A stretch of DNA of 64,000 nt from Candidatus Obscuribacterales bacterium (GTDB lineage: Bacteria; Cyanobacteriota; Vampirovibrionia; Obscuribacterales; Obscuribacteraceae): assembly GCA_031292355.1 (NCBI GenBank), contig JARLHI010000054.1, forward strand, positions 248,001 through 312,000, written 5' to 3'. The position numbers were made by a program, and so were the translations under genes. The notes beneath the pieces are model-generated. The model was not told the origin of the DNA. It saw nothing but the letters and a program-made list of their open reading frames with translations, and did not search any database. Below are positions 1 through 64,000 of the stretch, piece after piece; position 1 is the stretch's first letter, and the number at the start of each line of letters is the position of its first letter.

Positions 1-699
1 AAATTTAAAAAGCAAGGCTATGGCCCGGTGCCCTTTAACACCTGGGTAAATCCACCAGCCTCAGTTCTTAAAGCTGGTGATTTGATTTTGACGAGCGGTA
101 ATATTGCCAAAGAATTGCACGAAAGTGTAGGACATGCCGAGATGGTTTTAAAAATGCCAGACGGTGGACTCGGACTATTTAGTTCATACATGGCCAAAGG
201 CACAATTATTCATCCAATCGAGGAGCTAACCGGTCCGTCCTACAAAGGACATTATGTAGCATTGCATTTGCGTCAACCATGGTCGAGCACGCAAGAAAGT
301 GAGGCGACAAAAATGGCAGAACAAATGATTCTCACCAACAAACAATGGGCTGCCGCAGAGAACATCCGCGTGACCAAGCGTATTGACTTCCTGCCGTTAC
401 CGGAGTCGCTAAAAGCGCCCCTGCGCAAAATATTCTACGCCAGTGGCTATGACTGGTTCGGCACCTTTATGGGTCGAGTAACAGACAATCGCTGGACTTG
501 CATTGGCGCCGCCCTGGAACTCTACAGAAGAATGGGTGTCAAGACAAATAAATACGGCACCGGATTACTCGGCGTGGGCACCACCTTGCTGGATCCCATA
601 CTACCTGTGCGATTTCTCGCCGATCCAGCTTTCGAACTGATCACGATCAACGAATTAGAACTGGCAATTGCGCCCAAAGACAAACTCAATCGCCAATGA
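1..699 (+). CDS. YiiX/NlpC-P60-like permuted papain-fold protein, 5'-truncated by window edge
   Basis: The reading frame is open from base 1, so the true start lies outside the window; the GTG at 28 is only an internal codon. About 232 residues are visible. The layout fits the permuted papain-like YiiX/YebB family: an early 'AGDLIL' strand, a histidine in 'SVGHAEMVL' and a late cysteine in 'RWTCIGAALEL'. In that family His comes before Cys in sequence, and the fold hydrolyses amide or thioester bonds, often of lipids or peptidoglycan. The exact substrate cannot be told. The catalytic pair is inferred from motif position only. The stop at 697-699 is followed at once by a histidine-kinase fragment. 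Confidence 0.6.
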   Translation, partial: KFKKQGYGPVPFNTWVNPPASVLKAGDLILTSGNIAKELHESVGHAEMVLKMPDGGLGLFSSYMAKGTIIHPIEELTGPSYKGHYVALHLRQPWSSTQESEATKMAEQMILTNKQWAAAENIRVTKRIDFLPLPESLKAPLRKIFYASGYDWFGTFMGRVTDNRWTCIGAALELYRRMGVKTNKYGTGLLGVGTTLLDPILPVRFLADPAFELITINELELAIAPKDKLNRQ

Positions 700-704
700 A
701 GTAG

Positions 705-938
705 CCGTTTCACTACTGGCTAGCTGCTGAGAAAGGACAGGACACAGGTATAGGCATCCCAGAAAAACAAATTGAAAAACTGTTTACACCATTCACTCAG
801 GCAAGCGAATCGACGTCTAGACTTTTTGGTGGCACGGGACTTGGGCTTTCAATAGCGCACCAGTACATCCAGCTGATGGGTGGCAAAACAGGCTTGAACA
901 GCGAGTTCGGCAAGGGCACAACCGTCTGGTTTACTTAG
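705..938 (+). pseudogene. C-terminal remnant of a sensor histidine kinase (HATPase_c end)
   Basis: An open frame without any start codon runs from the in-frame stop at 702-704 to TAG at 936-938. It encodes the end of a GHKL ATPase domain: G1 box 'DTGIGIPEKQ', then 'LFTPFTQ', the G2 box 'GGTGLGLSIA', then 'GKGTTVWFT' and stop. Everything upstream (N box, dimerisation/His domain, sensor) is absent, because the previous gene ends only five bases earlier. It is therefore a stump left by deletion or rearrangement. The 'FTPFTQAS' wording resembles hybrid kinases. It cannot function alone. Confidence 0.75.
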
Positions 939-996
939 CCTGCGTCCAATCCTGAGTAAGCGATTTTTTTTGCCCTCATTACAAACTTACCGATTG

Positions 997-1755
997 TCAA
1001 TGAGAACCAGAAGGCAACGGTTTCTTAAAGGAAAAGGTAAATTCCAGCGGCACGGACTGCCCCAGATTCTCCGGCAGAGGATTAAATTGAGCAGATCGAA
1101 GAGATGACTTGGCGTGGTCATCAAATGAGGTGTCGCCTGATGACCTCATAACTCTGATATTAACGGCTTTTCCGCTGCGGACGACGTCAAATCTCAGAAC
1201 TGCATCGCGGTCTTGATCGCTTAGTGGTGGTCTCCACTGACTTTCGATCACGGCGGCGACACTGCGCACATACTGCTCTCGATCAGAACCTGCCATTTTG
1301 ATAACTGCTGGTTGATTAGCCAGCTGAATCTTATAGATATTCATGCACAGCGGAAATCCGAAACCGAGCCACGCTAAAAAAGCGACCACTAGCAAACAAA
1401 GTAAAGCTGTCGCAGAGACGTCAGAAGGCGACCTTTCTCTGATTTCCTTTTTCAATTTCTTCGCTTTGGCCAAAAGCGATGCCTGAGTGACATTAGCCAG
1501 CAGAACGTCCAGGAACTTGACGTCACAAACGAGTCGCTGACCTCTAGATAAGTCTTCAAGAATCAAATGATCGTCATCGACGCCATCAAGTTTTAAATCC
1601 CAATCTTCAGCATGAAGCACATCGAGGACAATGCCTTGCTTATCAGCAAGTAAGATCTCTCCTCTGTCTGCGCCCACGGTATATGGACGGGCTCGCGACT
1701 GTCCCGTCTGATAAAGCATCGCTTTGAACTTAACTGTTAGACTACGTTTGCTCAC
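997..1755 (-). CDS. Membrane-anchored protein with TonB-type C-terminal domain
   Basis: 252 residues with a GTG start; no strong ribosome site is visible. Residues 1-110 are soluble and presumably cytoplasmic. One hydrophobic segment lies near residues 117-138. The C-terminal ~95 residues match the TonB_C fold: 'YVRSVAAVIESQWRPP', then 'VLRFDVVRSGKAVNIRV', 'SSGDTSFDDHAKSSLR' and 'FNPLP'. TonB_C domains outside siderophore systems are common in TonB-family envelope proteins. No ExbB/ExbD or TonB-dependent receptor lies in this window, so a transport role is not supported. The soluble N-terminal half is not recognised. Confidence 0.65.
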   Translation of the reverse strand: MSKRSLTVKFKAMLYQTGQSRARPYTVGADRGEILLADKQGIVLDVLHAEDWDLKLDGVDDDHLILEDLSRGQRLVCDVKFLDVLLANVTQASLLAKAKKLKKEIRERSPSDVSATALLCLLVVAFLAWLGFGFPLCMNIYKIQLANQPAVIKMAGSDREQYVRSVAAVIESQWRPPLSDQDRDAVLRFDVVRSGKAVNIRVMRSSGDTSFDDHAKSSLRSAQFNPLPENLGQSVPLEFTFSFKKPLPSGSH

Positions 1756-1847
1756 TAAATAATTCTAAATGCCCGGCCAGTAATGTTCCAAAAAGGGTAT
1801 TACTTTCAGTAACTACCAGATCAGTCTGTTTGTCAAACGGTTAAGGC

Positions 1848-2162
1848 ATGTCAGTCGTCTCAAAACTATTCGCAAGAAGTGTCCCAATAATTGAATTTGT
1901 GATTCCGCTGGCGTGCTTTTTAATTGCTGCCTGTTTTCTGCCTGACTATTTTCAAACGGCATTCGGAGACCCATTTGGAGTGTGGCTCCTGGGGGCGATG
2001 TTCCTATGGAATTGTATCGGGTTGGTGTTGAGTTTTGCCTTTCCCCAGAACTTTGTCAAAATCATAGTCGGTTTTGTTTTCTGCCTGCCTCTTTGCGCCT
2101 TCACATTTTTTGTTCCTGCGACTGTAGCGATACTGCATTCCTGCGTCAACGTTAGCGGATAG
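1848..2162 (+). CDS. Small three-helix membrane protein, function unknown
   Basis: 104 residues, ATG start with a weak 'AAGG' ribosome site just upstream. Three hydrophobic stretches are seen, roughly residues 14-32, 44-64 and 69-96, with little soluble sequence between them. No family is recognised. The gene stands alone between a divergent TonB-domain gene and the GH3 gene on the same strand. A perfect 14-bp palindrome follows the stop at 2171-2184. Confidence 0.5.
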   Translation: MSVVSKLFARSVPIIEFVIPLACFLIAACFLPDYFQTAFGDPFGVWLLGAMFLWNCIGLVLSFAFPQNFVKIIVGFVFCLPLCAFTFFVPATVAILHSCVNVSG

Positions 2163-2170
2163 CGGTTAGT

Positions 2171-2184
2171 CCAATTTAAATTGG
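2171..2184. promoter_or_regulatory. 14-bp perfect palindrome between small membrane protein and beta-glucosidase
   Basis: CCAATTTAAATTGG is fully self-complementary. It lies 9 bp after the preceding stop and about 70 bp before the beta-glucosidase ATG. The position fits an operator or a short hairpin. No T-tract follows, so a terminator is less likely. No binding protein can be assigned. Confidence 0.3.
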
Positions 2185-2256
2185 GCTGGACGCCATTGAT
2201 CCAGGCAGTCAATTGTGCAAACATTCTTTGCACCTCTATATGGTTTTTTTCTAAAC

Positions 2257-4614
2257 ATGAAGTATTTCATTGGCACGTCGTTGCTCGCGCTGCAACTTAC
2301 AGCAAGTCTTTTTTCTGCCTGCTGGGCTGCAAAGAGTGAATCAGTAATTGCCCCTCGTGCATCAACAGCACATTCACAACCACTTATTGCCAGCAACTCT
2401 TCTGGAGAGCAAAAAATGGACACCTTTGTATCCGAGCTGATGGCGAAGATGACACTAAAAGAAAAAATCGGGCAAATGAATTTGCTCTCTGTAGGAGCTG
2501 ATGTCACCGGTCCCGTGCTCAGCGAAGGCGTGGAAGAAAAAATCGACAACGGTCAAGTTGGTGGATTGTTCAATATGTATGGTCCTTCAGCTGTGCGGCA
2601 ATTGCAACAGCGAGTGATGGAGAAATCGCGTTTGAAAATCCCTATGATTTTCGGCTACGACGTGATTCACGGTCACCGGACGATATTTCCCATCCCTCTT
2701 GCTCTCTCTTCTTCGTGGGATCTCAATTTGATTCAAAGAACGGCTATTGCCGCAGCCTCCGAAGCCAGCGCCGACGGCTTAAACTGGGTATTTTCGCCGA
2801 TGGTCGATATCACTCGCGATCCACGCTGGGGACGCGTCATGGAAGGGGCAGGCGAAGATACATATCTTGGCAGTCAAATTGCTCGCGCGATGGTCGTAGG
2901 CTACCAGGGCAAAGAAAAAATGTTGGGTACAGACAATGTTCTTGCTTGCGTCAAACACTTCGCTTTGTATGGCGCAGCTGAAGCCGGTCGCGATTACAAT
3001 ACAGTCGACATGAGCAGACAGCGCATGTACAACGAATATCTTGCTCCCTACAAAGCCGCAGTAGACGCCAATGTCGGCTCGGTCATGACTTCATTTAACG
3101 AAGTTGACGGCATCCCTGCCAGTGGCAACAAATGGTTGTTGACCGATCTCTTGCGTAAGCAGTGGGGCTTCAAGGGTTTTGTCGCCACCGATTACACTGC
3201 TATCAACGAAATGGTCGCCCACGGAGTAGGTGATGAAAAGCAAGTCACAGCGCTTGCTTTAAATGCTGGTTCCGAAATGGATATGGTCGGCGAGCTGTTT
3301 TCCAATCATGCAGAAGAATTAGTGAAGTCCGGACAAGTGCCGATAAAAAAAATAGATGAGGCTTGCAGACGCATTCTTGAAGCGAAGCACAAGCTTGGCT
3401 TATTTGCAGATCCGTTTAGATATTGCAACGAAGAACGGGCCATAACTCAAATACTGAGTAGCGACAAAATCGCCTTGAGCAAAGAAGCAGCGGTCAAGAG
3501 CATGGTGCTATTGAAGAACGAAAATAATGTTTTGCCGCTAAAGGCCAGTCAAAAAGTTGCTTTCATTGGCCCTTTCATTAAGGACCAGGGCAACCAACTC
3601 GGCAGCTGGAGCGGTGCCGGTCGCAGCCAAGACTGTGTGAGCTTATGGCAGGCGCTTGAAACGGCGGGTTTGGCCAAGCAATGCACTTACGCAAAAGGCT
3701 GCAACATTCTCGATGACCAGGCTCTGATAGCCAGATTGAACAGAGATGGTGCCTCTCTTGCTTTGGATGCAAAATCGCCGCAAGAGATGATTGATCAAGC
3801 TGTTGAAACTGTCAAAAATGCGGATATAGCTGTTGTTGTTTTGGGTGAACCCGCGGCAATGAGTGGGGAGGCATCCTCTCGTACAGCGATTGGACTTTTC
3901 GATCATCAAATTGCCCTGTTGCAAGCTTTGAAAAAAACTGGCAAGCCAATCGTTCTAGTATTGATGAATGGACGTCCGCTCACTCTAACGTGGGAAGACC
4001 AAAACATGGATGCCATTCTCGAGACCTGGTTTGGTGGATTGCAAGCTGGTCCAGCTACCGTTGACGTCCTTTTTGGTCACGCCAATCCATCGGCAAAACT
4101 GTCGATGACTTTTCCACGCAACGTTGGACAAATACCTATTCACTACAATTCAAAAAATACCGGTCGACCGTTTGTCGAAAACAGCAAATACAAAACTCAG
4201 TACCTAGACGCTTCCAACACACCGCTTTATCCCTTTGGCTTTGGATTGTCGTACGCTCAGTTCGATTATTCGAATCTCGCACTAAGCAGTCCGACTATCA
4301 AGGCGAACCAGTCGCTCAATGTCAGTGCCACTGTCAGCAATACCAGCAAAACAGATGGCATCGAAACAGTCCAGTTATACATCCGCGACATGGTCGCCAG
4401 TGTGACCAGACCCGTCAAAGAACTGAAGGGATTTCAAAAAATACTTCTCAAAGCCGGCGAGTCCAAGACTGTTTCGTTTACCCTCTCGCCTGATGACTTG
4501 CGTTTCTATGACAGCGACCTCAATTTTGTTGCTGAACCAGGTGACTTCCAGGTCTTTGTTGGCGGTAACAGTCGTGATACCAAAGAGGCGACCTTCAAAT
4601 TGCTCGCCCCTTAG
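2257..4614 (+). CDS. bglX: Secreted glycoside hydrolase family 3 beta-glucosidase (BglX-like)
   Basis: 785 residues from the ATG at 2257. A GTG start at 2215 is possible, but the later ATG puts a clean Sec signal peptide (MKYFIGTSLL...) at the N-terminus. Domain order is GH3 N-terminal barrel, GH3 C-terminal domain and a fibronectin-III-like tail. The nucleophile Asp is in 'GFVATDYTAI' (about residue 311). The acid/base Glu is in 'MSGEASSRT' (about 536), the same context as E. coli BglX. Family enzymes release glucose from cellobiose and other beta-glucosides in the periplasm. The gene is monocistronic and no sugar transporter adjoins it. Confidence 0.85.
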   Translation: MKYFIGTSLLALQLTASLFSACWAAKSESVIAPRASTAHSQPLIASNSSGEQKMDTFVSELMAKMTLKEKIGQMNLLSVGADVTGPVLSEGVEEKIDNGQVGGLFNMYGPSAVRQLQQRVMEKSRLKIPMIFGYDVIHGHRTIFPIPLALSSSWDLNLIQRTAIAAASEASADGLNWVFSPMVDITRDPRWGRVMEGAGEDTYLGSQIARAMVVGYQGKEKMLGTDNVLACVKHFALYGAAEAGRDYNTVDMSRQRMYNEYLAPYKAAVDANVGSVMTSFNEVDGIPASGNKWLLTDLLRKQWGFKGFVATDYTAINEMVAHGVGDEKQVTALALNAGSEMDMVGELFSNHAEELVKSGQVPIKKIDEACRRILEAKHKLGLFADPFRYCNEERAITQILSSDKIALSKEAAVKSMVLLKNENNVLPLKASQKVAFIGPFIKDQGNQLGSWSGAGRSQDCVSLWQALETAGLAKQCTYAKGCNILDDQALIARLNRDGASLALDAKSPQEMIDQAVETVKNADIAVVVLGEPAAMSGEASSRTAIGLFDHQIALLQALKKTGKPIVLVLMNGRPLTLTWEDQNMDAILETWFGGLQAGPATVDVLFGHANPSAKLSMTFPRNVGQIPIHYNSKNTGRPFVENSKYKTQYLDASNTPLYPFGFGLSYAQFDYSNLALSSPTIKANQSLNVSATVSNTSKTDGIETVQLYIRDMVASVTRPVKELKGFQKILLKAGESKTVSFTLSPDDLRFYDSDLNFVAEPGDFQVFVGGNSRDTKEATFKLLAP

Positions 4615-4733
4615 AATTAGAATAATATTGATTTTTTGAGTGAAAGTACAAACTGGCTTTGTCTGTCGCGAATATTGACTATTTCAAAACCAGAACAATA
4701 ATCAAGAGGATCTATCAAGCTAAAATATGCTCT

Positions 4734-5345
4734 ATGAAATCGACGAAGAGCGCAACTTCAACCCGCACACGGTTGATCACAACTAGCCTTTTGCTGAAAA
4801 GGCACTACCTTAAGTCAGTGCTTTTTGTCCTTGTTATGAATAGCAGTTTTGCGGTCGCTCAGGATTTCGACATCAAATTTCCTGCTGACTTAAGTACTCA
4901 TGATGGCAGCACTACTGGCGGTGCCGAAGCCACTGCCGGAACGCGTACCAACTCGACTGCGCCAAATGAACTGCTCACGCCATCCGACCCTATTTCTACT
5001 CCGGTAGTAGATCCATTAATGCAAGAGGGCTCGCCCATTCCTGACGTCCTCATTCCAGCTACGCTTGAGAGAAAGAACGCCAGCGCCGGCGCTGCCAAAG
5101 CAGCAGTCGTCCTAAGCGCCACTGAATTATTCGATGCCGCGAAAAAGTACGAGGCGAATCAAGAATTAGGCAGGGCCTTGTCCTCTTATGAAGATGCGAT
5201 CAAGTTATTTCGCTCATCAAAAAATGCAACTGACGCATCATTGCAGAGCCAGGTCGCACTAAAATATGCAGCCCTGCTGAAAAAACTGAATAACCCACAA
5301 AAGGCCGCTCTCATAGAAAAAGAATTCGGCGTTCCCCAATCGTGA
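4734..5345 (+). CDS. Secreted TPR-type protein
   Basis: 203 residues from ATG 4734; a TTG start at 4659 would add 25 residues before the signal peptide and is less likely. The N-terminus is basic, followed by 'LKSVLFVLVMNSSFAVAQ', a signal peptide with cleavage expected near AVA|QD. A low-complexity Thr/Pro/Ser linker follows. The last ~75 residues form one or two tetratricopeptide repeats ('LFDAAKKYEANQELGRALSSYEDAIKLF' begins the unit; only part is quoted in spirit of its spacing). It probably acts as a periplasmic scaffold. No partner is evident. Confidence 0.55.
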   Translation: MKSTKSATSTRTRLITTSLLLKRHYLKSVLFVLVMNSSFAVAQDFDIKFPADLSTHDGSTTGGAEATAGTRTNSTAPNELLTPSDPISTPVVDPLMQEGSPIPDVLIPATLERKNASAGAAKAAVVLSATELFDAAKKYEANQELGRALSSYEDAIKLFRSSKNATDASLQSQVALKYAALLKKLNNPQKAALIEKEFGVPQS

Positions 5346-5362
5346 CCGCCCAATCGAGCTCG

Positions 5363-6352
5363 TTAGCGATCAGGTTGGTCAAGCGCATCCGGTCTGCGTT
5401 TAAGTCCAGTAGTTGAATCCACACTCGTGCCGTCAGGCTTGAGCTTAAAAGTCTTCGACTTACCATCAGGTCTTGTGTCGGTCTCGTCAGTCGTGTCACC
5501 CGTGGTTACATCATGGATACTTGAGCGATCGGCAAAGTTTATCAAGTTGTCTTCATGATAGACACCATCTTTATCTTTCCAGTGACTGTCGTCAGACATC
5601 ACACCACCGAGGTGATCGTATCTTTTGTTCAGGTGATAGTCAGTTCTGCCATCGGCCGTCTGGGCGGCATCTATGTGTTCGAAACGCAGAAGTCCTGTGG
5701 AATCTCTGGTCTTCAGGTCTTTGTAGCCCGCCCTTGTGTCAACCACATTGTCTTCGGTAAATCCATTGGCATGAGTAACCGTTTCATGGCTTTTGCCCGC
5801 CAACAGGTTCTTATCGGTGAGAGATACTGAGTGGTCTTTGCCGACTTTGGTGATAGTTTCTTTGCCACGAATTATAGTGTCATGCTCCCAACTACCATCA
5901 GCGCGCGTAATCAACTTCTCGGTGCTGACACCGTCCTTGATGGTATTAGTTGAGACGCCATTTTGATCAATAACATCATGCTTTTTACCATGAGCGTCTT
6001 TCCAGCTGGTTTCTCGCTCAGTAATGCCTCCTGACTGGTCATATTGTGTGACCTGCCTGAGATCTTTCGAACCGCTAGGAGCGCTTGCGAGCGTCACTGT
6101 GTCCGAAAGAAGCCGTTGGTTGGCGTCTAGCGTTTTTATTGATTCTACGTTGTTCAAACTTTCCGGTCTAGGAAAATCAGGCAGAGGCGGTAGCACATTG
6201 GCTTTCACCATTTTGTCATCACTTTTCGCCAGGTCTTTAGCCGCTTGCGCCTTACCCGCCGGCGTCTGTGGATGAAGCTCCAGCGGCGGCCCAACTACTG
6301 TAGCAGCGGGCTGATCGCTATTTCTTTCGAGGCCTTTGTTTGTTTCAACCAT
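5363..6352 (-). CDS. YD-like repeat protein, paralogue of the 6488-7288 gene
   Basis: 329 residues from ATG 6352, chosen over the TTG at 6358 because 'GGAG' lies about 11 nt upstream. There is no signal peptide. After a Pro-rich N-terminus the protein is built of degenerate ~45-residue units of the pattern YD-x-x-G ... S-x-W-K-D-x-x-G ... H-x-D ... G-x-S/T. Examples are 'YDQSGGITERETSWKDAHG' and 'YDHLGGVMSDDSHWKDKDG'. Such strand-turn-strand repeats recall the YD repeats of RHS proteins. They lack the RHS core signature and any toxin tip. The next gene upstream in the operon is a clear paralogue. Function is unknown. Confidence 0.55.
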   Translation of the reverse strand: MVETNKGLERNSDQPAATVVGPPLELHPQTPAGKAQAAKDLAKSDDKMVKANVLPPLPDFPRPESLNNVESIKTLDANQRLLSDTVTLASAPSGSKDLRQVTQYDQSGGITERETSWKDAHGKKHDVIDQNGVSTNTIKDGVSTEKLITRADGSWEHDTIIRGKETITKVGKDHSVSLTDKNLLAGKSHETVTHANGFTEDNVVDTRAGYKDLKTRDSTGLLRFEHIDAAQTADGRTDYHLNKRYDHLGGVMSDDSHWKDKDGVYHEDNLINFADRSSIHDVTTGDTTDETDTRPDGKSKTFKLKPDGTSVDSTTGLKRRPDALDQPDR

Positions 6353-6487
6353 GCGCAAATCACTCCGAAAAACGAACTCTAGAACCAGCTCAACGCTACC
6401 CTACTATACTGCCACACTCATATAACCTTCCCTTAAATCGCCGCCGCAAGCGAAAATGTCGCGTATGTAACTAATTTTGCGCGCAAT

Positions 6488-7288
6488 TCACTGAGGCGCA
6501 ACCGTTTTTTCTGGCTTTGGCGAACTTGTGTAGTCATTGGTCATAGTCTTGTAATGCCTGCCGGTTGCCGGATCAATTTGCTCGACATCTCTGGTCTGGA
6601 CGTCTTGTGTCCAGCTGCCATCAGCGTTTACCATTTTTTTGGTAGTCACATTTCCGTCCATAACTACGTGATAAGAGCCGCCATCGCTCATTTTCATGAA
6701 ATTATCTTCGTGCCAGGTACCGGCTGCGTCTCGCCAGCGGCTATTGTTTTCCTCAACATTACCGTGCTCATCATACTTTGCAGTTACCGACAGGTCGAAT
6801 TTATCTTCTTTGCCTTCTTTGAATTTATCGGCATTGATAGTGTCTGAGCGAAGTCCACCGTTTGCATCAAACGACTTGCTTTCGCGAAATCCTTTGGAAG
6901 ACTTGATTAGCTCAGTTGTCTGGTCGGGATGAGCAACATCCTCGATGCGAGTATCCTTGTTCAGGTCTCTAACTACGCGCCTTTGAGTGCCGTCCGCGTC
7001 TTCGGTCCTTGCATAGATCACATTATTTATGTCGCGCTGCTGATTTGGTCCTAGACCGTCAAAAAGTTTTGCTGGCGGTCCTTCAGGCGAAAGGGCACCT
7101 TGAGGATGCAGGTCTTTTGTGGAGTCGACAAACTGCAGGTTGCCAAAGACTGGCAATGTGTCCTTCGGGCGGTTGTTTATCAGATTGTGATTGTCAGCTT
7201 GATTGAAAGGTGGTGCTGCCGCCGAGTCGCCGTTAGAGTGAGCGGCGCCCTGATCACCTTTATTTAGAGCTGCTTCGAACTTAGTCAT
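6488..7288 (-). CDS. YD-like repeat protein, paralogue of the 5363-6352 gene
   Basis: 266 residues, ATG start with 'GGATGA' close upstream. It carries the same unit as its neighbour: 'YDEHGNVEENNSRWRDAAG' followed by 'HEDNFMKMSDGGSYHV', then 'NADGSWTQD'. N-terminal ~70 residues are Asn/Pro-rich and probably disordered. There is no signal peptide and no membrane segment. The two genes lie 135 bp apart on one strand and probably arose by tandem duplication. The high Asp/Gly/Asn content suggests a beta-rich, possibly extracellular or cell-surface protein exported by a route other than Sec. That last point is inference. Confidence 0.55.
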   Translation of the reverse strand: MTKFEAALNKGDQGAAHSNGDSAAAPPFNQADNHNLINNRPKDTLPVFGNLQFVDSTKDLHPQGALSPEGPPAKLFDGLGPNQQRDINNVIYARTEDADGTQRRVVRDLNKDTRIEDVAHPDQTTELIKSSKGFRESKSFDANGGLRSDTINADKFKEGKEDKFDLSVTAKYDEHGNVEENNSRWRDAAGTWHEDNFMKMSDGGSYHVVMDGNVTTKKMVNADGSWTQDVQTRDVEQIDPATGRHYKTMTNDYTSSPKPEKTVAPQ

Positions 7289-7376
7289 TCATCCAACCCC
7301 GTATCGTCTCCTGCCTGCACTATACTGACTTTAATAATTGACATCTTCGTGACACCGTGGCGACTGCTCACAATCC

Positions 7377-8612
7377 ATGACTGATAGACTGAGTCCCCAA
7401 GAACCCCACATCCTCGAAGCCACTTTGGACTCCAAGCTAATGCCTAGCGTCCCGGACTTGGTCGACGATGAACTGGCAGCTCGACTATCAAAACGTGGAC
7501 AAATCGAATTCTCAGCATTTCGCAAAAGACGTTTCATTATAGTTTTTGCTCTCTCAGTTCTCGTCGGCATGAGCCTTACTCCGGTCTTCGCATCCTTATT
7601 TCAAATCCCACTACTTTTAGCGGCATTGATTATGGTATCGATTGCTGGCAGCAAAACATTGACCGTGGCGCGCGCCTTCTCCAGTCGCAGATATGACCAG
7701 GTAGCGGTTTTGTTACCGAATACTATGCGGATCAATACGATGTGGTATCCGCTCACATATTTTCAATATCGAAAGACTTTGGTGATCCAACTGCAACTGC
7801 TATTGATGGAAGGACGTTTCGCAGAACTAGAAGCGTTGATTCGCTACTACTGGGGGGCAACTGAGAGACAACGAAAAGAATTCAGTGGCACTCCATCCAA
7901 CTTTTTTGTGGCGAATGCGCTCGCTGTAGCTTATTTGCAGCAAAACAAATTCGCCGAAGCGGAAAAGATCTTTTTTGACTTACTTGAAGGCACCCGTGCA
8001 AGAAATGCCCGAGTACTCTTACTAAATAACTACGCTTATTGTCTGATTCGCGGTAAACGTTTTGCCGAGTCAGAAAAAATTCTGACCGAAGCACTCAAAC
8101 TCAATCGTCACGACACTAAATCATCGGCAGCGCTTCGCCTACAAATGCTCAAGACCAGAATATTGCTTTCAAAAAATGAATTTCAAGCAGCCGAAGACTC
8201 AATTGAAATAGTGATGGAACTTGCCACTAGATTGAAAGAAGTTGCTGAAGCAACAGCGTTCTGTCAATACATATTGGGTGAAATACGTACGCAACAGCAC
8301 TCTTATGAAGAAGCCAAATTATATTTTCAAAACGCAATTGAAATTATGCAATCAGCAGACAATCCAAACTATGTCGTTTTGCTCGAATGTACGAACAGCT
8401 TGGGCGACATGTTGATGCAGTCTGGTCAAGTGGAACTGGCGCAGAAACAATATCTAAGAGGAAGGCAAATATTTGCTCTATACCTCGAACGAGAAAATTA
8501 CGCTCTGGATTTGATGCGCAATCGGCTAGATGATCCAACCCACACGTCATTTGGCGTGGATTTGATCAAGCTAGCCGACCGCATCAAATATCTTGACACC
8601 ATTGCCCCTTAG
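7377..8612 (+). CDS. Membrane-anchored TPR protein
   Basis: 411 residues, ATG start, divergent from the repeat-protein pair. Residues ~50-100 hold two hydrophobic helices ('FIIVFALSVLVGMSLTPVF' and 'LLLAALIMVSIAG'). The remainder is helical with TPR-like pairs, for instance 'ALAVAYLQQNKFAEAEKIFF', 'NNYAYCLIRGKRFAESEKIL' and 'ATAFCQYILGEIRTQQHSYE'. At least five repeats are visible. The likely role is a protein-interaction scaffold on the cytoplasmic side of the inner membrane. The 3' end faces the convergent gene at 8634 with 21 bp between them, where a small hairpin sits (8617-8631). Confidence 0.6.
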   Translation: MTDRLSPQEPHILEATLDSKLMPSVPDLVDDELAARLSKRGQIEFSAFRKRRFIIVFALSVLVGMSLTPVFASLFQIPLLLAALIMVSIAGSKTLTVARAFSSRRYDQVAVLLPNTMRINTMWYPLTYFQYRKTLVIQLQLLLMEGRFAELEALIRYYWGATERQRKEFSGTPSNFFVANALAVAYLQQNKFAEAEKIFFDLLEGTRARNARVLLLNNYAYCLIRGKRFAESEKILTEALKLNRHDTKSSAALRLQMLKTRILLSKNEFQAAEDSIEIVMELATRLKEVAEATAFCQYILGEIRTQQHSYEEAKLYFQNAIEIMQSADNPNYVVLLECTNSLGDMLMQSGQVELAQKQYLRGRQIFALYLERENYALDLMRNRLDDPTHTSFGVDLIKLADRIKYLDTIAP

Positions 8613-8633
8613 CGACCGCTACTTAATAGCGAA

Positions 8634-9101
8634 TTACAGATTGCGATCAAACTCTTTATCGCCAACAGCTTTGCGTACAAAATTACGTGCCACAGCCAGA
8701 TGTCTGAGTGCCTGATTTCTTAGACTACGAGCGTTCCTATCATCTTCTTCCTGACTAAGATCTTGCTGCGCTTTGTTTAAAACATTGATGGCTTCATGCA
8801 ATCGACCTGGACGATCTAAATTAGCGTCAACTGGAGGATGATCGTTAATTGGCTTCCAGTCTTCGCGAGCTGCAGTCGATATATCATTAATCGCTGCGTT
8901 CAATTCTTCGACTGCTCGACGCTCATCAGCCATGACATTTGGGTCGTCTGGACGCTGAATCAAATTGCGTGCATATTTCATATCCGAAAGAGCATGCAGA
9001 TAATGCGGGTGGTCGCCGAAAAATCCAGCATAAGAAGCAAGTGGTGTCATCGCAGCAAACAATACTAGTATTGCTGAGGATTCAATCAAACGTTTATTCA
9101 T
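8634..9101 (-). CDS. Secreted helical protein of an uncharacterised family
   Basis: 155 residues from ATG 9101, chosen because 'GGAGAG' lies about 7 nt upstream and a signal peptide follows directly ('ILVLFAAMTPLASYA'). An upstream start at 9143 would hide the signal. The mature part is an all-helical bundle opening with 'HPHYLHALSDMKYARNLI' and containing 'NDHPPVD' and 'GRLHEAINVLNKAQQDL'. I recognise this as a recurrent uncharacterised periplasmic family with those same blocks. No enzymatic motif is visible. Confidence 0.6.
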   Translation of the reverse strand: MNKRLIESSAILVLFAAMTPLASYAGFFGDHPHYLHALSDMKYARNLIQRPDDPNVMADERRAVEELNAAINDISTAAREDWKPINDHPPVDANLDRPGRLHEAINVLNKAQQDLSQEEDDRNARSLRNQALRHLAVARNFVRKAVGDKEFDRNL

Positions 9102-9233
9102 ATAACGCTCTCCAGTGCGAGTTGATGTTGTGAATTGTGGCAATTAAATGTGGAGAAAGTGAGCAGCTTTGTTAGCTCACTGTTAATTGATAACATTCGA
9201 AATAAGACGCAAGAATAGCGACCGAACAGCAGG

Positions 9234-10652
9234 TCATTTCCAATGTCTAAACCGATCCTCTACCAAATCCGAGTTGTCAAATTGTTTTCTAAAAAACGCT
9301 CGTGTCTGTTCTGCCGTCGCTGGCGGATACATCACAACATGATCGTAATCGCCTAGCTTGACGTTCATTCCAGTTGTTCTGGCTTCGCCCGGCGGAAGAA
9401 TGCCCACGCTTGCAAACGGTTGTTCTGCCTCGGGCTTAGAACGAAAGGTTGGAAAAGCGAGCGGTTCATTTAGCCTATTTGCCACCGCATACAGTGGCTG
9501 TGATTTTGTTTCGCTTTCTGCGATCTGAGAGTATATTGTCGACAATTTACTGCGACCACTAGCAAATTCCGGAGCCTGAGCCAATTGCTTAGCGAAACTT
9601 TCAAAATCGCGCAAGTTTGCTCGAGCACCGTGAAAATTTCCTGACCAGGCGACCACCGGTTTACTTACGTCTTCGCGGTGAAGCGCGATTAGCTGCTCAG
9701 AAAGTGTGCGCTCGCGAGTGCTCGATGCATAATGCCCACCATAAGTATCAAAATCAGCATCAATCGGTACTACGCGCGAGCCTCTATCTCGCACCGACTT
9801 CCACAAATCCAGTATTTCCGGATTGTCGTGCGGCAGTACCTGCAAAAATTTAAGCGCTCTTTGCTGGCTCAATGATTTCACCAGCGGCGAGGAAAGATTA
9901 AAATCGGTGCCGGGCTCGGCAGCATTAAATTCGTCAAAAATTGGTTTAAACGAAGCCGGAAATTCAACGGCTAAAGTCGACCCAGGTGGCAGTTCGCTCA
10001 GGGCTTCCACGCCTAGTAGTCGGTGGGGACTTGGACCTCTCCTGTTGTGAAATTCACCAATCATCGTCACATCATTTTCGCTGATTACGCGAGCGATGTA
10101 TTTCGCGGCAGGCCGTGCCTCGTTAGCAATATGCCTTTGAATTCGAGCAAGAGAAGTACCTTGAACCGCAAACGGATCGCCCATTTTTTCAGCGGGCGCT
10201 TCGCCTGCCAGTGCTTCCGAATCTTTAGCTAAAAGTGAAAGGGAGTGGTTTGAAGAAAGAGACTCAGATAGCAATGAGGGAGAAAATGATTTCTGCCCGC
10301 CATAACGAAAATGGGCAACAGCCTCGGTAGCCGCTCCACGAAAAAACAGAGCATGCACTTTCGACAAAATAACAGCGTCTGCGGCAAGGCCTGCAGCGGC
10401 CCCTAAAGTCTGCGCCATCGCCTCGGCAGGGCTGGTTCGTGCACTTTCGCTGTCGACAATTGAAACCTTTGGTAAATGCCCAAAAACAATTGCCCCTGCG
10501 GCACCATTCCACAAGGGTGAAATTAAACCAGTCTGAACAGCCGATTTAGCAAAGTCAACAATGAGGTGAGCAGAACTAAGACGCTGAACATTTTTATCAA
10601 CGTTTGCTGATTGCTCGATCGCTGCTGGTTTTATCTGCTCGGTTTGGCTCAT
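9234..10652 (-). CDS. TIKI/EreA/ChaN-superfamily-like protein
   Basis: 472 residues, ATG start without a clear ribosome site. The first ~190 residues are low-similarity, with two mildly hydrophobic stretches near 50-65 and 80-100. The rest carries spaced motifs of the haem-uptake/TIKI/erythromycin-esterase superfamily: 'TMIGEFHNRRG' (metal/catalytic Glu and His), 'STLAVEFP', 'VVPIDADFD' and 'VVAWSGNFHGAR'. Members are metal-dependent hydrolases or toxin domains. The GExH and GNxH pairs are intact, so an active enzyme is plausible. Substrate cannot be predicted. The N-terminal part may be a targeting region. Confidence 0.5.
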   Translation of the reverse strand: MSQTEQIKPAAIEQSANVDKNVQRLSSAHLIVDFAKSAVQTGLISPLWNGAAGAIVFGHLPKVSIVDSESARTSPAEAMAQTLGAAAGLAADAVILSKVHALFFRGAATEAVAHFRYGGQKSFSPSLLSESLSSNHSLSLLAKDSEALAGEAPAEKMGDPFAVQGTSLARIQRHIANEARPAAKYIARVISENDVTMIGEFHNRRGPSPHRLLGVEALSELPPGSTLAVEFPASFKPIFDEFNAAEPGTDFNLSSPLVKSLSQQRALKFLQVLPHDNPEILDLWKSVRDRGSRVVPIDADFDTYGGHYASSTRERTLSEQLIALHREDVSKPVVAWSGNFHGARANLRDFESFAKQLAQAPEFASGRSKLSTIYSQIAESETKSQPLYAVANRLNEPLAFPTFRSKPEAEQPFASVGILPPGEARTTGMNVKLGDYDHVVMYPPATAEQTRAFFRKQFDNSDLVEDRFRHWK

Positions 10653-10980
10653 GCAGATTTGTTATCGGTGACTCATGACCATTTGCAAACTAATACAGGC
10701 GCAGACTGCAGTCACTGGGGAATTTACGGGTTTCGCACGCGAAATTAATGATCCATCACTTTCGCTCAGGAGCCAGACAGCATTCTTTTTATGAGCAAAA
10801 ACACTATTAAGACGTGCCCTGAGCTATGCTCCAGGGCTTTATCAGTTGTGGAATGCATCGTAAGATCAACTTCGCGCTTTCAGGCAATGTCTCAAAGGAG
10901 TGCCAGGTACGCCCGGCTGGTAAAAAACCTTGCTCACGAAAAAGCATTCCACAAATGTCGCACTAGATTCGAAGACAGAA
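10653..10980. other. Divergent intergenic region, 328 bp
   Basis: This region separates the TIKI-like gene (minus) from the AlgJ-like gene (plus) and must hold both promoters. A hairpin can form at 10816-10837: arms GCCCTG and CAGGGC around a loop containing AGC/GCT. No T-tract follows it. A 67-aa open frame at 10791-10994 overlaps the next gene and has no homology I can see. Confidence 0.4.
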
Positions 10981-12558
10981 ATGTCCAGAATTGAGAATTT
11001 AGTCGTTACTAACCTTTTTCTTGCCACCATTTTCGTCGTGGCGTTAATTGGTTTGAGCATTTCTTTCCATCCGGTTCCTCAATATTCACAGCAAGAGAAG
11101 AGGAAACTGGCGCAGTTTCCAGTAGTTGATCAAAACGCCGAGCACATTTATAGGTTTGCTCCACAATTCGAGAGCTTCTACAACGATCACTTCCCGATCA
11201 GACTGCCATTAACCTCCTTTGAGAACATGCTCGATTATCGAATTTTTCATGCTTCTGGTCGGCACTTCTGCGCTTTCGGTAACAAAGACTGGCTTATTTA
11301 CACAAACGGAATGCTGCCGAGCGCTCAACAAAATCTCAATAGATTTGAAGATGACCAGTTAGCCAGCTGGCAAGCGATGTATCAAGCCCGCCGCGATATT
11401 TTAGCCAGCAAGAACATCAAATATGTGATGATTATCGCGCCTGAAAAAGGAACTATTTATCCAGAGTTTATGCCCCAAGGTTGGAGTCGCCGCCCGGGCT
11501 ACAGCAGGCTCGAACAGCTTCAATCAGCGCTTCGTACAGGCCATGTGGATTTTGTCAACGCAGCCGGGCTTTTAAGCGAAAGCAAACGAGTAGGCAAATG
11601 GTTGTACTTCTCTAACGACAGTCACTGGAATTTCTATGGTGCATTTCAAATCGCCCAGGCTCTTTTTTCATTAATCGAGAAAGACTTTGATCAGGTCAAA
11701 CCACTTTCTCTATCCGAATTTTATTTAGAGAATGCAGAGCACGTAGGCGATCTGGCCATCGCCTTGACTCTGCAGAACATTCTACTAGACAAAAAAAGTC
11801 CGACTGTGCAAATTAAAAAAGGTATCGCTGGCAGTGGCAATGTCCAAGAATTAAAAATTGACCTTCCGGCAGTACACGAATCGGATTCAGAGGTGATTGA
11901 GACACCGCGCGCCTTTTCTTCAGCGCAATACCTCCCTCGCGCCTTTGTCCAACATGATTCATTCATGGCCTATCTACAGCCATACCTGGCGGAGAAATTT
12001 TCTTTCTCCGAATATCATCCCGTCCACACGCTTTCGCCTAAAGTCATATTTGACCGAAAGCCCGATATTGTGATTGACGAAATCGCTGAGCGCCACCTCT
12101 ATGACAGACAACCCGAGAGTGTGCCCTTATTTGTATCGGGTAATGTGGACAATGAATTGAATATTGATTTTGGCGATCGATTAAAGCTGAAATCGCTGTG
12201 GTCAAGGTGGACCAACAACGGTCTGTTAATTCAAATGTTGTGGGTCACAAAGAAAGAACAAATTCTCGATAGCACCGTCTCCGTCAGTGCCTCGTCCAGC
12301 AAAGTCTCCCTTGCCCATGAGCAAGACTTTTATCGTCGCAAACTTCCTCCTCAGGCTCAATTCGTAGATTCGTTCACACTGCCCCTAACGGATAATTCGC
12401 TCGAGCAGACAATACAGATTTCCCTCAAAACACCAACAAAAAACGGAGACATGCTTCAAGGAAATTATCAATTCGCGTTGATAAAATCACAAAATAAGCA
12501 ATCACCGATAGCCAACTTGAAAGGCAGTTACTCGTTCCCTGGCGAAGTCTTTCGCTAG
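10981..12558 (+). CDS. AlgJ/AlgX-like SGNH-fold membrane protein (putative polysaccharide O-acetyltransferase)
   Basis: 525 residues from ATG 10981, which opens directly into one N-terminal membrane helix ('LFLATIFVVALIGLSI'). A start at 10930 would add 17 unlikely residues. The periplasmic domain fits AlgJ/AlgX: 'NDHFPIRLPL' near residue 70, 'VMIIAPEKGTIYPEFMP', a D-x-H-W site in 'FSNDSHWNFYG', and the nucleophile Ser in 'FVQHDSFMAYLQPYL'. Family proteins acetylate exported polysaccharides. The last ~130 residues after the SGNH core are a beta-rich extension not seen in AlgJ. No MBOAT partner (AlgI) is nearby, so the acetyl donor is unclear. Confidence 0.65.
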   Translation: MSRIENLVVTNLFLATIFVVALIGLSISFHPVPQYSQQEKRKLAQFPVVDQNAEHIYRFAPQFESFYNDHFPIRLPLTSFENMLDYRIFHASGRHFCAFGNKDWLIYTNGMLPSAQQNLNRFEDDQLASWQAMYQARRDILASKNIKYVMIIAPEKGTIYPEFMPQGWSRRPGYSRLEQLQSALRTGHVDFVNAAGLLSESKRVGKWLYFSNDSHWNFYGAFQIAQALFSLIEKDFDQVKPLSLSEFYLENAEHVGDLAIALTLQNILLDKKSPTVQIKKGIAGSGNVQELKIDLPAVHESDSEVIETPRAFSSAQYLPRAFVQHDSFMAYLQPYLAEKFSFSEYHPVHTLSPKVIFDRKPDIVIDEIAERHLYDRQPESVPLFVSGNVDNELNIDFGDRLKLKSLWSRWTNNGLLIQMLWVTKKEQILDSTVSVSASSSKVSLAHEQDFYRRKLPPQAQFVDSFTLPLTDNSLEQTIQISLKTPTKNGDMLQGNYQFALIKSQNKQSPIANLKGSYSFPGEVFR

Positions 12559-12577
12559 ATCGCTGCAAATAGCCAGT

Positions 12578-12766
12578 TCAATAAAAGTGAGCGATTCGCC
12601 CATTTTGATTTAGATTCATTTTGAATACCGCAGGCGTTTTGGAAAGCCCCGGCATAGTCAAGATCTCGCCACTGATAGCTATAATAAAACCAGCGCCACC
12701 AGATATTTTCAATTGGCGAATATGAATTTTAAAGCCAGTCGGAGCACCTTGCAATTCGCCTAGCAT
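12578..12766 (-). pseudogene. fhs: 3' remnant of formate-tetrahydrofolate ligase (fhs)
   Basis: A 62-residue frame encodes the extreme C-terminus of Fhs: 'GAPTGFKIHIRQLKISGGAG', then 'EILTMPGLSKTPA' and a final 'NQNGRIAHFY'. In intact Fhs (about 550 residues) the same end reads G-A-P-x-G-F ... S-A-G-A-G-F ... T-M-P-G-L-P-K-x-P-A. Upstream there is a stop (TAG) two codons before the ATG at 12766. Nothing upstream within reach matches Fhs, because the next gene begins at 12790. This is a decayed fragment. Its TMPGL signature is still well kept, so the loss may be recent. Confidence 0.75.
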
Positions 12767-12789
12767 GAACTAATGATCTTTTGAAGTTT

Positions 12790-13614
12790 TCAATGTTCAG
12801 GAAAATTCTGGGCATTTCGAATAAATTCAGCGAAAAGCGCTTTATTGTTGTTAAAGTCGCGCTCTGGATGCCACTGCACGCCAACAATAAATCTTGCTCC
12901 GTCCTTTTCAATTGCCTCTGGTAATCCATCATTGGTTCGAGCCACAACTTTCATACCAGAACCTACGTTGTCCAGACATTGATGATGAGATGTTGGCACC
13001 GAAAGTGCTTTCTTGCTATAAAGCTTGTCCAGCAGCGAATCTTTAGAAAATGACACCTCATGCATACGAGGGCCAGTTGAAGCATCGTAGGGACCACCGT
13101 GAATCACTTTTGATTGCGGAAACTTCGATGGAATATCTTGCACCAGACTGCCTCCTTCTGTAATGTTGAGGAGCTGACAACCAGCGCAAATTCCTAGTAT
13201 TGGCAGGTCTGGAACTTTTAAAGCGGCTTTGACTAAATTTAAATCAAAGTTAGAGCGCGAAGACGACATAATTTTTGTCTTGCCCTCAGTTTTGGCACCA
13301 TAGCTTTCGGGCGGATAATCAGCGCCTCCTATCAAAAGCAAGCCATCCAATCTTTTGAGTACCAGGTCCAGTGTGCTCGCTTTCATAGGCGGTAATAAAA
13401 CAGGAATGCCCCCGCTTTTCTCGATTGCTTCGAAATAATAAATGGGCACTGTGGCTTCTTTAGGAGTTTCATTGACGTCCACATTAATGCCTATCAATGG
13501 TCTTTTTTGCGACTTATCTGCGTCTGCAAAAGCAGCCTTTTGCATAAAGAAACAGGCAAACAACGTAATGAGCAACACTATCGCTAATTTTTCAACTACT
13601 GATTTTGAGCGCAT
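12790..13614 (-). CDS. Secreted class I glutamine amidotransferase-like protein (peptidase C26, PuuD-type)
   Basis: 274 residues from ATG 13614, selected because 'AAGGT' lies about 10 nt upstream and a signal peptide follows ('LAIVLLITLFACFFMQKAAFA'). Family PuuD/C26 hydrolases cleave gamma-glutamyl amides. The catalytic Cys is in 'GICAGCQ', and the His-Glu pair in 'VGVQWHPERD'. 'GGADYPPESYG' is also typical. Most PuuD proteins are cytoplasmic, so an exported copy is unusual and may act on gamma-glutamyl peptides in the periplasm. It is the last gene of a four-gene operon. Start codons at 13683 and 13671 would add a 9-bp repeat tract coding for Glu-Lys-Val units. Confidence 0.75.
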   Translation of the reverse strand: MRSKSVVEKLAIVLLITLFACFFMQKAAFADADKSQKRPLIGINVDVNETPKEATVPIYYFEAIEKSGGIPVLLPPMKASTLDLVLKRLDGLLLIGGADYPPESYGAKTEGKTKIMSSSRSNFDLNLVKAALKVPDLPILGICAGCQLLNITEGGSLVQDIPSKFPQSKVIHGGPYDASTGPRMHEVSFSKDSLLDKLYSKKALSVPTSHHQCLDNVGSGMKVVARTNDGLPEAIEKDGARFIVGVQWHPERDFNNNKALFAEFIRNAQNFPEH

Positions 13615-13621
13615 TATTTCT

Positions 13622-13668
13622 ACCTTTTCTACTTTTTCTACTTTTTCTACTTTTTCTACTTTTTCAAA
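13622..13668. repeat. 9-bp tandem repeat, about five units
   Basis: On the plus strand the unit is TTTTTCTAC (TTTTCTACT in another phase). On the coding minus strand it reads GAAAAAGTA, giving Glu-Lys-Val each time. The tract lies between the SET-gene stop (13684-13686) and the amidotransferase ATG at 13614. Its last, slightly altered unit supplies the AAGGT that probably serves as ribosome site. Unit length is a multiple of three, so copy-number change would not shift frame but would change leader length. Confidence 0.8.
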
Positions 13669-13683
13669 CATTGCTGCAAACAT

Positions 13684-14067
13684 TCACTTGAATGATACGT
13701 CTTCTTTTTCGAACAAAGTGTAATTCGTCGTCAGTTCTTCACCAATTTGAATATCGCAGGCGGCAATGTCCAGACCAAACGGGTCTTGCTCGTAGTCCGG
13801 TCGCACATTAGGATTGTTACTGTGATTCATAAATCGAGCATCATCAGCACAAAGCACAAAGACATTGACATGAAAGTCAAGGTAAGCATATTGCTTGAAC
13901 CACTCTCGCGCTGGCAAAGACAACACTTCAATTTCTGTCGCGTTTTTTTGAATGTCGAAGCCTGGAATAAAACGCCAGGTTGCAGTTCCGGCGGCGATAA
14001 ACTGATCGGCAAACAAACCGATGCCGTGAATAGAGCTTGGACCAAGTTTTGTTTTAACAAGCATCAT
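13684..14067 (-). CDS. SET-domain protein (putative lysine methyltransferase)
   Basis: 127 residues, essentially a bare SET domain. The start of the fold is 'SSIHGIGLFADQFIAAGT' (the usual S-x-x-x-G-x-G-L-F-A). The cofactor and catalytic region is 'DARFMNHSNNPN' followed by 'GEELTTNYTLFE', matching N-H-S-x-x-P-N and G-E-E-L-x-x-x-Y. Bacterial SET proteins methylate lysines of proteins or are uncharacterised. It lacks pre- and post-SET Cys clusters. The gene starts 21 bp after the hydrolase stop and its TGA abuts an ATG at 13683. That places it third in a four-gene operon. Confidence 0.8.
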   Translation of the reverse strand: MMLVKTKLGPSSIHGIGLFADQFIAAGTATWRFIPGFDIQKNATEIEVLSLPAREWFKQYAYLDFHVNVFVLCADDARFMNHSNNPNVRPDYEQDPFGLDIAACDIQIGEELTTNYTLFEKEDVSFK

Positions 14068-14088
14068 AGCGTTTTCGATGCGATTAAC

Positions 14089-15018
14089 TCATTTGCAAGT
14101 TAACTCGGCTACTCCTTGTCGTTTGTCGTCAAGACTAATACTTTTGTCGCCTTTTAGATATTTATCGAGGAAAGCTATTGAGTAAAAATCAATTAGATCT
14201 TGTTGGTTGGCATTTTGATTGAACCCAGTCCAGCCCAGATGCCCCATCTTCTCAAATTCAACAAAATAAGATGGTGAACCCGTTTTGGCAAAAGCACCAT
14301 CGCGTCGCTTTACGGATGGAGTAATACCAAAATCACGTGTGCCACCTTGATACATCACAGGAATTTTGATACCACCGAAAGTGTCATGAGCAATAAATGG
14401 CTCGCAGTACGGAGAAAGTGCAAGTACTGCTTTAACTTCTGGAATTTTCCAGGATGACCACGCGCCAGCTAGCCCTAACACCGTGTAACCACCCAGAGAA
14501 TGTCCACACAGAGCGACTTTAGGCCAGTCGATACGCTTGCTCCAGTTCGGGTCTTTATGCAACGCAGCAAGAAGATTCTCAATATCTTGACCGCGTTTCT
14601 TGTATGTCGTTTCGCTCCAGCAGTCAGCTTGTTTAAAAGCAACTTCCGAGCGCATCGCTGCTGGCTTGCCTAGAGTGTTTGCGTCGTCGTGATCTGGTGC
14701 CATGACTAGATAACCAGCTTTTGCCATTGCCGTCATCAAAAAGCTCGATTGCGTGTTGCGTCCATGAAAGCCGTGCGAAAAAATGACCAGCGGCGCCGGT
14801 TGCTTGAGAGCCTGTGGTTGCCAGACCGCCACTTTAAGCCCGGCGATAGAAATGAAGTCTTGCTGTGCATCTCGTTGAAACAGTAGACTACGTTTCTGTG
14901 GCTCTCCTACTTGTGCCCCAACTGATTCAGGCAACTGAGAAAATACGGCTAGAACAAGAGCAACTGCTATCCCTCGCGAATTGGTCTTGCGAATTCGACT
15001 CGGAGAATTCTTGCACAT
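14089..15018 (-). CDS. Secreted alpha/beta hydrolase (dienelactone hydrolase/PAF-acetylhydrolase-like)
   Basis: 309 residues with an N-terminal signal sequence ('GIAVALVLAVFSQLPESVGA'). The ATG at 15016-15018 directly abuts the stop of the SPFH gene. The core has the oxyanion segment 'VIFSHGFHGRN', the nucleophile elbow 'LCGHSLGGYT', an acid in 'YQGGTRDFGIT' and the His in 'MGHLGWTGF'. The layout resembles dienelactone-hydrolase or platelet-activating-factor acetylhydrolase-like esterases. Cellular site is periplasm or outside. The substrate is unknown. It is second in the SPFH-hydrolase-SET-C26 operon. Confidence 0.75.
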   Translation of the reverse strand: MCKNSPSRIRKTNSRGIAVALVLAVFSQLPESVGAQVGEPQKRSLLFQRDAQQDFISIAGLKVAVWQPQALKQPAPLVIFSHGFHGRNTQSSFLMTAMAKAGYLVMAPDHDDANTLGKPAAMRSEVAFKQADCWSETTYKKRGQDIENLLAALHKDPNWSKRIDWPKVALCGHSLGGYTVLGLAGAWSSWKIPEVKAVLALSPYCEPFIAHDTFGGIKIPVMYQGGTRDFGITPSVKRRDGAFAKTGSPSYFVEFEKMGHLGWTGFNQNANQQDLIDFYSIAFLDKYLKGDKSISLDDKRQGVAELTCK

Positions 15019-15825
15019 TTATAAATTTTTCCCTTCAGCTTTGCTCTGCGCGGGCACCAGCTGCTGAGAGTTAATAGAAGGTGTAAGACCAGGAATTGCA
15101 AGAACAATGGTTTGACCATTGCCAGAGCGACCGCCAGTTTCTCCTAATTGTTGAAGCGTTCGCAAAGCAAGCAGTGACGGATGATCGTCCAGCAAACGTG
15201 AGGCATTCGCCAACGAGCGCAATGCGGCCATCTCGCCGCGCGCTTTAGCCAGAGACGCCTGCCCCTCTTTTTCAGCTTGAGCGACCAATGAATAGATTCG
15301 CTTGATCTCGGGCGGAAAAACGATATCGCGTATGGTGCCTTTCTCGACGACAATTCCCAATCTCTCGGCTTCCTTTTGCATCTTGGTAGTGAATTCGCTA
15401 GTCAGCTCATTGCGCTTACGCAAGACTTCTTCAAGCTTAAGTGGAGTGATCAGGTCTCGTAAAATCATTTGAATATCAAGATGTAGCAGGTCAATATAGT
15501 TGCTACTAGAATTTGTCACAAGACTTGCATTATCGATTCTATAAACGATTGTCGCTGAAAGTTTCAGCGATAAATTATCAATGCAAAGAATCTCCTGATT
15601 GCTCACAGAAAGAGTCAACTTTCGCGTGTCAAATAAGCGCAAATTCTGACGAGGCGGGAAAATCAAATGACGTCCAGCTGTCAATGTTTTGACCAACTTA
15701 CCATCTTTGTATAGAAGGCCAACTTGATACTCATAAACAGTTTCTAGCCTGATCAACTTTTTCCATAACCTGTTCAATCCAAAAATAATCAGGGCGATCA
15801 ACAACAGCAGTATTAAAGCTTGCAT
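15019..15825 (-). CDS. SPFH/band 7 (stomatin-like) membrane protein
   Basis: 268 residues, ATG with 'GAGGA' about 9 nt upstream. One N-terminal membrane helix ('ALILLLLIALIIFGLN') is followed by a band 7 domain: 'VGLLYKDGKLVKTLTAGRH', 'LRLFDTRKLTLSV', 'LSATIVYRI' and 'GIVVEKGTIRDIVFPPEI'. A helical segment ('AQAEKEGQASLAKARGEMAA') then mediates oligomerisation in this family. SPFH proteins form membrane microdomain scaffolds, often with a protease or NfeD partner. None is present here, and the downstream genes are a hydrolase, a SET protein and an amidotransferase. Confidence 0.85.
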   Translation of the reverse strand: MQALILLLLIALIIFGLNRLWKKLIRLETVYEYQVGLLYKDGKLVKTLTAGRHLIFPPRQNLRLFDTRKLTLSVSNQEILCIDNLSLKLSATIVYRIDNASLVTNSSSNYIDLLHLDIQMILRDLITPLKLEEVLRKRNELTSEFTTKMQKEAERLGIVVEKGTIRDIVFPPEIKRIYSLVAQAEKEGQASLAKARGEMAALRSLANASRLLDDHPSLLALRTLQQLGETGGRSGNGQTIVLAIPGLTPSINSQQLVPAQSKAEGKNL

Positions 15826-16033
15826 CGAAACATCCTCGATTAAAAGGAAATTCGCAGTCGCTCAAACTGTTTGCGGGAGATCTGCTGGAAACTTTCGTTT
15901 CGTTTTCAGATTCGCAAAGCAAACAACCTGCTGGGTTGCCCCTGCGACTGCGAAAATCCGTGGAACTTGAACCAATAAGTAAGCGAAGTTGCTTATCGTG
16001 AGACTTTCCGCCCTACGGTTAGAAATTCACAAG

Positions 16034-16060
16034 CTGTCCGCCAACGAGGAGTCGAACCTC
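16034..16060 (-). other. tRNA T-arm fragment with acceptor-like 3' strand
   Basis: Read on the minus strand, CGAGG-TTCGACT-CCTCG forms a perfect 5-bp T-stem with a consensus 7-nt T-loop. It is followed by TTGGCGG and A, as an acceptor 3' strand and discriminator base would be. CCA is not encoded. I could not build an anticodon or D arm upstream: the preceding ~55 nt do not fold as a cloverleaf, and the lysozyme stop codon lies only about 55 nt away. I read it as a tRNA 3'-end fragment, possibly an old att site, or a chance match. Confidence 0.35.
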
Positions 16061-16114
16061 GTCTTGATTTTACGACAAAAAGCGGGATTTAAGCAATGCA
16101 GGCTTTCAATAGCC

Positions 16115-17416
16115 CTAGGCCGTTGGTACGCTAGAAGGGCTCGAGTTATGCAGTTGCGCGTATACATGATCTGCATTGACTGCACGACCACCCAGCGATG
16201 CGCTTCTTTCATATTGCGATTGGAATACACGAGCAGCTTCTTGTGGAGTCTCTGCCTGTTTGAGAGCGACCATAGCGCCGTGCTCTTTGCCATTCAATTC
16301 GTGCATAACAAAATCAGCTTGCACATGCCAATCCGTAACCGGCTTGCCTTCTGCGCGCGCGAAGTTTTCTAGATCGGTTCGACGGCTTCCTTCCCACTGA
16401 CAGAAACCAATTGCGCCTTCGGCACGATTATGAGCGTCGGTGCGGAATGATGACTCTGTCTGGATATTGCCAAGAATACCTGATGCTTGGGCTTCAGTGA
16501 ATCCATGGTCTTTGAAATAGTCGAACAGCTGTTTGGCCTGGACTTGTTCGCCAGGTTGAATTGGACCATCGCCTCGACCGGTTGAAATCATGCCATCGCC
16601 TGAGCCACCATTACCTCTAAAGTGTCCGCCACCGTCGAAGCCACCATTACCCTCAAAACCACCACCAGCGCCATGACCATGACTGCTCACACCGCGATCA
16701 ACGAAACCGTTTTCTGGAGCAGGAGCAACAGGAGCATTAGGAGCTGGCTGGAAGGGTACAAAATCTGGCAGATTAGGTTTGGCGTTCGCGAGGTCGGTCA
16801 TCCACGAAGGTGCTGGTTTTCCAGGATGAGCCTTCTGGTAAAGACGAATCATTTCTTGAGCCGCTTGTTTTTGATTATCTGATTCATGTTGAATAGCGTC
16901 GCGCAAACTCTTGTTGCCTTGTGGATCCTGGCTTTGAATTTGAACATTGATGCTGCCATCACTGCTTGGCGTCGCATTAGGATTAGCCACCATTTGACCG
17001 TCGGTGTTCAAGAAAAAATCTGGCTGCCGACTGGCTGCAGCGTTTTCGTCAGCAGAGCTAAAGCGAACTGGCGCACCGTTATCGACGGCCTGAGCAAATG
17101 GATTCGGAATGGAATTCGCTTCGCTACTCGAGCCAATGGTCACGGGAGGCAAAATGTCCGCCATCTGTGAATCAGCAGCAGAGGCGCTGGCCATAACTGG
17201 AGCATCATTAGCTCTGCCAATTGGCGCTAGCGGGTGCGATGTACCGCTCCAGGCTGGAGCAACTACATCGCTAGTCTGAGCAATTGGTTTGAGCGCTGCG
17301 GCGTCGCCAGTAATCGGAGACGAAAACGGATGATTAGCGGCAGAAAATGGCGACTGAGCAGTTGATGTTAACGCTGCCGGTTTGGCTAAGGCCTCGAATT
17401 GTGGTTGGTCGCTCAT
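16115..17416 (-). CDS. Phage-tail-lysozyme domain protein with long disordered N-terminus
   Basis: 433 residues from ATG 17416 (GTG 17425 possible). Residues 1-300 are Pro/Ala/Asn/Gly-rich and probably disordered, with a Gly/His-rich patch ('GHGAGGGFEGNGGFDGG'). The C-terminal ~130 residues are a phage-tail-type lysozyme domain: 'LFDYFKDHGFTEAQASGILG', 'NIQTESSFRTDAHN', 'AIGFCQWEGSRR' and 'FVMHELNG', with the catalytic Glu in 'QTESSF'. This domain cuts peptidoglycan in tail-associated lysozymes. There is no signal peptide and no phage gene nearby. Export by an injection or other non-Sec system, or a lysis role, is inference. Confidence 0.75.
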   Translation of the reverse strand: MSDQPQFEALAKPAALTSTAQSPFSAANHPFSSPITGDAAALKPIAQTSDVVAPAWSGTSHPLAPIGRANDAPVMASASAADSQMADILPPVTIGSSSEANSIPNPFAQAVDNGAPVRFSSADENAAASRQPDFFLNTDGQMVANPNATPSSDGSINVQIQSQDPQGNKSLRDAIQHESDNQKQAAQEMIRLYQKAHPGKPAPSWMTDLANAKPNLPDFVPFQPAPNAPVAPAPENGFVDRGVSSHGHGAGGGFEGNGGFDGGGHFRGNGGSGDGMISTGRGDGPIQPGEQVQAKQLFDYFKDHGFTEAQASGILGNIQTESSFRTDAHNRAEGAIGFCQWEGSRRTDLENFARAEGKPVTDWHVQADFVMHELNGKEHGAMVALKQAETPQEAARVFQSQYERSASLGGRAVNADHVYAQLHNSSPSSVPTA

Positions 17417-17596
17417 TGAAGACACTCTATCAGACTAGGATTCTATAGTTTTGAAGTTAACAAAAGAGCGTGACACGTTTGTGACTATCTACTCTTTATA
17501 CAACCCAAAACGCCTTCAAATCCAGCTCTTCTTCGTATTCCTCCCACGAAAAGCGAAACGAATTAACCCAATTTAAAAGAAACGCCGCAAATCAGA

Positions 17597-17947
17597 CTAT
17601 TTTTTAGTCGTCAAAACCCTTTGCAGTTCACCCCTAAGAACGTGAAGATTTTTAGCGGTCTCCTGCTGGTAAACTCTCTTTTCGCTCTCAAAGTCATCGA
17701 GCATTTTTGCTTCTGTCGAATTTTGAGCTATGACTTCCGCTTTTTCTTCTTCAGTTATGACCGGATTGGAAAATGGGCTCACTGGATAGGTGGCGTCCGC
17801 CAAAAACATGTACTTGTCGGCTAAAGCCTGATCTACCTGTCTAATTACAATTTCAGCATCTTTCCACCACTCACGTACTGCAATTGAATCTTGAGTGGAG
17901 TCAATTCTAACTGGCATGGAACTGATTATTTGTCGAAGCGATTCCAT
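17597..17947 (-). CDS. Hypothetical helical protein
   Basis: 116 residues, ATG with 'GAG' upstream. The sequence is strongly helical and charged, for instance 'VREWWKDAEIVIRQVDQALA' and 'EEEKAEVIAQNSTEAKMLDD'. There is no signal peptide or membrane helix, and I recognise no family. It starts 24 bp after the stop of the 54-aa membrane peptide on the same strand, and the two are probably cotranscribed. Confidence 0.45.
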   Translation of the reverse strand: MESLRQIISSMPVRIDSTQDSIAVREWWKDAEIVIRQVDQALADKYMFLADATYPVSPFSNPVITEEEKAEVIAQNSTEAKMLDDFESEKRVYQQETAKNLHVLRGELQRVLTTKK

Positions 17948-17971
17948 TTTTATCTCGATTGACTGAATGTG

Positions 17972-18136
17972 CTATGGCGTAAGCGAATAACGTATACAGA
18001 TGCTCGATACTATTGCTAGTACCACCAGTGTCAGTATCAGAATACCGATATTCTTGCTGGTGCTCCAGGAAGTAAGACGTCCGCCTTCATCTGACGCCTC
18101 CAGAACCGGCAACTCGAGTTCTCTTGTTGCAGCCAT
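17972..18136 (-). CDS. 54-aa single-pass membrane peptide
   Basis: The frame MAATRELELPVLEASDEGGR... runs to a hydrophobic helix 'IGILILTLVVLAIVSSICI' and ends five residues after a short basic turn. The start ATG (18134-18136) follows GAGGTAGG by about 4 nt, a strong ribosome site, which is the main argument that it is real. It is followed 24 bp later by the 116-aa hypothetical gene. The charged N-terminus and single C-terminal helix suggest a tail-anchored or small accessory membrane protein. No family is recognised. Confidence 0.5.
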   Translation of the reverse strand: MAATRELELPVLEASDEGGRLTSWSTSKNIGILILTLVVLAIVSSICIRYSLTP

Positions 18137-18186
18137 TTTCCTACCTCACAATTTCACCACAATTTCACGATAATCTGACGGCCATC

Positions 18187-18603
18187 TCAGCTTTCGGACA
18201 GACTGTAGGTGACAATTGTTCCTTTTGTTTCAGACTGTTCCACTAATAATTCAATCTGCAAGCCCTGACTGGGGGCAGACCAGCTTCGATTTTCCAATTT
18301 GTAGCCAAGCAATTTATGTCTGCCCAGCTGCATCACGTCGTAATTCGCTTTGTTCAATTCATCGCGACACAAATTGATAGTCTGATCGATAGTGCCTTGA
18401 ATATGAAAGGTGCCCGCGGCAATCTCAGCCGGATCATTGAACACTTCAAAAAGATCTGCTGGAGCTGTGTGAATTCGATAGAGAATTTGAGAGAGTGGCA
18501 TCGGCGCCGGAGAGTCGAACTCTGGCTGAGCTGGAAAGAGAGTCTCGGGCGAAGCCTGTGACACAAATGTCAGTGGATTCGTGAGAAATGCGCGATGTTT
18601 CAT
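18187..18603 (-). CDS. Hypothetical protein, 138 residues
   Basis: Start ATG 18603 is preferred over 18660 because 'GGAG' lies about 12 nt upstream and the extra residues look like shadow coding. No signal peptide is evident. The C-terminal half alternates beta strands ('AAGTFHIQGTIDQTINLC', 'GLQIELLVEQSETKGTIVTY') around one helix. I recognise no family. It precedes the small membrane peptide on the same strand with a 50-bp gap and may belong to the same transcript. Confidence 0.4.
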   Translation of the reverse strand: MKHRAFLTNPLTFVSQASPETLFPAQPEFDSPAPMPLSQILYRIHTAPADLFEVFNDPAEIAAGTFHIQGTIDQTINLCRDELNKANYDVMQLGRHKLLGYKLENRSWSAPSQGLQIELLVEQSETKGTIVTYSLSES

Positions 18604-18786
18604 TGTTGAGATGCTCCATTGTCGTCTGTTGCTTCGGCAGCTCCGACTCGACTGGAACATCGTAATTGTTTTATTTGGGCAATAAAATCCAGCTACTGAG
18701 GTAATTTACGCCGGCGATTTCAAACTCAGGTAGTGAGGCAAAACATACCTCTTCCGGTTGAACGCGCACAATTGTCGAGCACCGAC

Positions 18787-19950
18787 TTAGCGAATACTTG
18801 AACAATTAGTCTTCTGACTGATTCGCTGATAGAGTTCTTCGTATTGATGCACAATTGCGTCAGCCGAAAATCTCTTCTCGGCTTGTAATTTTGCCTCGAC
18901 TCCCAGTCGTGCTCGCAAATCCTTGTCTTCGATCAATCTCTCGACAGCTCTAGCTAGAGCATCGGCGCTGCCAAACGGCACGAGTAATCCAGATTTTTCG
19001 TTGTCGACAACTTCAGGTATGCCACCAACGGCGGTGGCGACGCTTGGACAGGCAAAAGACATTGCTTCGAGAATGCTTAGGCAGAAGCTCTCACTCTCTG
19101 AAGTAATTAGCCCGATATCGGCAGCTCCAAGATAATTTTCTATCTCCAGAATATTTTCACGCACAATGACTGTATCTTCAAGCCCCAGCCTGCGGACATC
19201 ATCCATGAACGGCGCAAAATTTCCACCTGCAAGAATAACTAATTTGAACGCTTGACGCGTCCTAATGCGGGCAGCAGTTTCGAGAAGCAAATCGATACGT
19301 TTCATCGGGCGCAAATTTGATGAATGCAAAAGCATTATTTCGTCGCCCATACCGAGTTCATTGCGAACTTCCTCGCGACTTTGTTGAACAGGATGAGGTT
19401 CAAAGAAATTATGAATGACTGAAATTGGTCCCTTAAACCCAAGCACCTTGCGACTCTCGATTTTTAGATATTCAGAAACCGTTGTCACGGCATCAGACTG
19501 AGTCAGGGCGTGGACGATTGCCGGTCCGTATCCAGGATCTTTGCCAAGCAGTGTTGTGTCTGTACCATGCAAGGTCGTGATAATTTTCGGTTGCTTGTGC
19601 GGAGGCAGCATGCAGCGCGAAAGAATAGCAGCTGTGGCATGGGGCACGGCATAGTGCACATGCAAAACATCAAGCTCGTACTGGCAGCTGATCTCTGCCA
19701 TTTTTACCGATAAAGGTAAAGTGTAATCTGGATACTTGAACAGACCATAATCATTGATAGTGACAGGGTGAAAGAAAATCCGTTCCTGGTCAGCTGGAAG
19801 CCGAAAAGGACGTTCATAACTGATGAAGTGAACCTGGTGCCCGCGCTTAGCTAACTCCACGCCAAGCGTTGTCGCGATGATGCCACTGCCGCCAACGGAC
19901 GGATAGCAGGTGATGCCAATTTTGAGCGGTCTCTGATTTGTTGTATCCAT
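18787..19950 (-). CDS. bshA: N-acetyl-alpha-D-glucosaminyl L-malate synthase BshA
   Basis: 387 residues, close to the usual ~380. It is a GT4/GT-B glycosyltransferase. The opening 'KIGITCYPSVGGSGIIATTL' with the G-G-S-G loop, 'HVHYAVPHA', 'TTLHGTDTTLLG' and 'VSEYLK' are BshA hallmarks. The sugar-nucleotide site is 'SESESFCLSILEAM'. BshA transfers GlcNAc from UDP-GlcNAc to L-malate, the first step of bacillithiol synthesis in the cytoplasm. It is the last gene of the operon, 25 bp after bshB1. A 'GAGAG' ribosome site precedes the ATG. Confidence 0.92.
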   Translation of the reverse strand: MDTTNQRPLKIGITCYPSVGGSGIIATTLGVELAKRGHQVHFISYERPFRLPADQERIFFHPVTINDYGLFKYPDYTLPLSVKMAEISCQYELDVLHVHYAVPHATAAILSRCMLPPHKQPKIITTLHGTDTTLLGKDPGYGPAIVHALTQSDAVTTVSEYLKIESRKVLGFKGPISVIHNFFEPHPVQQSREEVRNELGMGDEIMLLHSSNLRPMKRIDLLLETAARIRTRQAFKLVILAGGNFAPFMDDVRRLGLEDTVIVRENILEIENYLGAADIGLITSESESFCLSILEAMSFACPSVATAVGGIPEVVDNEKSGLLVPFGSADALARAVERLIEDKDLRARLGVEAKLQAEKRFSADAIVHQYEELYQRISQKTNCSSIR

Positions 19951-19978
19951 TTTCAGTCTCTCATTGAAAGTCGTCTAT

Positions 19979-20704
19979 TTAGAAATTTCGAGCCCCGCGT
20001 CCTAGTTGCGATAGAGAATCGAAAAGTAATGCTTCGTTGGAATACAAGGCCATCGCATACTCCACACCGACGCGCGCTCCAAGCAAACGTGCCCGAGTCA
20101 ATTGCAATTCAGCATAATTACGGGTGGCGGCCTGCGATTTGTGAGCGTGCATTGCGCCGCTCCAGAGAGCCATCACTTCAGGATGTGAAACATCTATGAG
20201 AAAAGGAGGGATATCCGACGGCTCACCATCAGGGGTGACGGCATAGAAAAACAATTGCTCAATAGCGTGTGGTTTAGTCTTTTGCAAGTCAGAAAGACCA
20301 CCATAGCGAGCCAATCTCGCAGCATCACGCACAAGTTGTCCAAGTCGTGAGTGATCCGGATGTTGATTGGCGACAACGCTTGTAGTCAACACAGTAGCTG
20401 GTCGCATTCGTCGGATGATTTGCGCTAATTTCAAAGCATGAGAAACACGAATCTCCAGATGCGAATCACCATCCAATTCGATAAATTCTATTGTCGCTCC
20501 AAGAATTTCGGCAGCCGCTTTCGCCTCAGCAATACGCTCTCGAGCCGTGCCACTGCTTGCGGCTTCTCCAGCGGATGTGACAACGAAATGGGTTTTACGT
20601 CCAGCCCGAGTCTCGCGGGCAATGATTGCGCCTGCGCCAAATTCAATATCATCCGGGTGCGCGCCAAACACCAGGAGGGGCTCTACTTTAGGTAATTTCT
20701 GCAT
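19979..20704 (-). CDS. bshB1: Bacillithiol biosynthesis deacetylase BshB1
   Basis: 241 residues from ATG 20704, chosen because 'GAGGTGT' lies just upstream and the protein then begins near the usual point before 'LLVFGAHPDDIEFGAG'. An ATG-type start at 20737 is possible. PIG-L/LmbE zinc site: 'AHPDD' near residue 14 and 'ANQHPDHSRLG' near 117. 'TSAGEAASSGTARERIAEA' is typical of BshB1. It deacetylates GlcNAc-malate to GlcN-malate. The start lies inside the BshC-like gene (17-bp overlap), so translation is coupled. Confidence 0.9.
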   Translation of the reverse strand: MQKLPKVEPLLVFGAHPDDIEFGAGAIIARETRAGRKTHFVVTSAGEAASSGTARERIAEAKAAAEILGATIEFIELDGDSHLEIRVSHALKLAQIIRRMRPATVLTTSVVANQHPDHSRLGQLVRDAARLARYGGLSDLQKTKPHAIEQLFFYAVTPDGEPSDIPPFLIDVSHPEVMALWSGAMHAHKSQAATRNYAELQLTRARLLGARVGVEYAMALYSNEALLFDSLSQLGRGARNF

Positions 20705-21470
20705 ACACCTCTGTAAATGCCTCATCCGAAAGCTCAACTACGTCACGTGTAACAAATTCAATTTCTGGTGCCTGCGTTTTATCTAAATAGTCCTGTTCAC
20801 CAGCACCACTAACGTAATGCGTGCAATGGATCACTGATTGCATCCAGAGCAAGCGTGTGTCCCTAGTGGGGCTAATTTGTGCTGCAGTAAACTCTGTCAG
20901 GGGCAGATTTATATATTCTGAACCGCCTTCATGCAATTTGAAAGATTCAGCATCATGGCGAGCGCGCACAATTTCATTTTCGTAAAGGATGTCGACAAAA
21001 TAGTCGTCGATAGCGCATGCCCTGTTGCGAAAATCAGGACTGCTCGAACGCATCACTGTCACACCTTCAAGCAATCCCATCTTGTCGTACATCTCCAGAC
21101 AAAAATCAGCGATAAGCTTAGAGTTTGCATTCTTAAAAAGATTGATTAATGAATGATCTAAATAATTCGGCAGCTGTCCGGTTGTTTTAGCCTGCCACCC
21201 TTCGGCTACACGTTTTTTATAAAGTGGTGAAAATTTGCGCTGGATTTTATTTTCAAAAGTGAAATTTAAAGAAGCTGGTTCATTTGTAGTCCGATGACGA
21301 AGAATCGTTTTCGTTTCGCGTGGATCATGATCACTATCATGATAGAAAAACACAATCTCTCCGCCAATTTCCTTTTGTAAACGTCTAGCGGTTTGAATTT
21401 TAGCCACAAGAAAACGCTTCGGAAAAAATCCGCATGGTTGCTGCCCGAAACAGATAATTGGTTTACTCAC
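20688..21470 (-). CDS. Compact BshC-like protein (putative bacillithiol cysteine ligase)
   Basis: 260 residues, about half the usual BshC (~530). The GTG start overlaps the symporter stop as GTGA. BshC-like blocks occur in the right order: 'ICFGQQPCGFFPKRFLVAKI' (BshC has T-G-Q-Q-x-G ... K), 'IVFFYHDSDHDPRE' (BshC: V-F-W-x-A-x-E-D-H-D), and near the C-terminus 'HYVSGAGEQDYLDKTQ' (BshC: Y-V-x-G-P-x-E-x-x-Y). The long central coiled-coil insertion of canonical BshC is missing. BshC adds cysteine to GlcN-malate. Placement between the symporter and bshB1 supports that step. Assignment is by motif and context only. Confidence 0.65.
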   Translation of the reverse strand: MSKPIICFGQQPCGFFPKRFLVAKIQTARRLQKEIGGEIVFFYHDSDHDPRETKTILRHRTTNEPASLNFTFENKIQRKFSPLYKKRVAEGWQAKTTGQLPNYLDHSLINLFKNANSKLIADFCLEMYDKMGLLEGVTVMRSSSPDFRNRACAIDDYFVDILYENEIVRARHDAESFKLHEGGSEYINLPLTEFTAAQISPTRDTRLLWMQSVIHCTHYVSGAGEQDYLDKTQAPEIEFVTRDVVELSDEAFTEVYAEIT

Positions 21471-23176
21471 GATGTCACTTCTTTGATTGAGTCTCGATTT
21501 TTGGATAACGCTGCTTGCAGAATCAAGCTAAAAAGAACGCATGCCGCACAACCGATTAGAGGATACCAGAGATAGGATATGGTCAAATTGAAATAGAGAA
21601 AAAAGACGAGGGTCTGAGCCGTCAGTGCCGCCCAGAAAATAGCCGTACCACCAACTCTTTTGATGAAGAAGGCGACCAGAAACAGTGCAAGCATCACACC
21701 ATAAAAAATAGAGCCTAGAATATTTACAGCCTGAATTAGGTTCTCGGCCAGATGCGCGCAAAGGGCAAAACCAATGGCCACAAAACCCCATAAGGCCGTG
21801 AAAGCTTTGGTGATGTTTAGAGTGTCATGATCGCTGGTACCACGTCTAATCAGACGATAAATATCCATGCTGGTGCTGGTGCCCAGAGCATTTAACTCCG
21901 CTGCTTTGGAAGACAAAGCTGCTGCAAAAAATGCCGCCATCAACAAACCAATGACACCGTGCGGTAGTTCGTGCAAAATGAAAGTAATGAATACATAATC
22001 AGCGTCGTTGGCCTTAATTTCAGGGGCCTTGCGCCCCAATTCTTGAGCAGCCAAAACACGAAGTTTTTCGCCTTCGCCTTGACTGACAAGAGCAGACGAA
22101 AAGGCAGATTTCGCTGCCGCATCATCGCCCTTATGGCGTGCAGCCAGCCAGTTTTGCAATTGCTGCTTGGTATTAGCGTGCGTGACATTAAAGTCTCTCT
22201 GATAGGCAGCAAGCTGGGGATTGTCTTTATGCTGTTCAATATAATCGCTTGACGCTGAATTAAAAAATAATGGTGGTTGCTCGAACTGGTAAAAAACAAA
22301 CATCAAAACACCAAGTAGCAAAATGGCAAATTGCATCGGAATTTTACAGACAGCGTTGAACATCAGCCCCAGACGACTTTCCCGCAATGAATGACCGGAT
22401 ATATAACGCTGCACCTGCGATTGATCCGTTCCAAAGTACGACAGCATCAAAAAAGTGCCACCAATCAAGCCAGACCAGAAGGTATAACGCTCATGCACAC
22501 TGGTTGAAAAATTAACGGCATTGAGCTTATGAAAACCGCCAGCCAGTTTGAAGGTGTCGAACAAATTGAGGTCGGTGGGCAATTTCGCAATCAACAGATA
22601 GCCAGCAGAAACCATGCCGGCGAAAATAATTGCCATCTGATATTTCTGAGTAACGGTGACTGCGTCACTACCACCAAGCACTGTATAGAGAATTACCAGC
22701 AGACCGCAACTGATAATGGTGACATTGAGTGGCCAGCCTATTACTGTAGTCAAAACAATGGCTGGAGCATAAATGGTCAAACCGGCACCCAGTCCCCTTT
22801 GCAATAAAAAGAGAGCGGCTCCAAGCAGTCGCGTTTTGCTATCAAAGCGCTTTTCCAAATATTCATAAGCCGTATAGACATTTAACTTTGAAAAAATTGG
22901 TAGAAAGAAAACAGCGATAATGATCAATGCAATCGGTACACCAAAATAAATCTGCACAAAGCTCAAACCGCCAAGATAACCTTGCCCCGGCGTCGATAAA
23001 AATGTGATGGCGCTGGCTTGTGTAGCCATCACTGATAAACCAATGGCAAACCAGGGTGTCTGTCCTTTTCCTCTTAAATAAGTATCGAGATCGTCACGGT
23101 TGCGCGTCTGCCAGATGCCATAAACCGAGATACCGATCATGGTCCCTATCAAAATGAAAAGGTCCAGGGAATTCAC
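21467..23176 (-). CDS. Sodium:solute symporter (SSS family) of the bacillithiol operon
   Basis: 569 residues, GTG start overlapping the stop of the 54-aa peptide gene. About 13 membrane helices are visible. SSS signatures include 'LSVMATQASAITFLSTPGQG', 'TAYEYLEKRF', 'LYTVLGGSDAVTVTQKYQM' and 'SYFGTDQSQVQRYISG'. A ~110-residue hydrophilic insert with Ala/Gln/Lys-rich sequence lies near residues 300-410, longer than in typical members. I recall an SSS gene beside bsh genes in Bacteroidota as well. The solute is unknown; a thiol precursor or product is a guess. Confidence 0.85.
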   Translation of the reverse strand: MNSLDLFILIGTMIGISVYGIWQTRNRDDLDTYLRGKGQTPWFAIGLSVMATQASAITFLSTPGQGYLGGLSFVQIYFGVPIALIIIAVFFLPIFSKLNVYTAYEYLEKRFDSKTRLLGAALFLLQRGLGAGLTIYAPAIVLTTVIGWPLNVTIISCGLLVILYTVLGGSDAVTVTQKYQMAIIFAGMVSAGYLLIAKLPTDLNLFDTFKLAGGFHKLNAVNFSTSVHERYTFWSGLIGGTFLMLSYFGTDQSQVQRYISGHSLRESRLGLMFNAVCKIPMQFAILLLGVLMFVFYQFEQPPLFFNSASSDYIEQHKDNPQLAAYQRDFNVTHANTKQQLQNWLAARHKGDDAAAKSAFSSALVSQGEGEKLRVLAAQELGRKAPEIKANDADYVFITFILHELPHGVIGLLMAAFFAAALSSKAAELNALGTSTSMDIYRLIRRGTSDHDTLNITKAFTALWGFVAIGFALCAHLAENLIQAVNILGSIFYGVMLALFLVAFFIKRVGGTAIFWAALTAQTLVFFLYFNLTISYLWYPLIGCAACVLFSLILQAALSKNRDSIKEVTS

Positions 23177-23337
23177 GAAAAGAACTCCGTCAAAGCAAAC
23201 AAGAGGACGATCCAGAGAATGAAGCTAGCCATGGTGAACACATACGTTGACTGCCAAGTCGACAGATATGGCAAACCCGTAGTGTCTTCATGCTCCAAGT
23301 GAACGACTTCATTCTCAATAGTCAAAGAGTTATTCAA
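23173..23337 (-). CDS. 54-aa membrane peptide coupled to the symporter
   Basis: The frame starts at TTG (23335-23337) with AGGAG about 8 nt upstream and ends at TGA 23173-23175. That stop overlaps the GTG of the symporter by two bases (GTGA). The sequence is an acidic N-terminus ('ENEVVHLEHEDTTG'), then 'STWQSTYVFTMASFILWIVL' and 'LFALTEFFS'. This is one membrane helix with a soluble N-terminal half. Small one-helix subunits accompany several secondary transporters. The tight coupling suggests an accessory subunit of the symporter. It is too short for standard gene calling and may be missed in annotations. Confidence 0.6.
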   Translation of the reverse strand: MNNSLTIENEVVHLEHEDTTGLPYLSTWQSTYVFTMASFILWIVLLFALTEFFS

Positions 23338-23351
23338 GTATTTTCTCCTCT

Positions 23352-25949
23352 CTATTTCTCGATTGAAAGTAAATTTGCCATCAAGCGAAATGCCCCTGGC
23401 ACGCCCGCTGGCAGTTGGCGGAAGAAGGAAAGACCGGTATAGATCCAGTGCCCCTTTCCGTATTTGGCCACTAACAATGAGCTTTTGCTTGCTGGTTCAT
23501 CTGGATCGTTTATGGAAATAATAGGTTGAAAATGCTCGTCCCACTTATCTGGAAAATACAAGCCGCGCTCTTGCACCCAACCTTCAAAATCGGATTGTGT
23601 GATTTTGTTTGGTGTATTTAAGACCGGGCTATCGGGCGCAAGAAAGGTCACAGCTGATTTTTCATCGGTAACCCGGTCGGCCGAAATATGTAGATCATAC
23701 GGAGCAATTTTTTCCGTTTTTAACTGATTCAGGCGGTTGTTGCCGATGTTATATTGAGAAATGACCGTGCCACCATTTTGCACATAATCAAACAATACCG
23801 GCATCGCATTGCCAATATCTTTGCGCACATTGAAAATGCGCACCCCGAGAACTACTGCATCAAGCCCGCGCAACTGATTGGCGTCCAGATTTTTATCGTC
23901 GAGAATCTTAACTGCATAACCCATTTGTTCGAGATTTTCGGGCAAACTATCACCGGCCCCTGGCAAGTATCCAATAGTGTGTCCGCGTGTAATTAACTCG
24001 AAAGACACCGCTTTAATCGCAGCCGGTGTCTGCAACAACTGTGGTGGCAAATGAGCATAACTGACGCTATGATTTTGGCTGTGATAAACACGCTCTCCCA
24101 CTTTTGCGCTCGCGAGAATTCTTGCAGTTTCGGGTTTGGAAGGCGCCGTCACAGTAAATTTGAGAAGCTGATGCTGTCCGGTTTTTGCCAGATCGAAATT
24201 ATGCTCGGTGGGAATAATTTTCCAATCAGGTGGCGCTTCTAATTTCAGAATGCCCTTTTGCGCAGGGCGTGTAGCTGCAATTTCTACTTCCACAGTGTGT
24301 GTCGTTTTTGGCGTAAGTAGCACAACATCGGCTGTAAAACGCATGGACACAGGCGGAATTATATCCAGCGTGTGGGGAAACAGAACATCTTTTGCACCTT
24401 TTGATATTTGCACCGGTTGATCGCTGATCACCAATTTTTGACCACCAATTTCAAATACATCTTCTACAGGAAATGCTGGCGCGTTTTCCGCGGTGCCAAT
24501 CAAATCGGCATTGTCAACGGTAAACATGCCAGCCGAGCCTGACTTCTCCAACCAGTAGGGCTGGGTCAGTACAGCAGTCGCAGGCACCGTCTCGACAGAG
24601 TCGAATTTAACTGGACTTCCGCTTTTGAGTTGCACATCTCTTTTTATCTCTTTGGAGATACTCGGATAGCGCACGGCTACCCATGACACAGTGGTCTGAG
24701 GCGGAAGATCGGCACTCACGACAACACTATGATGCATTTGCAAAGTCTCGCCAGGCACAACATCTGCCTGTGCGATATTCGTCTCTACCTGCAGACCCAG
24801 GCAGGATTGCAGAATGCGGTCGAGAGATTTTTGCTTTTCGGCAACAATTATTGAGTCTGCTGTGCCATTTACTTGGGTAGCAAGTGAACCGAGGGTACTT
24901 CGAAGTTTCAGCAACGCTTCCACACTTTTGGCTGGATGCTGTTTATCGAATTTCGCAATTATCTCATCTACAGACTTTGCAATGGAATCGCCACCTGGCA
25001 CGCGATTCCAGCTAGTGTCAACACCATCCATGATGTCTTTGCCGGCAGGCTCTCCATCAAGCAGTTGGAATTTCTCAATGCGCTCCGGGTTTGCACTGCC
25101 AGGAAACTTAAAAGTATCGAATCCCTGCGTTTTATGCATGGCTCGACTCTTTTGCGCTATCTCGGTAAATGTTTCACCAGAGACAACGTCTTTACCACCA
25201 GCATCAATGCTTAAAGCTTGGACGTCCTTGGCTTTATCAGCCTGGAATGTGGAGATATTCCAGAATATTCGTTTAGCTTGCCATGGCTGCAACTGTTGTT
25301 CGGGAAAGGCTTTTGGATCAGCAGCTAATTTAAAAGCTTCGACAGCAAGGACAGCCGAGGCAGTGTGATGTCCGTGCGTGCCACCAGGACTGGGTGAAAA
25401 ACGAGTGACGATTATGTCTGGATGAAACTTTCGAATCACTCGCACTATGTCTGAAAGAACTTCTTGTTTATCCCAATTTTTTAGAGTCTCGAGATAATTT
25501 TTTGAGAAACCAAAATCGATGGCGCGCGAGAAGAATTGCTGCGCGCCGTCTAGTTGCCGAGCGGCGAGCAATTCTTGAGTGCGCGCGACACCGAGTTTTT
25601 CACCAAGGTCTGAACCAAGAACATTTTGTCCACCATCACCACGTGTGAGTGACATATATGCGGTGCGATAACTTCGTCCACGAGCAAGGTAAGCAAGCAG
25701 TTCGGTATTTTCATCATCTGGATGGGCAGCGATGTAGAGCACACTGCCCATCTGGCGAAATCCCTCTAATTCGTGCAGAACTTCGGCTGGTGCAACAGAT
25801 TTCATTTGAACTCCCGGAGCGGTATCAGAAAAGGCAGGCGTCGATACAATAGCCACCGCCGACAGTGCACAAACACCGCACAGCGCTGACAAAATTGTCC
25901 GACGCCAGCTTTTCAAAAGCGGCATCTTCAAAAAGATGACGTTTCTCAT
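23352..25949 (-). CDS. Large secreted PIG-L family deacetylase
   Basis: 865 residues. A signal peptide near residues 15-43 ('SALCGVCALSAVAIVSTPAFS') follows a long N-terminus; an ATG at residue 9 is an alternative start. The PIG-L zinc site is 'LYIAAHPDDENTELL' near residue 75 and 'GGTHGHHTASAVLAVEAF' near 190. The central part is beta-sandwich-like, and residues ~670-800 resemble a GATase1-like fold ('LRGLDAVVLGVRIFN', 'VQNGGTVISQYN'). Long PIG-L proteins of this plan are recurrent neighbours of bsh genes. Being exported, it cannot be BshB. It may act on envelope N-acetyl sugars. It ends 14 bp before the 54-aa peptide gene. Confidence 0.75.
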   Translation of the reverse strand: MRNVIFLKMPLLKSWRRTILSALCGVCALSAVAIVSTPAFSDTAPGVQMKSVAPAEVLHELEGFRQMGSVLYIAAHPDDENTELLAYLARGRSYRTAYMSLTRGDGGQNVLGSDLGEKLGVARTQELLAARQLDGAQQFFSRAIDFGFSKNYLETLKNWDKQEVLSDIVRVIRKFHPDIIVTRFSPSPGGTHGHHTASAVLAVEAFKLAADPKAFPEQQLQPWQAKRIFWNISTFQADKAKDVQALSIDAGGKDVVSGETFTEIAQKSRAMHKTQGFDTFKFPGSANPERIEKFQLLDGEPAGKDIMDGVDTSWNRVPGGDSIAKSVDEIIAKFDKQHPAKSVEALLKLRSTLGSLATQVNGTADSIIVAEKQKSLDRILQSCLGLQVETNIAQADVVPGETLQMHHSVVVSADLPPQTTVSWVAVRYPSISKEIKRDVQLKSGSPVKFDSVETVPATAVLTQPYWLEKSGSAGMFTVDNADLIGTAENAPAFPVEDVFEIGGQKLVISDQPVQISKGAKDVLFPHTLDIIPPVSMRFTADVVLLTPKTTHTVEVEIAATRPAQKGILKLEAPPDWKIIPTEHNFDLAKTGQHQLLKFTVTAPSKPETARILASAKVGERVYHSQNHSVSYAHLPPQLLQTPAAIKAVSFELITRGHTIGYLPGAGDSLPENLEQMGYAVKILDDKNLDANQLRGLDAVVLGVRIFNVRKDIGNAMPVLFDYVQNGGTVISQYNIGNNRLNQLKTEKIAPYDLHISADRVTDEKSAVTFLAPDSPVLNTPNKITQSDFEGWVQERGLYFPDKWDEHFQPIISINDPDEPASKSSLLVAKYGKGHWIYTGLSFFRQLPAGVPGAFRLMANLLSIEK

Positions 25950-25951
25950 TT

Positions 25952-26809
25952 TTACTTCAAACTACTGATCAGATCGTCATTCATTTTCACGTAACCAGGT
26001 TCGTTTGCTTTTACAGCAAGCTCGCTAGAGTGTTTAGCGGCAGCAATAGCGCCTTCTTTATCGCCCAACTTTTTGAGAATTTCAGCTTTGAGATAAACAA
26101 TGTAATGGGCATCACGTTCAGCGATAGCCGCATCTACCCATTTTTTTGCTTTCTGTAAATCCAGACCATTATTGTAGTAGAACATCGCCGCTTGAAAATA
26201 AGGTTTTTTAGCATTGTCCGAATCCATTACTGCATCAATTTGCGAACGTAATTTGTCGGCGAAATTCACTTCAATTTTGACTGGTACTTTGGTTTTATCC
26301 CAGACCATCACGAGCTCAGAAGAGTTGTCTTTGATGTCATCTATGTTGATAGCAAAGGTTTCTACAGAACGGCTAATTTCCACAGGCTTTGCTTTAATGC
26401 GAGCCACATCATCTTTTTCGTCGTACTTATAGGCGCCCCATTGTTCTGCACCTTTGTTGATGATTACGGTCCATTCATCTTTACCGGGTATCGCAAAAAG
26501 AGCATAGGTGCCTGCGGCAACATCGGTACCATTGAGTTTGACTGGAGTGCTGAAAATAATCTTGGTGGCTTGATTAGCACCGGCACGCCACACTTTGTCA
26601 TAAGGCACGAGACCACCGAAAACTTCGCGACCTCTAATGCTTGGCCTTGAGTAATCAATTTCGATGTCGGTCAAACCGACTCGTTGCTTCAATGTGCAGG
26701 CTGGACTGGGTGCCGGAAACTCAACCTTGGGAGCTTCAGCAAACACAGCTGAAGTCGCAGCCAAACTCAGACCGGTTGCCAGAATCAAAGAAAAAGTTTT
26801 GAATTTCAT
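25952..26809 (-). CDS. Secreted DUF2911 protein with C-terminal TPR
   Basis: 285 residues from ATG 26809, which gives a direct signal peptide ('LILATGLSLAATSAVFA'). DUF2911 blocks are clear: 'SPACTLKQRVGLTDIEIDYS', 'RPSIRGREVFGGLVPYDKVW', 'RAGANQATKIIFSTPV' and 'AGTYALFAIPG'. The C-terminal ~90 residues form a TPR-like helical region ('AAMFYYNNGLDLQKAKKWVD'). DUF2911 has no assigned activity. It is the first gene of the bacillithiol operon, its stop two bases before the PIG-L gene. Confidence 0.85.
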   Translation of the reverse strand: MKFKTFSLILATGLSLAATSAVFAEAPKVEFPAPSPACTLKQRVGLTDIEIDYSRPSIRGREVFGGLVPYDKVWRAGANQATKIIFSTPVKLNGTDVAAGTYALFAIPGKDEWTVIINKGAEQWGAYKYDEKDDVARIKAKPVEISRSVETFAINIDDIKDNSSELVMVWDKTKVPVKIEVNFADKLRSQIDAVMDSDNAKKPYFQAAMFYYNNGLDLQKAKKWVDAAIAERDAHYIVYLKAEILKKLGDKEGAIAAAKHSSELAVKANEPGYVKMNDDLISSLK

Positions 26810-26902
26810 TGTTATGTCCATTAGTATTTGCCAGCCTGTTTAACGCTTCAGGCGCGCGTTTGATCACTTTCGTCCGCAAAAGGATCGAGCATTAGACTAT
26901 CA

Positions 26903-26916
26903 TAGACGGTCGTCTA
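26903..26916. promoter_or_regulatory. TetR-type palindrome upstream of the bacillithiol operon
   Basis: TAGACG-GT-CGTCTA is a perfect inverted repeat with 6-bp arms. It lies 94 bp upstream of the DUF2911 ATG and 25 bp after the convergent-facing LysR stop. T-A-G-A-C ... G-T-C-T-A half-sites are typical of TetR-family operators such as those of NemR-type repressors. The only TetR in this window has a different operator, so the cognate regulator is unknown. Confidence 0.5.
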
Positions 26917-26940
26917 GTAGTCAAATATGTTTGTATAAAT

Positions 26941-27870
26941 CTAATCGCTTTCGTACTGCACCGGACCACCATTTGTGGCAACAAGCATATTGAGGAATGC
27001 TTTTGCCACTCGATTGGACGGCTTACCATCGCGCCCTTTGTAAGCGACGATAAGCTCCCAGCAAGGCGCTTGGCCGTCAGCCAGCTCGACAACAGCAATT
27101 GGACTGGCCGAAACATCATTGAACCTGGCCATGGCCACCGATTCAGGAATCAAAGCCACGCCCAGCCCCACTGCAACTAGCTCTAATAGCATCGAAATAT
27201 CATTGACTTCAAAGGCGATCGTACGCGCAAGCCCCTTTGTGGCGAAGCTGCGGTCAATCAAACGACGCATACCCCAGTCTGCTTTGAGATCAATGAATGT
27301 TTCAGCGCACAAATCTGCCATCACCGGCGGTGCTGCGCCAGCAAGCGGATTATTAGGAGCGCAAACCAGAACCAAGTCTTCGCAGGCAAGCATTCGGGCA
27401 GTCATACCGCTGCCCACATCTTCTGGCTGAGTAAAAACGAGGTCAAGTCGACCTTCATGCGTCTCACTGAGCAGCGAAAGGGCTCCATCAAGTAAAAGTT
27501 GCACATCGATGCCTGGATGTTTCTGGCGGAAGCGACTGAGGGACGCCGGCAAATCCACAAATGGAGCGAGACTTTGAATCGAGCCGATGCGCAACTGCCC
27601 CCGAGCCAGACCATGCACTTGCGTGACAGCCAGGCGCGCCTGCCGCATCGCTGAAACAACGCGATATGCTTCTTGCAATAGAACTACACCTGCCGGAGTA
27701 AGGTCGACATGGCGGGTCGTCCGGATAAAAAGCGGTCCTCCCAGTTCTAGCTCTAGGGAGCGGATTGTCTGCGATAGACCAGATTGGACCAGATTAAGAC
27801 GCTGAGCGGCCTTAGTAAAATGGCGCTCTTCGGCAACGGCGATAAAGCAATCCAGTTGCTTCAAATCCAT
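26941..27870 (-). CDS. LysR-family transcriptional regulator
   Basis: 309 residues. The N-terminal winged helix-turn-helix is classic: 'MDLKQLDCFIAVAEERHFTK', 'AAQRLNLVQSGLSQTIRSLE' and 'LGGPLFIRTTRHVDLT'. A co-inducer-binding domain of the periplasmic-binding-protein fold follows ('GQLRIGSIQSLAPF'). It is transcribed divergently from the aldo/keto reductase gene 173 bp away, the usual arrangement for a LysR activator and its target. An inverted repeat lies between them. The effector is unknown. Confidence 0.9.
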   Translation of the reverse strand: MDLKQLDCFIAVAEERHFTKAAQRLNLVQSGLSQTIRSLELELGGPLFIRTTRHVDLTPAGVVLLQEAYRVVSAMRQARLAVTQVHGLARGQLRIGSIQSLAPFVDLPASLSRFRQKHPGIDVQLLLDGALSLLSETHEGRLDLVFTQPEDVGSGMTARMLACEDLVLVCAPNNPLAGAAPPVMADLCAETFIDLKADWGMRRLIDRSFATKGLARTIAFEVNDISMLLELVAVGLGVALIPESVAMARFNDVSASPIAVVELADGQAPCWELIVAYKGRDGKPSNRVAKAFLNMLVATNGGPVQYESD

Positions 27871-27929
27871 AATTTTAGGTACTCTTATTAAGCACTTTTA
27901 CTACTTACTATCATCAGATCTTTCCATTG

Positions 27930-27944
27930 GACTAATAAATAGTC
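27930..27944. promoter_or_regulatory. Putative LysR-binding inverted repeat
   Basis: GACTA-ATAAA-TAGTC is a perfect 5-5-5 inverted repeat in the divergent region between the LysR gene and the aldo/keto reductase gene. With flanks it reads CCATTGGACTA...TAGTCAATGG, extending the symmetry with one bulged base. It has the size and AT-rich centre of a LysR site, and is a good candidate for regulation of both genes. Confidence 0.5.
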
Positions 27945-28043
27945 AATGGTCCATACTGTTTAAATAAGTTGGTTTTTCAAGCATTTGCTGACACTGTCAC
28001 ATTTGCGCTAAAAACCTGCGCACGGCAAAGGGAGATTGGACAA

Positions 28044-29048
28044 ATGGAATATAGACAGCTTGGCGCGAGTTCGGTCAAAGCCTCAGTCATTACTTATGGC
28101 GCATGGGCCATCGGCGGCACCATGTGGGGTGGCTCCGATGAAAAAGAAGCAATCGAAGCAATACACGCCTCAATCGACGCTGGAGTCACATCAATCGATA
28201 CAGCGCCTATCTATGGTTATGGCAAAAGCGAAGAGCTGGTTGCTAAAGCCACAGCTGGTAAGCGCGACAAAGTGCAAATCTTCACAAAATTCGGTCTAGT
28301 CTGGGATTCAACAGAAGGTGAACACTTCTTTGATCTGACCGAAAATGGCAAGACAGAAAATATCTACAGAAACGCTCACAAGAAAAGCGTCATCGCCGAG
28401 TGCGAAAGAAGCCTCAAAAGATTGAACACAGATCATATCGATTTATATCAATGCCACTGGAGAGACCACACTGCCTCTCTCGAAGAAACTATGGAAGCGC
28501 TGCAGCAGTTGCTGAAGGAAGGCAAAATTCTCGCCGCCGGTGTAAGCAATTTCACAGCTGACGAAATCAAAGAAGCAAACACATTCGTGCCAATTGCTTC
28601 CAATCAACCTCCATATAGTATGGTACTCAGGGACATTGAAAAAGACGTGCTGCCATTTTGCCGCGACAACAACATTGGCACCATCGTTTACAGTCCCCTT
28701 CAACGCGGCTTGCTCACAGGCAAATTCAAACCCGATCATAAATTTGCCCCAGGCGATCACCGCGCCAGTCAGCCTCAATTCCAACCAGAGTTCATCAAAA
28801 AAACAAATGCGTTCCTGGAAGAATTGAAACCGCTTGCAGCCAAATATCACACCACGGTTGGCAACGTTGTTCTTAACTGGACGATTCATCAACCAGGCGT
28901 AACTGTTGCCCTCGTTGGCGCTCGTGACGCAGCTCAGGCTGTGGAAAACGCCAAAGCGGCGTCCTTTAAACTGGATGCAGCCGATCTCGAAGCAATCAAT
29001 AATTCATTGAAGAAACTCAATGAAAGTGGAGTGCTTGCGCACTCTTGA
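28044..29048 (+). CDS. Aldo/keto reductase
   Basis: 334 residues from ATG 28044, set by 'GGGAG' about 9 nt upstream; an upstream start at 27969 adds unlikely residues. AKR (beta/alpha)8 motifs: 'SIDTAPIYGYGKSEELV' with catalytic Asp and Tyr, 'VQIFTKFGLVW' with Lys, 'IDLYQCHW' with His, and 'TIVYSPLQRGLLTGKF' for NADPH binding. It reduces aldehydes or ketones with NADPH in the cytoplasm. Physiological substrate is not evident. Probably controlled by the divergent LysR gene. A strong hairpin follows the stop by 34 bp. Confidence 0.9.
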   Translation: MEYRQLGASSVKASVITYGAWAIGGTMWGGSDEKEAIEAIHASIDAGVTSIDTAPIYGYGKSEELVAKATAGKRDKVQIFTKFGLVWDSTEGEHFFDLTENGKTENIYRNAHKKSVIAECERSLKRLNTDHIDLYQCHWRDHTASLEETMEALQQLLKEGKILAAGVSNFTADEIKEANTFVPIASNQPPYSMVLRDIEKDVLPFCRDNNIGTIVYSPLQRGLLTGKFKPDHKFAPGDHRASQPQFQPEFIKKTNAFLEELKPLAAKYHTTVGNVVLNWTIHQPGVTVALVGARDAAQAVENAKAASFKLDAADLEAINNSLKKLNESGVLAHS

Positions 29049-29082
29049 TTGATTCCTAAATCAAAACAATCGCAGTAACTAA

Positions 29083-29128
29083 TGAAGCGACAGTCATGTG
29101 CCATTGCTGGGCATAGACTGTCGCTTCA
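29083..29128 (+). terminator. Strong hairpin after the aldo/keto reductase gene
   Basis: Arms TGAAGCGACAGTC and GACTGTCGCTTCA pair perfectly over 13 bp, with a further TGCC/GGCA pair inside. It begins 34 bp after the reductase stop. No T-tract follows, so it may stabilise the mRNA 3' end or stop transcription only weakly. Symmetry lets it act in both directions. Confidence 0.5.
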
Positions 29129-29196
29129 AACTGCTGCACAACGCGGCCCGTTTTTGCTAGTGCGACATCGGTATGCGTTGCTATGGCTGAATCTAT

Positions 29197-29254
29197 GCAT
29201 TCCGGAAGAGAAATTCCGGAAGAAAGCATTCCGGAATAGAGATTCCGGAATAGC
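29197..29254. repeat. Tandem 29-bp unit carrying four ATTCCGGAA copies
   Basis: Two imperfect 29-bp units (29197-29225 and 29226-29254) each hold two copies of ATTCCGGAA, at 29199, 29213, 29228 and 29242. The core TTCCGGAA is itself palindromic. Copies are 14, 15 and 14 bp apart. The block lies 92 bp upstream of the TetR operator and could be an array of binding sites or a decaying repeat. Confidence 0.7.
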
Positions 29255-29346
29255 TCTGCTATATAGCGAAAAAGAAATAAGCTCCGATAACGAAAGCCCT
29301 TCGCTGAGTGGCTTTAAATTTAAGTTTTGTCCTATCGTTATTTTTA

Positions 29347-29379
29347 ATTATTGACTCAAAACCATTTTTGGTCAATAAT
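29347..29379. promoter_or_regulatory. TetR operator, copy 1 (before tetR)
   Basis: ATTATTGACT and GGTCAATAAT are inverted 10-bp half-sites separated by 13 bp. The site sits 22 bp before the TetR ATG at 29402. An identical-architecture site precedes the HlyD/EmrA gene at 31749-31781. Repetition of the same half-sites and spacing at two promoters of one cluster is strong evidence for an autoregulatory operator. Confidence 0.75.
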
Positions 29380-29401
29380 GAAGATCGAATGCGAGGTAAA
29401 T

Positions 29402-30016
29402 ATGGCCAGACCGAAAGTCGATGTAAATCGCGCGCAAAACATTATCGAAGCAGCTGACGAATTGTTCGCCAGATATGGTTTCGAGCGCACAAGCATGGAC
29501 GATATCGCCAAGCATTCTGGTATCGGCAAAGGTTCTATATATCTAGAGTTTCGTACGAAAGAAGAAATTCTTTTTCGTATTCTTGAACGTTATGCAGTAT
29601 GCATTGAAGAAAGCTTTAAAGCTAAATTAAATGATCAAAAACGATCGCCTTTAGCCGTTTTGCGAGAAGCTTACATAGAAGAGAGTATTAATTGTTACGA
29701 CCGAGTGACTAGAGATATTCACACTCCGGAGACTTTGCTGCACACGTCGATTGCTATGAAAAAGCATTTTGCCGCATTCTACGTAAGACGTCGAAAACTT
29801 CTTCATGAGTTATTGATCAAAGCGGCAAAAGCAGGCGAAATAAAAAAGAGCCGAGCCACGGATGAAACCGCACTCGCGTTGATGATGGCTGTTTCAACCT
29901 TGTTTCCACCGTACTTTGACAATTTTTCCGAGTCTGCTGTAATCAAAAATCGGCAGGACTTAATAGATAGAGGTCCGGCACTTGTTGATCTTTTAATCGC
30001 AGGATTAAAGAGCTAG
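29402..30016 (+). CDS. TetR-family repressor of the efflux cluster
   Basis: 204 residues from ATG 29402, set by GAGGTAAAT directly upstream and by the position of the operator; the frame stays open to 29351 but that would place the operator inside the gene. The N-terminal helix-turn-helix is typical: 'IIEAADELFARYGFERTSMD', 'DIAKHSGIGKGSIYLEFRTK' and 'EEILFRILERY'. The C-terminal ligand domain is helical. It probably represses its own gene, the MFS pump 96 bp downstream and the adaptor/TolC pair. The inducer is unknown. Confidence 0.9.
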   Translation: MARPKVDVNRAQNIIEAADELFARYGFERTSMDDIAKHSGIGKGSIYLEFRTKEEILFRILERYAVCIEESFKAKLNDQKRSPLAVLREAYIEESINCYDRVTRDIHTPETLLHTSIAMKKHFAAFYVRRRKLLHELLIKAAKAGEIKKSRATDETALALMMAVSTLFPPYFDNFSESAVIKNRQDLIDRGPALVDLLIAGLKS

Positions 30017-30112
30017 ACTCTTCAACTTCAAAATCAAATTCTTTTTTACACAAAGAAGTCTCTTGTGAAAGACTATTCAGTCGAAGCGACTTTTATTTCA
30101 GCGTGATCGAAA

Positions 30113-31702
30113 ATGGCAACCTTTTTTCAGGAAGAACTGCAGCGGCAGGTCGATGAGCGTGGCGAAATCGTTCGTTGGATGATGCTCATTGGAGTGTCAG
30201 TTGCAGCACTAATGGAAGTCATCGATAGCAGTATCACAAATGTAGCTTTGCCACACATTCAGGGGAACCTCGGCGCAACAACAAGCGAAGCAGCCTGGGT
30301 AGTGACTGCGTATTCCATTGCCAACGTCATCACGATGCCACTGGCGGTGATGCTCGGACATATGTTCGGCAAAAAAAGCTATTTCATTTTTTCAATTATT
30401 GGATTTACTATCGCTTCTATCGGTTGCGGTATGGCCTCATCGCTTCTCTTTCTGGTTCTTGCTCGAGTCGTGCAAGGATTGTTTGGCGGCGGGCTGCTAG
30501 CGAAGGCGCAGGCATTTCTATTTGAAGGTTTTCCACCTGCTCAACAAGGAGCTGTACAAGGGATTTTTGGGATTTGTGTTCTTGTTGGTCCAGTGCTTGG
30601 TCCGACTCTCGGTGGCTGGATTACAGACAACTACGATTGGCGCTGGATTTTCTTCATCAACGTGCCAGTTGGTATCGTCTCAACCCTCTTATGTCAGGCC
30701 TACGTGCCTAAGGATGCTCCACGTAACGCTAAACCAGACAAAGATGCAGTAGATTGGTTGGGCATAAGTTCTCTTAGCGTCTGGCTCGGCTGTCTTCAAT
30801 ACGTTCTGGAAAAAGGACAGGATGACGATTGGTTTTCATCAAAGACGATTATCTTTTGCTCGGTTGCAGCGGTACTGGGCTTCATCGTCTTCCTTACTCA
30901 TTCGCTTCGTACAAAGCGTCCGGCAGTAGATTTGCGCATCATGCGTTATCGCTCCGTAACAGTAGGTTTGTTCTTCCAAACTATCGTCGGCTTTGTTCTC
31001 TTTGGATTGAACTACATCATTCCAAGCTTTGCTCAGCTCATGCTTGGCTACACAGCTTTCCAAGCCGGTCTGCTGCAAGTTCCAAGTTCAATTATTACTG
31101 GCATTATGTTTCCTGTCGTAGGAGCGTTTGCCGGAAAAATTGATGCACGTATTCCGGTAGTAACCGGCTTATGTTTGATGGCAGCATCTTGTTATTTTCT
31201 AGAACCAATTACGCTAAATTGGGGATGGAATGATTTCCTGATACCCAGCTTGTTTCGAGGCTTTGGTGTAGTGCTCGTCTTTTTGCCGCTGACCATGGCC
31301 GCCGTTGGCGACTGTCCGGCAGAAGATATTCAAACAGCATCATCTTTACTCAGTCTCGTTCGGACGCTTGGTGGAAGCATTGGTATTGCGATGCTTGCGA
31401 CGCTTGTCGTTCGTCGCGAAGACTTCCATCGCAACGTTCTTGTCGAAAAAGTCACACCTTATTCAGCAGAAGCAGTGACACGCCTTAATCAATTCACACA
31501 AAACTTTCAGCATCAAGGCTGGTCCCTTGCCGATGCGAAAGTAAAGGCTCTCCATGCCCTTGCGCAGCAAGTCGAGGCTCAAGCGGCAGCACTTTCCTAT
31601 GCCGATCTGGCTTCAATATTGACGATATTTATTTTGTGCACTTTGCCATTTTGTCTTATGCTCACTTCCGGAAGAAGAAACGCCAAAATTGAGATGCACT
31701 AA
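30113..31702 (+). CDS. MFS multidrug transporter, DHA2/EmrB-QacA type
   Basis: 529 residues with 14 predicted membrane helices. DHA2 motifs: 'LMEVIDSSITNVALPHIQGN' in helix 1, 'SEAAWVVTAYSIANVITMPL' in helix 2, 'MLGHMFGKKSYF' as motif A, and 'GPVLGPTLGGWITDNYDWRW' with the motif C Gly/Pro pattern. EmrB-type pumps expel hydrophobic compounds using the proton gradient, and form a tripartite system with an adaptor and TolC. Both are encoded next. A 15-bp tandem duplication covers the stop codon. Confidence 0.9.
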   Translation: MATFFQEELQRQVDERGEIVRWMMLIGVSVAALMEVIDSSITNVALPHIQGNLGATTSEAAWVVTAYSIANVITMPLAVMLGHMFGKKSYFIFSIIGFTIASIGCGMASSLLFLVLARVVQGLFGGGLLAKAQAFLFEGFPPAQQGAVQGIFGICVLVGPVLGPTLGGWITDNYDWRWIFFINVPVGIVSTLLCQAYVPKDAPRNAKPDKDAVDWLGISSLSVWLGCLQYVLEKGQDDDWFSSKTIIFCSVAAVLGFIVFLTHSLRTKRPAVDLRIMRYRSVTVGLFFQTIVGFVLFGLNYIIPSFAQLMLGYTAFQAGLLQVPSSIITGIMFPVVGAFAGKIDARIPVVTGLCLMAASCYFLEPITLNWGWNDFLIPSLFRGFGVVLVFLPLTMAAVGDCPAEDIQTASSLLSLVRTLGGSIGIAMLATLVVRREDFHRNVLVEKVTPYSAEAVTRLNQFTQNFQHQGWSLADAKVKALHALAQQVEAQAAALSYADLASILTIFILCTLPFCLMLTSGRRNAKIEMH

Positions 31703-31715
31703 ATTGAGATGCACT
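31686..31715. repeat. 15-bp tandem duplication at the MFS stop codon
   Basis: The unit AAATTGAGATGCACT occurs twice head to tail (31686-31700, 31701-31715). The MFS stop TAA at 31700-31702 spans the junction. The second copy lies in the untranslated spacer and so does not alter the protein. It looks like a recent slippage or repair event. Confidence 0.8.
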
Positions 31716-31748
31716 AAGAAGATCTACTTTGTAAAAATGGGGCATTGA

Positions 31749-31781
31749 ATTATTGACCTGATTTGAAAATTGGTCAATAAT
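31749..31781. promoter_or_regulatory. TetR operator, copy 2 (before the adaptor gene)
   Basis: ATTATTGACC and GGTCAATAAT flank a 13-bp spacer, the same design as copy 1 at 29347-29379. It lies 59 bp before the adaptor ATG, between the MFS stop and the adaptor. The spacer sequences differ while the half-sites are kept, as expected of selected operators. It implies a second promoter for adaptor and TolC. Confidence 0.75.
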
Positions 31782-31840
31782 AAAAATACGGAAACATCAG
31801 CTGCGCTCACAGCAGCAATTTGATTAAGAGGACGACGACG

Positions 31841-33181
31841 ATGGCTGCAACGATGGAAGATCTCGAAAAGCTTCAGGACGTCAAAGCGGGCACTGACACA
31901 GCACGTCCTGCTCAAATCAAAGAATCTGCGGAAACCGGTAATAAGCCACAACCTCCCAACAAGAGTTCTAACAAAATTGTGCCCAAGTTACTTGTCGGTG
32001 CCGTAGCTGTCTCAGCTCTTGTTGGCAGTTATTTCTGGTTCCAACATGCCATGTCGATAGAAGGCACCGACGACGCCTATATCACTGGGCATGTGCACCA
32101 ACTGAGCGCTCGAGTGTCAGGCTATGTGACGCAGGTTGCAGTCGATGATAACGACCACGTCAAAACCGGTCAGACGTTGGTGACAATCGACCCCAAAGAC
32201 TATCAACTGGCTGCCGAAAGCGCCAAAGCTGCAGCTTTAAAGGCGCAGTGGCAAACAGTGCAAGCTAAATCAGATATCCTGACGAATACTAAGCAAGCTG
32301 ATTCGCAAAGCCTGCAAGCCGTGTCAGCAATCGGTTCAGCTCAAGCACAAATTCATCGCGCTCAAGAATCTTTGAACGACACGAAGCTTGGAGTGATTCT
32401 CTGCAAGACAGCGATCACACAGCGTCAATCAGAATTGACCAGAGCAATTGCAGACTATGAGCGCTACAAATCTCTCGTTGACGACCGTGCAGTGACGACT
32501 CAAGCTTATGACAAAGCTAAGCAAGACAAGGAAGTCGCTCAAGCCAATTTAGATGGAGCGCAGGCAACGTACAATCAGATGCTCGTCAAAGTAAAAGAAG
32601 CCGAGCAATCTCTTCTCGATACAAAAACAAACGCTGTTAAAGCTCGCGGTATGCAAGCAAGCGCCGCAGCCGCGATAGCTGCCACAACATCCAGCGAAAA
32701 GAATGTTTCAGTGCAGCAAGCTGCCGCTGAGCAAGCAGAAGTTGAGTATAAAAATGCCCTCACTCAACTTTCGTACACCAAGGTGCTTGCACCAATTGAA
32801 GGTACCGTCGGACACAAGACAGTTGAAGTCGGTCAGCAAATTGAAAAAGGTCAAGCTCTAATGAGCATCGTCTCCGACGAAAAATGGGTCGTTGCCAATT
32901 TTAAAGAGACTCAGCTTGGTCGCATGCATGTTGGTCAAGAAGTCGAAATAAAAGTGGATCGCATTCCAAACAAAGTCTTCATCGGTCACGTGCAATCGCT
33001 TTCTCCTGCGTCAGGCGCTCAGTTCAGTATGCTCCCACCCGACAATGCCAGTGGTAATTTCACAAAAGTGGTGCAGCGCATTCCTGTGAAATGTGTTTTC
33101 GACAAAGAAAGCATCAAGGGATTTGAATCAATGCTTGCGCCTGGAATGTCCGTTGTCGCTGAAGTGCATTTAAAGGACTAA
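31841..33181 (+). CDS. EmrA/HlyD-type membrane-fusion adaptor
   Basis: 446 residues from ATG 31841 ('AGAGGA' about 9 nt upstream); a TTG at 31820 is less likely. One N-terminal membrane helix ('LLVGAVAVSALVGSYFWF') is followed by 'EGTDDAYITGHVHQLSARVS' and 'VDDNDHVKTGQTLVTIDP', the biotinyl-lipoyl half-motif of EmrA. A long coiled-coil hairpin comes next, then the second half 'TKVLAPIEGTVGHKTVEVG' and a beta-barrel. It links the inner-membrane MFS pump to the TolC channel. Confidence 0.92.
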   Translation: MAATMEDLEKLQDVKAGTDTARPAQIKESAETGNKPQPPNKSSNKIVPKLLVGAVAVSALVGSYFWFQHAMSIEGTDDAYITGHVHQLSARVSGYVTQVAVDDNDHVKTGQTLVTIDPKDYQLAAESAKAAALKAQWQTVQAKSDILTNTKQADSQSLQAVSAIGSAQAQIHRAQESLNDTKLGVILCKTAITQRQSELTRAIADYERYKSLVDDRAVTTQAYDKAKQDKEVAQANLDGAQATYNQMLVKVKEAEQSLLDTKTNAVKARGMQASAAAAIAATTSSEKNVSVQQAAAEQAEVEYKNALTQLSYTKVLAPIEGTVGHKTVEVGQQIEKGQALMSIVSDEKWVVANFKETQLGRMHVGQEVEIKVDRIPNKVFIGHVQSLSPASGAQFSMLPPDNASGNFTKVVQRIPVKCVFDKESIKGFESMLAPGMSVVAEVHLKD

Positions 33182-33243
33182 GACTAAGAAAGCAACAGAT
33201 CAGCCAGATCAAGCAAGATAAAAAGGGACCGGAAGGATCGATA

Positions 33244-34935
33244 ATGAGAGAACGAGTGTGGTCGTCGCCTGGACATTTGTCCTTGAGACATCTTCTAATT
33301 GCCACCATATGCAGTACTAGCATCACCCCCGCACTAGCAGTAAGCGAAGTCAGAGATCAAACTGTCACAGTTGATCAGGCGACGGCTCTGCTCAAGACGA
33401 AGATGCCCAATATGAGCGATAAGAAGCCTCCCCAGTACTTTGTGGAAGTTAACCGTTCTCAGGAATTGCGCCCGATCGGGCTTGAGCCAGTCAAGCCTGT
33501 GGAGCACATCGCCGGAACAGAAAACAATTCAGCTGGAATTCCTGTCACCAACGATGAAGCTTTTGTGCCTCTGACACGTCCGCCGCTCCAGGCTTTGATT
33601 TCAGTGCAGGCGAATCTCAATCCTTTTTCAATGGATGCCACGCACAGTGAACGTGTGAATCTCAAAGATGCACTGATCTACGCCACTGCGCAAAACCTGG
33701 CCATTGAAAATTCCTTTGACAGCTTCAAGAGTCAAAGATTTAAATATCTCTCTGCCACATCTAAATTCCTGCCTGATATAAAAACCGGCTACAGTTTGGT
33801 TGGCTTGACGGGCAGTTTACCTGGGACACTCCTTGGCGGGACCACGGCAAGCGCAGGTGGCACTCCTACAAGCATTCAACTGCCATCTCACGCCCAGGTT
33901 CTCAATGCCGGATTTGTCTATCACGCTTATCAGGGCGGCAAAGTACTTTTTGGCTCGCTTGAAGAAAAGCATCGATTACGGGCCTCGCGTGCGGCTTTGA
34001 AAGGCAGTGTCAATGATGTGCTCCTCGATGGCACCAAACGCTATTACAACCTGGTTTTAAATGAAGCATTGCTCGAGATTCGTAATCGAGCAGTAGAAAT
34101 TTCATTAGAGCAAGTACGTATGAACTCGTCGCAAGAACACGCCGGCACAGCAACTGGGTTGGACGTCTTACAATCGCAGGCACAACTAGCAAGTGATCAA
34201 CAAAATCTTGTTGATCAACAAAGCACACGCAGACAGTCGGCAATTCAATTATCTGCTGTACTTAATGCCAGCTTCGCACAAGATTTGGTGTCACAAGAAG
34301 AGACTCTCCGCAAAAAGCGGGTGATACCGCAAATAGTGCCTATCGACAAACTACTACTAATCGCCATCGACAACAGACCAGAGTTAAAACAATACGAAGA
34401 ATTACGACTTGCTGCCAAAAGAGCAATCATCGTAGCATCAGCGCCCCTTCAACCAAATATCAATCTAGCTGGGACTTATTATGGAATCGGAGCATCTCAC
34501 TCGGGCACTCAAGCGATTGGCGTCTTAAATTTTTCCATCGCCTGGACGCTTGGCGCCCTTGGCACAACTGATTTAGCCAATATTCAACAAGCCCGCTGGC
34601 AAGCCAGACAAGCAGCAGTGCAAGCAAAACAAACGTTTCAAGATGTTTTCGAGCAGGTACGGATTGCTTATGACCAGAGCCTCGCTGCCGATAAACGGAT
34701 TGAGTCGGCAAGCGCTCAGATTATCGCCGCCGACGAAGAATTACGCATCGCGAAAAAGCGTATGTCTGCTGGACTGGGCTTAAACTTAGACGTCTTGAAC
34801 GCCCAGAGAGACCGCACGCAGGCCAGTATAAATAAGGCGCAAGCCATCGTCGACTTCAATATTGCTCAAGCTCAGCTCTTGCACGATGTTGGTCTGATCT
34901 CGGTTGAGACGGTCACTAGCGGCGCGAAAATTTAA
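33244..34935 (+). CDS. TolC-family outer-membrane efflux protein of the EmrAB-type system
   Basis: 563 residues, ATG with 'GAAGGATC' upstream and a signal peptide ('LLIATICSTSITPALA'). After a ~110-residue linker, two OEP repeats follow: 'RVNLKDALIYATAQNLAIEN' opens the first, and 'LLLIAIDNRPELKQYEELRL' the second. 'NINLAGTYYGIGAS' to 'LNFSIAWTLGALG' marks the second barrel hairpin, with only a short outer loop. It should trimerise into a channel-tunnel across the outer membrane. The gene follows the adaptor by 62 bp. Confidence 0.9.
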   Translation: MRERVWSSPGHLSLRHLLIATICSTSITPALAVSEVRDQTVTVDQATALLKTKMPNMSDKKPPQYFVEVNRSQELRPIGLEPVKPVEHIAGTENNSAGIPVTNDEAFVPLTRPPLQALISVQANLNPFSMDATHSERVNLKDALIYATAQNLAIENSFDSFKSQRFKYLSATSKFLPDIKTGYSLVGLTGSLPGTLLGGTTASAGGTPTSIQLPSHAQVLNAGFVYHAYQGGKVLFGSLEEKHRLRASRAALKGSVNDVLLDGTKRYYNLVLNEALLEIRNRAVEISLEQVRMNSSQEHAGTATGLDVLQSQAQLASDQQNLVDQQSTRRQSAIQLSAVLNASFAQDLVSQEETLRKKRVIPQIVPIDKLLLIAIDNRPELKQYEELRLAAKRAIIVASAPLQPNINLAGTYYGIGASHSGTQAIGVLNFSIAWTLGALGTTDLANIQQARWQARQAAVQAKQTFQDVFEQVRIAYDQSLAADKRIESASAQIIAADEELRIAKKRMSAGLGLNLDVLNAQRDRTQASINKAQAIVDFNIAQAQLLHDVGLISVETVTSGAKI

Positions 34936-35059
34936 AACCAACGGGGTATGTTGGTGATGAGGACTTATTGACTTTTATTGAAGGTCCACGAATTGTCCAC
35001 AATCCTTTGATACTTTAGCTGTACAGCAAGCTTTAAGTGCTGACCGCCAGGTAATTCAA

Positions 35060-36391
35060 TTGCCACCTTCATCTCACCATAAAAATTCATTTTTCTTGAC
35101 GGCGCTCGTTCTTTTGACGCAGATTTCCACCGCTTCCGCCGCTGAAATTAGCGAACATATGAAAGCGGGGCAGCAACTATTTCAGTCAAAAATGTATCGT
35201 GCGGCAATCTCCGAGTTCGAACAGGCAACAAAAGAACAACCAAACGACGCCACGGCGCATTATTACCTCGCCGTTTCGCATGTGCGCGCAGGCAATGTCT
35301 CTCAAGCCTACCCCCATTTTCAACAAGCCAGCGGACTTAGCACCAACAACAGTCAAATTCATCAGATGGCCTCTTCGGCTCTCAATGCCTATCGTAGTGA
35401 GCCCACTCTCGTTCAAAATACGGCAACCGCAGCGCCTGCAAATATTGGTCCGCTCATGCCAAGCAAATCCTATAACGGAGGTGCATCGGCTGAACTGGAT
35501 AAACAGTCTTCATTCGGGAGTTCATCGCCCTTATGCAATCAACCAACGCAATCGACCTACACGCCCGCTCGCAATTTCTCCCCTGCCAATTTTTCACAAT
35601 CGCCCCAAGCTCTCTATCCGCAAAACTTCAATCACATACCTGGATATCAAAGCAATAAGGCATGGGGAGCGACGAACAAGAATCGCTCAGGCATGTGGGG
35701 TACAGGCGGCGGTCACTCCGGATATAACGCCGGTGGCGCCGGAATTTCTAGTTATAGTGGCGGAACAGTTCCTGTAACACCTACTCTTGCAATTTGGAAC
35801 GCCAATTCCTCTGTGCCAATTACCAAAGATATGACGGCTGCCGATCAATCTCTAACCATGATCAAACGGCAATCAGACACCCAGGTACATAATGCCGCAA
35901 ACGGCGTGCACATGGAATATTACGGCTCAAGTCTCAATTATCAGCAGGACCAAATTCGACGAAACGCACAAGCACAAATCGACAAAATGCTCACGCCAAC
36001 TTATCACGGCAGACGTCGTGGCTATTACAGCACGGCCTCGCAAGCGCAAATCGATCTCGTAAATTATCAAGCCGGCGCGCAGATATTCAATATGCGCCGA
36101 GAAACCGACAGAGCCGAAAACGCTCGACAGATCCAACAGGCAACAAGTGAAGCAGCTGCTAATTTAAGTGACCAAATTAGAGACCAGAGGTTGACCGGAA
36201 GTGGTGTAATGCTTCGCGCCGAAGGCACTAATTTGAATGTTCGCAACTATGAAACCTTTCACTCTGATAAAGACGACAGAGACGCAATTTTACCAATGGT
36301 TGCACATCCTATGACTCTAAAAGAAGCAGAAAAATCTTTGCCAGTAACCCCGTTAACAGTGCCTACGAAGCATTACTCAATTGATCAATAA
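35060..36391 (+). CDS. Secreted TPR protein with long Asn/Gln/Ser-rich region
   Basis: 443 residues. The start is TTG 35060 with 'CAGGTAA' upstream; the signal peptide 'FLTALVLLTQISTASA' then falls correctly. Residues ~30-110 hold two or three TPR units ('MKAGQQLFQSKMYRAAISEF', 'ATAHYYLAVSHVRAGN'). Residues ~120-290 are low-complexity, rich in Asn, Ser, Pro and Gly. The C-terminal part is helical with Gln/Ala. No family beyond TPR is recognised. The next gene starts inside its last 11 bases, so the two are translationally coupled. Confidence 0.6.
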   Translation: MPPSSHHKNSFFLTALVLLTQISTASAAEISEHMKAGQQLFQSKMYRAAISEFEQATKEQPNDATAHYYLAVSHVRAGNVSQAYPHFQQASGLSTNNSQIHQMASSALNAYRSEPTLVQNTATAAPANIGPLMPSKSYNGGASAELDKQSSFGSSSPLCNQPTQSTYTPARNFSPANFSQSPQALYPQNFNHIPGYQSNKAWGATNKNRSGMWGTGGGHSGYNAGGAGISSYSGGTVPVTPTLAIWNANSSVPITKDMTAADQSLTMIKRQSDTQVHNAANGVHMEYYGSSLNYQQDQIRRNAQAQIDKMLTPTYHGRRRGYYSTASQAQIDLVNYQAGAQIFNMRRETDRAENARQIQQATSEAAANLSDQIRDQRLTGSGVMLRAEGTNLNVRNYETFHSDKDDRDAILPMVAHPMTLKEAEKSLPVTPLTVPTKHYSIDQ

Positions 36392-37610
36392 ACCATTTAA
36401 AAGTCGCAGTTTCATTTTCGCTGCTCTGGCATTGATTGTATGCAGTTCGACGTTAGCACCATATTCTTCCGGAGCTGCTGAAGCTGCCGAATCAGCGAAC
36501 AAACCACAAAACACATTTCTAAACGGAGGTGTCACCACATTTGGTGTTTTGACAGAGCAGCTACAATCTGATATCGGCTTGAATTGCAAACGTGACAGCG
36601 CAGGCGCCGTGGAAATAAGTAAAGTGCAAGCTGGACGAGAAGCCTACTATGCGGGCATCCAGGAAGGTGACAAAATCCTCTCAGCAAGAATTGAAGGCAA
36701 AGAATTACAAATTGGACTGCAACGGAACGGGCAGGTCTTTCTTGCCAAATTGAGAGTGCTTGGCGCCGGACAAACTATTGCAGCCAAGGTAACTCAAGCA
36801 GCTCCGGCACCAATTCGGCCGTTACTTGCAGCGAACGCTCCAACCAATATGTTTCAGTTAACCGAAGAGCAAAATCATTTGATACAGTCTTACGCAGTAG
36901 AGCCAAAGCGCATGCAGCAACTTGCTCACTATAATTTCCAAATTATCATGGATCGCTCTCTGTCCATGCAAGCAAGAGACTGTCCATTGCAACTTTCTCG
37001 CTGGGACTGGTGCGGAGCTCAGGCCGCTCAAATTGCTAAAGGTTTAGAGCCCTTTGTCACCAATGGCCTGACTCTAATACCATTTAATCACGGTTTCGAT
37101 GTCTACGAAAATGCCACTCCCCACAATATCATCGATGTATTCAATGATCATGGATTTAAACTGGGGACCTATTTATACGAGCCTCTCGCCAATCGCTTTG
37201 ACGAATTTTTCAAAAACACAGATCCGAAAAAGAAGCCACTGTTACTCGTTGTCATCACAGACGGTGAACCCTGGCCCAATCCCCAACCGGAGATGGTAAA
37301 AGCTGAACTTGTAAATGCCAGTCAGCACATGACAAACCCTGATGAATTAATTGTCGTATTTTTGCAAATCGGCGACGACGACAAACACGGACGCGATTAT
37401 CTGGTGGATTTAGGCGCCAATTTAACCGGTCTGGGCGCCAGATATCAGTACATTCACACACGCACTTTTGACGAACTAAAGCAGACAGGTCTTGCCAACG
37501 CAATCGTATCGACCGTCGAACAATATGCGCCAAGAGATCTTATCGCTCCCAAAGAATCTAAGCCGACAGCGAAAACCTCTAAAGTGAACGCGAAAATTGC
37601 GCCCCAATAG
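36381..37610 (+). CDS. Secreted PDZ-like plus von Willebrand A domain protein
   Basis: 409 residues with a TTG start overlapping the previous stop by 11 bp. Signal peptide: 'SFIFAALALIVCSSTLAPYS'. Residues ~50-125 look like a PDZ domain ('AGREAYYAGIQEGDKILSA'). Residues ~180-385 are a vWA domain with a MIDAS: 'QIIMDRSLSMQ' (D-x-S-x-S) and 'LLLVVITDGEPWPNP' (D-G). The vWA fold binds partner proteins through a metal ion. The pairing with a secreted TPR protein suggests a periplasmic or surface assembly. No chaperone ATPase (MoxR) is present, which argues against the usual MoxR-vWA system. Confidence 0.7.
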   Translation: MINKPFKSRSFIFAALALIVCSSTLAPYSSGAAEAAESANKPQNTFLNGGVTTFGVLTEQLQSDIGLNCKRDSAGAVEISKVQAGREAYYAGIQEGDKILSARIEGKELQIGLQRNGQVFLAKLRVLGAGQTIAAKVTQAAPAPIRPLLAANAPTNMFQLTEEQNHLIQSYAVEPKRMQQLAHYNFQIIMDRSLSMQARDCPLQLSRWDWCGAQAAQIAKGLEPFVTNGLTLIPFNHGFDVYENATPHNIIDVFNDHGFKLGTYLYEPLANRFDEFFKNTDPKKKPLLLVVITDGEPWPNPQPEMVKAELVNASQHMTNPDELIVVFLQIGDDDKHGRDYLVDLGANLTGLGARYQYIHTRTFDELKQTGLANAIVSTVEQYAPRDLIAPKESKPTAKTSKVNAKIAPQ

Positions 37611-37675
37611 AGTTAAAATCATTGCTTGTATCTTTAACTGGGTCATGAGTAGTGCTCTGGCGGAGAAAAGTCACT

Positions 37676-38644
37676 GTGTTTAAATTTGGTAAGCTCAAAT
37701 GGATAGCGGTTCCACTTTTGACTTTGGTAATTTCAAATATCAGCTTTTGTTGCCCATCGGCCAACGCCGGTGACGCAGCTACCGATCAAGCCATTGTAGA
37801 CTTGATCAGACACGCCAAAATTATCAACCCTGCTTACAAACTGACAGCTTCAGTATCAGGCGAAGAAGCGCTTGTTACAACACAAAGAAAGCCCAAGGCC
37901 ACAGATGCCGAATGCAAGATTCAATCCGTATTGATTGCTAAAACGGCGTTTGAGGCGCTACCAGAAAGCGTTCAAAGAGTGACAGTTATATTTCTGGATT
38001 ATGACGCCGATGCAAGCAGCTCAGTCATAGTAAAGCGAGCAGAAGTGAAGCTATTTGGTAGTGGTGGCTTAACCGAAAAAGATTTGCTATCATCTCTTGT
38101 CATTGCAACTACTGGTGCGACTTCAGCAACATCATCGGGCAGTACTTCTGTACAAGCGGGTCCCGCTCAAGCCGATCGTTTGTTGCTATTAGGAAGAATC
38201 GAGAATTTAAAAAAACAAGGCACCAACGTCAACGCATATATGGCATATTTCAATCAAATAGAAGAAGCCGCCAAAGCTGGTGACGAAAAATCTCTAACGA
38301 CAAAAATTGCTTATTTACGTGAACACCTAACTGACCAGGAAAAAATGGTCAAGCAAGCGCATGCGATTTCCAAGGGAGTTCACTCTGGCATGGGCACTGG
38401 AACGGGCACAGGCTCAAGCGCGTTCGAGCAGATGGCTCGCCAGTTTAGCGCCGGGAATCTCCCCAAAGAGCAGGTGGATATGGCGATGCGCGAAGCCGCT
38501 CTCAGTAGTACTGCCACTGCCCACAACAAGGACATACGTCTGGCGCAGCCAAGACTGAATCAACTTCACGAATTGATGAACGCAAAACGATTTTCCGAAG
38601 CGAACAAAATCATGACCGAGCTTGAGGCTGAATACAGTCATTAA
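37676..38644 (+). CDS. Secreted protein of unknown function
   Basis: 322 residues from GTG 37676, chosen because 'GGAGAAAAG' precedes it; the frame begins earlier at 37652. Signal peptide: 'WIAVPLLTLVISNISFCCPS'. The first ~130 residues of the mature protein form a mixed alpha/beta unit ('SVQRVTVIFLDYDADASSSV'). After a Ser/Thr/Gly linker come helical stretches with a Gly/Thr-rich patch ('HSGMGTGTGTGSSAF'). No family is recognised. It lies between the vWA and LTxxQ genes in one direction. Confidence 0.5.
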   Translation: MFKFGKLKWIAVPLLTLVISNISFCCPSANAGDAATDQAIVDLIRHAKIINPAYKLTASVSGEEALVTTQRKPKATDAECKIQSVLIAKTAFEALPESVQRVTVIFLDYDADASSSVIVKRAEVKLFGSGGLTEKDLLSSLVIATTGATSATSSGSTSVQAGPAQADRLLLLGRIENLKKQGTNVNAYMAYFNQIEEAAKAGDEKSLTTKIAYLREHLTDQEKMVKQAHAISKGVHSGMGTGTGTGSSAFEQMARQFSAGNLPKEQVDMAMREAALSSTATAHNKDIRLAQPRLNQLHELMNAKRFSEANKIMTELEAEYSH

Positions 38645-38749
38645 AGGTTGTTTTCGCGCGGATCGGGAACTCTTGGCACGGATTTTACCGTCATTTATAT
38701 CATTAACCAATTACTCGCAAAAATATTCGAGTATCGACACAGGAAATTT

Positions 38750-39247
38750 ATGAAAAATCACCTCGTCCTTTTAGTAGCTTGCGGCCTCGCTTGCGTCGTT
38801 TCTCCGGCTCTGGCCAAAGACGCAAATATGCCCGTAAAACCCTTGACCATGTCCGAGACATTTGCTGAAAAACACCCATCGCCTGGTTTTTCAGATGAAC
38901 AGCTCGAAAGAGTGCACGCCATCAAAGTCAAATACGACGACATCACTGACGCTCGTGATTTGGAATTGCAAAGACTCTATCGCCAGATATTTGAAGGTCT
39001 CAATCAACAGAATCTCGATAAAGCAAATTTGACTTCTTTGCAAAATAAAATAAATTCTCTGGAAGCCACAGCAGCCAACGATGACTTGCAAATGATGATT
39101 GATTTGCACGACGTCTTGACGCCAGAGCAGCGCACAAATTTGAGACGCGAAACGCTTCAGCAAGAAGCAATTGAAGGCGGCGTTGGACCTGCGCCAATGG
39201 GCAGAACCATGATGCAAATGTGTGCACCGCAGCCAATGGCACATTAA
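38750..39247 (+). CDS. LTxxQ/Spy-CpxP-like periplasmic protein 1
   Basis: 165 residues from ATG 38750, set by 'CAGGAAAT' upstream and a signal peptide ('LVLLVACGLACVVSPALA'). The mature part is helical with the order seen in Spy/CpxP-type proteins: 'GFSDEQLERVHAIKVKY' opening, a long amphipathic helix, then 'LHDVLTPEQRTNLRRE' with the L-T-x-x-Q block. Family members are periplasmic chaperones or metal/stress sensors. A Rho-independent terminator follows the stop by 21 bp. Two relatives occur at 41873 and 42755. Confidence 0.7.
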   Translation: MKNHLVLLVACGLACVVSPALAKDANMPVKPLTMSETFAEKHPSPGFSDEQLERVHAIKVKYDDITDARDLELQRLYRQIFEGLNQQNLDKANLTSLQNKINSLEATAANDDLQMMIDLHDVLTPEQRTNLRRETLQQEAIEGGVGPAPMGRTMMQMCAPQPMAH

Positions 39248-39268
39248 AAAGCACCAAGCCCCCGTTTC

Positions 39269-39303
39269 AAAAAGCCCCAGTCTCAGCCAGACCGGGGCTT
39301 TTT
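39269..39303 (+). terminator. Rho-independent terminator
   Basis: AAAAAGCCCC pairs with GGGGCTTTTT, with GTCT/AGAC continuing the stem inside and a CAGCC loop. The 3' arm runs into a T-tract. It closes the 35060-39247 gene run. The A-tract on the other side makes it work in both directions. Confidence 0.9.
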
Positions 39304-39334
39304 ATCACGAGCCAAAAGAGAATACAATTTGACT

Positions 39335-39643
39335 ATGAAATATCGAGCCAAAAGTACTAGCGTCAAGTGTCAGCACGGCATGATAGCCGGGCTTCGTAGT
39401 GCTTTGACAGAGCTGAGTGGCTGGCAGGAAGTGCGCAGCATTATCCCGGGCGTTATTAGACCATCAAAGGGACCGGGACAAACTGTGTTGCTCAAGGTGC
39501 AATACCCGACCGCCACAGGGCTCAAATTACTGGCAAAAACCGGCACTGCTGTTCAGGAAGTGTTCATCGTCACCGACCAGCCAGCTATAGTTCAAGAACG
39601 CATCGAAAAACACAAAACTTACGGAACTGCCCACCAGGCTTAA
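39335..39643 (+). CDS. DUF2103-like predicted metal-binding protein
   Basis: 102 residues from ATG 39335 (TTG 39329 possible). It matches the DUF2103 pattern I know from cyanobacteria: a metal-ligand type start ('VKCQHGMIAGLRSAL'), then 'SIIPGVIRPSKGPG', 'LLKVQYPTATGLKLLAKTG' and 'AVQEVFIVTD'. The function of the family is unknown. It is not in an obvious operon; the SDR gene follows after 95 bp. Confidence 0.65.
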   Translation: MKYRAKSTSVKCQHGMIAGLRSALTELSGWQEVRSIIPGVIRPSKGPGQTVLLKVQYPTATGLKLLAKTGTAVQEVFIVTDQPAIVQERIEKHKTYGTAHQA

Positions 39644-39738
39644 TCAATCTGCATTTTTAGCAAAAATGACAAAAAACTTTATTTGTCATTTGTCAAAAAC
39701 TGCGATAAATTGGTAAGCAGGCAATCTGGAGAAGTAAA

Positions 39739-40524
39739 ATGAAAATCAGCGGCAACACCATCTTAATTACAGGCGGCGGAACTGGGATCGGTCGCGGTCT
39801 GGCCGAGGCCCTTTTAAAAGAAGGCAACAAGGTAATCATTACTGGGCGCAGAAAAGCAAAGCTGGATGAAACGATCAAAGCCAATCCAGGCATAATCGGC
39901 ATTGCTCTCGACGTTGACGACCCGGGCTTGGTCGACGATATCGCGCAACAGATAGCACGCGAATACCCCGAGCTAAACGTCCTTATCAATAACGCCGGCA
40001 TCGCTGGTCTAGAAAATCTCTCAGAAGGAAAACTGGACACGGCAGAGTCCATAGTTACGACTAACATTCTTGGACCGATTCGCTTGACCGCAGCACTTCT
40101 ACCACTACTGCTCAAACAAAAGCATGCAGCCGTGGTGAACGTGACTTCTGGTCTTGGTTTTCTGCCGCTTACGATGATGCCAACTTACAGCGCCTCGAAA
40201 GCATTCATGCACTCGTACTCAGAATCTTTGCGCTATCAGCTGCAAGATTCAAAAGTAGAAGTGAAAGAATTGATACCACCATATGTGCAAACTGAATTGG
40301 GCGGCGAGCGTCAAAAGAACGATCCTAATGCCATGCCTCTCGATGAATTCATCGCTGAAGTTTTGAGCATCTTAAAGAGTGACCCTGATGCCAAAGAGAT
40401 TTGCGTCCAAAGAGCCAAGAGCTTGCGTGGCGCTGAAAGCAGCGGCAACTACGACGCAATCTTCAAAGGATTCAACGACGCAATGAAGACTGGATCATTT
40501 GCAACTGCAGGCATCGAAGTCTAA
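39739..40524 (+). CDS. Short-chain dehydrogenase/reductase (DltE-type)
   Basis: 261 residues, ATG with 'GGAGAAG' just upstream. Rossmann motif 'ITGGGTGIGRGLAEAL', 'NVLINNAGIAG', catalytic Ser in 'VVNVTSGLGF' and Y-x-x-x-K in 'MPTYSASKAF'. The segment 'VEVKELIPPYVQTEL' is characteristic of the DltE-like SDR group (COG3967). It probably uses NAD(P)H to reduce a carbonyl. The segment coding 'VKELIPP' recurs as a short fragment at 61121-61141. Confidence 0.9.
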   Translation: MKISGNTILITGGGTGIGRGLAEALLKEGNKVIITGRRKAKLDETIKANPGIIGIALDVDDPGLVDDIAQQIAREYPELNVLINNAGIAGLENLSEGKLDTAESIVTTNILGPIRLTAALLPLLLKQKHAAVVNVTSGLGFLPLTMMPTYSASKAFMHSYSESLRYQLQDSKVEVKELIPPYVQTELGGERQKNDPNAMPLDEFIAEVLSILKSDPDAKEICVQRAKSLRGAESSGNYDAIFKGFNDAMKTGSFATAGIEV

Positions 40525-40722
40525 AAAATGCAGTCACTAAGGGTTCAACTTTATTGTTAATTTGAACGATAGGTGCAGCATACGCCAAGCACACCCCAGA
40601 TAGGGCCAAACAAACAAACCCAATAGCTTTCGCAAGAAGGCTCACGCAAAACGGTGACACTACAAATAGTGCCACCTCCTTCTCTGCGGAAGTTTAGTTT
40701 GGAGTAAATCCGCTGCAACAAA

Positions 40723-41715
40723 CTATTTCTTGCAAAGAAAAATATGCGGTGGCGATGCACTGATCTTTTTTCCAGATTTCAAATGTTCATCCAAAAACTT
40801 TTTTGATTCGACAAATGCTGTGTCACTTTCATAACCGAGCCTAAAGCCATGGCCGGCTTTAGCGATTTCCATCAAATGTACGTCTTCATTGAAGCGTCTA
40901 AGCCTGCTTATGAATTTTTCACTGTGTTGGACAGGCACTATATTGTCATTCGTGCCATGTATAAGGAGTGTTGGCACAGAAGTAGCTGCGTATGTAATCG
41001 GTTCTGCTGTTTTATAAAGCTGCGGCGAATGGACTTCAGTGTCGTCCATATATTGGGTAATAAAACCCTTATCCAAGTTTGCCAGGTCCGTCACAGGATA
41101 ATAACAAATAGCACATCTCACTCGGTTAGTTGAATCGCTCCGCCTGTCTTTAAAGATCTTTTTGTCTGCGGAGAAAGCGAGCATGAGCGCTAAGTAACCT
41201 CCGGCAGAGTCACCCATAACAGCAATATTGTCTTGGTCCAAATTGTATTTCTGAGAATTCGCATAAATGAAATCTACCGCATCTCTAACATCACTGATAT
41301 TCGCCGGAAAAGTTCCACCATCTTGAACGAGACGATAATTCACATCAAACACAGCATAGCCAGACGCGGCAAGACGTGTGCTTAAAAATCTAATTTCAGG
41401 AGCAGATTTATCACCGGCAGTCCAACCTCCACCATGGATTAGAACAACCACAGGTGCAGGGCCGCTCCCATGAGGAAGATAAAGGTCACCGGAACAGCAG
41501 GATGAATGCTTATTGTTGTAAAACAGATCGCGAACGAAGAACTCTTTCTCATGGCCAGCAACGGATTTTTGAAACAGCAATGTGAAAACGATAAGTACAA
41601 GAAAGCCTCGTAAAACTATTCCATAGGTTATGTTTGTGGCTGGGACCATCAATGGAAACGTTTTCAATTTCAACAACAACAACAACAACAACCACAGTTG
41701 AAAAACAAATGTCAT
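40723..41715 (-). CDS. Membrane-anchored or secreted alpha/beta hydrolase (HSL/BD-FAE-like)
   Basis: 330 residues from ATG 41715, fixed by GGAGG 5 nt upstream. The N-terminus has a run of seven Leu, encoded by a (CAA)7 tract on the plus strand, followed by a second hydrophobic segment ('IVLRGFLVLIVFTLLF'). Catalytic features: 'VVVLIHGGGWTAGDKS' (oxyanion HGGG), 'VMGDSAGGYLALML' (nucleophile Ser), 'LIHGTNDNIVP' (Asp) and 'AGHGFRLG' (His). It is an esterase/lipase of the hormone-sensitive or carotenoid-ester/feruloyl type. It has a truncated relative at 49440. Confidence 0.8.
   Translation of the reverse strand: MTFVFQLWLLLLLLLKLKTFPLMVPATNITYGIVLRGFLVLIVFTLLFQKSVAGHEKEFFVRDLFYNNKHSSCCSGDLYLPHGSGPAPVVVLIHGGGWTAGDKSAPEIRFLSTRLAASGYAVFDVNYRLVQDGGTFPANISDVRDAVDFIYANSQKYNLDQDNIAVMGDSAGGYLALMLAFSADKKIFKDRRSDSTNRVRCAICYYPVTDLANLDKGFITQYMDDTEVHSPQLYKTAEPITYAATSVPTLLIHGTNDNIVPVQHSEKFISRLRRFNEDVHLMEIAKAGHGFRLGYESDTAFVESKKFLDEHLKSGKKISASPPHIFLCKK
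41671..41691. repeat. (CAA)7 microsatellite inside the hydrolase signal region
   Basis: Seven CAA triplets on the plus strand read TTG x7 on the coding strand and give Leu7 in the N-terminal hydrophobic stretch. Copy-number change would keep the frame and change the length of the hydrophobic segment. Confidence 0.85.
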
Positions 41716-41872
41716 TACTTCCTCCAACTAGAGGACCAGATCGCAAAGAGGTAAACCTTGACACCGTTAATCTTCGGCGGCTCGGCACGCAAGTGATTTG
41801 TGGCACTAATAGAGGTGCCATACAAAAGTTGCTACGACTGCTTACATAAAAGCTGCCTTTTGGTCCAAAACC

Positions 41873-42625
41873 TTATTTGATTCGTTCACTCAATCCAGGT
41901 TTTGTAACTTGTCCCAACTGCATTCTTACCATCTGCAAGCGGGCTTCTTGTCGCTGATTTGGTGTCAAAACGCTATGCACCTCGATCATGTACTGGTTTA
42001 GAAGATCATCCAGTGCTCGTTTCTGGTCGGAAATCTCAGAATGCACTTTATTCAATTCATTCGTGTTTAATTGAGAATTCAATAGTGACTGACGATAATT
42101 GCGCACAAGGATTCGCAATCTGGCTGCAACGGAATCAGACTTGTCCATAAAAGTCGATTTCAGTCGAGCGATTTTTTCAATTTGATCATCTCGGAGTTCT
42201 ACCCCTGGAGGAAACGGCAAAATCATCTGCGGTCCTTCGGGTCCTCTCCAAGGTAAAGGCGGTGGTGGACCTACTGGCGCTCCAATGCCCATAGCACAAA
42301 GCGGAAGAGCTCCTAGCGCTTTCATTCGCATGAGTCCAGGTGGTGCACCACCGATTAGATCCATAACTGGGCACATCGGCGGGGGCGGCGGCGGCATTCC
42401 TTCTCCTAGTGCTACTAGACCTATTTGACCAACAAAGTCTATGGCTTCAAAACCAGTGGAGATGCCAGAAGCAATAACGTTATTGTCCGCGTTGACTTCG
42501 GCTAGCTTTCCTGCCTCGGCTGCACACGCCATCCGAGAATTTCCTCCAAGTGCGCAAAAGAATGTCAGTGATGCAAACACTAAAAGCTGTCTCCGTCTTC
42601 CTCTCTCTTTCTTCTCCGTGAACAT
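41873..42625 (-). CDS. LTxxQ/Spy-like periplasmic protein 2, Pro-rich
   Basis: 250 residues, ATG with GGAGG about 6 nt upstream. Signal peptide: 'LLVFASLTFFCALGGNSRMA'. Residues ~70-130 are Pro/Gly/Met-rich ('GEGMPPPPPPMCPVM', 'VGPPPPLPWRGPEGPQ'). The C-terminal ~110 residues form the LTxxQ helical unit: 'LRDDQIEKIARLKSTFMDKS' and 'YMIEVHSVLTPNQRQEARLQ'. It is related to the genes at 42755 and 38750. The Pro-rich segment is unusual and may be a spacer or binding region. It follows the 42755 gene by 129 bp on the same strand. Confidence 0.65.
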   Translation of the reverse strand: MFTEKKERGRRRQLLVFASLTFFCALGGNSRMACAAEAGKLAEVNADNNVIASGISTGFEAIDFVGQIGLVALGEGMPPPPPPMCPVMDLIGGAPPGLMRMKALGALPLCAMGIGAPVGPPPPLPWRGPEGPQMILPFPPGVELRDDQIEKIARLKSTFMDKSDSVAARLRILVRNYRQSLLNSQLNTNELNKVHSEISDQKRALDDLLNQYMIEVHSVLTPNQRQEARLQMVRMQLGQVTKPGLSERIK

Positions 42626-42754
42626 CTAAACCTCCATGCAAAAACTGCTGACCGAATTTTCTAATATTGACCAAATGGTGAATACTAGGTGCTCACATTT
42701 GTATTCAAACTCAATTTTGTAAGGCTATGATTTCTAGTAGATTAAGCATGGCTA

Positions 42755-43339
42755 TCAGTGTGCTGCAACGGTCTGCAAATTAGACTCAACTGCCAATCTT
42801 TGCGGACCTGTTAGAATTTTAGCCATATCGACTCTATGCTCTATGATCAATCCATTGAGAATGTGCTGTTGCATCGTGATTGCACTCCCTAGGGAACTGA
42901 CTTCATTTATGTTGAGTTCTGGAGTATTTAATTGTTGCTGAAACCTTGTCTGAGTAATGCGCAACTGCGCTTCTATTGGTGCAGTTCTCGCAACAAAATC
43001 AGACTTTAATTGAGCAAGTTTTTGCACTTGCGACTCGGAAAGAGATAATGCTCCAAAGTCTGGAATTTTCTCCAAAGCAGCTTCGGTATAATAGTTACCA
43101 CTGACATTGGTCAGTTCATTCGGCATTTCTTTGTCCTCACTACTAGATTTGTGCGGTTTCCTGTGCGACTTTTTTCTAACTTTAAGGTCAGATTTCTCAT
43201 CCATTGAACCGTCATGTATTGCACGAACTGCATCTTCGCGGGCTGCTCCCCGAACTTCCAATAACAATAAATTGCTGAAACTAATAGCAAGTGTCCAAGC
43301 GGTCATAAAAATTTTTCTTGAATGGTGAATTTTTAGCAT
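42755..43339 (-). CDS. LTxxQ/Spy-like periplasmic protein 3
   Basis: 194 residues, ATG with GGGAGGG upstream. The signal peptide is 'AWTLAISFSNLLLLEVRGAA'. A basic segment follows ('DLKVRKKSHRKPHKSS'), then the helical unit 'LSESQVQKLAQLKSDFVART' and 'RVDMAKILTGPQRLAVE', aligning with 'VLTPNQRQEARL' of the next gene. It has L-T-G-P-Q in place of the L-T-P-x-Q block. The two genes probably arose by duplication and share a transcript. Confidence 0.65.
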   Translation of the reverse strand: MLKIHHSRKIFMTAWTLAISFSNLLLLEVRGAAREDAVRAIHDGSMDEKSDLKVRKKSHRKPHKSSSEDKEMPNELTNVSGNYYTEAALEKIPDFGALSLSESQVQKLAQLKSDFVARTAPIEAQLRITQTRFQQQLNTPELNINEVSSLGSAITMQQHILNGLIIEHRVDMAKILTGPQRLAVESNLQTVAAH

Positions 43340-43622
43340 ATTCCCTCCCGAGGCTCTAAACGTTACCGCCTATCTCAGTTAAGCCGAAAAGAGTAAAGCA
43401 AGAGTGTGCACAAACTGCACAATCCAAAGGTTCGTAAAGAGAGTAGTAATAGCTGCTTCAACTGACTTCGCGTGATGAGGCAATGCGATGACAAGTTTTT
43501 ACTAGATGATCTGCCGGTGGCTATCTAGCGAGTGGGCTCCGCGCAAGAAAACTCAACGGTAAGGGTGTCGATGCTCTTAAGCGGCGCGAACGTGACAGAT
43601 GATAGGCACAAATAGGCGCAGA

Positions 43623-45110
43623 CTAATTGCCACAAACGGCCCTCAGCAATTCTTCTGCATAGATTTGATGACCATAATCATTAGGATGATTAGCACGATC
43701 CGCCAGTAACCATAATGGTTGCAGTCCTTCCTCGTTCGCATGCAGCCAGCGATAACGAATATCGGCAATTGCAAATTTTTCCTCAAACGCGAGCCTTGAA
43801 ATCGTTTTAAAAAATGGTTTTTCCGCGATTACTTTCCAGTTTTGTCCATAGAACATTGGAGATGGCAAATGTGGTAGGCACACGACAACATCACACGAAA
43901 CATCTCGCGCAGTTTGGAAAATATATTTGTAGTTTCGCTCCACGGCCGGCTCAGGAAGCGACAGATCATTGACAAACTCTAAAACTAACAAATTCGGTTT
44001 CTCGCTCAACAGTCGTTGCTTTAACTGCACAAGCATGTCGGAGGAGTTTTTTCCGCCTGCGCATAATATGGAGGTTTCTATTTTCGCTCGCGACTTTGCT
44101 TGCAGGGCCTTGAAAAAAACTTCCGGATAAGCTCTGTGAAGATTGCTGGCATATGCACCACAACAGACGCTATCGCCACAGATCAGCAATTTCAAGTGAT
44201 TCCTTTCGTTCAGTCTCCGCCGAAATAATTTTAGAACTTTCTCGTTTTGCTCTCGTATGATCGTCGAATGATTTCCGGGAGCTAGCTCGCTAATTGCAAG
44301 AAGAGACTCAGGCTTTATCGGTTCATTTTCTCCTTCTGCCAAAACGTTTGCTAATTTCAAATATCCTTGTTCGATCAACGCCGGCGATGGAGCAAATGGT
44401 GTCAAGTTACCCATAATCAAGCTGAGCTTACCATCCCTGTTTAAGCAAATAGTGTCGAGTCGCTTCTGTTTAATTTGATACGCGAGCGTTACCTCTTCTC
44501 CGTCGCCTCCTTGTCCATCGTTGACCCTCTCTATCGAATCAAAGAGTGGATTGAGACGATAGTCACGATTCTCTTGCAAAAGAGAACCATCTTTACGTTG
44601 AACCTTTAGTGTTTTTTGAAGTATAACGGCCCCTACTGGAGCGCTTCCTGCCGAACATCTAATAAATGCTCCTCGAGGAATCAACGACATGCATGGTTGA
44701 TGCTCCTTATCTCCAAAAACGAAGCGTTCTTGTGTGAATGTTAAGGAGGGGCATGGTGGTATATTTAGTGCCTGCGCGCGTATTCGCGTTTTTACGCCAT
44801 TCCAAATTAGACTCGATTCTTCTACTCGCACTTGCCGTCCTATTACAGTGATCAAGAGAGAAGAGACATGACCGTTTTGGGAAAGAACAATTGTTTGTCT
44901 TGGTTGATGTTCTTCAGTCAACAGAAATATGACAGAAACGGCAAAAACGAAGAATAGTAGAATTCTAATGCTTTGATTCAGTTCAAAAACAAGCGCGAGC
45001 TTGATTGCACTTTGGACCAAGTGAACTATGTTGAATTGATGCTTCATGCACTCTATCAAATAGCTAGAACGTAAATTTTCCGTGAGCGATTGTCTAACAA
45101 CGAAAGACAT
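43623..45110 (-). CDS. SGNH/GDSL hydrolase with N-terminal membrane helix
   Basis: 495 residues, ATG with 'AGGG' upstream; M22 (45047) is an alternative start. One membrane helix near residues 47-65 ('IRILLFFVFAVSVIFLL'). The ~250 following residues are beta-rich and unrecognised. The C-terminal ~190 residues have SGNH blocks: I 'LLICGDSVCCGAY', II 'ILCAGGKNSSDM', III 'LLVLEFVNDLSLPEP' and V 'ADRANHPNDYGHQIYAEEL' with Asp/His. Possible roles are esterase or acetyl-group removal from envelope glycans. A long hairpin lies just before the ATG. Confidence 0.7.
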   Translation of the reverse strand: MSFVVRQSLTENLRSSYLIECMKHQFNIVHLVQSAIKLALVFELNQSIRILLFFVFAVSVIFLLTEEHQPRQTIVLSQNGHVSSLLITVIGRQVRVEESSLIWNGVKTRIRAQALNIPPCPSLTFTQERFVFGDKEHQPCMSLIPRGAFIRCSAGSAPVGAVILQKTLKVQRKDGSLLQENRDYRLNPLFDSIERVNDGQGGDGEEVTLAYQIKQKRLDTICLNRDGKLSLIMGNLTPFAPSPALIEQGYLKLANVLAEGENEPIKPESLLAISELAPGNHSTIIREQNEKVLKLFRRRLNERNHLKLLICGDSVCCGAYASNLHRAYPEVFFKALQAKSRAKIETSILCAGGKNSSDMLVQLKQRLLSEKPNLLVLEFVNDLSLPEPAVERNYKYIFQTARDVSCDVVVCLPHLPSPMFYGQNWKVIAEKPFFKTISRLAFEEKFAIADIRYRWLHANEEGLQPLWLLADRANHPNDYGHQIYAEELLRAVCGN

Positions 45111-45133
45111 ATGAGTGCCCTAATTGATGCACA

Positions 45134-45174
45134 ATATGGGCAATCTCCACTTCCCTTCTGGAGACTGCCCATAT
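45134..45174 (-). terminator. Long hairpin between secretin and SGNH genes
   Basis: A 16-bp stem, ATATGGGCAATCTCCA against TGGAGACTGCCCATAT, has one mismatch and a 9-nt C/T loop. It lies 30 bp after the secretin stop and 24 bp before the SGNH ATG, both on the minus strand. There is no T-tract, so it may be an attenuator or processing site rather than a full terminator. Confidence 0.5.
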
Positions 45175-45203
45175 CGTATGTAGAAGTAAGTGGAGGACCG
45201 TCC

Positions 45204-47285
45204 TTACTCGTTATCAGGGATTGGTGAACCTTCTGGCAGCGTTGGAGAATTCTTTTGATGGCGCTCAGCTCGTCCTGAAGTGTAATGCCTCTCATCAATC
45301 ACCGTAGGCTCAACTTGAAAAAGATTTGTATCGCGTGGCCCTTCTGCGCGACCAATTTCTTCAGGCAGTTTTAGCTGTCCTGGTGTACCCGGCAATATAA
45401 TTTCCGGGCGAACAGCAACTACAAGTTCACTCTCATTTTTTGAGAATGCTTTCGAGCGATAGAGGGCTCCTAAGATTGGAACTTCACCTATTACAGGTAT
45501 TTTGGTGATTTCACGTCCCGAATTAGCCGTGATCAAACCAGATATGAACAACTCTTGCCCCGGAGCCAGTTCCACGATAGTTTGGCTCTTTCTGGTTGTG
45601 AATCCCGGAATAGTTGTGGTGCTTCCTGCTAAGTTGAGGCCATATTGCGTTGAGACAATGCGTTCTTCAGGTGCTACTTCTAGGTTAATACGGCCATTTT
45701 CCATAAGGACTGGAATCATGTTCAGTCTTAAACCGAAGGGCTCAAAAGTAACTGATTGTTGGGATGTACCGGCCGTGGCTATAGATTGCAGAATTGGTAT
45801 CTCTCCACCGGCGAGAAAGGCAGCGCGTTCACCAGATATGGTGACCAATGAAGGCTCAGCCAAAACGCGTGCTCTTTGCTGAGAAATCAATCCTTGAATT
45901 GTGGGATTCAAAGAAGCCGAAACAGATCCGTTCGTCCAATGACTTGTTGATGTAAAAAGATTTCCCAAACCGCTTGTTGAAAACGATGCTCCACCAGGCG
46001 AACCAAATAAGTTTGATTGAGAAAGCAACGACGTTGCTGTATTCAGCACGCCTTGACCAATACCGGAAACCGTATTGCTATTTATAGACGATACCGAGGT
46101 AAAAGCAACAGGTGTAATACCAGAAGAGGATGTTGAACCATTAGTCCCAACAAGCACACCTCCGTTACTCAAACCAGTGCCAGTGTTGTTGTTACCTCCA
46201 ACGCCAAACTGCCAATTTCTTCCCTGCAACCCAAATCCTAATTGAACTCCAAGTGAACGAGCGGCACTAGTGTTCATTTCCATGAAACTTACATGGAGAA
46301 CAATTAAAGGCACTTTTCTAACTTTAACTAAACTTGTTACTCTGCCACCATCGCTGGTTATAATCTGTGCCTTACTCAAATTATTGGTTGTATTTGGAAA
46401 AAATGTATATCTGTCAACAGAAGAAAGCTGTGCTAATTGACCGGCCTGTCCGCCAGCACCACCTGCAGCGCCTCCCTGCTCACCGATACGAGCATTGACG
46501 AGACGATTATTAGCTACCTGGATGTTCATTCCGCGATCATCCATAAAAACAGTCGCTGCAGCAAATGCTTTTAAAGCACTTTCTGGGTGATCTACGTCAC
46601 CAAGCAGAATTACGCGGTCACTGCCGCCCACCGAAAACGCTTTTACTATAATCCGCGGGTCAATTTCCCTTAAAGTGGTTTGAAGCTGCGAGTAATCACG
46701 AGCCACGCGCAGATCGATTGCTACGGAATTGCCTGCATCATCCCACAGCACCAGCGTCGCATTTCCAGGTGTCTTTCCCAAAAGAACTAACTGGTTTTCC
46801 GATACCACTACCGGTTCAGCGATTGAAGGGTCGCTAATTGAGGTCCTAACAATCTTATTTCGCAGCTTAAACGTACGCGACTGTCCAACTCTTAAATCAA
46901 GAATATTTGTTGTCTTAAACTCTTCTAGATCTACGGTTCCCGTGACTACAGGCGGTATCGGCGATGCTGTTGGTCCGCCGACATCCGCTGACTGAGCAAC
47001 TATTTGATCTGGTGCAAGTTGGGCTAGTAAATCTGATTTGACTTCTTTGCTATGCTGAACTTCACTTAAATGTTCGATCTTTTTTGTAACAGCATTGCTC
47101 AGTAGGGCTTCTTCACTATCTATGTGACTAACCTGATTAACCTCGCCAACGCTGGCAGGATCCAACCTGGGATGAATGGTTAGCGCCGCAGATGGGACGG
47201 AATCCGCTGACGTGTTTGCCATTGCGCTCGCTTGAAAGAGCGAAAGCGATACGCCAATAGCTAAGCAAAACTTGGGCTTACTCAT
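45204..47285 (-). CDS. CpaC/RcpA-type secretin (outer-membrane pore), orphan
   Basis: 693 residues, ATG with AGGAGAAC upstream and a signal peptide ('AIGVSLSLFQASAMA'). Residues ~125-205 are the pilus-assembly N-terminal domain ('NILDLRVGQSRTFKLRNKIV', 'VLLGKTPGNATLVLWD'), then a BON-like unit ('VILLGDVDHPESALKAF'). The secretin core begins 'AQIITSDGGRVTSLVKVRKV' and includes 'RARVLAEPSLVTISGERAAF', 'LAGGEIPI' and 'VIGEVPILGALYRSKAFSKN'. A Ser/Asn/Gly-rich insert (residues ~355-440) interrupts it. No CpaB, CpaF ATPase or pilin gene is adjacent, which is odd for a Tad pore. Confidence 0.88.
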   Translation of the reverse strand: MSKPKFCLAIGVSLSLFQASAMANTSADSVPSAALTIHPRLDPASVGEVNQVSHIDSEEALLSNAVTKKIEHLSEVQHSKEVKSDLLAQLAPDQIVAQSADVGGPTASPIPPVVTGTVDLEEFKTTNILDLRVGQSRTFKLRNKIVRTSISDPSIAEPVVVSENQLVLLGKTPGNATLVLWDDAGNSVAIDLRVARDYSQLQTTLREIDPRIIVKAFSVGGSDRVILLGDVDHPESALKAFAAATVFMDDRGMNIQVANNRLVNARIGEQGGAAGGAGGQAGQLAQLSSVDRYTFFPNTTNNLSKAQIITSDGGRVTSLVKVRKVPLIVLHVSFMEMNTSAARSLGVQLGFGLQGRNWQFGVGGNNNTGTGLSNGGVLVGTNGSTSSSGITPVAFTSVSSINSNTVSGIGQGVLNTATSLLSQSNLFGSPGGASFSTSGLGNLFTSTSHWTNGSVSASLNPTIQGLISQQRARVLAEPSLVTISGERAAFLAGGEIPILQSIATAGTSQQSVTFEPFGLRLNMIPVLMENGRINLEVAPEERIVSTQYGLNLAGSTTTIPGFTTRKSQTIVELAPGQELFISGLITANSGREITKIPVIGEVPILGALYRSKAFSKNESELVVAVRPEIILPGTPGQLKLPEEIGRAEGPRDTNLFQVEPTVIDERHYTSGRAERHQKNSPTLPEGSPIPDNE

Positions 47286-47699
47286 TTTGTTCTCCTAATA
47301 ATGACCAGACAATGTGGCTCGGCCTGCAAGAGCACCTCTACCATTCATCGCTGTACAACTTGCTATCGACATTTATCGAATACAGATGTGTCCACACAGA
47401 CCTAAAGGTTCAACGCCAGTTGTTCCACAGTTATGTAACAGGGTGAGGGTTAATCTTTGATGTCGCTAGTCTCAGCATTGAAAAGATTTGAAAAGCAATC
47501 TTCACGCGCGTTGTATCAAAATTGATTTGATTGGTTTTACAAAACTAACAATTCTTTTGACGTGGTGATTGCCGACAAATCGACATTCTTCGAGTGCAAA
47601 GCAAAGAAACTATTTGCGAAATCCACGTTCTGTGAGGGTTTAATAAATTCGCTTAAAACGACTCGTATAACATCGTGCCAACTGACTAGAGGTGGAATT
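47286..47699. other. Divergent intergenic region, about 410 bp
   Basis: This region lies between the secretin (minus) and the first response-regulator gene (plus). The response-regulator frame is open back to 47562, but its likely start is GTG 47700. A short inverted repeat TGTGT-CC-ACACA occurs at 47387-47398. I see no gene or RNA with support. Confidence 0.4.
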
Positions 47700-48464
47700 G
47701 TGTTTGAGATACAAAATGGGACGAATAATCCAAGCCTTCTGAGCCGGGTTGAGCACCATAGAGAAAAGTTACTGATAGTAGACAAAGACTCTAACTTTGC
47801 AAACTTCTTGATTGATTACTTCAGTAGGTATGGATATGAAGTGACTACTGCTGACGACGCAAACAGAGCAATCAGACTTGTCGGGCAATCAACTTTTGAC
47901 ACGGTACTCGTTGATATGGTCACACCTGGAATGGACAGCTTTCAAATCCTCAGAAAGATCAGAGATTTTTCAGAAGTACCGGTGATTCTTCTTTCGGAAT
48001 TTCAGGACGAGACAGACACCATACTAGGACTGGAGATGGGTGCAGACGACATTTTAAAAAAGAATCTATCGCCAAGAGAATTGCTTGCGAGGTTGAGAGC
48101 TATCATCCGCCGGTCAGCAAAGCATTCCGTATCTTCTGTCGCGGAGATAAAGGTTGGATACTTAGTGATCAATTTGGTTAATCGAACCGCCAGGGAGTCC
48201 GGAAGAGAATTGAAATTAACCACTGTTGAATTTGACCTCCTTGCGACACTCGCTCATAACAAAGGGCAACTCCGGACCAGACAGCAACTGCTATCAGGTA
48301 TCAGTGACAGAGATTATAAGGTGACCGATAGATCCATAGATGTGCATATTTCCTCAATACGGAGAAAACTCAACGATTCCCCCTCAAACCCAAGATTTAT
48401 AAGAACAGTTCGCGCAATTGGATACATATTGCTAGATCCAGAACCACGAGCATGGTCATCATGA
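47700..48464 (+). CDS. OmpR/PhoB-family response regulator 1
   Basis: 254 residues from GTG 47700, set by AGAGGTGG 5 nt upstream; an earlier start at 47562 would add 46 residues before the receiver. Receiver: 'KLLIVDKDSNFANFLIDYF', phospho-acceptor Asp in 'TVLVDMVTPGMD', Ser replacing the usual Thr in 'VILLSEF', and Lys in 'DILKKNLSP'. The first acidic-pocket pair is D-K-D rather than D-D, which may weaken metal binding. The C-terminal winged helix is canonical ('LRTRQQLLSGISD', 'RSIDVHISSIRRKL'). No histidine kinase gene is near. Confidence 0.88.
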   Translation: MFEIQNGTNNPSLLSRVEHHREKLLIVDKDSNFANFLIDYFSRYGYEVTTADDANRAIRLVGQSTFDTVLVDMVTPGMDSFQILRKIRDFSEVPVILLSEFQDETDTILGLEMGADDILKKNLSPRELLARLRAIIRRSAKHSVSSVAEIKVGYLVINLVNRTARESGRELKLTTVEFDLLATLAHNKGQLRTRQQLLSGISDRDYKVTDRSIDVHISSIRRKLNDSPSNPRFIRTVRAIGYILLDPEPRAWSS

Positions 48465-48656
48465 TGACTAACGTCCTTGCCGACCGAATTAAAATCTAGC
48501 GACTGAGCACAATAAGCCTTTTGATTACAACCTCGCCTGTAAATTTGTTCCCTAATCAAAACTTTACGGCAGCATGATTGTATATGCCTGATAGTTACCA
48601 AAAAACTAGGCAACAACGTGGACTTGGAGCTGCGACAAGCAGCTGGAGGATGAAAT

Positions 48657-49394
48657 ATGGATGATACTGAGGCAACTCTGGAGCGGGATCTACTCCAACC
48701 AAAAATACTAATAATCGATGACGACATCAAATTTTGCAAATTGATTTCTGACTATTTGATGAAATATGGCATTGAAACAACGCTCATTCATGACCCCAAT
48801 GAAGCTTTACAGCTGCCAAATTTTACGGCGTTCCACGCTATCATTTTGGACTTGATGATGCCAAAAATAAATGGCTATCAGGTATTAAAGAAAATAAGAG
48901 AAACGTCCGACATTCCTGTGTTGATGCTGACAGCGCTAGCTGATGAACAAGATAGAATTAACGGACTAGAAACTGGAGTCGACGATTACCTACCTAAGAC
49001 TTTTTCACCGAGAGAATTGCTTGCACGCATACGGGCAGTTTTAAGACGAAGCATTCGCCCCGCTAGAAGCAGCTCAGAGATGAAAATTCAGGTAGGTGAT
49101 ATTCACATAAATCGTTTAAATCGCTCTGTGACACACCGTGGCGACCTATTAATTCTCACACCGGTTGAATTTGATTTGCTCTCTGCTCTGGCTCTGGCTA
49201 AAGGGAGGATCAAAAGTCGTGAGGAATTGCTAGATGAGATAAAAATTCGCAATTTCGAAAACAACGACCGATCCATCGACGTACACATCTCGGCTTTGAG
49301 ACGCAAACTACAGGACGACTCAAAAACGGCCGAATATATTCGCACTGTGCGATGTGCTGGCTACATGTTGATTGATCCCAGCAAGCAAAGATAA
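48657..49394 (+). CDS. OmpR/PhoB-family response regulator 2
   Basis: 245 residues, ATG with GGAGG about 8 nt upstream. The receiver is complete: 'ILIIDDDIKFCKLISDYL' (acidic pair), 'AIILDLMMPKINGYQV' (phospho-Asp), 'VLMLTALADEQD' (Thr) and 'YLPKTFSPRELLARI' (Lys). The winged-helix end reads 'IDVHISALRRKLQ' and 'YIRTVRCAGYML'. It is a paralogue of the preceding regulator, separated by 192 bp. The pair has no kinase partner in the window, so each is an orphan by position. Confidence 0.9.
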   Translation: MDDTEATLERDLLQPKILIIDDDIKFCKLISDYLMKYGIETTLIHDPNEALQLPNFTAFHAIILDLMMPKINGYQVLKKIRETSDIPVLMLTALADEQDRINGLETGVDDYLPKTFSPRELLARIRAVLRRSIRPARSSSEMKIQVGDIHINRLNRSVTHRGDLLILTPVEFDLLSALALAKGRIKSREELLDEIKIRNFENNDRSIDVHISALRRKLQDDSKTAEYIRTVRCAGYMLIDPSKQR

Positions 49395-49439
49395 TGCGAG
49401 TTAACAAATAGTCGTCAGATAGTTTTGTAAGGGTGCCGC

Positions 49440-50003
49440 TCACAAATCAGATGTTTTGGTCAAAAAATCATATATCCCACACCATACGCAGACAGCCTTT
49501 ACTAAACAATGCGCTCGTCCCCTGGGTTTATCTTTTTCGTCAAACAAGTCGTCACTTAATGCTGCAAGTGCAGCTAAATGTGCGCCAGATGAAATTCCGA
49601 ATATACCAATTCGGTTTGGATCTCTGTTGTATTCACGCGCGTGGCTCTGCAAGTATTTGAGAGCATAAATACAGTCATCCAACTGGGCGGGAAATTTCGC
49701 CATTGGCGCAAGACGGTAATTGATGCTAGCGACAGCAGATCCACGCTTCCATATCCACACCGCCGGATTCATAGTCTTGTCACCGACTACCCAGCCTCCA
49801 CCATGTATGTAAACAATAAGTGGAACTGCTCGAGTTGACTGTGGAACAGGGAGATCAAAACATTGCTGCTCGCGGCTTGCAGATTTTTCAGCATAAATAA
49901 TGTCCCGGTATACCATCGGAGGTTTTGATGGTTGTTTCTTAGTAGAGAAGAAACAACATAATGCTAAGACGCAAATGATAAATGCAATGTAGCTGATGTA
50001 CAT
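49440..50003 (-). pseudogene. C-terminally truncated alpha/beta hydrolase
   Basis: 187 residues from ATG 50003 (TTG 50024 possible). It has an N-terminal hydrophobic anchor ('ISYIAFIICVLALCCFF'), the oxyanion motif 'LIVYIHGGGWVVGDK' and the nucleophile 'GIFGISSGAHLAALAA'. The frame stops at 49440-49442 right after 'WCGIYDFLTKTSDL', before the Asp and His of the triad; family members run another ~100 residues. Only 45 bp separate the stop from the response-regulator gene, so the 3' part was lost by deletion. It is a relative of the gene at 40723, which is intact. Confidence 0.65.
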
Positions 50004-50079
50004 ATTTGCCGTCCCCAAGGCCAAATAATCTTACCGACAAAATTTATAGACGAAGTGTGTAAAAGAAGAACTACTTCAG

Positions 50080-50832
50080 CTATTTGATTAGCACGTCAAC
50101 GTAGTTCGCGGACTTCGGTGTATAGAACGTTTCTATAGGGCAGCGCAAATATGTATTTTTATCGACCAAACCCCTCGAAAAATAGATGGAGCCACTACTA
50201 CTGGTACCAGGGGCGATCAGAGTCTTTCCAAACATAGCCTCCTCAATCTCACGCTTTTGCTCATCGCCTTCGTAACGTTTTAAAACGTTGCCCTTTTGTT
50301 CTTTTATTTCCTGTAGGGTTTGCACCGTGCCAACAGAAACAGCCGCGGTCAAAAAGGAGCTCAAAGAGGCTTTTCCCTTTCTTGACACCATCTGCTCGCT
50401 CGTTTTTGCCTGTGCCACTGTGCCATGATCATTCCTCAGCTCTGCCTTTGTCGCATCAACTGTAAGTGGAATGTCACTGTCATTGGTTACTGAAAGTTTA
50501 ATCCGGCAAAAAGGCGCTCCTTGTGAGCAGTCGACAGCATCCCAATGAAGCTTTTTCTCGACTTCTGTTAGCTGCGCGGAGTCTTCCGGCTGTTGGGAAG
50601 CAGTCACAATGTTTGATATGCTCTGTTCTGGACTTGTCACCACCGTTTGCTCAATCATAGATTCTCCTACAGCGTTGTTGGATTTCTGCGTCTGCTCGTT
50701 CGCTTGCGCTGCTAAAACTCCAGAAAGTAAAAAGCTCGATATGCCGACCGTCAACGCGACAGCCGCTCTGAAACGCCTAGCTTCAATCAACCTACAAGTC
50801 ACAGTTAACTTCAAAATTCCTGTCGATAACAT
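50080..50832 (-). CDS. Secreted protein of unknown function at the end of the RND operon
   Basis: 250 residues from ATG 50830-50832, which overlaps the TolC stop as TGATG. Signal peptide: 'VALTVGISSFLLSGVLAAQA'. The C-terminal ~150 residues appear beta-sandwich-like ('CRIKLSVTNDSDIPLTVDAT', 'APGTSSSGSIYFSRGL'), as in proteins that stabilise or coat surface structures. No named family is recognised. Coupling to the RND/TolC operon implies a role linked to that pump. Confidence 0.55.
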   Translation of the reverse strand: MLSTGILKLTVTCRLIEARRFRAAVALTVGISSFLLSGVLAAQANEQTQKSNNAVGESMIEQTVVTSPEQSISNIVTASQQPEDSAQLTEVEKKLHWDAVDCSQGAPFCRIKLSVTNDSDIPLTVDATKAELRNDHGTVAQAKTSEQMVSRKGKASLSSFLTAAVSVGTVQTLQEIKEQKGNVLKRYEGDEQKREIEEAMFGKTLIAPGTSSSGSIYFSRGLVDKNTYLRCPIETFYTPKSANYVDVLIK

Positions 50833-52706
50833 CAATGTTTGTTTCCATGGCGCAGTAATTCTTCGATTGAGACTCCCTTGGTCAGCGAGTCGACAGAAAT
50901 GATGCCCAAGTCGTGTTGCAATTGAGCTTCCGATTGTTTGAGTGTAATAATCGATTGAGCGTCTGTTGAAAGTCCGCTAATGTAATTGGACTTCGCCCGT
51001 TCAAAATCTAGCACCGTAACGTTTCCAGTTTTTAAGCTCACCTGCGAAAGGCGCAGTTCTTCCTCGTTTGTGTCCAATGCCGAAGCGGAGCTTTCTATGT
51101 GAGCAAGACTCGAAAGACAGCTCGAGTAATCGGTTCTGATTGCTTCGGAAACGCTCATCAACTTTTGATTTGACTGTAAAAGGGCTTGCCTGGCCAGTCC
51201 TCTCAAAGCCACGATATTAGCAGCCGTAGTCAAGCCGCTATTACCGAGGCTCCAGTTTAAAGATAAGCCAGCCTGAAAGGTATTGTATGAGCCTGGAGAC
51301 GTACCAGAGCTTGCCGTATTCGAGCCGTTTATATTAGACGTTGACGCACCTGAAACTGACAAAGGGCTGATGATTGAAGGCGCTACCGAACCTGAGGTCA
51401 CAAGTGTTCCTGATTGAATGTTTGCCATCGGCGTGCCTCCGCTAGAGGCAACCAATGAGGACGAAGTCGTATTGGCGCCGCTGGTCGCGTCCGAATCACT
51501 GCCTGGACTCAAACTGGCAGTCTGTCCGAGAGCAGTATTGGAAGTTGAGCTATTGTTTGAGTATGATGAGGAGGCGATAGACGAAACCGCCGCTCCGGCA
51601 AGACCGTTCGACGAGCCAGTATAAGAAAGATATGACCGCGTATAAGCGAGAAACGCCGCCACTGTGGGATAGTACGATGCCATCCCAATCTGAATGTCTC
51701 TTGCCGCGGCCATGCGAAAATATTCGTACTCGCGCAATTCCGGATTATTGTGATAGGCGACCCAGAGAAGCTGATCTATTTTCGGAAAGCCTCTAATCAA
51801 AGGAGCAAACGGCAGATCTACCTCTGTCGGAACCAAATTGACAGACAAGGGCAAGTCGAGTGAATAGGACAACTGTGTCGCCGCCTTACGAGTTGCAACC
51901 TGCTGGTCTTGCAATTCCTGCTCACTGGTCTTCAATTGCGATTCAGCTGAAACAACTGCATATCTGGTGCTGGTACCTGCTTTAAGGGCCAGCTGTTGTT
52001 GCTTCAACGATGTTTGAGATAGCTCTACGCTCTTCAATTTTATGCGCAAAAGTTGATATTGCAGGGCGAGATTTGTGTAGCGTTTGAAAGCTTCAAGCAA
52101 TGCATCATTCTTCGATGCGACCGTTGCTTTGTGCCATCCCTTCGCACGAAAGCCCTGCGCAACGATAAATTGAGAATAATTGCCGCCAGTGAATAGTGGG
52201 AAGATTAACCGATTTGACCAGACGTTTGAAAATGTATTGGTCTCATTACTATTGATATTAGATGAAGTGAGGCTCAGACTGCTGCTTAAGGACGGTAGCC
52301 AGTTTGACAGGTAGCTGAAGAATACGGTTTTTTGGTAATACTCGCTTTCGCGAGAAATTCGCAAAGAGAGATTGTTGGAGGAGCTAATTTCCAGCGCTTC
52401 TTTCAAGGTAATCGGCTGGTTGCGTTCTGCGTCCAACAGCAAAGGGCGCATTGACGCAACTTGAATCAATGCGCCCAATTTAAGAGGTTGAGAGCGAAGC
52501 AAGGTCCTCTCATATTGCTGCATATCGCCCCCTAGAGGTTGCCGACTTCCTTCCACAGAGGGCAGAATTGGTTGCATCTTGGGCAGTTCCGTCATGCCGG
52601 CGGGATTCTGTCGCGGAATATCATCAACTGCTGCAAGCGCGGGCTGCATTGCCGCAATCAGAACTGTAAAAATGTAAGAGAACGATATTTTTGCTTGCCT
52701 ATTCAT
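50832..52706 (-). CDS. TolC-family outer-membrane protein 2 of the RND operon, with ~110-residue outer loop
   Basis: 624 residues from ATG 52706, which overlaps the previous TolC stop as TGATG. Signal peptide: 'ISFSYIFTVLIAAMQPALA'. A linker 'PLKLGALIQVASMRPLLLD' then leads to two OEP repeats ('ITLKEALEISSSNNLSLRIS', 'LLWVAYHNNPELREYEYFRM'). Between barrel strands 'YPTVAAFLAYTRSYLSY' and 'YNTFQAGLSLNWSLGNSG' lies a Ser/Thr/Asn/Gly-rich insert of ~113 residues (about 51285-51625). This is where TolC has its extracellular loop, so the insert should be surface-exposed. It is a paralogue of the adjacent TolC. Confidence 0.88.
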   Translation of the reverse strand: MNRQAKISFSYIFTVLIAAMQPALAAVDDIPRQNPAGMTELPKMQPILPSVEGSRQPLGGDMQQYERTLLRSQPLKLGALIQVASMRPLLLDAERNQPITLKEALEISSSNNLSLRISRESEYYQKTVFFSYLSNWLPSLSSSLSLTSSNINSNETNTFSNVWSNRLIFPLFTGGNYSQFIVAQGFRAKGWHKATVASKNDALLEAFKRYTNLALQYQLLRIKLKSVELSQTSLKQQQLALKAGTSTRYAVVSAESQLKTSEQELQDQQVATRKAATQLSYSLDLPLSVNLVPTEVDLPFAPLIRGFPKIDQLLWVAYHNNPELREYEYFRMAAARDIQIGMASYYPTVAAFLAYTRSYLSYTGSSNGLAGAAVSSIASSSYSNNSSTSNTALGQTASLSPGSDSDATSGANTTSSSLVASSGGTPMANIQSGTLVTSGSVAPSIISPLSVSGASTSNINGSNTASSGTSPGSYNTFQAGLSLNWSLGNSGLTTAANIVALRGLARQALLQSNQKLMSVSEAIRTDYSSCLSSLAHIESSASALDTNEEELRLSQVSLKTGNVTVLDFERAKSNYISGLSTDAQSIITLKQSEAQLQHDLGIISVDSLTKGVSIEELLRHGNKH

Positions 52707-54304
52707 CAGTTCGTCGCTCCAACCAATCGATGGCAATCAATCGTTCCCATGTCATATAACAATTGGGCCTGAGCTTGATTAGATGTCACGATCGCTTGGG
52801 CCTGCGAATATAAATCTGAAATGTACTTATTCTCAGCCTGTAACACTTCCACGTTCGTGCCGTTTCCAACCCCTAAACGTAAATCAGCTAGCCGCAAAGC
52901 CTCTGCCGATGCTGCTGCTGCCGCTGCCGCCGTGTCAATCTGCTGCCTTGCAGATTTGAAAGTAATGTAATCAATGCGAACTTGTTCACGCACCAATTCC
53001 AATTCTTGATTTGCCTGCAATAACGCCTGTCGCGCAAGAGCTCGTGCCCCCAGTATATTTGCCGCCGTGCTTACTCCCATATTTGCAAGGCTCCAGCTTA
53101 AAGACATTGAGCGCTGCACCGTGTTATAAGTGCCGCCATAAATACCGGCTCCAGCAGTGTTGGACGATGACGAACTACTGCTATTGCTCGTGGATGAAGA
53201 ACTAGTAGTGCTACTCGAGCTAGATGAGTTGACCGTCGTATTGGAATTGTTTGCCGATGTCGAAAGACTCACAGATGGATAGAGTCCTGCTGCCGTCAAC
53301 TGCACATTGCGTCTGGCTGCGTATTTGAACATTTCATACTCTCTGAGGTCTGGACGGCTCTGTACCGCAGTTTCCAGGCACTCTTGAACGCTCAAGGAAT
53401 CCGAGATGATGCTTACCTCTTTTAATTCTTGTTCGACAGGCACGAGGTTAATCGCTAGCGGCATGTGCAAATTGTAGGCAAGCGTGATCGATGCCTGGCG
53501 CGTAGCGATTTGCTGGGCAAGCAATGCCTGCTCGTCTGATGCTAACTGACTTTTAGATTGAACGATATTGTATCTGGTGCCTGTCCCGCTCTTCAATTTA
53601 TCTTCGTTGAGTTTCAGCTCGCTCTTTGATACCTCGACGGCTTTCAATCGTATGCGCAAAAGTGCATGTGCAAGACTGAGGTAGGTGTAATCTTTGTAAA
53701 TGGTCAAAAGAGCGCTATTTATGTTGGTTTGATGTGTATATTTCCAGCCCTTCGTACGATAAGCCTGGACGAGCACCCCTTGCAAAACCGAGCCGCCCTG
53801 AAAAACCGGATACGTCACTCGCGGTGCAAACACAGTAGAAGTCGAATGCGTTTCTGGATCTAAAACGTGCGACTTGGTCACTACATAAGACAAACTGAAC
53901 GAAGGTATAAAGCCTGCCAATTGACCAGCTAGTGCTGCTTGTTGATACATGTAGCTTTCTTTAGAAATTCTTATCGATAGACTATTTTCCCAACCATAAT
54001 CGAGACACTCTTTCAACGAAATAGGCATATCTCGCTCGCCGTCGAGTAAAATCGGTCGCATGCCTGCCACTTGAATCAAGGCGCCCAGTTTGATGGGGTT
54101 CATTTTCAGTAATTTATTTTGCTCATGATCGCTAGCAATTAGCTGTTGCTTATTGCTAGAAGAATTTTGCTTCGGCACGATCGTAGAAAGCTGATTGTTC
54201 AAAGAGTTCTGCTCTGGGGGCGTAGCATCCGTCTCAGCGGCGATACTCATCGGCTGGCAACCGAGCATTGCTGCAAGGAACAGCAGGGAATTTTTTTTTC
54301 TCAC
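52706..54304 (-). CDS. TolC-family outer-membrane protein 1 of the RND operon
   Basis: 532 residues from GTG 54304, which overlaps the RND stop as GTGA; GGGGG lies upstream. Codons 2-5 hold an A9 tract. The signal peptide is 'SLLFLAAMLGCQPMSIAA', possibly a lipobox-like site at 'LGC'. The linker 'PIKLGALIQVAGMRPILLD' is shared with TolC 2. OEP repeats: 'ISLKECLDYGWENSLSIRIS' and 'LETAVQSRPDLREYEMFKYA'. The extracellular-loop position holds a Ser-rich insert of ~37 residues (about 53147-53257). It probably pairs with the RND pump just upstream. Confidence 0.88.
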   Translation of the reverse strand: MRKKNSLLFLAAMLGCQPMSIAAETDATPPEQNSLNNQLSTIVPKQNSSSNKQQLIASDHEQNKLLKMNPIKLGALIQVAGMRPILLDGERDMPISLKECLDYGWENSLSIRISKESYMYQQAALAGQLAGFIPSFSLSYVVTKSHVLDPETHSTSTVFAPRVTYPVFQGGSVLQGVLVQAYRTKGWKYTHQTNINSALLTIYKDYTYLSLAHALLRIRLKAVEVSKSELKLNEDKLKSGTGTRYNIVQSKSQLASDEQALLAQQIATRQASITLAYNLHMPLAINLVPVEQELKEVSIISDSLSVQECLETAVQSRPDLREYEMFKYAARRNVQLTAAGLYPSVSLSTSANNSNTTVNSSSSSSTTSSSSTSNSSSSSSSNTAGAGIYGGTYNTVQRSMSLSWSLANMGVSTAANILGARALARQALLQANQELELVREQVRIDYITFKSARQQIDTAAAAAAASAEALRLADLRLGVGNGTNVEVLQAENKYISDLYSQAQAIVTSNQAQAQLLYDMGTIDCHRLVGATN

Positions 54305-57300
54305 GCCCGCCCCCAAATCTTTTTTACTCGTGCGCGCAGCATTTTTGAATATTTCGCCATCGCTTCCTTTTCGGCGACGAAAATGGTCGGAATCACCACG
54401 AGTGTGAGTATCGACGAAGTAGTCAAGCCACCAATAACAGCCACCGCCATCGGTGCTCTCTGCTCAGCGCCGACATCACTACCCATTGCTATAGGCACCA
54501 TTCCTGCCACCATGGCAAATGTAGTCATCAGTATTGGTCTCATGCGCTCTGTTCCTGCTTGCATTACAGCTTCAGTAGGACTCAGTCCCTGATGCTCGAT
54601 TGCCATCAGTGCGTATTCCACTAGTAAAATCGCGTTCTTAGCTACCAATCCCATAAGCATTACGATGCCGATCAATGCATATAATCCAAGAGGCTGCCTC
54701 GCTATCAACAAAGCAGTCATTGCTCCACCTAAAGAAAGCGGCAAGGCAACCATGATCGTGAGAGGGTCGATGAAATTATTGAAAAGCAGAACCAGCACGC
54801 AATACATAAGAACAATTGCAGTGGCAATCGCTATTCCAAAGCTGCTGAACGTTTCCTGCTGAATCTGGACATCTCCAGTCATCAGTTCCTGAATTGCTGC
54901 AGGGCGATTCCGATTGATTGGCAAATCTCGCACTTGCTGAAGTGCTTTGCCCAGAGGAGTTTTGTTAACCAGCTGGGCAGAAATAGTCACTTCGCGCAAT
55001 TTGTTGTACCGCGACAGTTGGGAAGGTCCAGTCACCCGTTCAATTTTCGCGACGGAATTGAGGGGAACAAGTGTGCCGTTGCCTGATGACACTTTCAGCG
55101 AACGCAGATAATCAAAACGGTCTCGTGCAGTTTTATTGAGCGTAACGCGCACGTCAAGTTGTCGGTCGGCAAGGTCGAATTTACCCAAATTGGCGTCGGC
55201 GTCACCGAGCGTTGATACCATCGCTGTTCGGGCAATCGATTGAACGGTAATTCCCTGCTGTGCTACCAGGTCTCGATTGGGAGTGATAATGATTTGCGGA
55301 GAGCGCAAGGCTGCGTCGGTGTCGACATCAGCTAGACCTGGAATTTGCTTCATTTCTGCGACAAGCTTCGGCACAAATTCGACGAGTGCTTTTGGGTCGC
55401 TGGAAACCAGGCAGTATTGCAAGCGTCCGCCCACGCCCTGCGACGCCGAGAAGGTTAACTTCACCCCTGGAATATGGCCAAGCTCGTTTCTCAGTTTTTG
55501 CTCGAAAGCACTTTGACTCAATTTTCGCTGTGATTTCGGTTGCAAATCAATGTATAGCTCTGCCTTGTTGACTGCCGCCGCTGTGGAAGCATGCGCGATA
55601 CCGTTGTTCTCTGCCGGTGTACCGATGCTGGCGAAAATATGCTGTACTTCCGGATGCGTCATTATTTTTCTAGTCAGATAGTCGGCCACCTTGATTGATT
55701 TAGAAAGTTTCGCACCAGGTTCTAACTGCACCGTCAATAGTGATTCGCTGCGGTCGGTAGATTCCATGAAGTTTGTTGGCGTCGCCGCTGTCAGCGCCAA
55801 ACTCATCGCAAAGAATGAAACCGACAATCCTATTGTTGCCTTTCTGTGCGCCAAGGCCCACTTCAACCATTTTTCGTACAATAACAAAAACCGCTGATTT
55901 GCAGCAGATTCGTGAGTTTTATTCACCAACCAATTTGCCGCCATCATTGGTGTAATCAGACGAGCGACTACCAGCGAAAAGAAGACAGCCACTGCAACGG
56001 TAATGCCGAACTGTTTGAAGAACTGACCTGGTATACCGCTCATAAAGGCGACAGGCAAAAATACTGCAATGATGGACATGGTTGTTGCCACCACTGCCAA
56101 CCCAATTTCGTCAGCGGCTTCTAACGCTGCTTGCATGGGCGATTTACCCATTTGAATATGGCGCACAATATTTTCGATTTCGACAATAGCGTCGTCGACC
56201 AAAATCCCGACCACTAACGCTAGACCAAGAAGCGAGATGTTGTTCAGTGTGAAGTTGAGCATCTTCATGACGGCGAACGTCGGCACTACACTCAGTGGCA
56301 TAGCCATGGCTGATATTGCAGCTGACCGCCAATCTTTCAAGAAAAACCAGATTGTCAGCACCGCCAGCAATCCGCCGAAAAGCATGGCTTCGATGGTGGC
56401 GTCGAAAGAGTTCTTGACGTATGTAGCGTTTGTTCTTACCTTGTAAATACTCATGTCCTTTGGCAGCATGGGCTTGATTTCGTCGAGCTTTTTATCAACT
56501 AACTCTGCAACTTGGGCAAGACCTGAGCCTGGCGTTCTCCTCACAGCAAAAGCAATTACGGGTTTGTCATCGTATAACGCGTACTGTCTAGGCTCTGAAT
56601 ATCTATCGCTTACCACACCAAGAGAATCCAGATTCGTCCAAGTATTTGAACGAAGGGCGATTTTAAGCGCTTTGAATTCGTCCAGAGTGCGAGAGCTACC
56701 AACTGTACGAATTGTCTCTTCTGTTTGATCGAGTTCTCCGCGACCGCCTGGCTGATTGACATTGCGATAGCGAATTTGATCGTTCACATCCTGCGCTGTC
56801 AGTCCAACCGCTTCTAGTCGAGTCGGATTGAGTTCAATTTCAACTTCACGACTGACACCGCCTGCTCGTTGGATCTGTCCGACACCTGGAACACTCAAGA
56901 GAGCCCTGTTCAGGTCATTGTCGACGTACCAGCTCAACTGAGCTGTGTTTAGGGTGGGTGCCGAAACCACATAAGTGGCAAAAGCATTGCCGGTAACGTC
57001 TTGTCTTTGAATATTCGGCTCTTCGATTTCAGATGGAAGCTCGTTTTTGATTCGGTCAACCCTGTCTCTCACATCGTTGACTGCCCGGTCAGTGTTGGTG
57101 CCAAGTTCAAATTCAATAACAGTCGAAGATGAGCCTTCAGATACTGTGGATTGTATGTCTCGAATTCCAATCAGCCCAGATATTGCATCCTCAATCTTCT
57201 TTGTTACTTGAATCTCTAATTCGGACGGTGCGGCGCCATTTTCATTGATGGTGACGGTAATAGTGGGCAAGTCGATGTTCGGATTTTCGTCTCTTGCCAT

Positions 57301-57396
57301 TTGCAGAAAAGAAACCAGTCCTGCACATACCAGGATCAAGAACAAAACAATTGGTGGGACTGGATTTTTGATCGACCAGGCAGAAATGTTTTTCAC
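54301..57396 (-). CDS. RND efflux pump, HAE1/MexB-AcrB type
   Basis: 1031 residues, full length for the family, with 12 membrane helices and two large periplasmic loops. The start 'NISAWSIKNPVPPIVLFLIL' and 'MARDENPNIDLPTITVTI' are typical. The proton-relay Asp pair lies in 'VVGILVDDAIVEIENIVRH' in helix 4, and 'GLVAKNAILLVEYAL' holds the Lys of helix 10. It exports hydrophobic compounds with proton antiport. It overlaps the adaptor stop by 4 bp and the TolC start by 4 bp, so the three are cotranslated. Expression is probably repressed by the divergent MarR. Confidence 0.95.
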   Translation of the reverse strand: MKNISAWSIKNPVPPIVLFLILVCAGLVSFLQMARDENPNIDLPTITVTINENGAAPSELEIQVTKKIEDAISGLIGIRDIQSTVSEGSSSTVIEFELGTNTDRAVNDVRDRVDRIKNELPSEIEEPNIQRQDVTGNAFATYVVSAPTLNTAQLSWYVDNDLNRALLSVPGVGQIQRAGGVSREVEIELNPTRLEAVGLTAQDVNDQIRYRNVNQPGGRGELDQTEETIRTVGSSRTLDEFKALKIALRSNTWTNLDSLGVVSDRYSEPRQYALYDDKPVIAFAVRRTPGSGLAQVAELVDKKLDEIKPMLPKDMSIYKVRTNATYVKNSFDATIEAMLFGGLLAVLTIWFFLKDWRSAAISAMAMPLSVVPTFAVMKMLNFTLNNISLLGLALVVGILVDDAIVEIENIVRHIQMGKSPMQAALEAADEIGLAVVATTMSIIAVFLPVAFMSGIPGQFFKQFGITVAVAVFFSLVVARLITPMMAANWLVNKTHESAANQRFLLLYEKWLKWALAHRKATIGLSVSFFAMSLALTAATPTNFMESTDRSESLLTVQLEPGAKLSKSIKVADYLTRKIMTHPEVQHIFASIGTPAENNGIAHASTAAAVNKAELYIDLQPKSQRKLSQSAFEQKLRNELGHIPGVKLTFSASQGVGGRLQYCLVSSDPKALVEFVPKLVAEMKQIPGLADVDTDAALRSPQIIITPNRDLVAQQGITVQSIARTAMVSTLGDADANLGKFDLADRQLDVRVTLNKTARDRFDYLRSLKVSSGNGTLVPLNSVAKIERVTGPSQLSRYNKLREVTISAQLVNKTPLGKALQQVRDLPINRNRPAAIQELMTGDVQIQQETFSSFGIAIATAIVLMYCVLVLLFNNFIDPLTIMVALPLSLGGAMTALLIARQPLGLYALIGIVMLMGLVAKNAILLVEYALMAIEHQGLSPTEAVMQAGTERMRPILMTTFAMVAGMVPIAMGSDVGAEQRAPMAVAVIGGLTTSSILTLVVIPTIFVAEKEAMAKYSKMLRARVKKIWGRA

Positions 57397-58793
57397 TTCA
57401 AGACCTCTTCCAGTGCTTCAGTGATGCGCACTTTATCATTGTCATTAACCAGAGAGACCCCATCGGTGACGACCTGATCGCCGGCCTTTAATCCTGAAAC
57501 AATCTCCACCATCCCGTTCGAATGGTCTCCTGCTTTAATCCACGTCTTATGACACACACCATCAACGACACGATAAATGAACAGTTGGTCGGAATCGCTC
57601 TGTATCGCATTCTCCGGGATCGTTAACGCACGCTTCAAATCACCTTGCATACTTGCAGAAACAAACATTCCTTGCAAAAATCCTTTGCCGGGTGGAATTT
57701 TGATATGGACCTTGCCCTGTCGAGACTGCGAATCGACTGTTGGTGAAACCAGCCAGACGTAACCTATCACGCAGTTATTGCCGTTTGTTATCTGTGCTTG
57801 CTGCCCGACATGAACTAAAGACAAATCCTCCTGTGACAAATTGCCAGTCACTTCGAGCTCACTAGAGCGTGTAATTTTGAAAAGAACTTTAGTCGCCGAG
57901 CTGATGTCCCCAATATGAGCACTTCTCTCAGTTATGAGCCCGTCGGCGGGCGAGCGTACAAAAGTTTGCTCGAGGTCGGCTCTCAACTCTTGAATGTGCG
58001 CAGCGTGTTGAGCAACTGATGCTTTGGCGATGCGAATATCTTCGTCTCTTCCTCCCCGACGATATTGATGAAGTTTTTCCTGGGCTTGCCTAGCTGCCTG
58101 AGTCGTTTCGTCTAGACTTCGCTTTGTCGAATTCAAAGAGGCAAGTGCTGTTTCCGCATTTGTTGATTTCTGCTCAGATTCTTCGTCGCTCGAACCGCCT
58201 TCTCTATGCAAATCTAAATATCTTTTGGCAATGGCAGCTGCATTACGATATTCGCTTTCTGCTTTTTTGACGTCGAAATTGCTGCGCTCTACAGCGGATT
58301 GAGCTGAACGGACTGCGGCCTCTTGTTGAGCTATTTCTTCTGAGGTATTAGGTTGAAGCGACTTCTGATAACTTGCCTGAGCGCCTGCCAATTGAGCTTC
58401 CTCTTGGCCGAGCTGCGCCTTCAATACTTCATTGTCGAGGATCGCCAGCACTTGATTCTTTTGAACCGAGTCGCCCTCTTCTACTAATACGCGCATTATT
58501 TGCAGCCCGTTCGCCTGCGCGCCTATTGAAAGGGCGTCGCGTGCCGAAATGCTTCCGGTTAACGATATCTTGCGACGCATCGAGTGCATAGCGACTGGGC
58601 TCGTCGCTATTGCTAGAACTGGGTCAGAGTTCGAATGGTTTATGTTAATTCGCTTAGTCCGGATGCTATTAGGAGCACTTTTGGCACCCGACAAGAAAGA
58701 CGAGCCGGTCAAAATATAAATTCCTATTAGAACGATAGCGCCCATAAGCACAGTGACTTTTGCGGATATCGTTGGTTTTTGAAAAATGGACAT
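57393..58793 (-). CDS. RND-system membrane-fusion (adaptor) protein
   Basis: 466 residues. An N-terminal membrane anchor ('VTVLMGAIVLIGIYILTGSS') is followed by the first lipoyl half 'LQIMRVLVEEGDSVQKNQVL', a long coiled coil with Gln/Glu/Ala, and the second half 'QTFVRSPADGLITERSAHIG'. The beta-barrel and membrane-proximal domains follow ('LEVTGNLSQEDLSLVHVGQQ', 'PENAIQSDSDQLFIY'). It joins the RND pump to TolC in the periplasm. It is first in the operon, 105 bp from the divergent MarR gene. Confidence 0.92.
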   Translation of the reverse strand: MSIFQKPTISAKVTVLMGAIVLIGIYILTGSSFLSGAKSAPNSIRTKRININHSNSDPVLAIATSPVAMHSMRRKISLTGSISARDALSIGAQANGLQIMRVLVEEGDSVQKNQVLAILDNEVLKAQLGQEEAQLAGAQASYQKSLQPNTSEEIAQQEAAVRSAQSAVERSNFDVKKAESEYRNAAAIAKRYLDLHREGGSSDEESEQKSTNAETALASLNSTKRSLDETTQAARQAQEKLHQYRRGGRDEDIRIAKASVAQHAAHIQELRADLEQTFVRSPADGLITERSAHIGDISSATKVLFKITRSSELEVTGNLSQEDLSLVHVGQQAQITNGNNCVIGYVWLVSPTVDSQSRQGKVHIKIPPGKGFLQGMFVSASMQGDLKRALTIPENAIQSDSDQLFIYRVVDGVCHKTWIKAGDHSNGMVEIVSGLKAGDQVVTDGVSLVNDNDKVRITEALEEVLK

Positions 58794-58830
58794 GTTATTC
58801 TGGCGTTCAATAGGCGCTAAAAGTAAATGA

Positions 58831-58843
58831 TTGCGTAACGCAA
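58831..58843. promoter_or_regulatory. Putative MarR operator
   Basis: TTGCGT-A-ACGCAA is a perfect inverted repeat with 6-bp arms about one base. It lies in the 105-bp region between the RND adaptor gene (minus) and the MarR gene (plus). MarR-family proteins bind short palindromes of the T-T-G-C ... G-C-A-A kind. It can control both promoters. Confidence 0.65.
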
Positions 58844-58898
58844 CTATTGCATCGTACCATAATTTTGTATTCTGGATTTTGCTGTGTAAAATATATTC

Positions 58899-59396
58899 AT
58901 GGTCAAAAAAATACTTCTAAAACAAACGAATAAATCGGCAATAGATGATCGAGCCTGGCGTCTCTTTGGAAGCCTGCTCTCATTTATTAGCGCCGACATC
59001 GGCATGTTTAAGTCGAAAGAAAAGCCAAAGTTTGCGCCACATGTCGTTCGGAGTCTTCTCAGTTTGGCTCATCGCACTGACGCCACATCATTAAGCGCTC
59101 TTGCTCAAATTCTTGGAGTTTCGCTTCCTCGTGCCAGCCGCATTTGTGAAGACCTGGTCAAGGAGGGCTTCGTCACCAGAGACCGCAGCGAACACGACAG
59201 GCGAGAAGTCATGCTTCATTTAACCAATGAAGCGAATAAATTCAATGCCTCGCTATGGAAAGAACGCAAACCACCTCTGGCAGCCACAATGGAGGAGTTC
59301 TCCGAGGAAGAGATCCAAATCATTGAACGATTTTTGCAGTCGCTAGCGCAGAACTATCGAGAATCGATCCAGGAATCGGAGAATCCCCAGCCGTAA
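58899..59396 (+). CDS. MarR-family transcriptional regulator
   Basis: 165 residues, ATG start. The winged helix-turn-helix is 'ATSLSALAQILGVSLPRASR' followed by 'ICEDLVKEGFVTRDRSEHDR' and 'REVMLHLTNEANKFN', where D-R-x-x-x-x-D-R-R is the MarR wing signature. Helices at both ends would form the dimer. It is divergent from the RND operon and probably represses that operon and itself until a toxic ligand binds. Confidence 0.9.
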   Translation: MVKKILLKQTNKSAIDDRAWRLFGSLLSFISADIGMFKSKEKPKFAPHVVRSLLSLAHRTDATSLSALAQILGVSLPRASRICEDLVKEGFVTRDRSEHDRREVMLHLTNEANKFNASLWKERKPPLAATMEEFSEEEIQIIERFLQSLAQNYRESIQESENPQP

Positions 59397-59646
59397 TCTT
59401 GTTAGACAGCCGTTTCTTATCTTACTCAAATTGATTAGAATCGTTAAAAAAAATAGCACTACATACGGTATCGTTACCAAAAACTGCTATCCGCGCTTCC
59501 AGACGGTCCTAAGCCGCTAAAAAGGCTGATGTCACTCCTTGCATCATCTTGTAGTTGGATTTGTCAATTTCCAAATCTCGGAATTAGCTAATAAAATGCA
59601 ACAAGGGTGATGTTTTGTCGAGCAGATGCCGAACCTCAAAATTTGT

Positions 59647-60993
59647 CTAATGCGCCCAGGCATCGGCTCTAAAAGGAGGAAGTGGCAAGTCTCCTAGCTT
59701 GACATTACAATCCGGACTATCAGCCCAAGCATATCGTACCGAGACTGGATGAAGGACCCTAGCACTTTTTACAAGGGCCGAATGATCACTAAGTTCTGCG
59801 GAGGCTTGGTAGAAAACATGATTCACACCTGCTATCTGAAAGCCGCGTGGGTCTTCCTGATTGTCCGTATGAACATTTTGCGCTCTTTCACCAAACTCTA
59901 CTAAAATTGCGTCATCACGCACGCTATAAATGTTTTTTTGCGGCGCACTCCACTTCAGACCTATATTGTCTGCCAATCTCGAGGCCAGAATACGTTTTTC
60001 ACGCGGGTGAAGGGTAGCGTCTTCAGCGGTGTCTAAAGAAACAGTCATGAACACATTAGGCAATAATGTAGCGACACTTTGGCTCTCTCTAAATTCAGCC
60101 CATTGAGAGCTCTGGGGATTGCTTACGTACGGGCCAAAGCCCGGTAATTGAACGAAATAAAAGGGCAATTTGGGCGCCGACATTCGTTTTCTAAGATCCG
60201 TAATGAAAGCGGGAAACATCGTGCGGTAAGCAGCAGCTTGCCTAATATTTGATTCTCCCTGGTACCACACAAAGGCACAAACACTATAGCCCAAATTAGG
60301 TTCAAGCAGAGTCTTGAAATTTCTGCCAACTGGAAATCGACTTGCTGGATTAGGAGCCAGACACGGTGTTCTAGCAATTGTTTCAGGCGGTAGGAAGCTT
60401 TCAATACCGGCACCACTTGCAGCAGCGCAGATTACGCCCGTAGGCACAAGTGTCTTCTTTGCAAGTTTTCTGGCAAGCATGAACGGTATAGCAGGCATGG
60501 AGTCTAAATTGCTCTCAACAGGAACTGTCCACATTCCTGCATATGGGCCGCTGTCTTTGTCCCTGACTCGAAAAATGCTCACTCCAGATTTGGCAGGCTC
60601 TTGTCGTTCCTCCTCGGTGCAGTCTGAATCGATCATGGAAAGATTCATATTAGACTGTCCTGAACACAGGATTACATCACCTACGACTACATGTCTCACT
60701 AACGCATTTGCGCTAGACGAAACCGTAAGTAACCGCTTGTCACCGACAGACAAGGGGTCAAGCACAACAGACCACAGCCCCTTGTCGTTGGCGACAGTCG
60801 ATTTGGACTGCTTATCGATTTTGACGCACACTTTTTCATGGATTGCCGCAGTACCCCAAATAGAGACTTTCGCGTTTCTCTGCAGGACAGCGCCATCCCC
60901 GAAAATTGGCGCAAGCGAAACTACTGCCCAAGCAGGCGAAAACACATTCAATAGTATGCCGAGAAAAAAACAAGCAAACAAACGTTCAAGCAT
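59647..60993 (-). CDS. Secreted sialate O-acetylesterase-like SGNH esterase
   Basis: 448 residues from ATG 60993 (GTG 61002 possible). Signal peptide: 'LFACFFLGILLNVFSPAWA'. The N-terminal beta domain has 'PIFGDGAVLQRNAKVSIWGT'. The esterase core has the nucleophile Ser in 'VILCSGQSNMNLSM', the 'FVWYQGESNIRQA' block, and the Asp/His dyad in 'DTAEDATLHPREKR'. Such enzymes remove acetyl groups from sialic acids or from plant and microbial polysaccharides. The gene is shorter than many members (500-650), lacking the usual C-terminal extension. No sialic acid pathway is in the window. Confidence 0.85.
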   Translation of the reverse strand: MLERLFACFFLGILLNVFSPAWAVVSLAPIFGDGAVLQRNAKVSIWGTAAIHEKVCVKIDKQSKSTVANDKGLWSVVLDPLSVGDKRLLTVSSSANALVRHVVVGDVILCSGQSNMNLSMIDSDCTEEERQEPAKSGVSIFRVRDKDSGPYAGMWTVPVESNLDSMPAIPFMLARKLAKKTLVPTGVICAAASGAGIESFLPPETIARTPCLAPNPASRFPVGRNFKTLLEPNLGYSVCAFVWYQGESNIRQAAAYRTMFPAFITDLRKRMSAPKLPFYFVQLPGFGPYVSNPQSSQWAEFRESQSVATLLPNVFMTVSLDTAEDATLHPREKRILASRLADNIGLKWSAPQKNIYSVRDDAILVEFGERAQNVHTDNQEDPRGFQIAGVNHVFYQASAELSDHSALVKSARVLHPVSVRYAWADSPDCNVKLGDLPLPPFRADAWAH

Positions 60994-61120
60994 GATCAGC
61001 ACTTCGAAAATGCTTTCAGTAAAACCTACATATGTAAAGGGATTGTTTGGGGATTCTTGTGGATTGTAAAGGTAGAGACTTCAGAACTCTGCCGCAAAAA
61101 AAAGCGGACAATAAACTCAG

Positions 61121-61141
61121 AGTGAAAGAATTGATACCACC
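61121..61141 (+). pseudogene. 21-bp fragment identical to part of the SDR gene
   Basis: The 21 bases here are identical to 40260-40280, inside the SDR gene, where they code for the DltE-type motif V-K-E-L-I-P-P. Bases on both sides diverge, though four of the next five also match. In frame it reads R-V-K-E-L-I-P-P-Y, as in many DltE-type SDRs. It is probably a tiny relic of a second SDR gene. Confidence 0.4.
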
Positions 61142-61190
61142 TTATGGGCCTTTCCACCGGATGTTCCTGTGGTCCCTGAGCGGAGTCGAG

Positions 61191-62156
61191 TCAAATTCCG
61201 TCGTAATACGAATAACCATCCCTATTCCAATAATCGTCAGGTTCGATCGGCGTATAGGCGATCGAGGTAATGGCCTTTATATTTTTCAGACCGAGTTTCA
61301 TCGGTGCCATCAAGCGTAAGGGTGCGCCATGCTCAACTTCGAGAAGAGCACCATTGTGGTGAGTAGCAAGCAATGTTTGAGAGTGCAGCGCTGAAGGCAA
61401 GTCGATTGAAACGAAGTAGGGGTCTGAATTTCCATCAGCGTCTAAATTTACGGATGAAGTCAGCTGAATCCACTTCGTATCTGGACGAGGTGGATATTTT
61501 CTCAATAAATCGGCAAATTTCAATCCACCCCACCAGGCTATTGCACTCCATCCTTCCACACACACCAATCGATTGATAATTTCATGATGCGAAAAGTCAT
61601 TGCGCAACTGGTCGACGGTCAGACTTAAATCGTGTCCTGATGCAAGCCCTGTCAAATTGAGTTTCCATTTGTCTAAATAAGCTCCATCTGGAGTCTGGCC
61701 GGCATAGTTGTTCGGCAGCTCCGTGATTTGGGACTTGCTGTATGTTGGCACCATTTTATTTTGAGAAAACAATGATTGAGCAACGGCATCATCGAAATCA
61801 TTAACAGAATGCAAAAACTTCTTTTTGTACAACCCAAAGCCCTTATCACCGTCACTATCATCAGGCAAAAGCCACTTGAAGCCCGCAGCAACGGCTGCCA
61901 TGCCAACACCGTAAACTAGAAAATCACGTCGACTTGCCCGCCTGATTCTCTTCCTTGGTATCAAAACAATTTCGGGAGATTTCTCTACCAATCTGTCTTT
62001 TATCATCACAAATATCTTTTTTTGAATGTGCTCGGGCGGCACCAATTTTTCTTCCACAGCTTGAACTGCATTTGCCTCCGGCTCCGCTGCGGAACATTGA
62101 TCTTTAGTAATTTGACCGTCAGTAATTTGCTCGTCAGCCATTTCCTCTTCAGTCAT
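61191..62156 (-). CDS. Tat-exported molybdopterin oxidoreductase (MsrP/sulfite-oxidase-like)
   Basis: 321 residues, ATG overlapping the cytochrome stop by 8 bp. A long acidic N-terminus precedes a Tat-like signal 'RASRRDFLVYGVGMAAVAAG' (S-R-R-x-F-L). The oxidoreductase molybdopterin-binding domain has the Mo-ligand Cys in 'IINRLVCVEGWSAIAWWGG', then 'PYFVSIDLPSALHSQTLLA' and 'EHGAPLRLMAPMKLG'. Related proteins (MsrP) reduce methionine sulfoxide in the periplasm. Here the electron donor would be the cytochrome b561 just upstream, in place of MsrQ. A dehydrogenase role is also possible. Confidence 0.85.
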   Translation of the reverse strand: MTEEEMADEQITDGQITKDQCSAAEPEANAVQAVEEKLVPPEHIQKKIFVMIKDRLVEKSPEIVLIPRKRIRRASRRDFLVYGVGMAAVAAGFKWLLPDDSDGDKGFGLYKKKFLHSVNDFDDAVAQSLFSQNKMVPTYSKSQITELPNNYAGQTPDGAYLDKWKLNLTGLASGHDLSLTVDQLRNDFSHHEIINRLVCVEGWSAIAWWGGLKFADLLRKYPPRPDTKWIQLTSSVNLDADGNSDPYFVSIDLPSALHSQTLLATHHNGALLEVEHGAPLRLMAPMKLGLKNIKAITSIAYTPIEPDDYWNRDGYSYYDGI

Positions 62157-62949
62157 CGTGATTAATCCTCACTTTGTCAGACCAGCCCACAATCATCGAC
62201 CGGAAGCAGTCCCAACCATCTGCAAGTACAAGTATCACATGTGGTATCACAAACAAAATTACCGACACCATTAGTAAAAAATGCCACGCACGCGCTGAAT
62301 CATACCCACCAAAAAAAGCCTGCAGCCAGCTCAGTGCAATTGGTTTATGAATAGCCCACCCGCTTAAGATTAAGAGCAAACCCATAATAGAGACAGAAAA
62401 ATATGCCGTTCTTTGAAGAGCATTGTATTTCGAGGTGATCGTAGGATGTAAATTCGGCTTTCTCAAAACAAACGACGGCACAACGTTTAAGTAGTATTTG
62501 ATCATCTCCAGACTTTCTTTGAAATCACTTGCTCGCGGTAGCAAAGCTCTATAGCCTCCGCCAAGCAAAAGTCCGCTGACATAAACTACGGCGATCACCA
62601 TAAAAAGGTAAGCGCAAAACCAGTGAATGTTTAAAGCTTTAGCTAGATTGCCAGAACCGAGCGCAAAGTGGTCGTAAAACCAATTGCGTCCCTCGCCAGT
62701 TTGGCCCGGCACATGCTGGATTACCCAGTCACCCAAAATGGCAAATAGATCTTGAGGACCATTTGGACTGTCTTTCACTGCAATTTTAAAAACTGGCGAT
62801 GCCCAATATATCGAAAGTCCGCTCAACATTAGCAGTGCAATCGTAGGAACATTAATCCAGTGAGCGATGCGCACCATTAAATGGTGCTTGCGTATAACTT
62901 TTACCTGCTCATCATCGGCAGCCCTGGCTAACGTGCTTACATTCGACAT
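62149..62949 (-). CDS. Cytochrome b561-type membrane subunit
   Basis: 266 residues, ATG with GGAGGCGAT upstream. Four or five membrane helices carry haem-ligand candidates: 'RIAHWINVPTIALLMLSG', 'LNIHWFCAYLFMVIAVVYVS' and 'RAWHFLLMVSVILFVIPHVI'. The family (PF01292-type) passes electrons between the quinone pool and a periplasmic partner. The 8-bp overlap with the molybdopterin oxidoreductase makes that the likely partner. Confidence 0.85.
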   Translation of the reverse strand: MSNVSTLARAADDEQVKVIRKHHLMVRIAHWINVPTIALLMLSGLSIYWASPVFKIAVKDSPNGPQDLFAILGDWVIQHVPGQTGEGRNWFYDHFALGSGNLAKALNIHWFCAYLFMVIAVVYVSGLLLGGGYRALLPRASDFKESLEMIKYYLNVVPSFVLRKPNLHPTITSKYNALQRTAYFSVSIMGLLLILSGWAIHKPIALSWLQAFFGGYDSARAWHFLLMVSVILFVIPHVILVLADGWDCFRSMIVGWSDKVRINHDD

Positions 62950-63050
62950 CAGTATCGCCTCCAGTTGCGCGGAACTTCAGACCAAGTATGATAGTCAACT
63001 CTCAGTATGCCATACTCAACTACTGACGAGCCTCTTCTCAGGTAGATGAC

Positions 63051-63155
63051 GTGAAACAATATTCTCTTCAACTAATGTGCCTCCAAATTATCACTTTGTT
63101 CGGCATGGCGTCTACTCTGGCAACGTCAACGCAAGTGGCGTTTACAAAAAGTTGA
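63051..63155 (+). CDS. 34-aa signal-peptide-like open frame
   Basis: The frame begins at GTG 63051 with AGGTAG about 5 nt upstream. It reads MKQYSLQLMCLQIITLFGMA then 'STLATSTQVAFTKS' and stops. This has the form of a Sec signal peptide with an A-x-A-like site, yet nothing follows. It may be a true micropeptide, a truncated gene start, or chance. It sits in the 265-bp gap between cytochrome and MsrA genes, on the opposite strand. Confidence 0.25.
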   Translation: MKQYSLQLMCLQIITLFGMASTLATSTQVAFTKS

Positions 63156-63214
63156 GCAATCATCCGAAATTTCAATGAAAAATTGCACTGCTTGTAGTGC
63201 CTAATTTCCAGCGT

Positions 63215-63808
63215 TTAAAAATGAACAGCGCATGCCGAACCACCATGTTTAGCAACGTAGTCCTGGTGATATTCTTCGGCTCTATAAAAAGGGCCGGCAG
63301 GCACCAATTGCGTGACTATTTGTCCTTTTACCTTGCCGCTTGCCAGCAGCTTCTTCTCGGAGGCTAGCGCTGCCGCCTTTTGCTCAGGAGAATGATAAAA
63401 AATCGCGGATCTATATTGCTCACCATGATCTGGGCCCTGAGCATTCAACATAGTCGGGTCATGATTTGCCCAAAAAACGTTTAAGAGCTCGCCATATGTT
63501 ACTTTTGTCGGATCATAAACTACCTCCACAGCTTCAGCATGATGTGTCTTTCCCGAGCAAACCTGTTCATACGACGGGTTTGCGCCTATACCTCCTGTAT
63601 AACCGCTCGTGGCGCTCTTTACTCCTGGCACATGTTCAAACGCATCCTCTACATGCCAGAAACAACCAGCAGCAAATGTTGCAGTCTCCAGTTTTGGCTT
63701 TGAGTAAACTTCAGCAGCCTGGGAAAACAGCCCGCTTGCACTCAAAGTCATAGCAATGGCGAAGGATAAAAATTTTGATTTTGGTATCAGACTTGATTTC
63801 AATTTCAT
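63215..63808 (-). CDS. msrA: Periplasmic peptide methionine sulfoxide reductase MsrA
   Basis: 197 residues from ATG 63808, preferred over 63814 for a 9-nt distance to GAGG. Signal peptide: '[20 protein letters not shown]'. The active-site motif '[19 protein letters not shown]' carries the catalytic Cys (G-C-F-W). 'TSGYTGG', '[11 protein letters not shown]' and '[20 protein letters not shown]' are typical. It reduces S-methionine sulfoxide, and the signal peptide places it in the periplasm. In this window it stands beside a molybdo-oxidoreductase of the MsrP type and a thioredoxin-like protein. A C-terminal Cys ('GSACAVHF') may serve recycling. Confidence 0.93.
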
Positions 63809-63851
63809 TGGCATCTACCTCGATTTCCTCACGATTTGATTTCTATTTCGC

Positions 63852-64000
63852 CTACAGTAACTCATTCACGACTCGATCTATCTCTTCGTAAAACCCCTCA
63901 CCGGCGTGCTCGTACACCAATTTGCCTTCTTTATCAAATATCAAAAGATTAGGCCAGAATTGATTGTGATAGGAGTACCAGACTGCATGCTCATTGTCGA
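63852..64000 (-). CDS. Thioredoxin-like (DipZ/AhpC-TSA-type) protein, C-terminal part, cut by window edge
   Basis: The frame is open through base 64000, so the start and the Cys active site lie outside. The 49 visible residues read 'DNEHAVWYSYHNQFWPNLLI', then 'FDKEGKLVYEHAGEGFYEEI' and end 'DRVVNELL'. W-x-x-Y-x-N-x-x-W-P and the G-K-x-x-Y-E-H-x-G-E-G-x-Y pattern are typical of the thioredoxin-like domain of DipZ proteins and relatives. Its place before msrA, 43 bp away, suggests a reductant for MsrA. That is inference. Confidence 0.7.
   Translation of the reverse strand, partial: DNEHAVWYSYHNQFWPNLLIFDKEGKLVYEHAGEGFYEEIDRVVNELL

Follow-up and report, generated by a model that had tools for sequence, protein, structure and literature searches.

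The gene shortC encodes a 260-residue, core-only relative of BshC that is likely (probability of about 0.8) to be a minimal form of this protein performing cysteine ligation; its activity and its product are inferred, and there are no thiol data. The gene lies in a 64,000-nucleotide stretch of DNA (the window) from an Obscuribacterales bacterium. That shortC represents a real, conserved and compact core-only subfamily of the BshC superfamily is shown at the level of fold, homology and conservation. The family is undescribed in the literature searched and in the Pfam and NCBIfam models, and no paper joining bacillithiol and Melainabacteria was found in that literature.

In bacillithiol synthesis BshA makes GlcNAc-malate, BshB deacetylates it and BshC, which dimerises via its coiled coil, adds cysteine (PMC4360819, PMC6282198). 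A 2015 review noted that in vitro activity of BshC had yet to be demonstrated and that the mechanism of the ligation was unknown (PMC4360819).

The shortC cassette

The cassette is encoded on the minus strand, and its members are, in order of transcription: a DUF2911 protein with an apparent signal peptide, the outermost member (25952..26821; PF11138, E 1.7e-58); an 865-aa protein with an N-terminal PIG-L domain and an apparent signal peptide (23352..25949; PF02585, E 7e-16), whose best thiol-family match is a weak one to Mca (52 bits, far under the cut-off); a sodium:solute symporter (SSF; 21467..23176; PF00474, and TIGR00813 over the cut-off); shortC, the proposed cysteine ligase (20688..21470; identified by fold, profile homology and synteny); a BshB1-like PIG-L deacetylase (19979..20704; PF02585); and BshA, N-acetyl-alpha-D-glucosaminyl L-malate synthase (18787..19950; TIGR03999, 393 bits against a cut-off of 273.7). 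The best match of the deacetylase is TIGR04001 (BshB1; E 3.5e-38, 131.6 bits, under the cut-off of 182.5); its open reading frame reaches to 20737, with an ATG at 20704. The start of shortC overlaps the stop of the symporter by 4 nt and its end overlaps bshB1 by 17 nt, overlaps from which a single transcript with coupled translation is inferred.

The earlier note, made from the sequence alone, had described a bacillithiol operon with clear BshA and BshB1 and with a 260-residue protein between BshB1 and a symporter. The operon held, although the cassette is wider than the bacillithiol genes alone; the 260-residue protein and its coordinates were confirmed; BshA held, being over its cut-off, while BshB1 is a best match that stays under the TIGR04001 cut-off.

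A LysR-family regulator gene (26941-27870) lies on the same strand directly upstream of the cassette and is a possible regulator; a 436-aa protein with a phage tail lysozyme domain (PF18013) is encoded downstream (16115-17425). Relatives of the 865-aa PIG-L protein (about 27-38% identical) occur on plasmids in Alphaproteobacteria, and no link of these plasmid relatives to bacillithiol was found. No plasmid-borne shortC was present in the collection searched.

Comparison of shortC with BshC

The window shortC used as a single query gave no Pfam or NCBIfam match and nothing useful in a PDB sequence search. The PF10079 (BshC) cut-off was reached by no family member: two of the 64 sequences aligned, the window protein included, match this model weakly (best E 0.002, 17.9 bits versus 27). 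The relationship appears at the level of structure and profiles. The AlphaFold2 model of shortC is confident (pLDDT 94.7, pTM 0.91), and a Foldseek search of it against all solved structures retrieved B. subtilis BshC (4WBD) with an E-value of 3.6e-10, a probability of 1.00 and a TM-score, by query length, of 0.68. This was the only match under 1e-3; the next one was at 9e-3. A canonical verrucomicrobial BshC, modelled likewise to serve as a control (pLDDT 90.2), matched 4WBD at 9.5e-38. The BshC Rossmann-like fold is thus predicted by the model to be present in shortC. The next-best matches, class I aminoacyl-tRNA synthetases (GluRS, TyrRS), are weak (E 9e-3 and worse; TM-score at most about 0.36, compared to 0.68 for BshC), and shortC lacks their tRNA-binding domains. 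MshC and CysRS share with shortC a class I synthetase-like core, and their ligation of cysteine to a glucosamine amine is analogous chemistry; unlike BshC, they are not among its top structural matches.

Homology was also shown by profiles: hhalign of the shortC profile against BshC gave an E-value of 1.3e-7 (probability 94) over the first half, and the second half, the C-terminal block, aligned separately, collinear but weak (E 0.006). The real profile gave E-values between 1.3e-7 and 3e-4, whereas ten column-shuffled control profiles did no better than 0.06.

The secondary structure of shortC follows residues 83-362 of the full BshC model in order. The elements (E, strand; H, helix) were paired by order and sequence alignment, not by superposition of both models, as follows (shortC/BshC): E5-10/E83-89, H19-35/H98-118, E38-43/E122-128, H50-53/H135-138, E55-58/E140-143, E65-68/E146-149, H92-102/H165-178, H106-113/H185-192, H120-130/H199-210, E137-141/E217-219, E157-163/E268-274, E166-172/E279-286, E177-182/E289-292, E185-189/E295-298, E199-201/E313-315, H206-214/H320-327, E218-221/E330-335, H225-228/H337-343 and E238-241/E359-362. 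BshC (YllA; PF10079 plus PF24850) has about 520-540 residues compared to the 260 of shortC, and the difference is accounted for as follows: missing from shortC are the first ~80 residues of BshC; three helical stretches of the core (the long helices at 226-255, reduced to one short helix, and those at 299-312 and 347-352); and all of BshC beyond residue ~365, that is, the C-terminal coiled coil. The coiled-coil domain PF24850 was matched by all three true BshC proteins scanned, and not by shortC.

Residues were compared on a merged alignment of shortC and BshC. The core residues are kept in part: shortC has the BshC residue at 16 of the 29 positions that are near-invariant in the BshC core, compared to 26 of the remaining 222 aligned columns (Fisher p 3e-7). 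The kept positions (reference BshC numbering) are G88, Q89, Q90, K103, F126, D132, D134, E137, G215, L216, R280, R320, G336, E339, Y342 and R363, and include the GQQ, DHD, G-L, R, G-x-x-E-x-x-Y and final R positions common to both families. The BshC-shared motifs rank among the most conserved positions of the shortC family. The other 13 core positions are changed, among them the G-P pair that follows GQQ. The loss of the coiled coil has also removed the Q-E-R motif, which BshC keeps invariant near its C terminus.

Several residues are invariant in shortC alone: H44, C124, H180, C216 and H218 are absent at the aligned BshC positions, while H48 is common to the DHD of BshC, and C7 and C13 are near-invariant, not fully. 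In CysRS and MshC a zinc site selects cysteine. Whether the set C216, H218, H44 and H48, together with C7 and C13, forms a metal site in shortC is a possibility that remains merely a lead, because the family is compact and the set is inferred from conservation alone.

The blocks G-Q-Q, D-H-D and Y-V-x-G-x-x-E claimed earlier for the 260-residue protein therefore held, being collinear with BshC and aligned better than the shuffled controls. The absence of the coiled coil held as well, with the refinement that the N-terminal ~80 residues are also missing. A lack of structural match to BshC, which would have refuted the claim, was not observed: the match to 4WBD is specific.

Distribution and gene neighbourhood of shortC

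A total of 248 confirmed shortC loci were found among the 84,980 species genomes searched, belonging to Obscuribacterales, Verrucomicrobiota and a few Planctomycetota; 80 of them were fetched for closer study. Family members are 60-72% identical to the window protein in the 64-sequence alignment, and all but two of 101 sequences are 247-261 residues long, across phyla. It could be suspected that shortC is an artefact, either a bshC gene that was truncated or has degenerated or a contig from a contaminant, as the source genome is a 6.6-Mb draft of 83 contigs, 95.1% complete and with 5% contamination. This explanation was rejected and is all but excluded by the number of loci, their identity, their near-constant length across phyla and the presence of shortC in 21 of the 53 genomes of the order.

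Among the loci with enough flank, the neighbours of shortC were BshA (63/63), BshB1 (58/63), the symporter (65/71) and the PIG-L protein (57/63); the DUF2911 protein was found in most of the long loci. The constant core is therefore shortC and BshA, usually with BshB1, and the outer genes can be missing. Five cassettes have no bshB1 between shortC and bshA (L033, L037, L045, L082 and L097); another deacetylase must therefore act in them, perhaps one encoded elsewhere. The secreted-looking 865-aa PIG-L protein and the SSF symporter accompany the bacillithiol genes across phyla.

These counts bear on a possible alternative, in which shortC would be active only in a hetero-complex, with BshB1 or another protein supplying the missing surface. 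In favour of it are the lack of the coiled coil through which BshC dimerises; the description of the BshC active site as open to a protein, substrate or cofactor (PMC4360819); and the 17-nt overlap between shortC and bshB1, which suggests coupled translation. Against it, BshA is the only constant neighbour, since BshB1 is missing from five loci and the symporter from six; moreover, no coiled-coil family was found in the cassette. The suggestion in the earlier note of a subfamily with a different partner remains a possibility: the dimerising part is absent, and no cassette protein visibly replaces it.

The position of shortC is that of bshC. Of the 20 canonical loci fetched, 11 (the two from Verrucomicrobiota included) have BshB1- and BshA-like genes downstream of bshC on its own strand, and shortC, which also coexists with BshA and BshB1, occupies the place of canonical bshC upstream of bshB1-bshA in the operon. 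The PIG-L/symporter pair was suspected to accompany full-length bshC in Bacteroidota; at these 20 loci, none of them from that phylum, it was absent near canonical bshC. Bacteroidota and Acidobacteriota, a possible home of intermediate forms, were outside the surveys.

Of the 53 Obscuribacterales genomes, 21 carry shortC, and precisely these 21 carry BshA; this perfect co-occurrence is partly a product of linkage, and the genomes are mostly draft assemblies. A full-length bshC elsewhere, which would have refuted the reading of the earlier note, was not found in the genome of the window, in any of the 53 Obscuribacterales genomes (no PF10079 match) or over the PF10079 cut-off in the 36 genomes chosen for carrying shortC (0/36). 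Among 195 Verrucomicrobiota genomes, 13 carry shortC and two others BshC; among 246 Planctomycetota genomes, 129 carry canonical BshC and one other shortC, a sole case close to the end of its contig, for which a binning error is possible. No gene exceeded the MshC (TIGR03447) cut-off in the Obscuribacterales genomes (0/53), and the single CysRS/MshC-type gene in the genome of the window is CysRS-sized and lies on another contig.

A further alternative is that shortC is an accessory or regulatory BshC-like protein and that an unrelated enzyme encoded elsewhere ligates cysteine. Truncated relatives of enzymes can turn into regulators, and the loss of both N- and C-terminal domains is drastic. 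This is nevertheless very unlikely: shortC stands in the operon place of bshC and shows perfect co-occurrence with BshA; its most conserved positions include the motifs that it has in common with BshC; and neither an MshC nor a second BshC was found.

A clear YpdA-like bacillithiol disulfide reductase was found in only two of the 21 shortC genomes of Obscuribacterales, under the cut-off, and YpdA is not informative as a marker of bacillithiol use in this order. One of these genes is in the genome of the window (G000:C59:49516-50517, locus L181; 274 bits, cut-off 340) and encodes a candidate for this reductase.

In a quick BshA tree, with SH-aLRT support only, the BshA proteins of the cassette form one clade (100), apart from the BshA found beside canonical BshC. 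Within this clade, those of Obscuribacterales group together (97) inside the verrucomicrobial sequences, and three verrucomicrobial rows join them with a support of 96. The simplest reading inferred from this nesting is that Obscuribacterales acquired the cassette from Verrucomicrobiota.

The separation of the cassette BshA clade also bears on a third alternative, in which shortC ligates another amino acid, or the pathway has another acceptor, and the product is an analogue of bacillithiol. It is further favoured by the BshB1 score, under the equivalog cut-off, and by the family-specific invariant Cys and His residues. We consider it unlikely: the BshC-shared core residues are retained, and the window BshA is well over its equivalog cut-off, so that GlcNAc-malate is likely the scaffold.

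Proposed function of shortC

The best-supported reading remains the minimal cysteine ligase that the earlier note had proposed, with the activity inferred. Counting against it are the PF10079 scores under the cut-off, the 13 changed core positions and the lost Q-E-R motif, the five loci without BshB1 and the scarcity of YpdA-like reductases in shortC genomes of the order. In the proposed pathway, BshA would join GlcNAc and malate, BshB1 would take off the acetyl group, and shortC would complete bacillithiol synthesis by attaching cysteine to the amine thus exposed on GlcN-malate. For this reaction the class I aminoacyl-tRNA-synthetase-like Rossmann core would suffice in shortC, which has neither the N-terminal helices nor the coiled coil that mediates dimerisation of B. 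subtilis BshC. Its ability to work without the dimerisation domain, whether alone, as another oligomer or with a cassette partner, is inferred, as are the reaction and its product. A bolder reading, which is no more than possible, is that BshC is reduced in shortC to its minimal catalytic unit, active without a dimerisation domain and maybe carrying a Cys/His metal site, and that shortC serves a horizontally spread thiol cassette which also handles the thiol or its conjugates extracellularly by means of the secreted PIG-L protein and the symporter.

A 2018 survey described Verrucomicrobia and Planctomycetes as having no documented or predicted low-molecular-weight thiol (PMC6282198); the presence of canonical BshC in 129 of 246 Planctomycetota genomes runs against this statement. 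A 2025 survey counted bacillithiol producers only if BshC coverage exceeded 80% and the length was similar (PMC12719100), a filter which, with these demands, the shortC family cannot pass.

If shortC is the ligase, it would supply the missing step for these cassettes, predict bacillithiol in organisms in which this can be tested, and explain how lineages thought to be thiol-less could make a protective thiol. As a naturally stripped-down BshC, it points to the residues that matter and may be easier to assay.

Follow-up and report, generated by a model that had tools for sequence, protein, structure and literature searches.

Genes and palindromes of the efflux locus

The window, i.e., the whole stretch of 64,000 nucleotides that was analysed, harbors four genes of an efflux locus, all on the plus strand. 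They code for a TetR-family repressor (P0003, 204 aa, 29402..30016), an EmrB-type DHA2 MFS efflux permease (P0001, 529 aa, 30113..31702), an EmrA/HlyD-type periplasmic adaptor (P0004, 446 aa, 31841..33181), and a TolC-like outer-membrane efflux channel (P0002, 563 aa, 33244..34935), respectively. The permease scored 433.5 bits against TIGR00711 (cut-off 230.2), which places it in the EmrB type, and the repressor, which starts with MARPK and has its helix-turn-helix at about residues 32-50, scored 61.7 bits against PF00440 (TetR_N, cut-off 24), as expected of a TetR helix-turn-helix. The HlyD-type domains of the adaptor exceeded the Pfam cut-offs, and its score with TIGR00998 (EmrA/EmrK-type) was 237.8 bits, under the cut-off of 390.8; the channel was recognised by its OEP domain (121.6 bits, cut-off 22), its match to TIGR01844 reaching 101 bits, under the cut-off of 225.15.

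Two 33-bp palindromes, to which no strand is assigned, share the motif ATTATTGACY-N13-GGTCAATAAT. Palindrome 1 (29347..29379), ATTATTGACT...GGTCAATAAT, has 9-bp arms, the tenth pair (T/G) being unmatched, and ends 22 bp before the ATG of tetR (29402); palindrome 2 (31749..31781), ATTATTGACC...GGTCAATAAT, has perfect 10-bp arms and lies between the MFS gene and the ATG of the adaptor gene (31841). Each of them is a predicted TetR operator fused with a promoter, namely P1 of the tetR-MFS genes for the former and P2 of the adaptor-channel genes for the latter. The first-pass annotation had reported one 33-bp copy before tetR and one before the adaptor gene, with differing spacers and conserved half-sites; both copies were found exactly there, and their 13-bp spacers are indeed not alike.

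A chance origin of the palindromes was considered and ruled out, since none of 100 dinucleotide-shuffled versions of the window contained a match to the 33-bp motif, and the core TTATTGAC-N15-GTCAATAA occurs in the whole genome (6,596,444 bp, 83 contigs) at two places only, i.e., palindromes 1 and 2, with no occurrence of the reversed-pattern control. Allowing up to three mismatches in the full pattern retrieved three extra places, each with three mismatches and on other contigs (reversed control, 0). The scan for random occurrences that the first-pass annotation had proposed thus returned two places in 6.6 Mb, and the motif is not commonplace.

As a separate observation, the region 29199-29251, some 100 bp ahead of palindrome 1, carries four ATTCCGGAA repeats placed 14-15 bp apart. 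This tandem arrangement was found nowhere else in the genome, and the loci of the relatives (L051-L097) have at most two copies of TTCCGGAA each; the ATTCCGGAA repeats are possibly the site of another regulator.

Phylogenetic distribution of the sites

Each of the 16 close orthologs of this TetR (identity 49-100%, counting that of the window itself) has the sequence TTGAC-N15-GTCAA before tetR, with an arm spacing of 15 in every one of them and both arms exact in 15, the degenerate site 1 of G080 having one mismatch. Among the ten loci in which the MFS and adaptor genes are adjacent, the second site is kept at nine junctions (window, G030, G095, G101, G036, G001, G111, G103, and G099) and is absent from that of G089. 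The TetR of G089 is the first branch in the 16-row clade of the TetR tree, so that the second copy may be either a gain later than the G089 split or a loss in G089. Two further loci are reduced: G123 keeps TetR and the MFS permease with no adaptor nearby, and G133 keeps TetR and the channel, the MFS and adaptor genes not being nearby.

Arm variation was examined in a set of 33 sites, which omits L025 (degenerate), L031 and L032 (letters identical to those of L029), and G099:C172, and whose counts come from related and not independent sequences. The outer arm pair 4/30 is complementary in 21 of these sites (shuffle mean 15.0, p 0.006); this covariation indicates that the dyad symmetry of the site has been kept, which speaks for its role as an operator. 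The earlier proposal, in which one pump has two promoters that are repressed separately, stands as a prediction, given the regular occurrence of the motif with tetR and of its second copy at the adaptor junction.

The comparison was then extended to the wider class (Obscuribacterales, Vampirovibrio, and Gastranaerophilales) and beyond it. The test of distant sites covered 53 of 80 loci, since 15 (L083-L097) are contigs already present among the close orthologs and 12 were left out. Out of the 20 in-class loci (L098-L117), nine have an N15 site, eight have an N16 site, and three have none, one of these three lacking upstream DNA; among the 33 TetR homologs that do not belong to the class, none has both arms exact. 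In a group of 14 more distant homologs, seven sites are exact N15, one is N15 with nine of ten letters, and three are exact N16; of the three homologs with no site, one is without upstream DNA, and L080 shows an exact N15 on longer DNA.

The N15 site is also present before TetRs that are only about 30-37% identical to that of the window, in Vampirovibrio, Vampirovibrionales, and Gastranaerophilales-type genomes. In those loci that were read far enough (L102, L104, L105, L107, and L116) such a TetR gene is followed by a gene of adaptor size and by one of about 970-1050 residues, which, judging from length and letters only, looks like an RND-like pump. The TTGAC-N16-GTCAA form occurs at eight loci of a separate sister TetR clade (support 100/100). 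The N15 or N16 spacing follows the TetR tree, and the site remains beside TetR even where another type of pump is present.

This distribution bears on the idea that a regulator other than the adjacent TetR owns the sites. In its favor, three genus-g9 genomes have N15 sites next to a hydroxylase-like gene, and no close TetR ortholog was detected in one of the three (G059, 83% complete); nevertheless, the position of the site directly before tetR in every close ortholog, together with the way in which the two spacings track the TetR tree and the persistence of the site beside TetR across the pump change, makes this idea very improbable.

Two other features of these upstream regions were recorded. 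In seven loci of the N16 clade (L108, L109, L112-L115, and L117) the operator is followed by a strongly conserved block, CGTTAATTGTAAAAT, which may contain the -10 of a promoter with another architecture. Moreover, L098 and L099 have a second, weaker TTGAC-N15-GTCAT in tandem after the first site, upstream of tetR.

A predicted promoter within the palindromes

Each palindrome contains the sequence TTGACY-17 bp-AATAAT, readable on both strands, which had escaped the first reading of this DNA. The predicted P1 core promoter (29351..29379, plus strand) consists of a -35 TTGACT (29351-29356), a 17-bp spacer, and a -10 AATAAT (29374-29379), with a predicted start near 29386; the predicted P2 core promoter (31753..31781, plus strand) consists of a -35 TTGACC (31753-31758), a 17-bp spacer, and a -10 AATAAT (31776-31781), with a predicted start near 31788. 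On the minus strand, the putative mirror promoters of P1 (29347..29375) and P2 (31749..31777) both read TTGACC-17-AATAAT, and the -10 of the former is less well conserved. A spacing of 17 bp is the optimal one for sigma70, according to PMC12825309.

The top four promoter-like sites in 29000-35200 are the two strands of the two palindromes. Furthermore, of 24 upstream regions from EmrB-type loci, 23 have the embedded promoter as their highest-scoring sigma70 match, the weights of the scoring being approximate E. coli frequencies; this scoring left out G099:C172, and the adaptor regions outside the window ended a fixed 55 bases past the site and not at the start codon. The corresponding figures are eight out of nine for the RND-type upstream regions versus two out of eight for those of the N16 clade.

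The genome encodes a SigA/RpoD-like sigma factor, whose alignment with a solved SigA revealed an identical stretch of 38 residues and a nearly identical C-terminal helix-turn-helix, which are the parts that bind the -10 and the -35. A search of the genome for TTGAC-N18-TATAAT retrieved two places, as did the reversed control, so that strict consensus promoters are not enriched, and no clear -35/-10 signal was detected in 124 upstream regions taken from about 0.42 Mb. The reading of an E. coli-type promoter therefore rests on the sequence of the sigma factor.

One might suppose that the palindromes are TetR operators only, their likeness to a promoter being accidental, and that RNA polymerase starts from a more distant upstream promoter and is stopped by TetR as a roadblock. 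The lack of enrichment of strict consensus promoters agrees with this, and so does the N16 clade, which keeps the TTGAC half-site without a matching -10 and where the embedded sequence is mostly not the best promoter, so that TetR alone can account for the TTGAC arms. Against it stand the ranking of the embedded promoter in the EmrB-type regions and the uneven conservation of the two strands: AAT on the forward -10 side is conserved in 31 of the 33 sites, versus 21 for the mirror ATT. All ten discordant sites go in the same direction (10:0), though, the sequences being related, they may represent three or four events; adding the omitted L025 (neither arm matched) and G099:C172 (both arms matched) would not change this ratio. 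Moreover, three loci (L098, L099, and L102) have the full -35 consensus, TTGACA, in the left arm and thereby depart from symmetry. On balance, we consider the operator-only explanation unlikely. The same forward bias weakens the view that both strands are used equally.

Palindrome 1 ends so close to the ATG that a promoter could not be accommodated between the two; across the 16 close orthologs, 20-82 bp separate the GTCAA arm from the ATG, and in the tightest of them no other promoter fits downstream of the site.

A further possibility is that the palindromes act as RNA hairpins (an attenuator or a processing site) and not as DNA sites. Both do fold strongly (z about -4.7), as any near-perfect palindrome would, but a hairpin would be expected to conserve its pairing and not its letters, and the TTGAC/GTCAA letters are near-constant while the spacer drifts; the location of the site ahead of tetR persists from one pump type to another, and a start located after the right arm would leave palindrome 1 outside the P1 transcript. 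No match to a known RNA element was retrieved from Rfam in 27000-36000. We regard this explanation as extremely improbable.

Proposed regulation and comparison with known systems

The model of the TetR protein (pLDDT 86.5) has the standard TetR fold, with helices at residues 32-39 and 43-49. Its near-tied top fold matches include QacR, AcrR, MtrR, and SmeT, together with fatty-acid-type regulators; QacR, AcrR, MtrR, and SmeT gave Z values of 15-17 over about 180-190 residues, which indicates that the ligand-binding domain is covered, and the QacR match (Z 17.0, 3.0 Å over 182 residues, 18% identity) is tied with others. The recognition helices are 37 Å apart in the QacR dimer and 38.2 Å apart in the CprB dimer (PMC4150764). 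From centre to centre, the TTGAC arms are separated by 20 bp, i.e., about two helical turns, which by arithmetic and not from a structure corresponds to about 68 Å in B-DNA. With arms about 68 Å apart and a helix pair separated by 37-38 Å, a single TetR dimer is unlikely to read both arms, and two dimers side by side on each palindrome would be the likeliest arrangement, as judged from the arm spacing only. SimR reportedly uses an N-terminal extension in the minor groove. Most N15 TetRs in the tree start with MARPK, MARTK, or MGRKK before the first helix, and the N16 proteins there do not; by analogy, the N-terminal arm of the N15 TetRs may read the outer A+T letters, which is a guess.

Overall, we propose, with a probability of about 0.8, that each palindrome is a combined promoter and TetR operator and that P1 and P2 are repressed together. 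The locus would then most likely be a TetR efflux operon under autoregulation, in which a promoter-operator cassette is present twice. The proposal builds on the sites themselves, their uniqueness, their conservation, the covariation of the arms, and the promoter match. The arms ATTATTGAC/GTCAATAAT would be recognised by TetR (29402-30016), and their letters would double as the -35 (TTGACY, left arm) and the -10 (AATAAT, end of the right arm) at 17-bp spacing. Since the arms would be the -35 and -10 themselves, TetR bound to the palindrome would cover the whole core promoter, and P1 (tetR-emrB) and P2 (emrA-tolC) would be shut off together. A pump substrate, as the presumed inducer, would detach TetR from the DNA and allow both units to be expressed, after which TetR would bring repression back. 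P2 probably supplies extra adaptor and channel on top of the read-through from P1, with a presumed effect on stoichiometry.

In a variant of this scheme, the palindrome would be a portable symmetric promoter-operator cassette, active on both strands without TetR, whose minus transcripts dampen sense transcription or compete with it and of which one was copied into the operon for a separate adaptor/channel dose. If so, the minus transcript of P2 would enter the pump gene at its 3' end, and that of P1 would run toward the upstream aldo/keto reductase gene; the 15- versus 16-bp spacing, as it differs across the class, would mark the gain or loss of the fusion by a single base. We deem this variant improbable.

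The combined promoter-operator reading has several partial counterparts. In Staphylococcus aureus, QacR, likewise an efflux repressor with the TetR fold, binds as a pair of dimers a long inverted repeat (IR1) overlapping the qacA pump promoter, as described in PMC3022030. Unlike the QacR/IR1 system, which serves an MFS pump, the half-sites here would be the -35/-10 hexamers on both strands, in two copies, and the pump is presumably tripartite. Moreover, the arms of the present palindromes are presumably farther apart than those of IR1. E. coli AcrR is likewise a TetR-family autorepressor of a tripartite pump, and its promoter, PacrA/acrR, is read both ways, with a shared -10 and with starts commonly 10, 18, or 23 bp apart (PMC12825309). 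In contrast, each strand here would have its own -35 and -10, with predicted starts about 46 bp apart and a minus transcript without a gene; bidirectional promoters as defined in that source have opposed starts inside a common -10 or on its two sides, whereas here each strand would have its -10 at the outer end, so that the palindromes do not fit that definition.

The genes resemble those of E. coli EmrR-EmrAB-TolC in the EmrB-type permease and probably also in the EmrA-like adaptor and the TolC-like channel (TIGR00711, TIGR00998, and TIGR01844 matches, the last two below their cut-offs). EmrR is a MarR-family protein (PMC6469979 and PMC13053672), whereas the regulator here is a TetR protein and the channel gene lies beside the adaptor gene. 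Among the other fold matches, CprB occupies its 22-bp site with two dimers (PMC4150764). For DarR, the title of the structure entry reports dimer-of-dimers binding. Both proteins have operators and ligands other than those considered here. No promoter fusion is known to us for either of them.

The overlap of repressor sites with promoters is common; here, the letters of the repressor site appear to be those of the promoter as well, mirrored on both strands and duplicated within one operon. In the open-access literature, no account of this operator or of a TetR efflux regulon in these bacteria was found among the matches listed. The arrangement is kept across Obscuribacterales, Vampirovibrio, and Gastranaerophilales despite the change of pump type, and it gives a concrete regulon prediction in non-photosynthetic relatives of cyanobacteria; the spacing of 15 versus 16 offers a natural comparison for how an operator becomes a promoter.

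Lastly, some palindromes lie before other genes. In L073, L074, and L075 (G059, G080, and G099, respectively) an N15 palindrome precedes a gene for a membrane protein, which from its sequence letters looks like a fatty-acid hydroxylase, with a UbiA-like gene adjoining; the spacer of G059 is unlike those of G080 and G099, and the TTGAC/GTCAA arms are kept. In L076 (G109:C33), the palindrome at 5495-5527, in which the ATTATTGAC/GTCAATAAT arms are complete, precedes an ORF of 145 residues with a strong ribosome-binding site, which is a possible extra member of the regulon.
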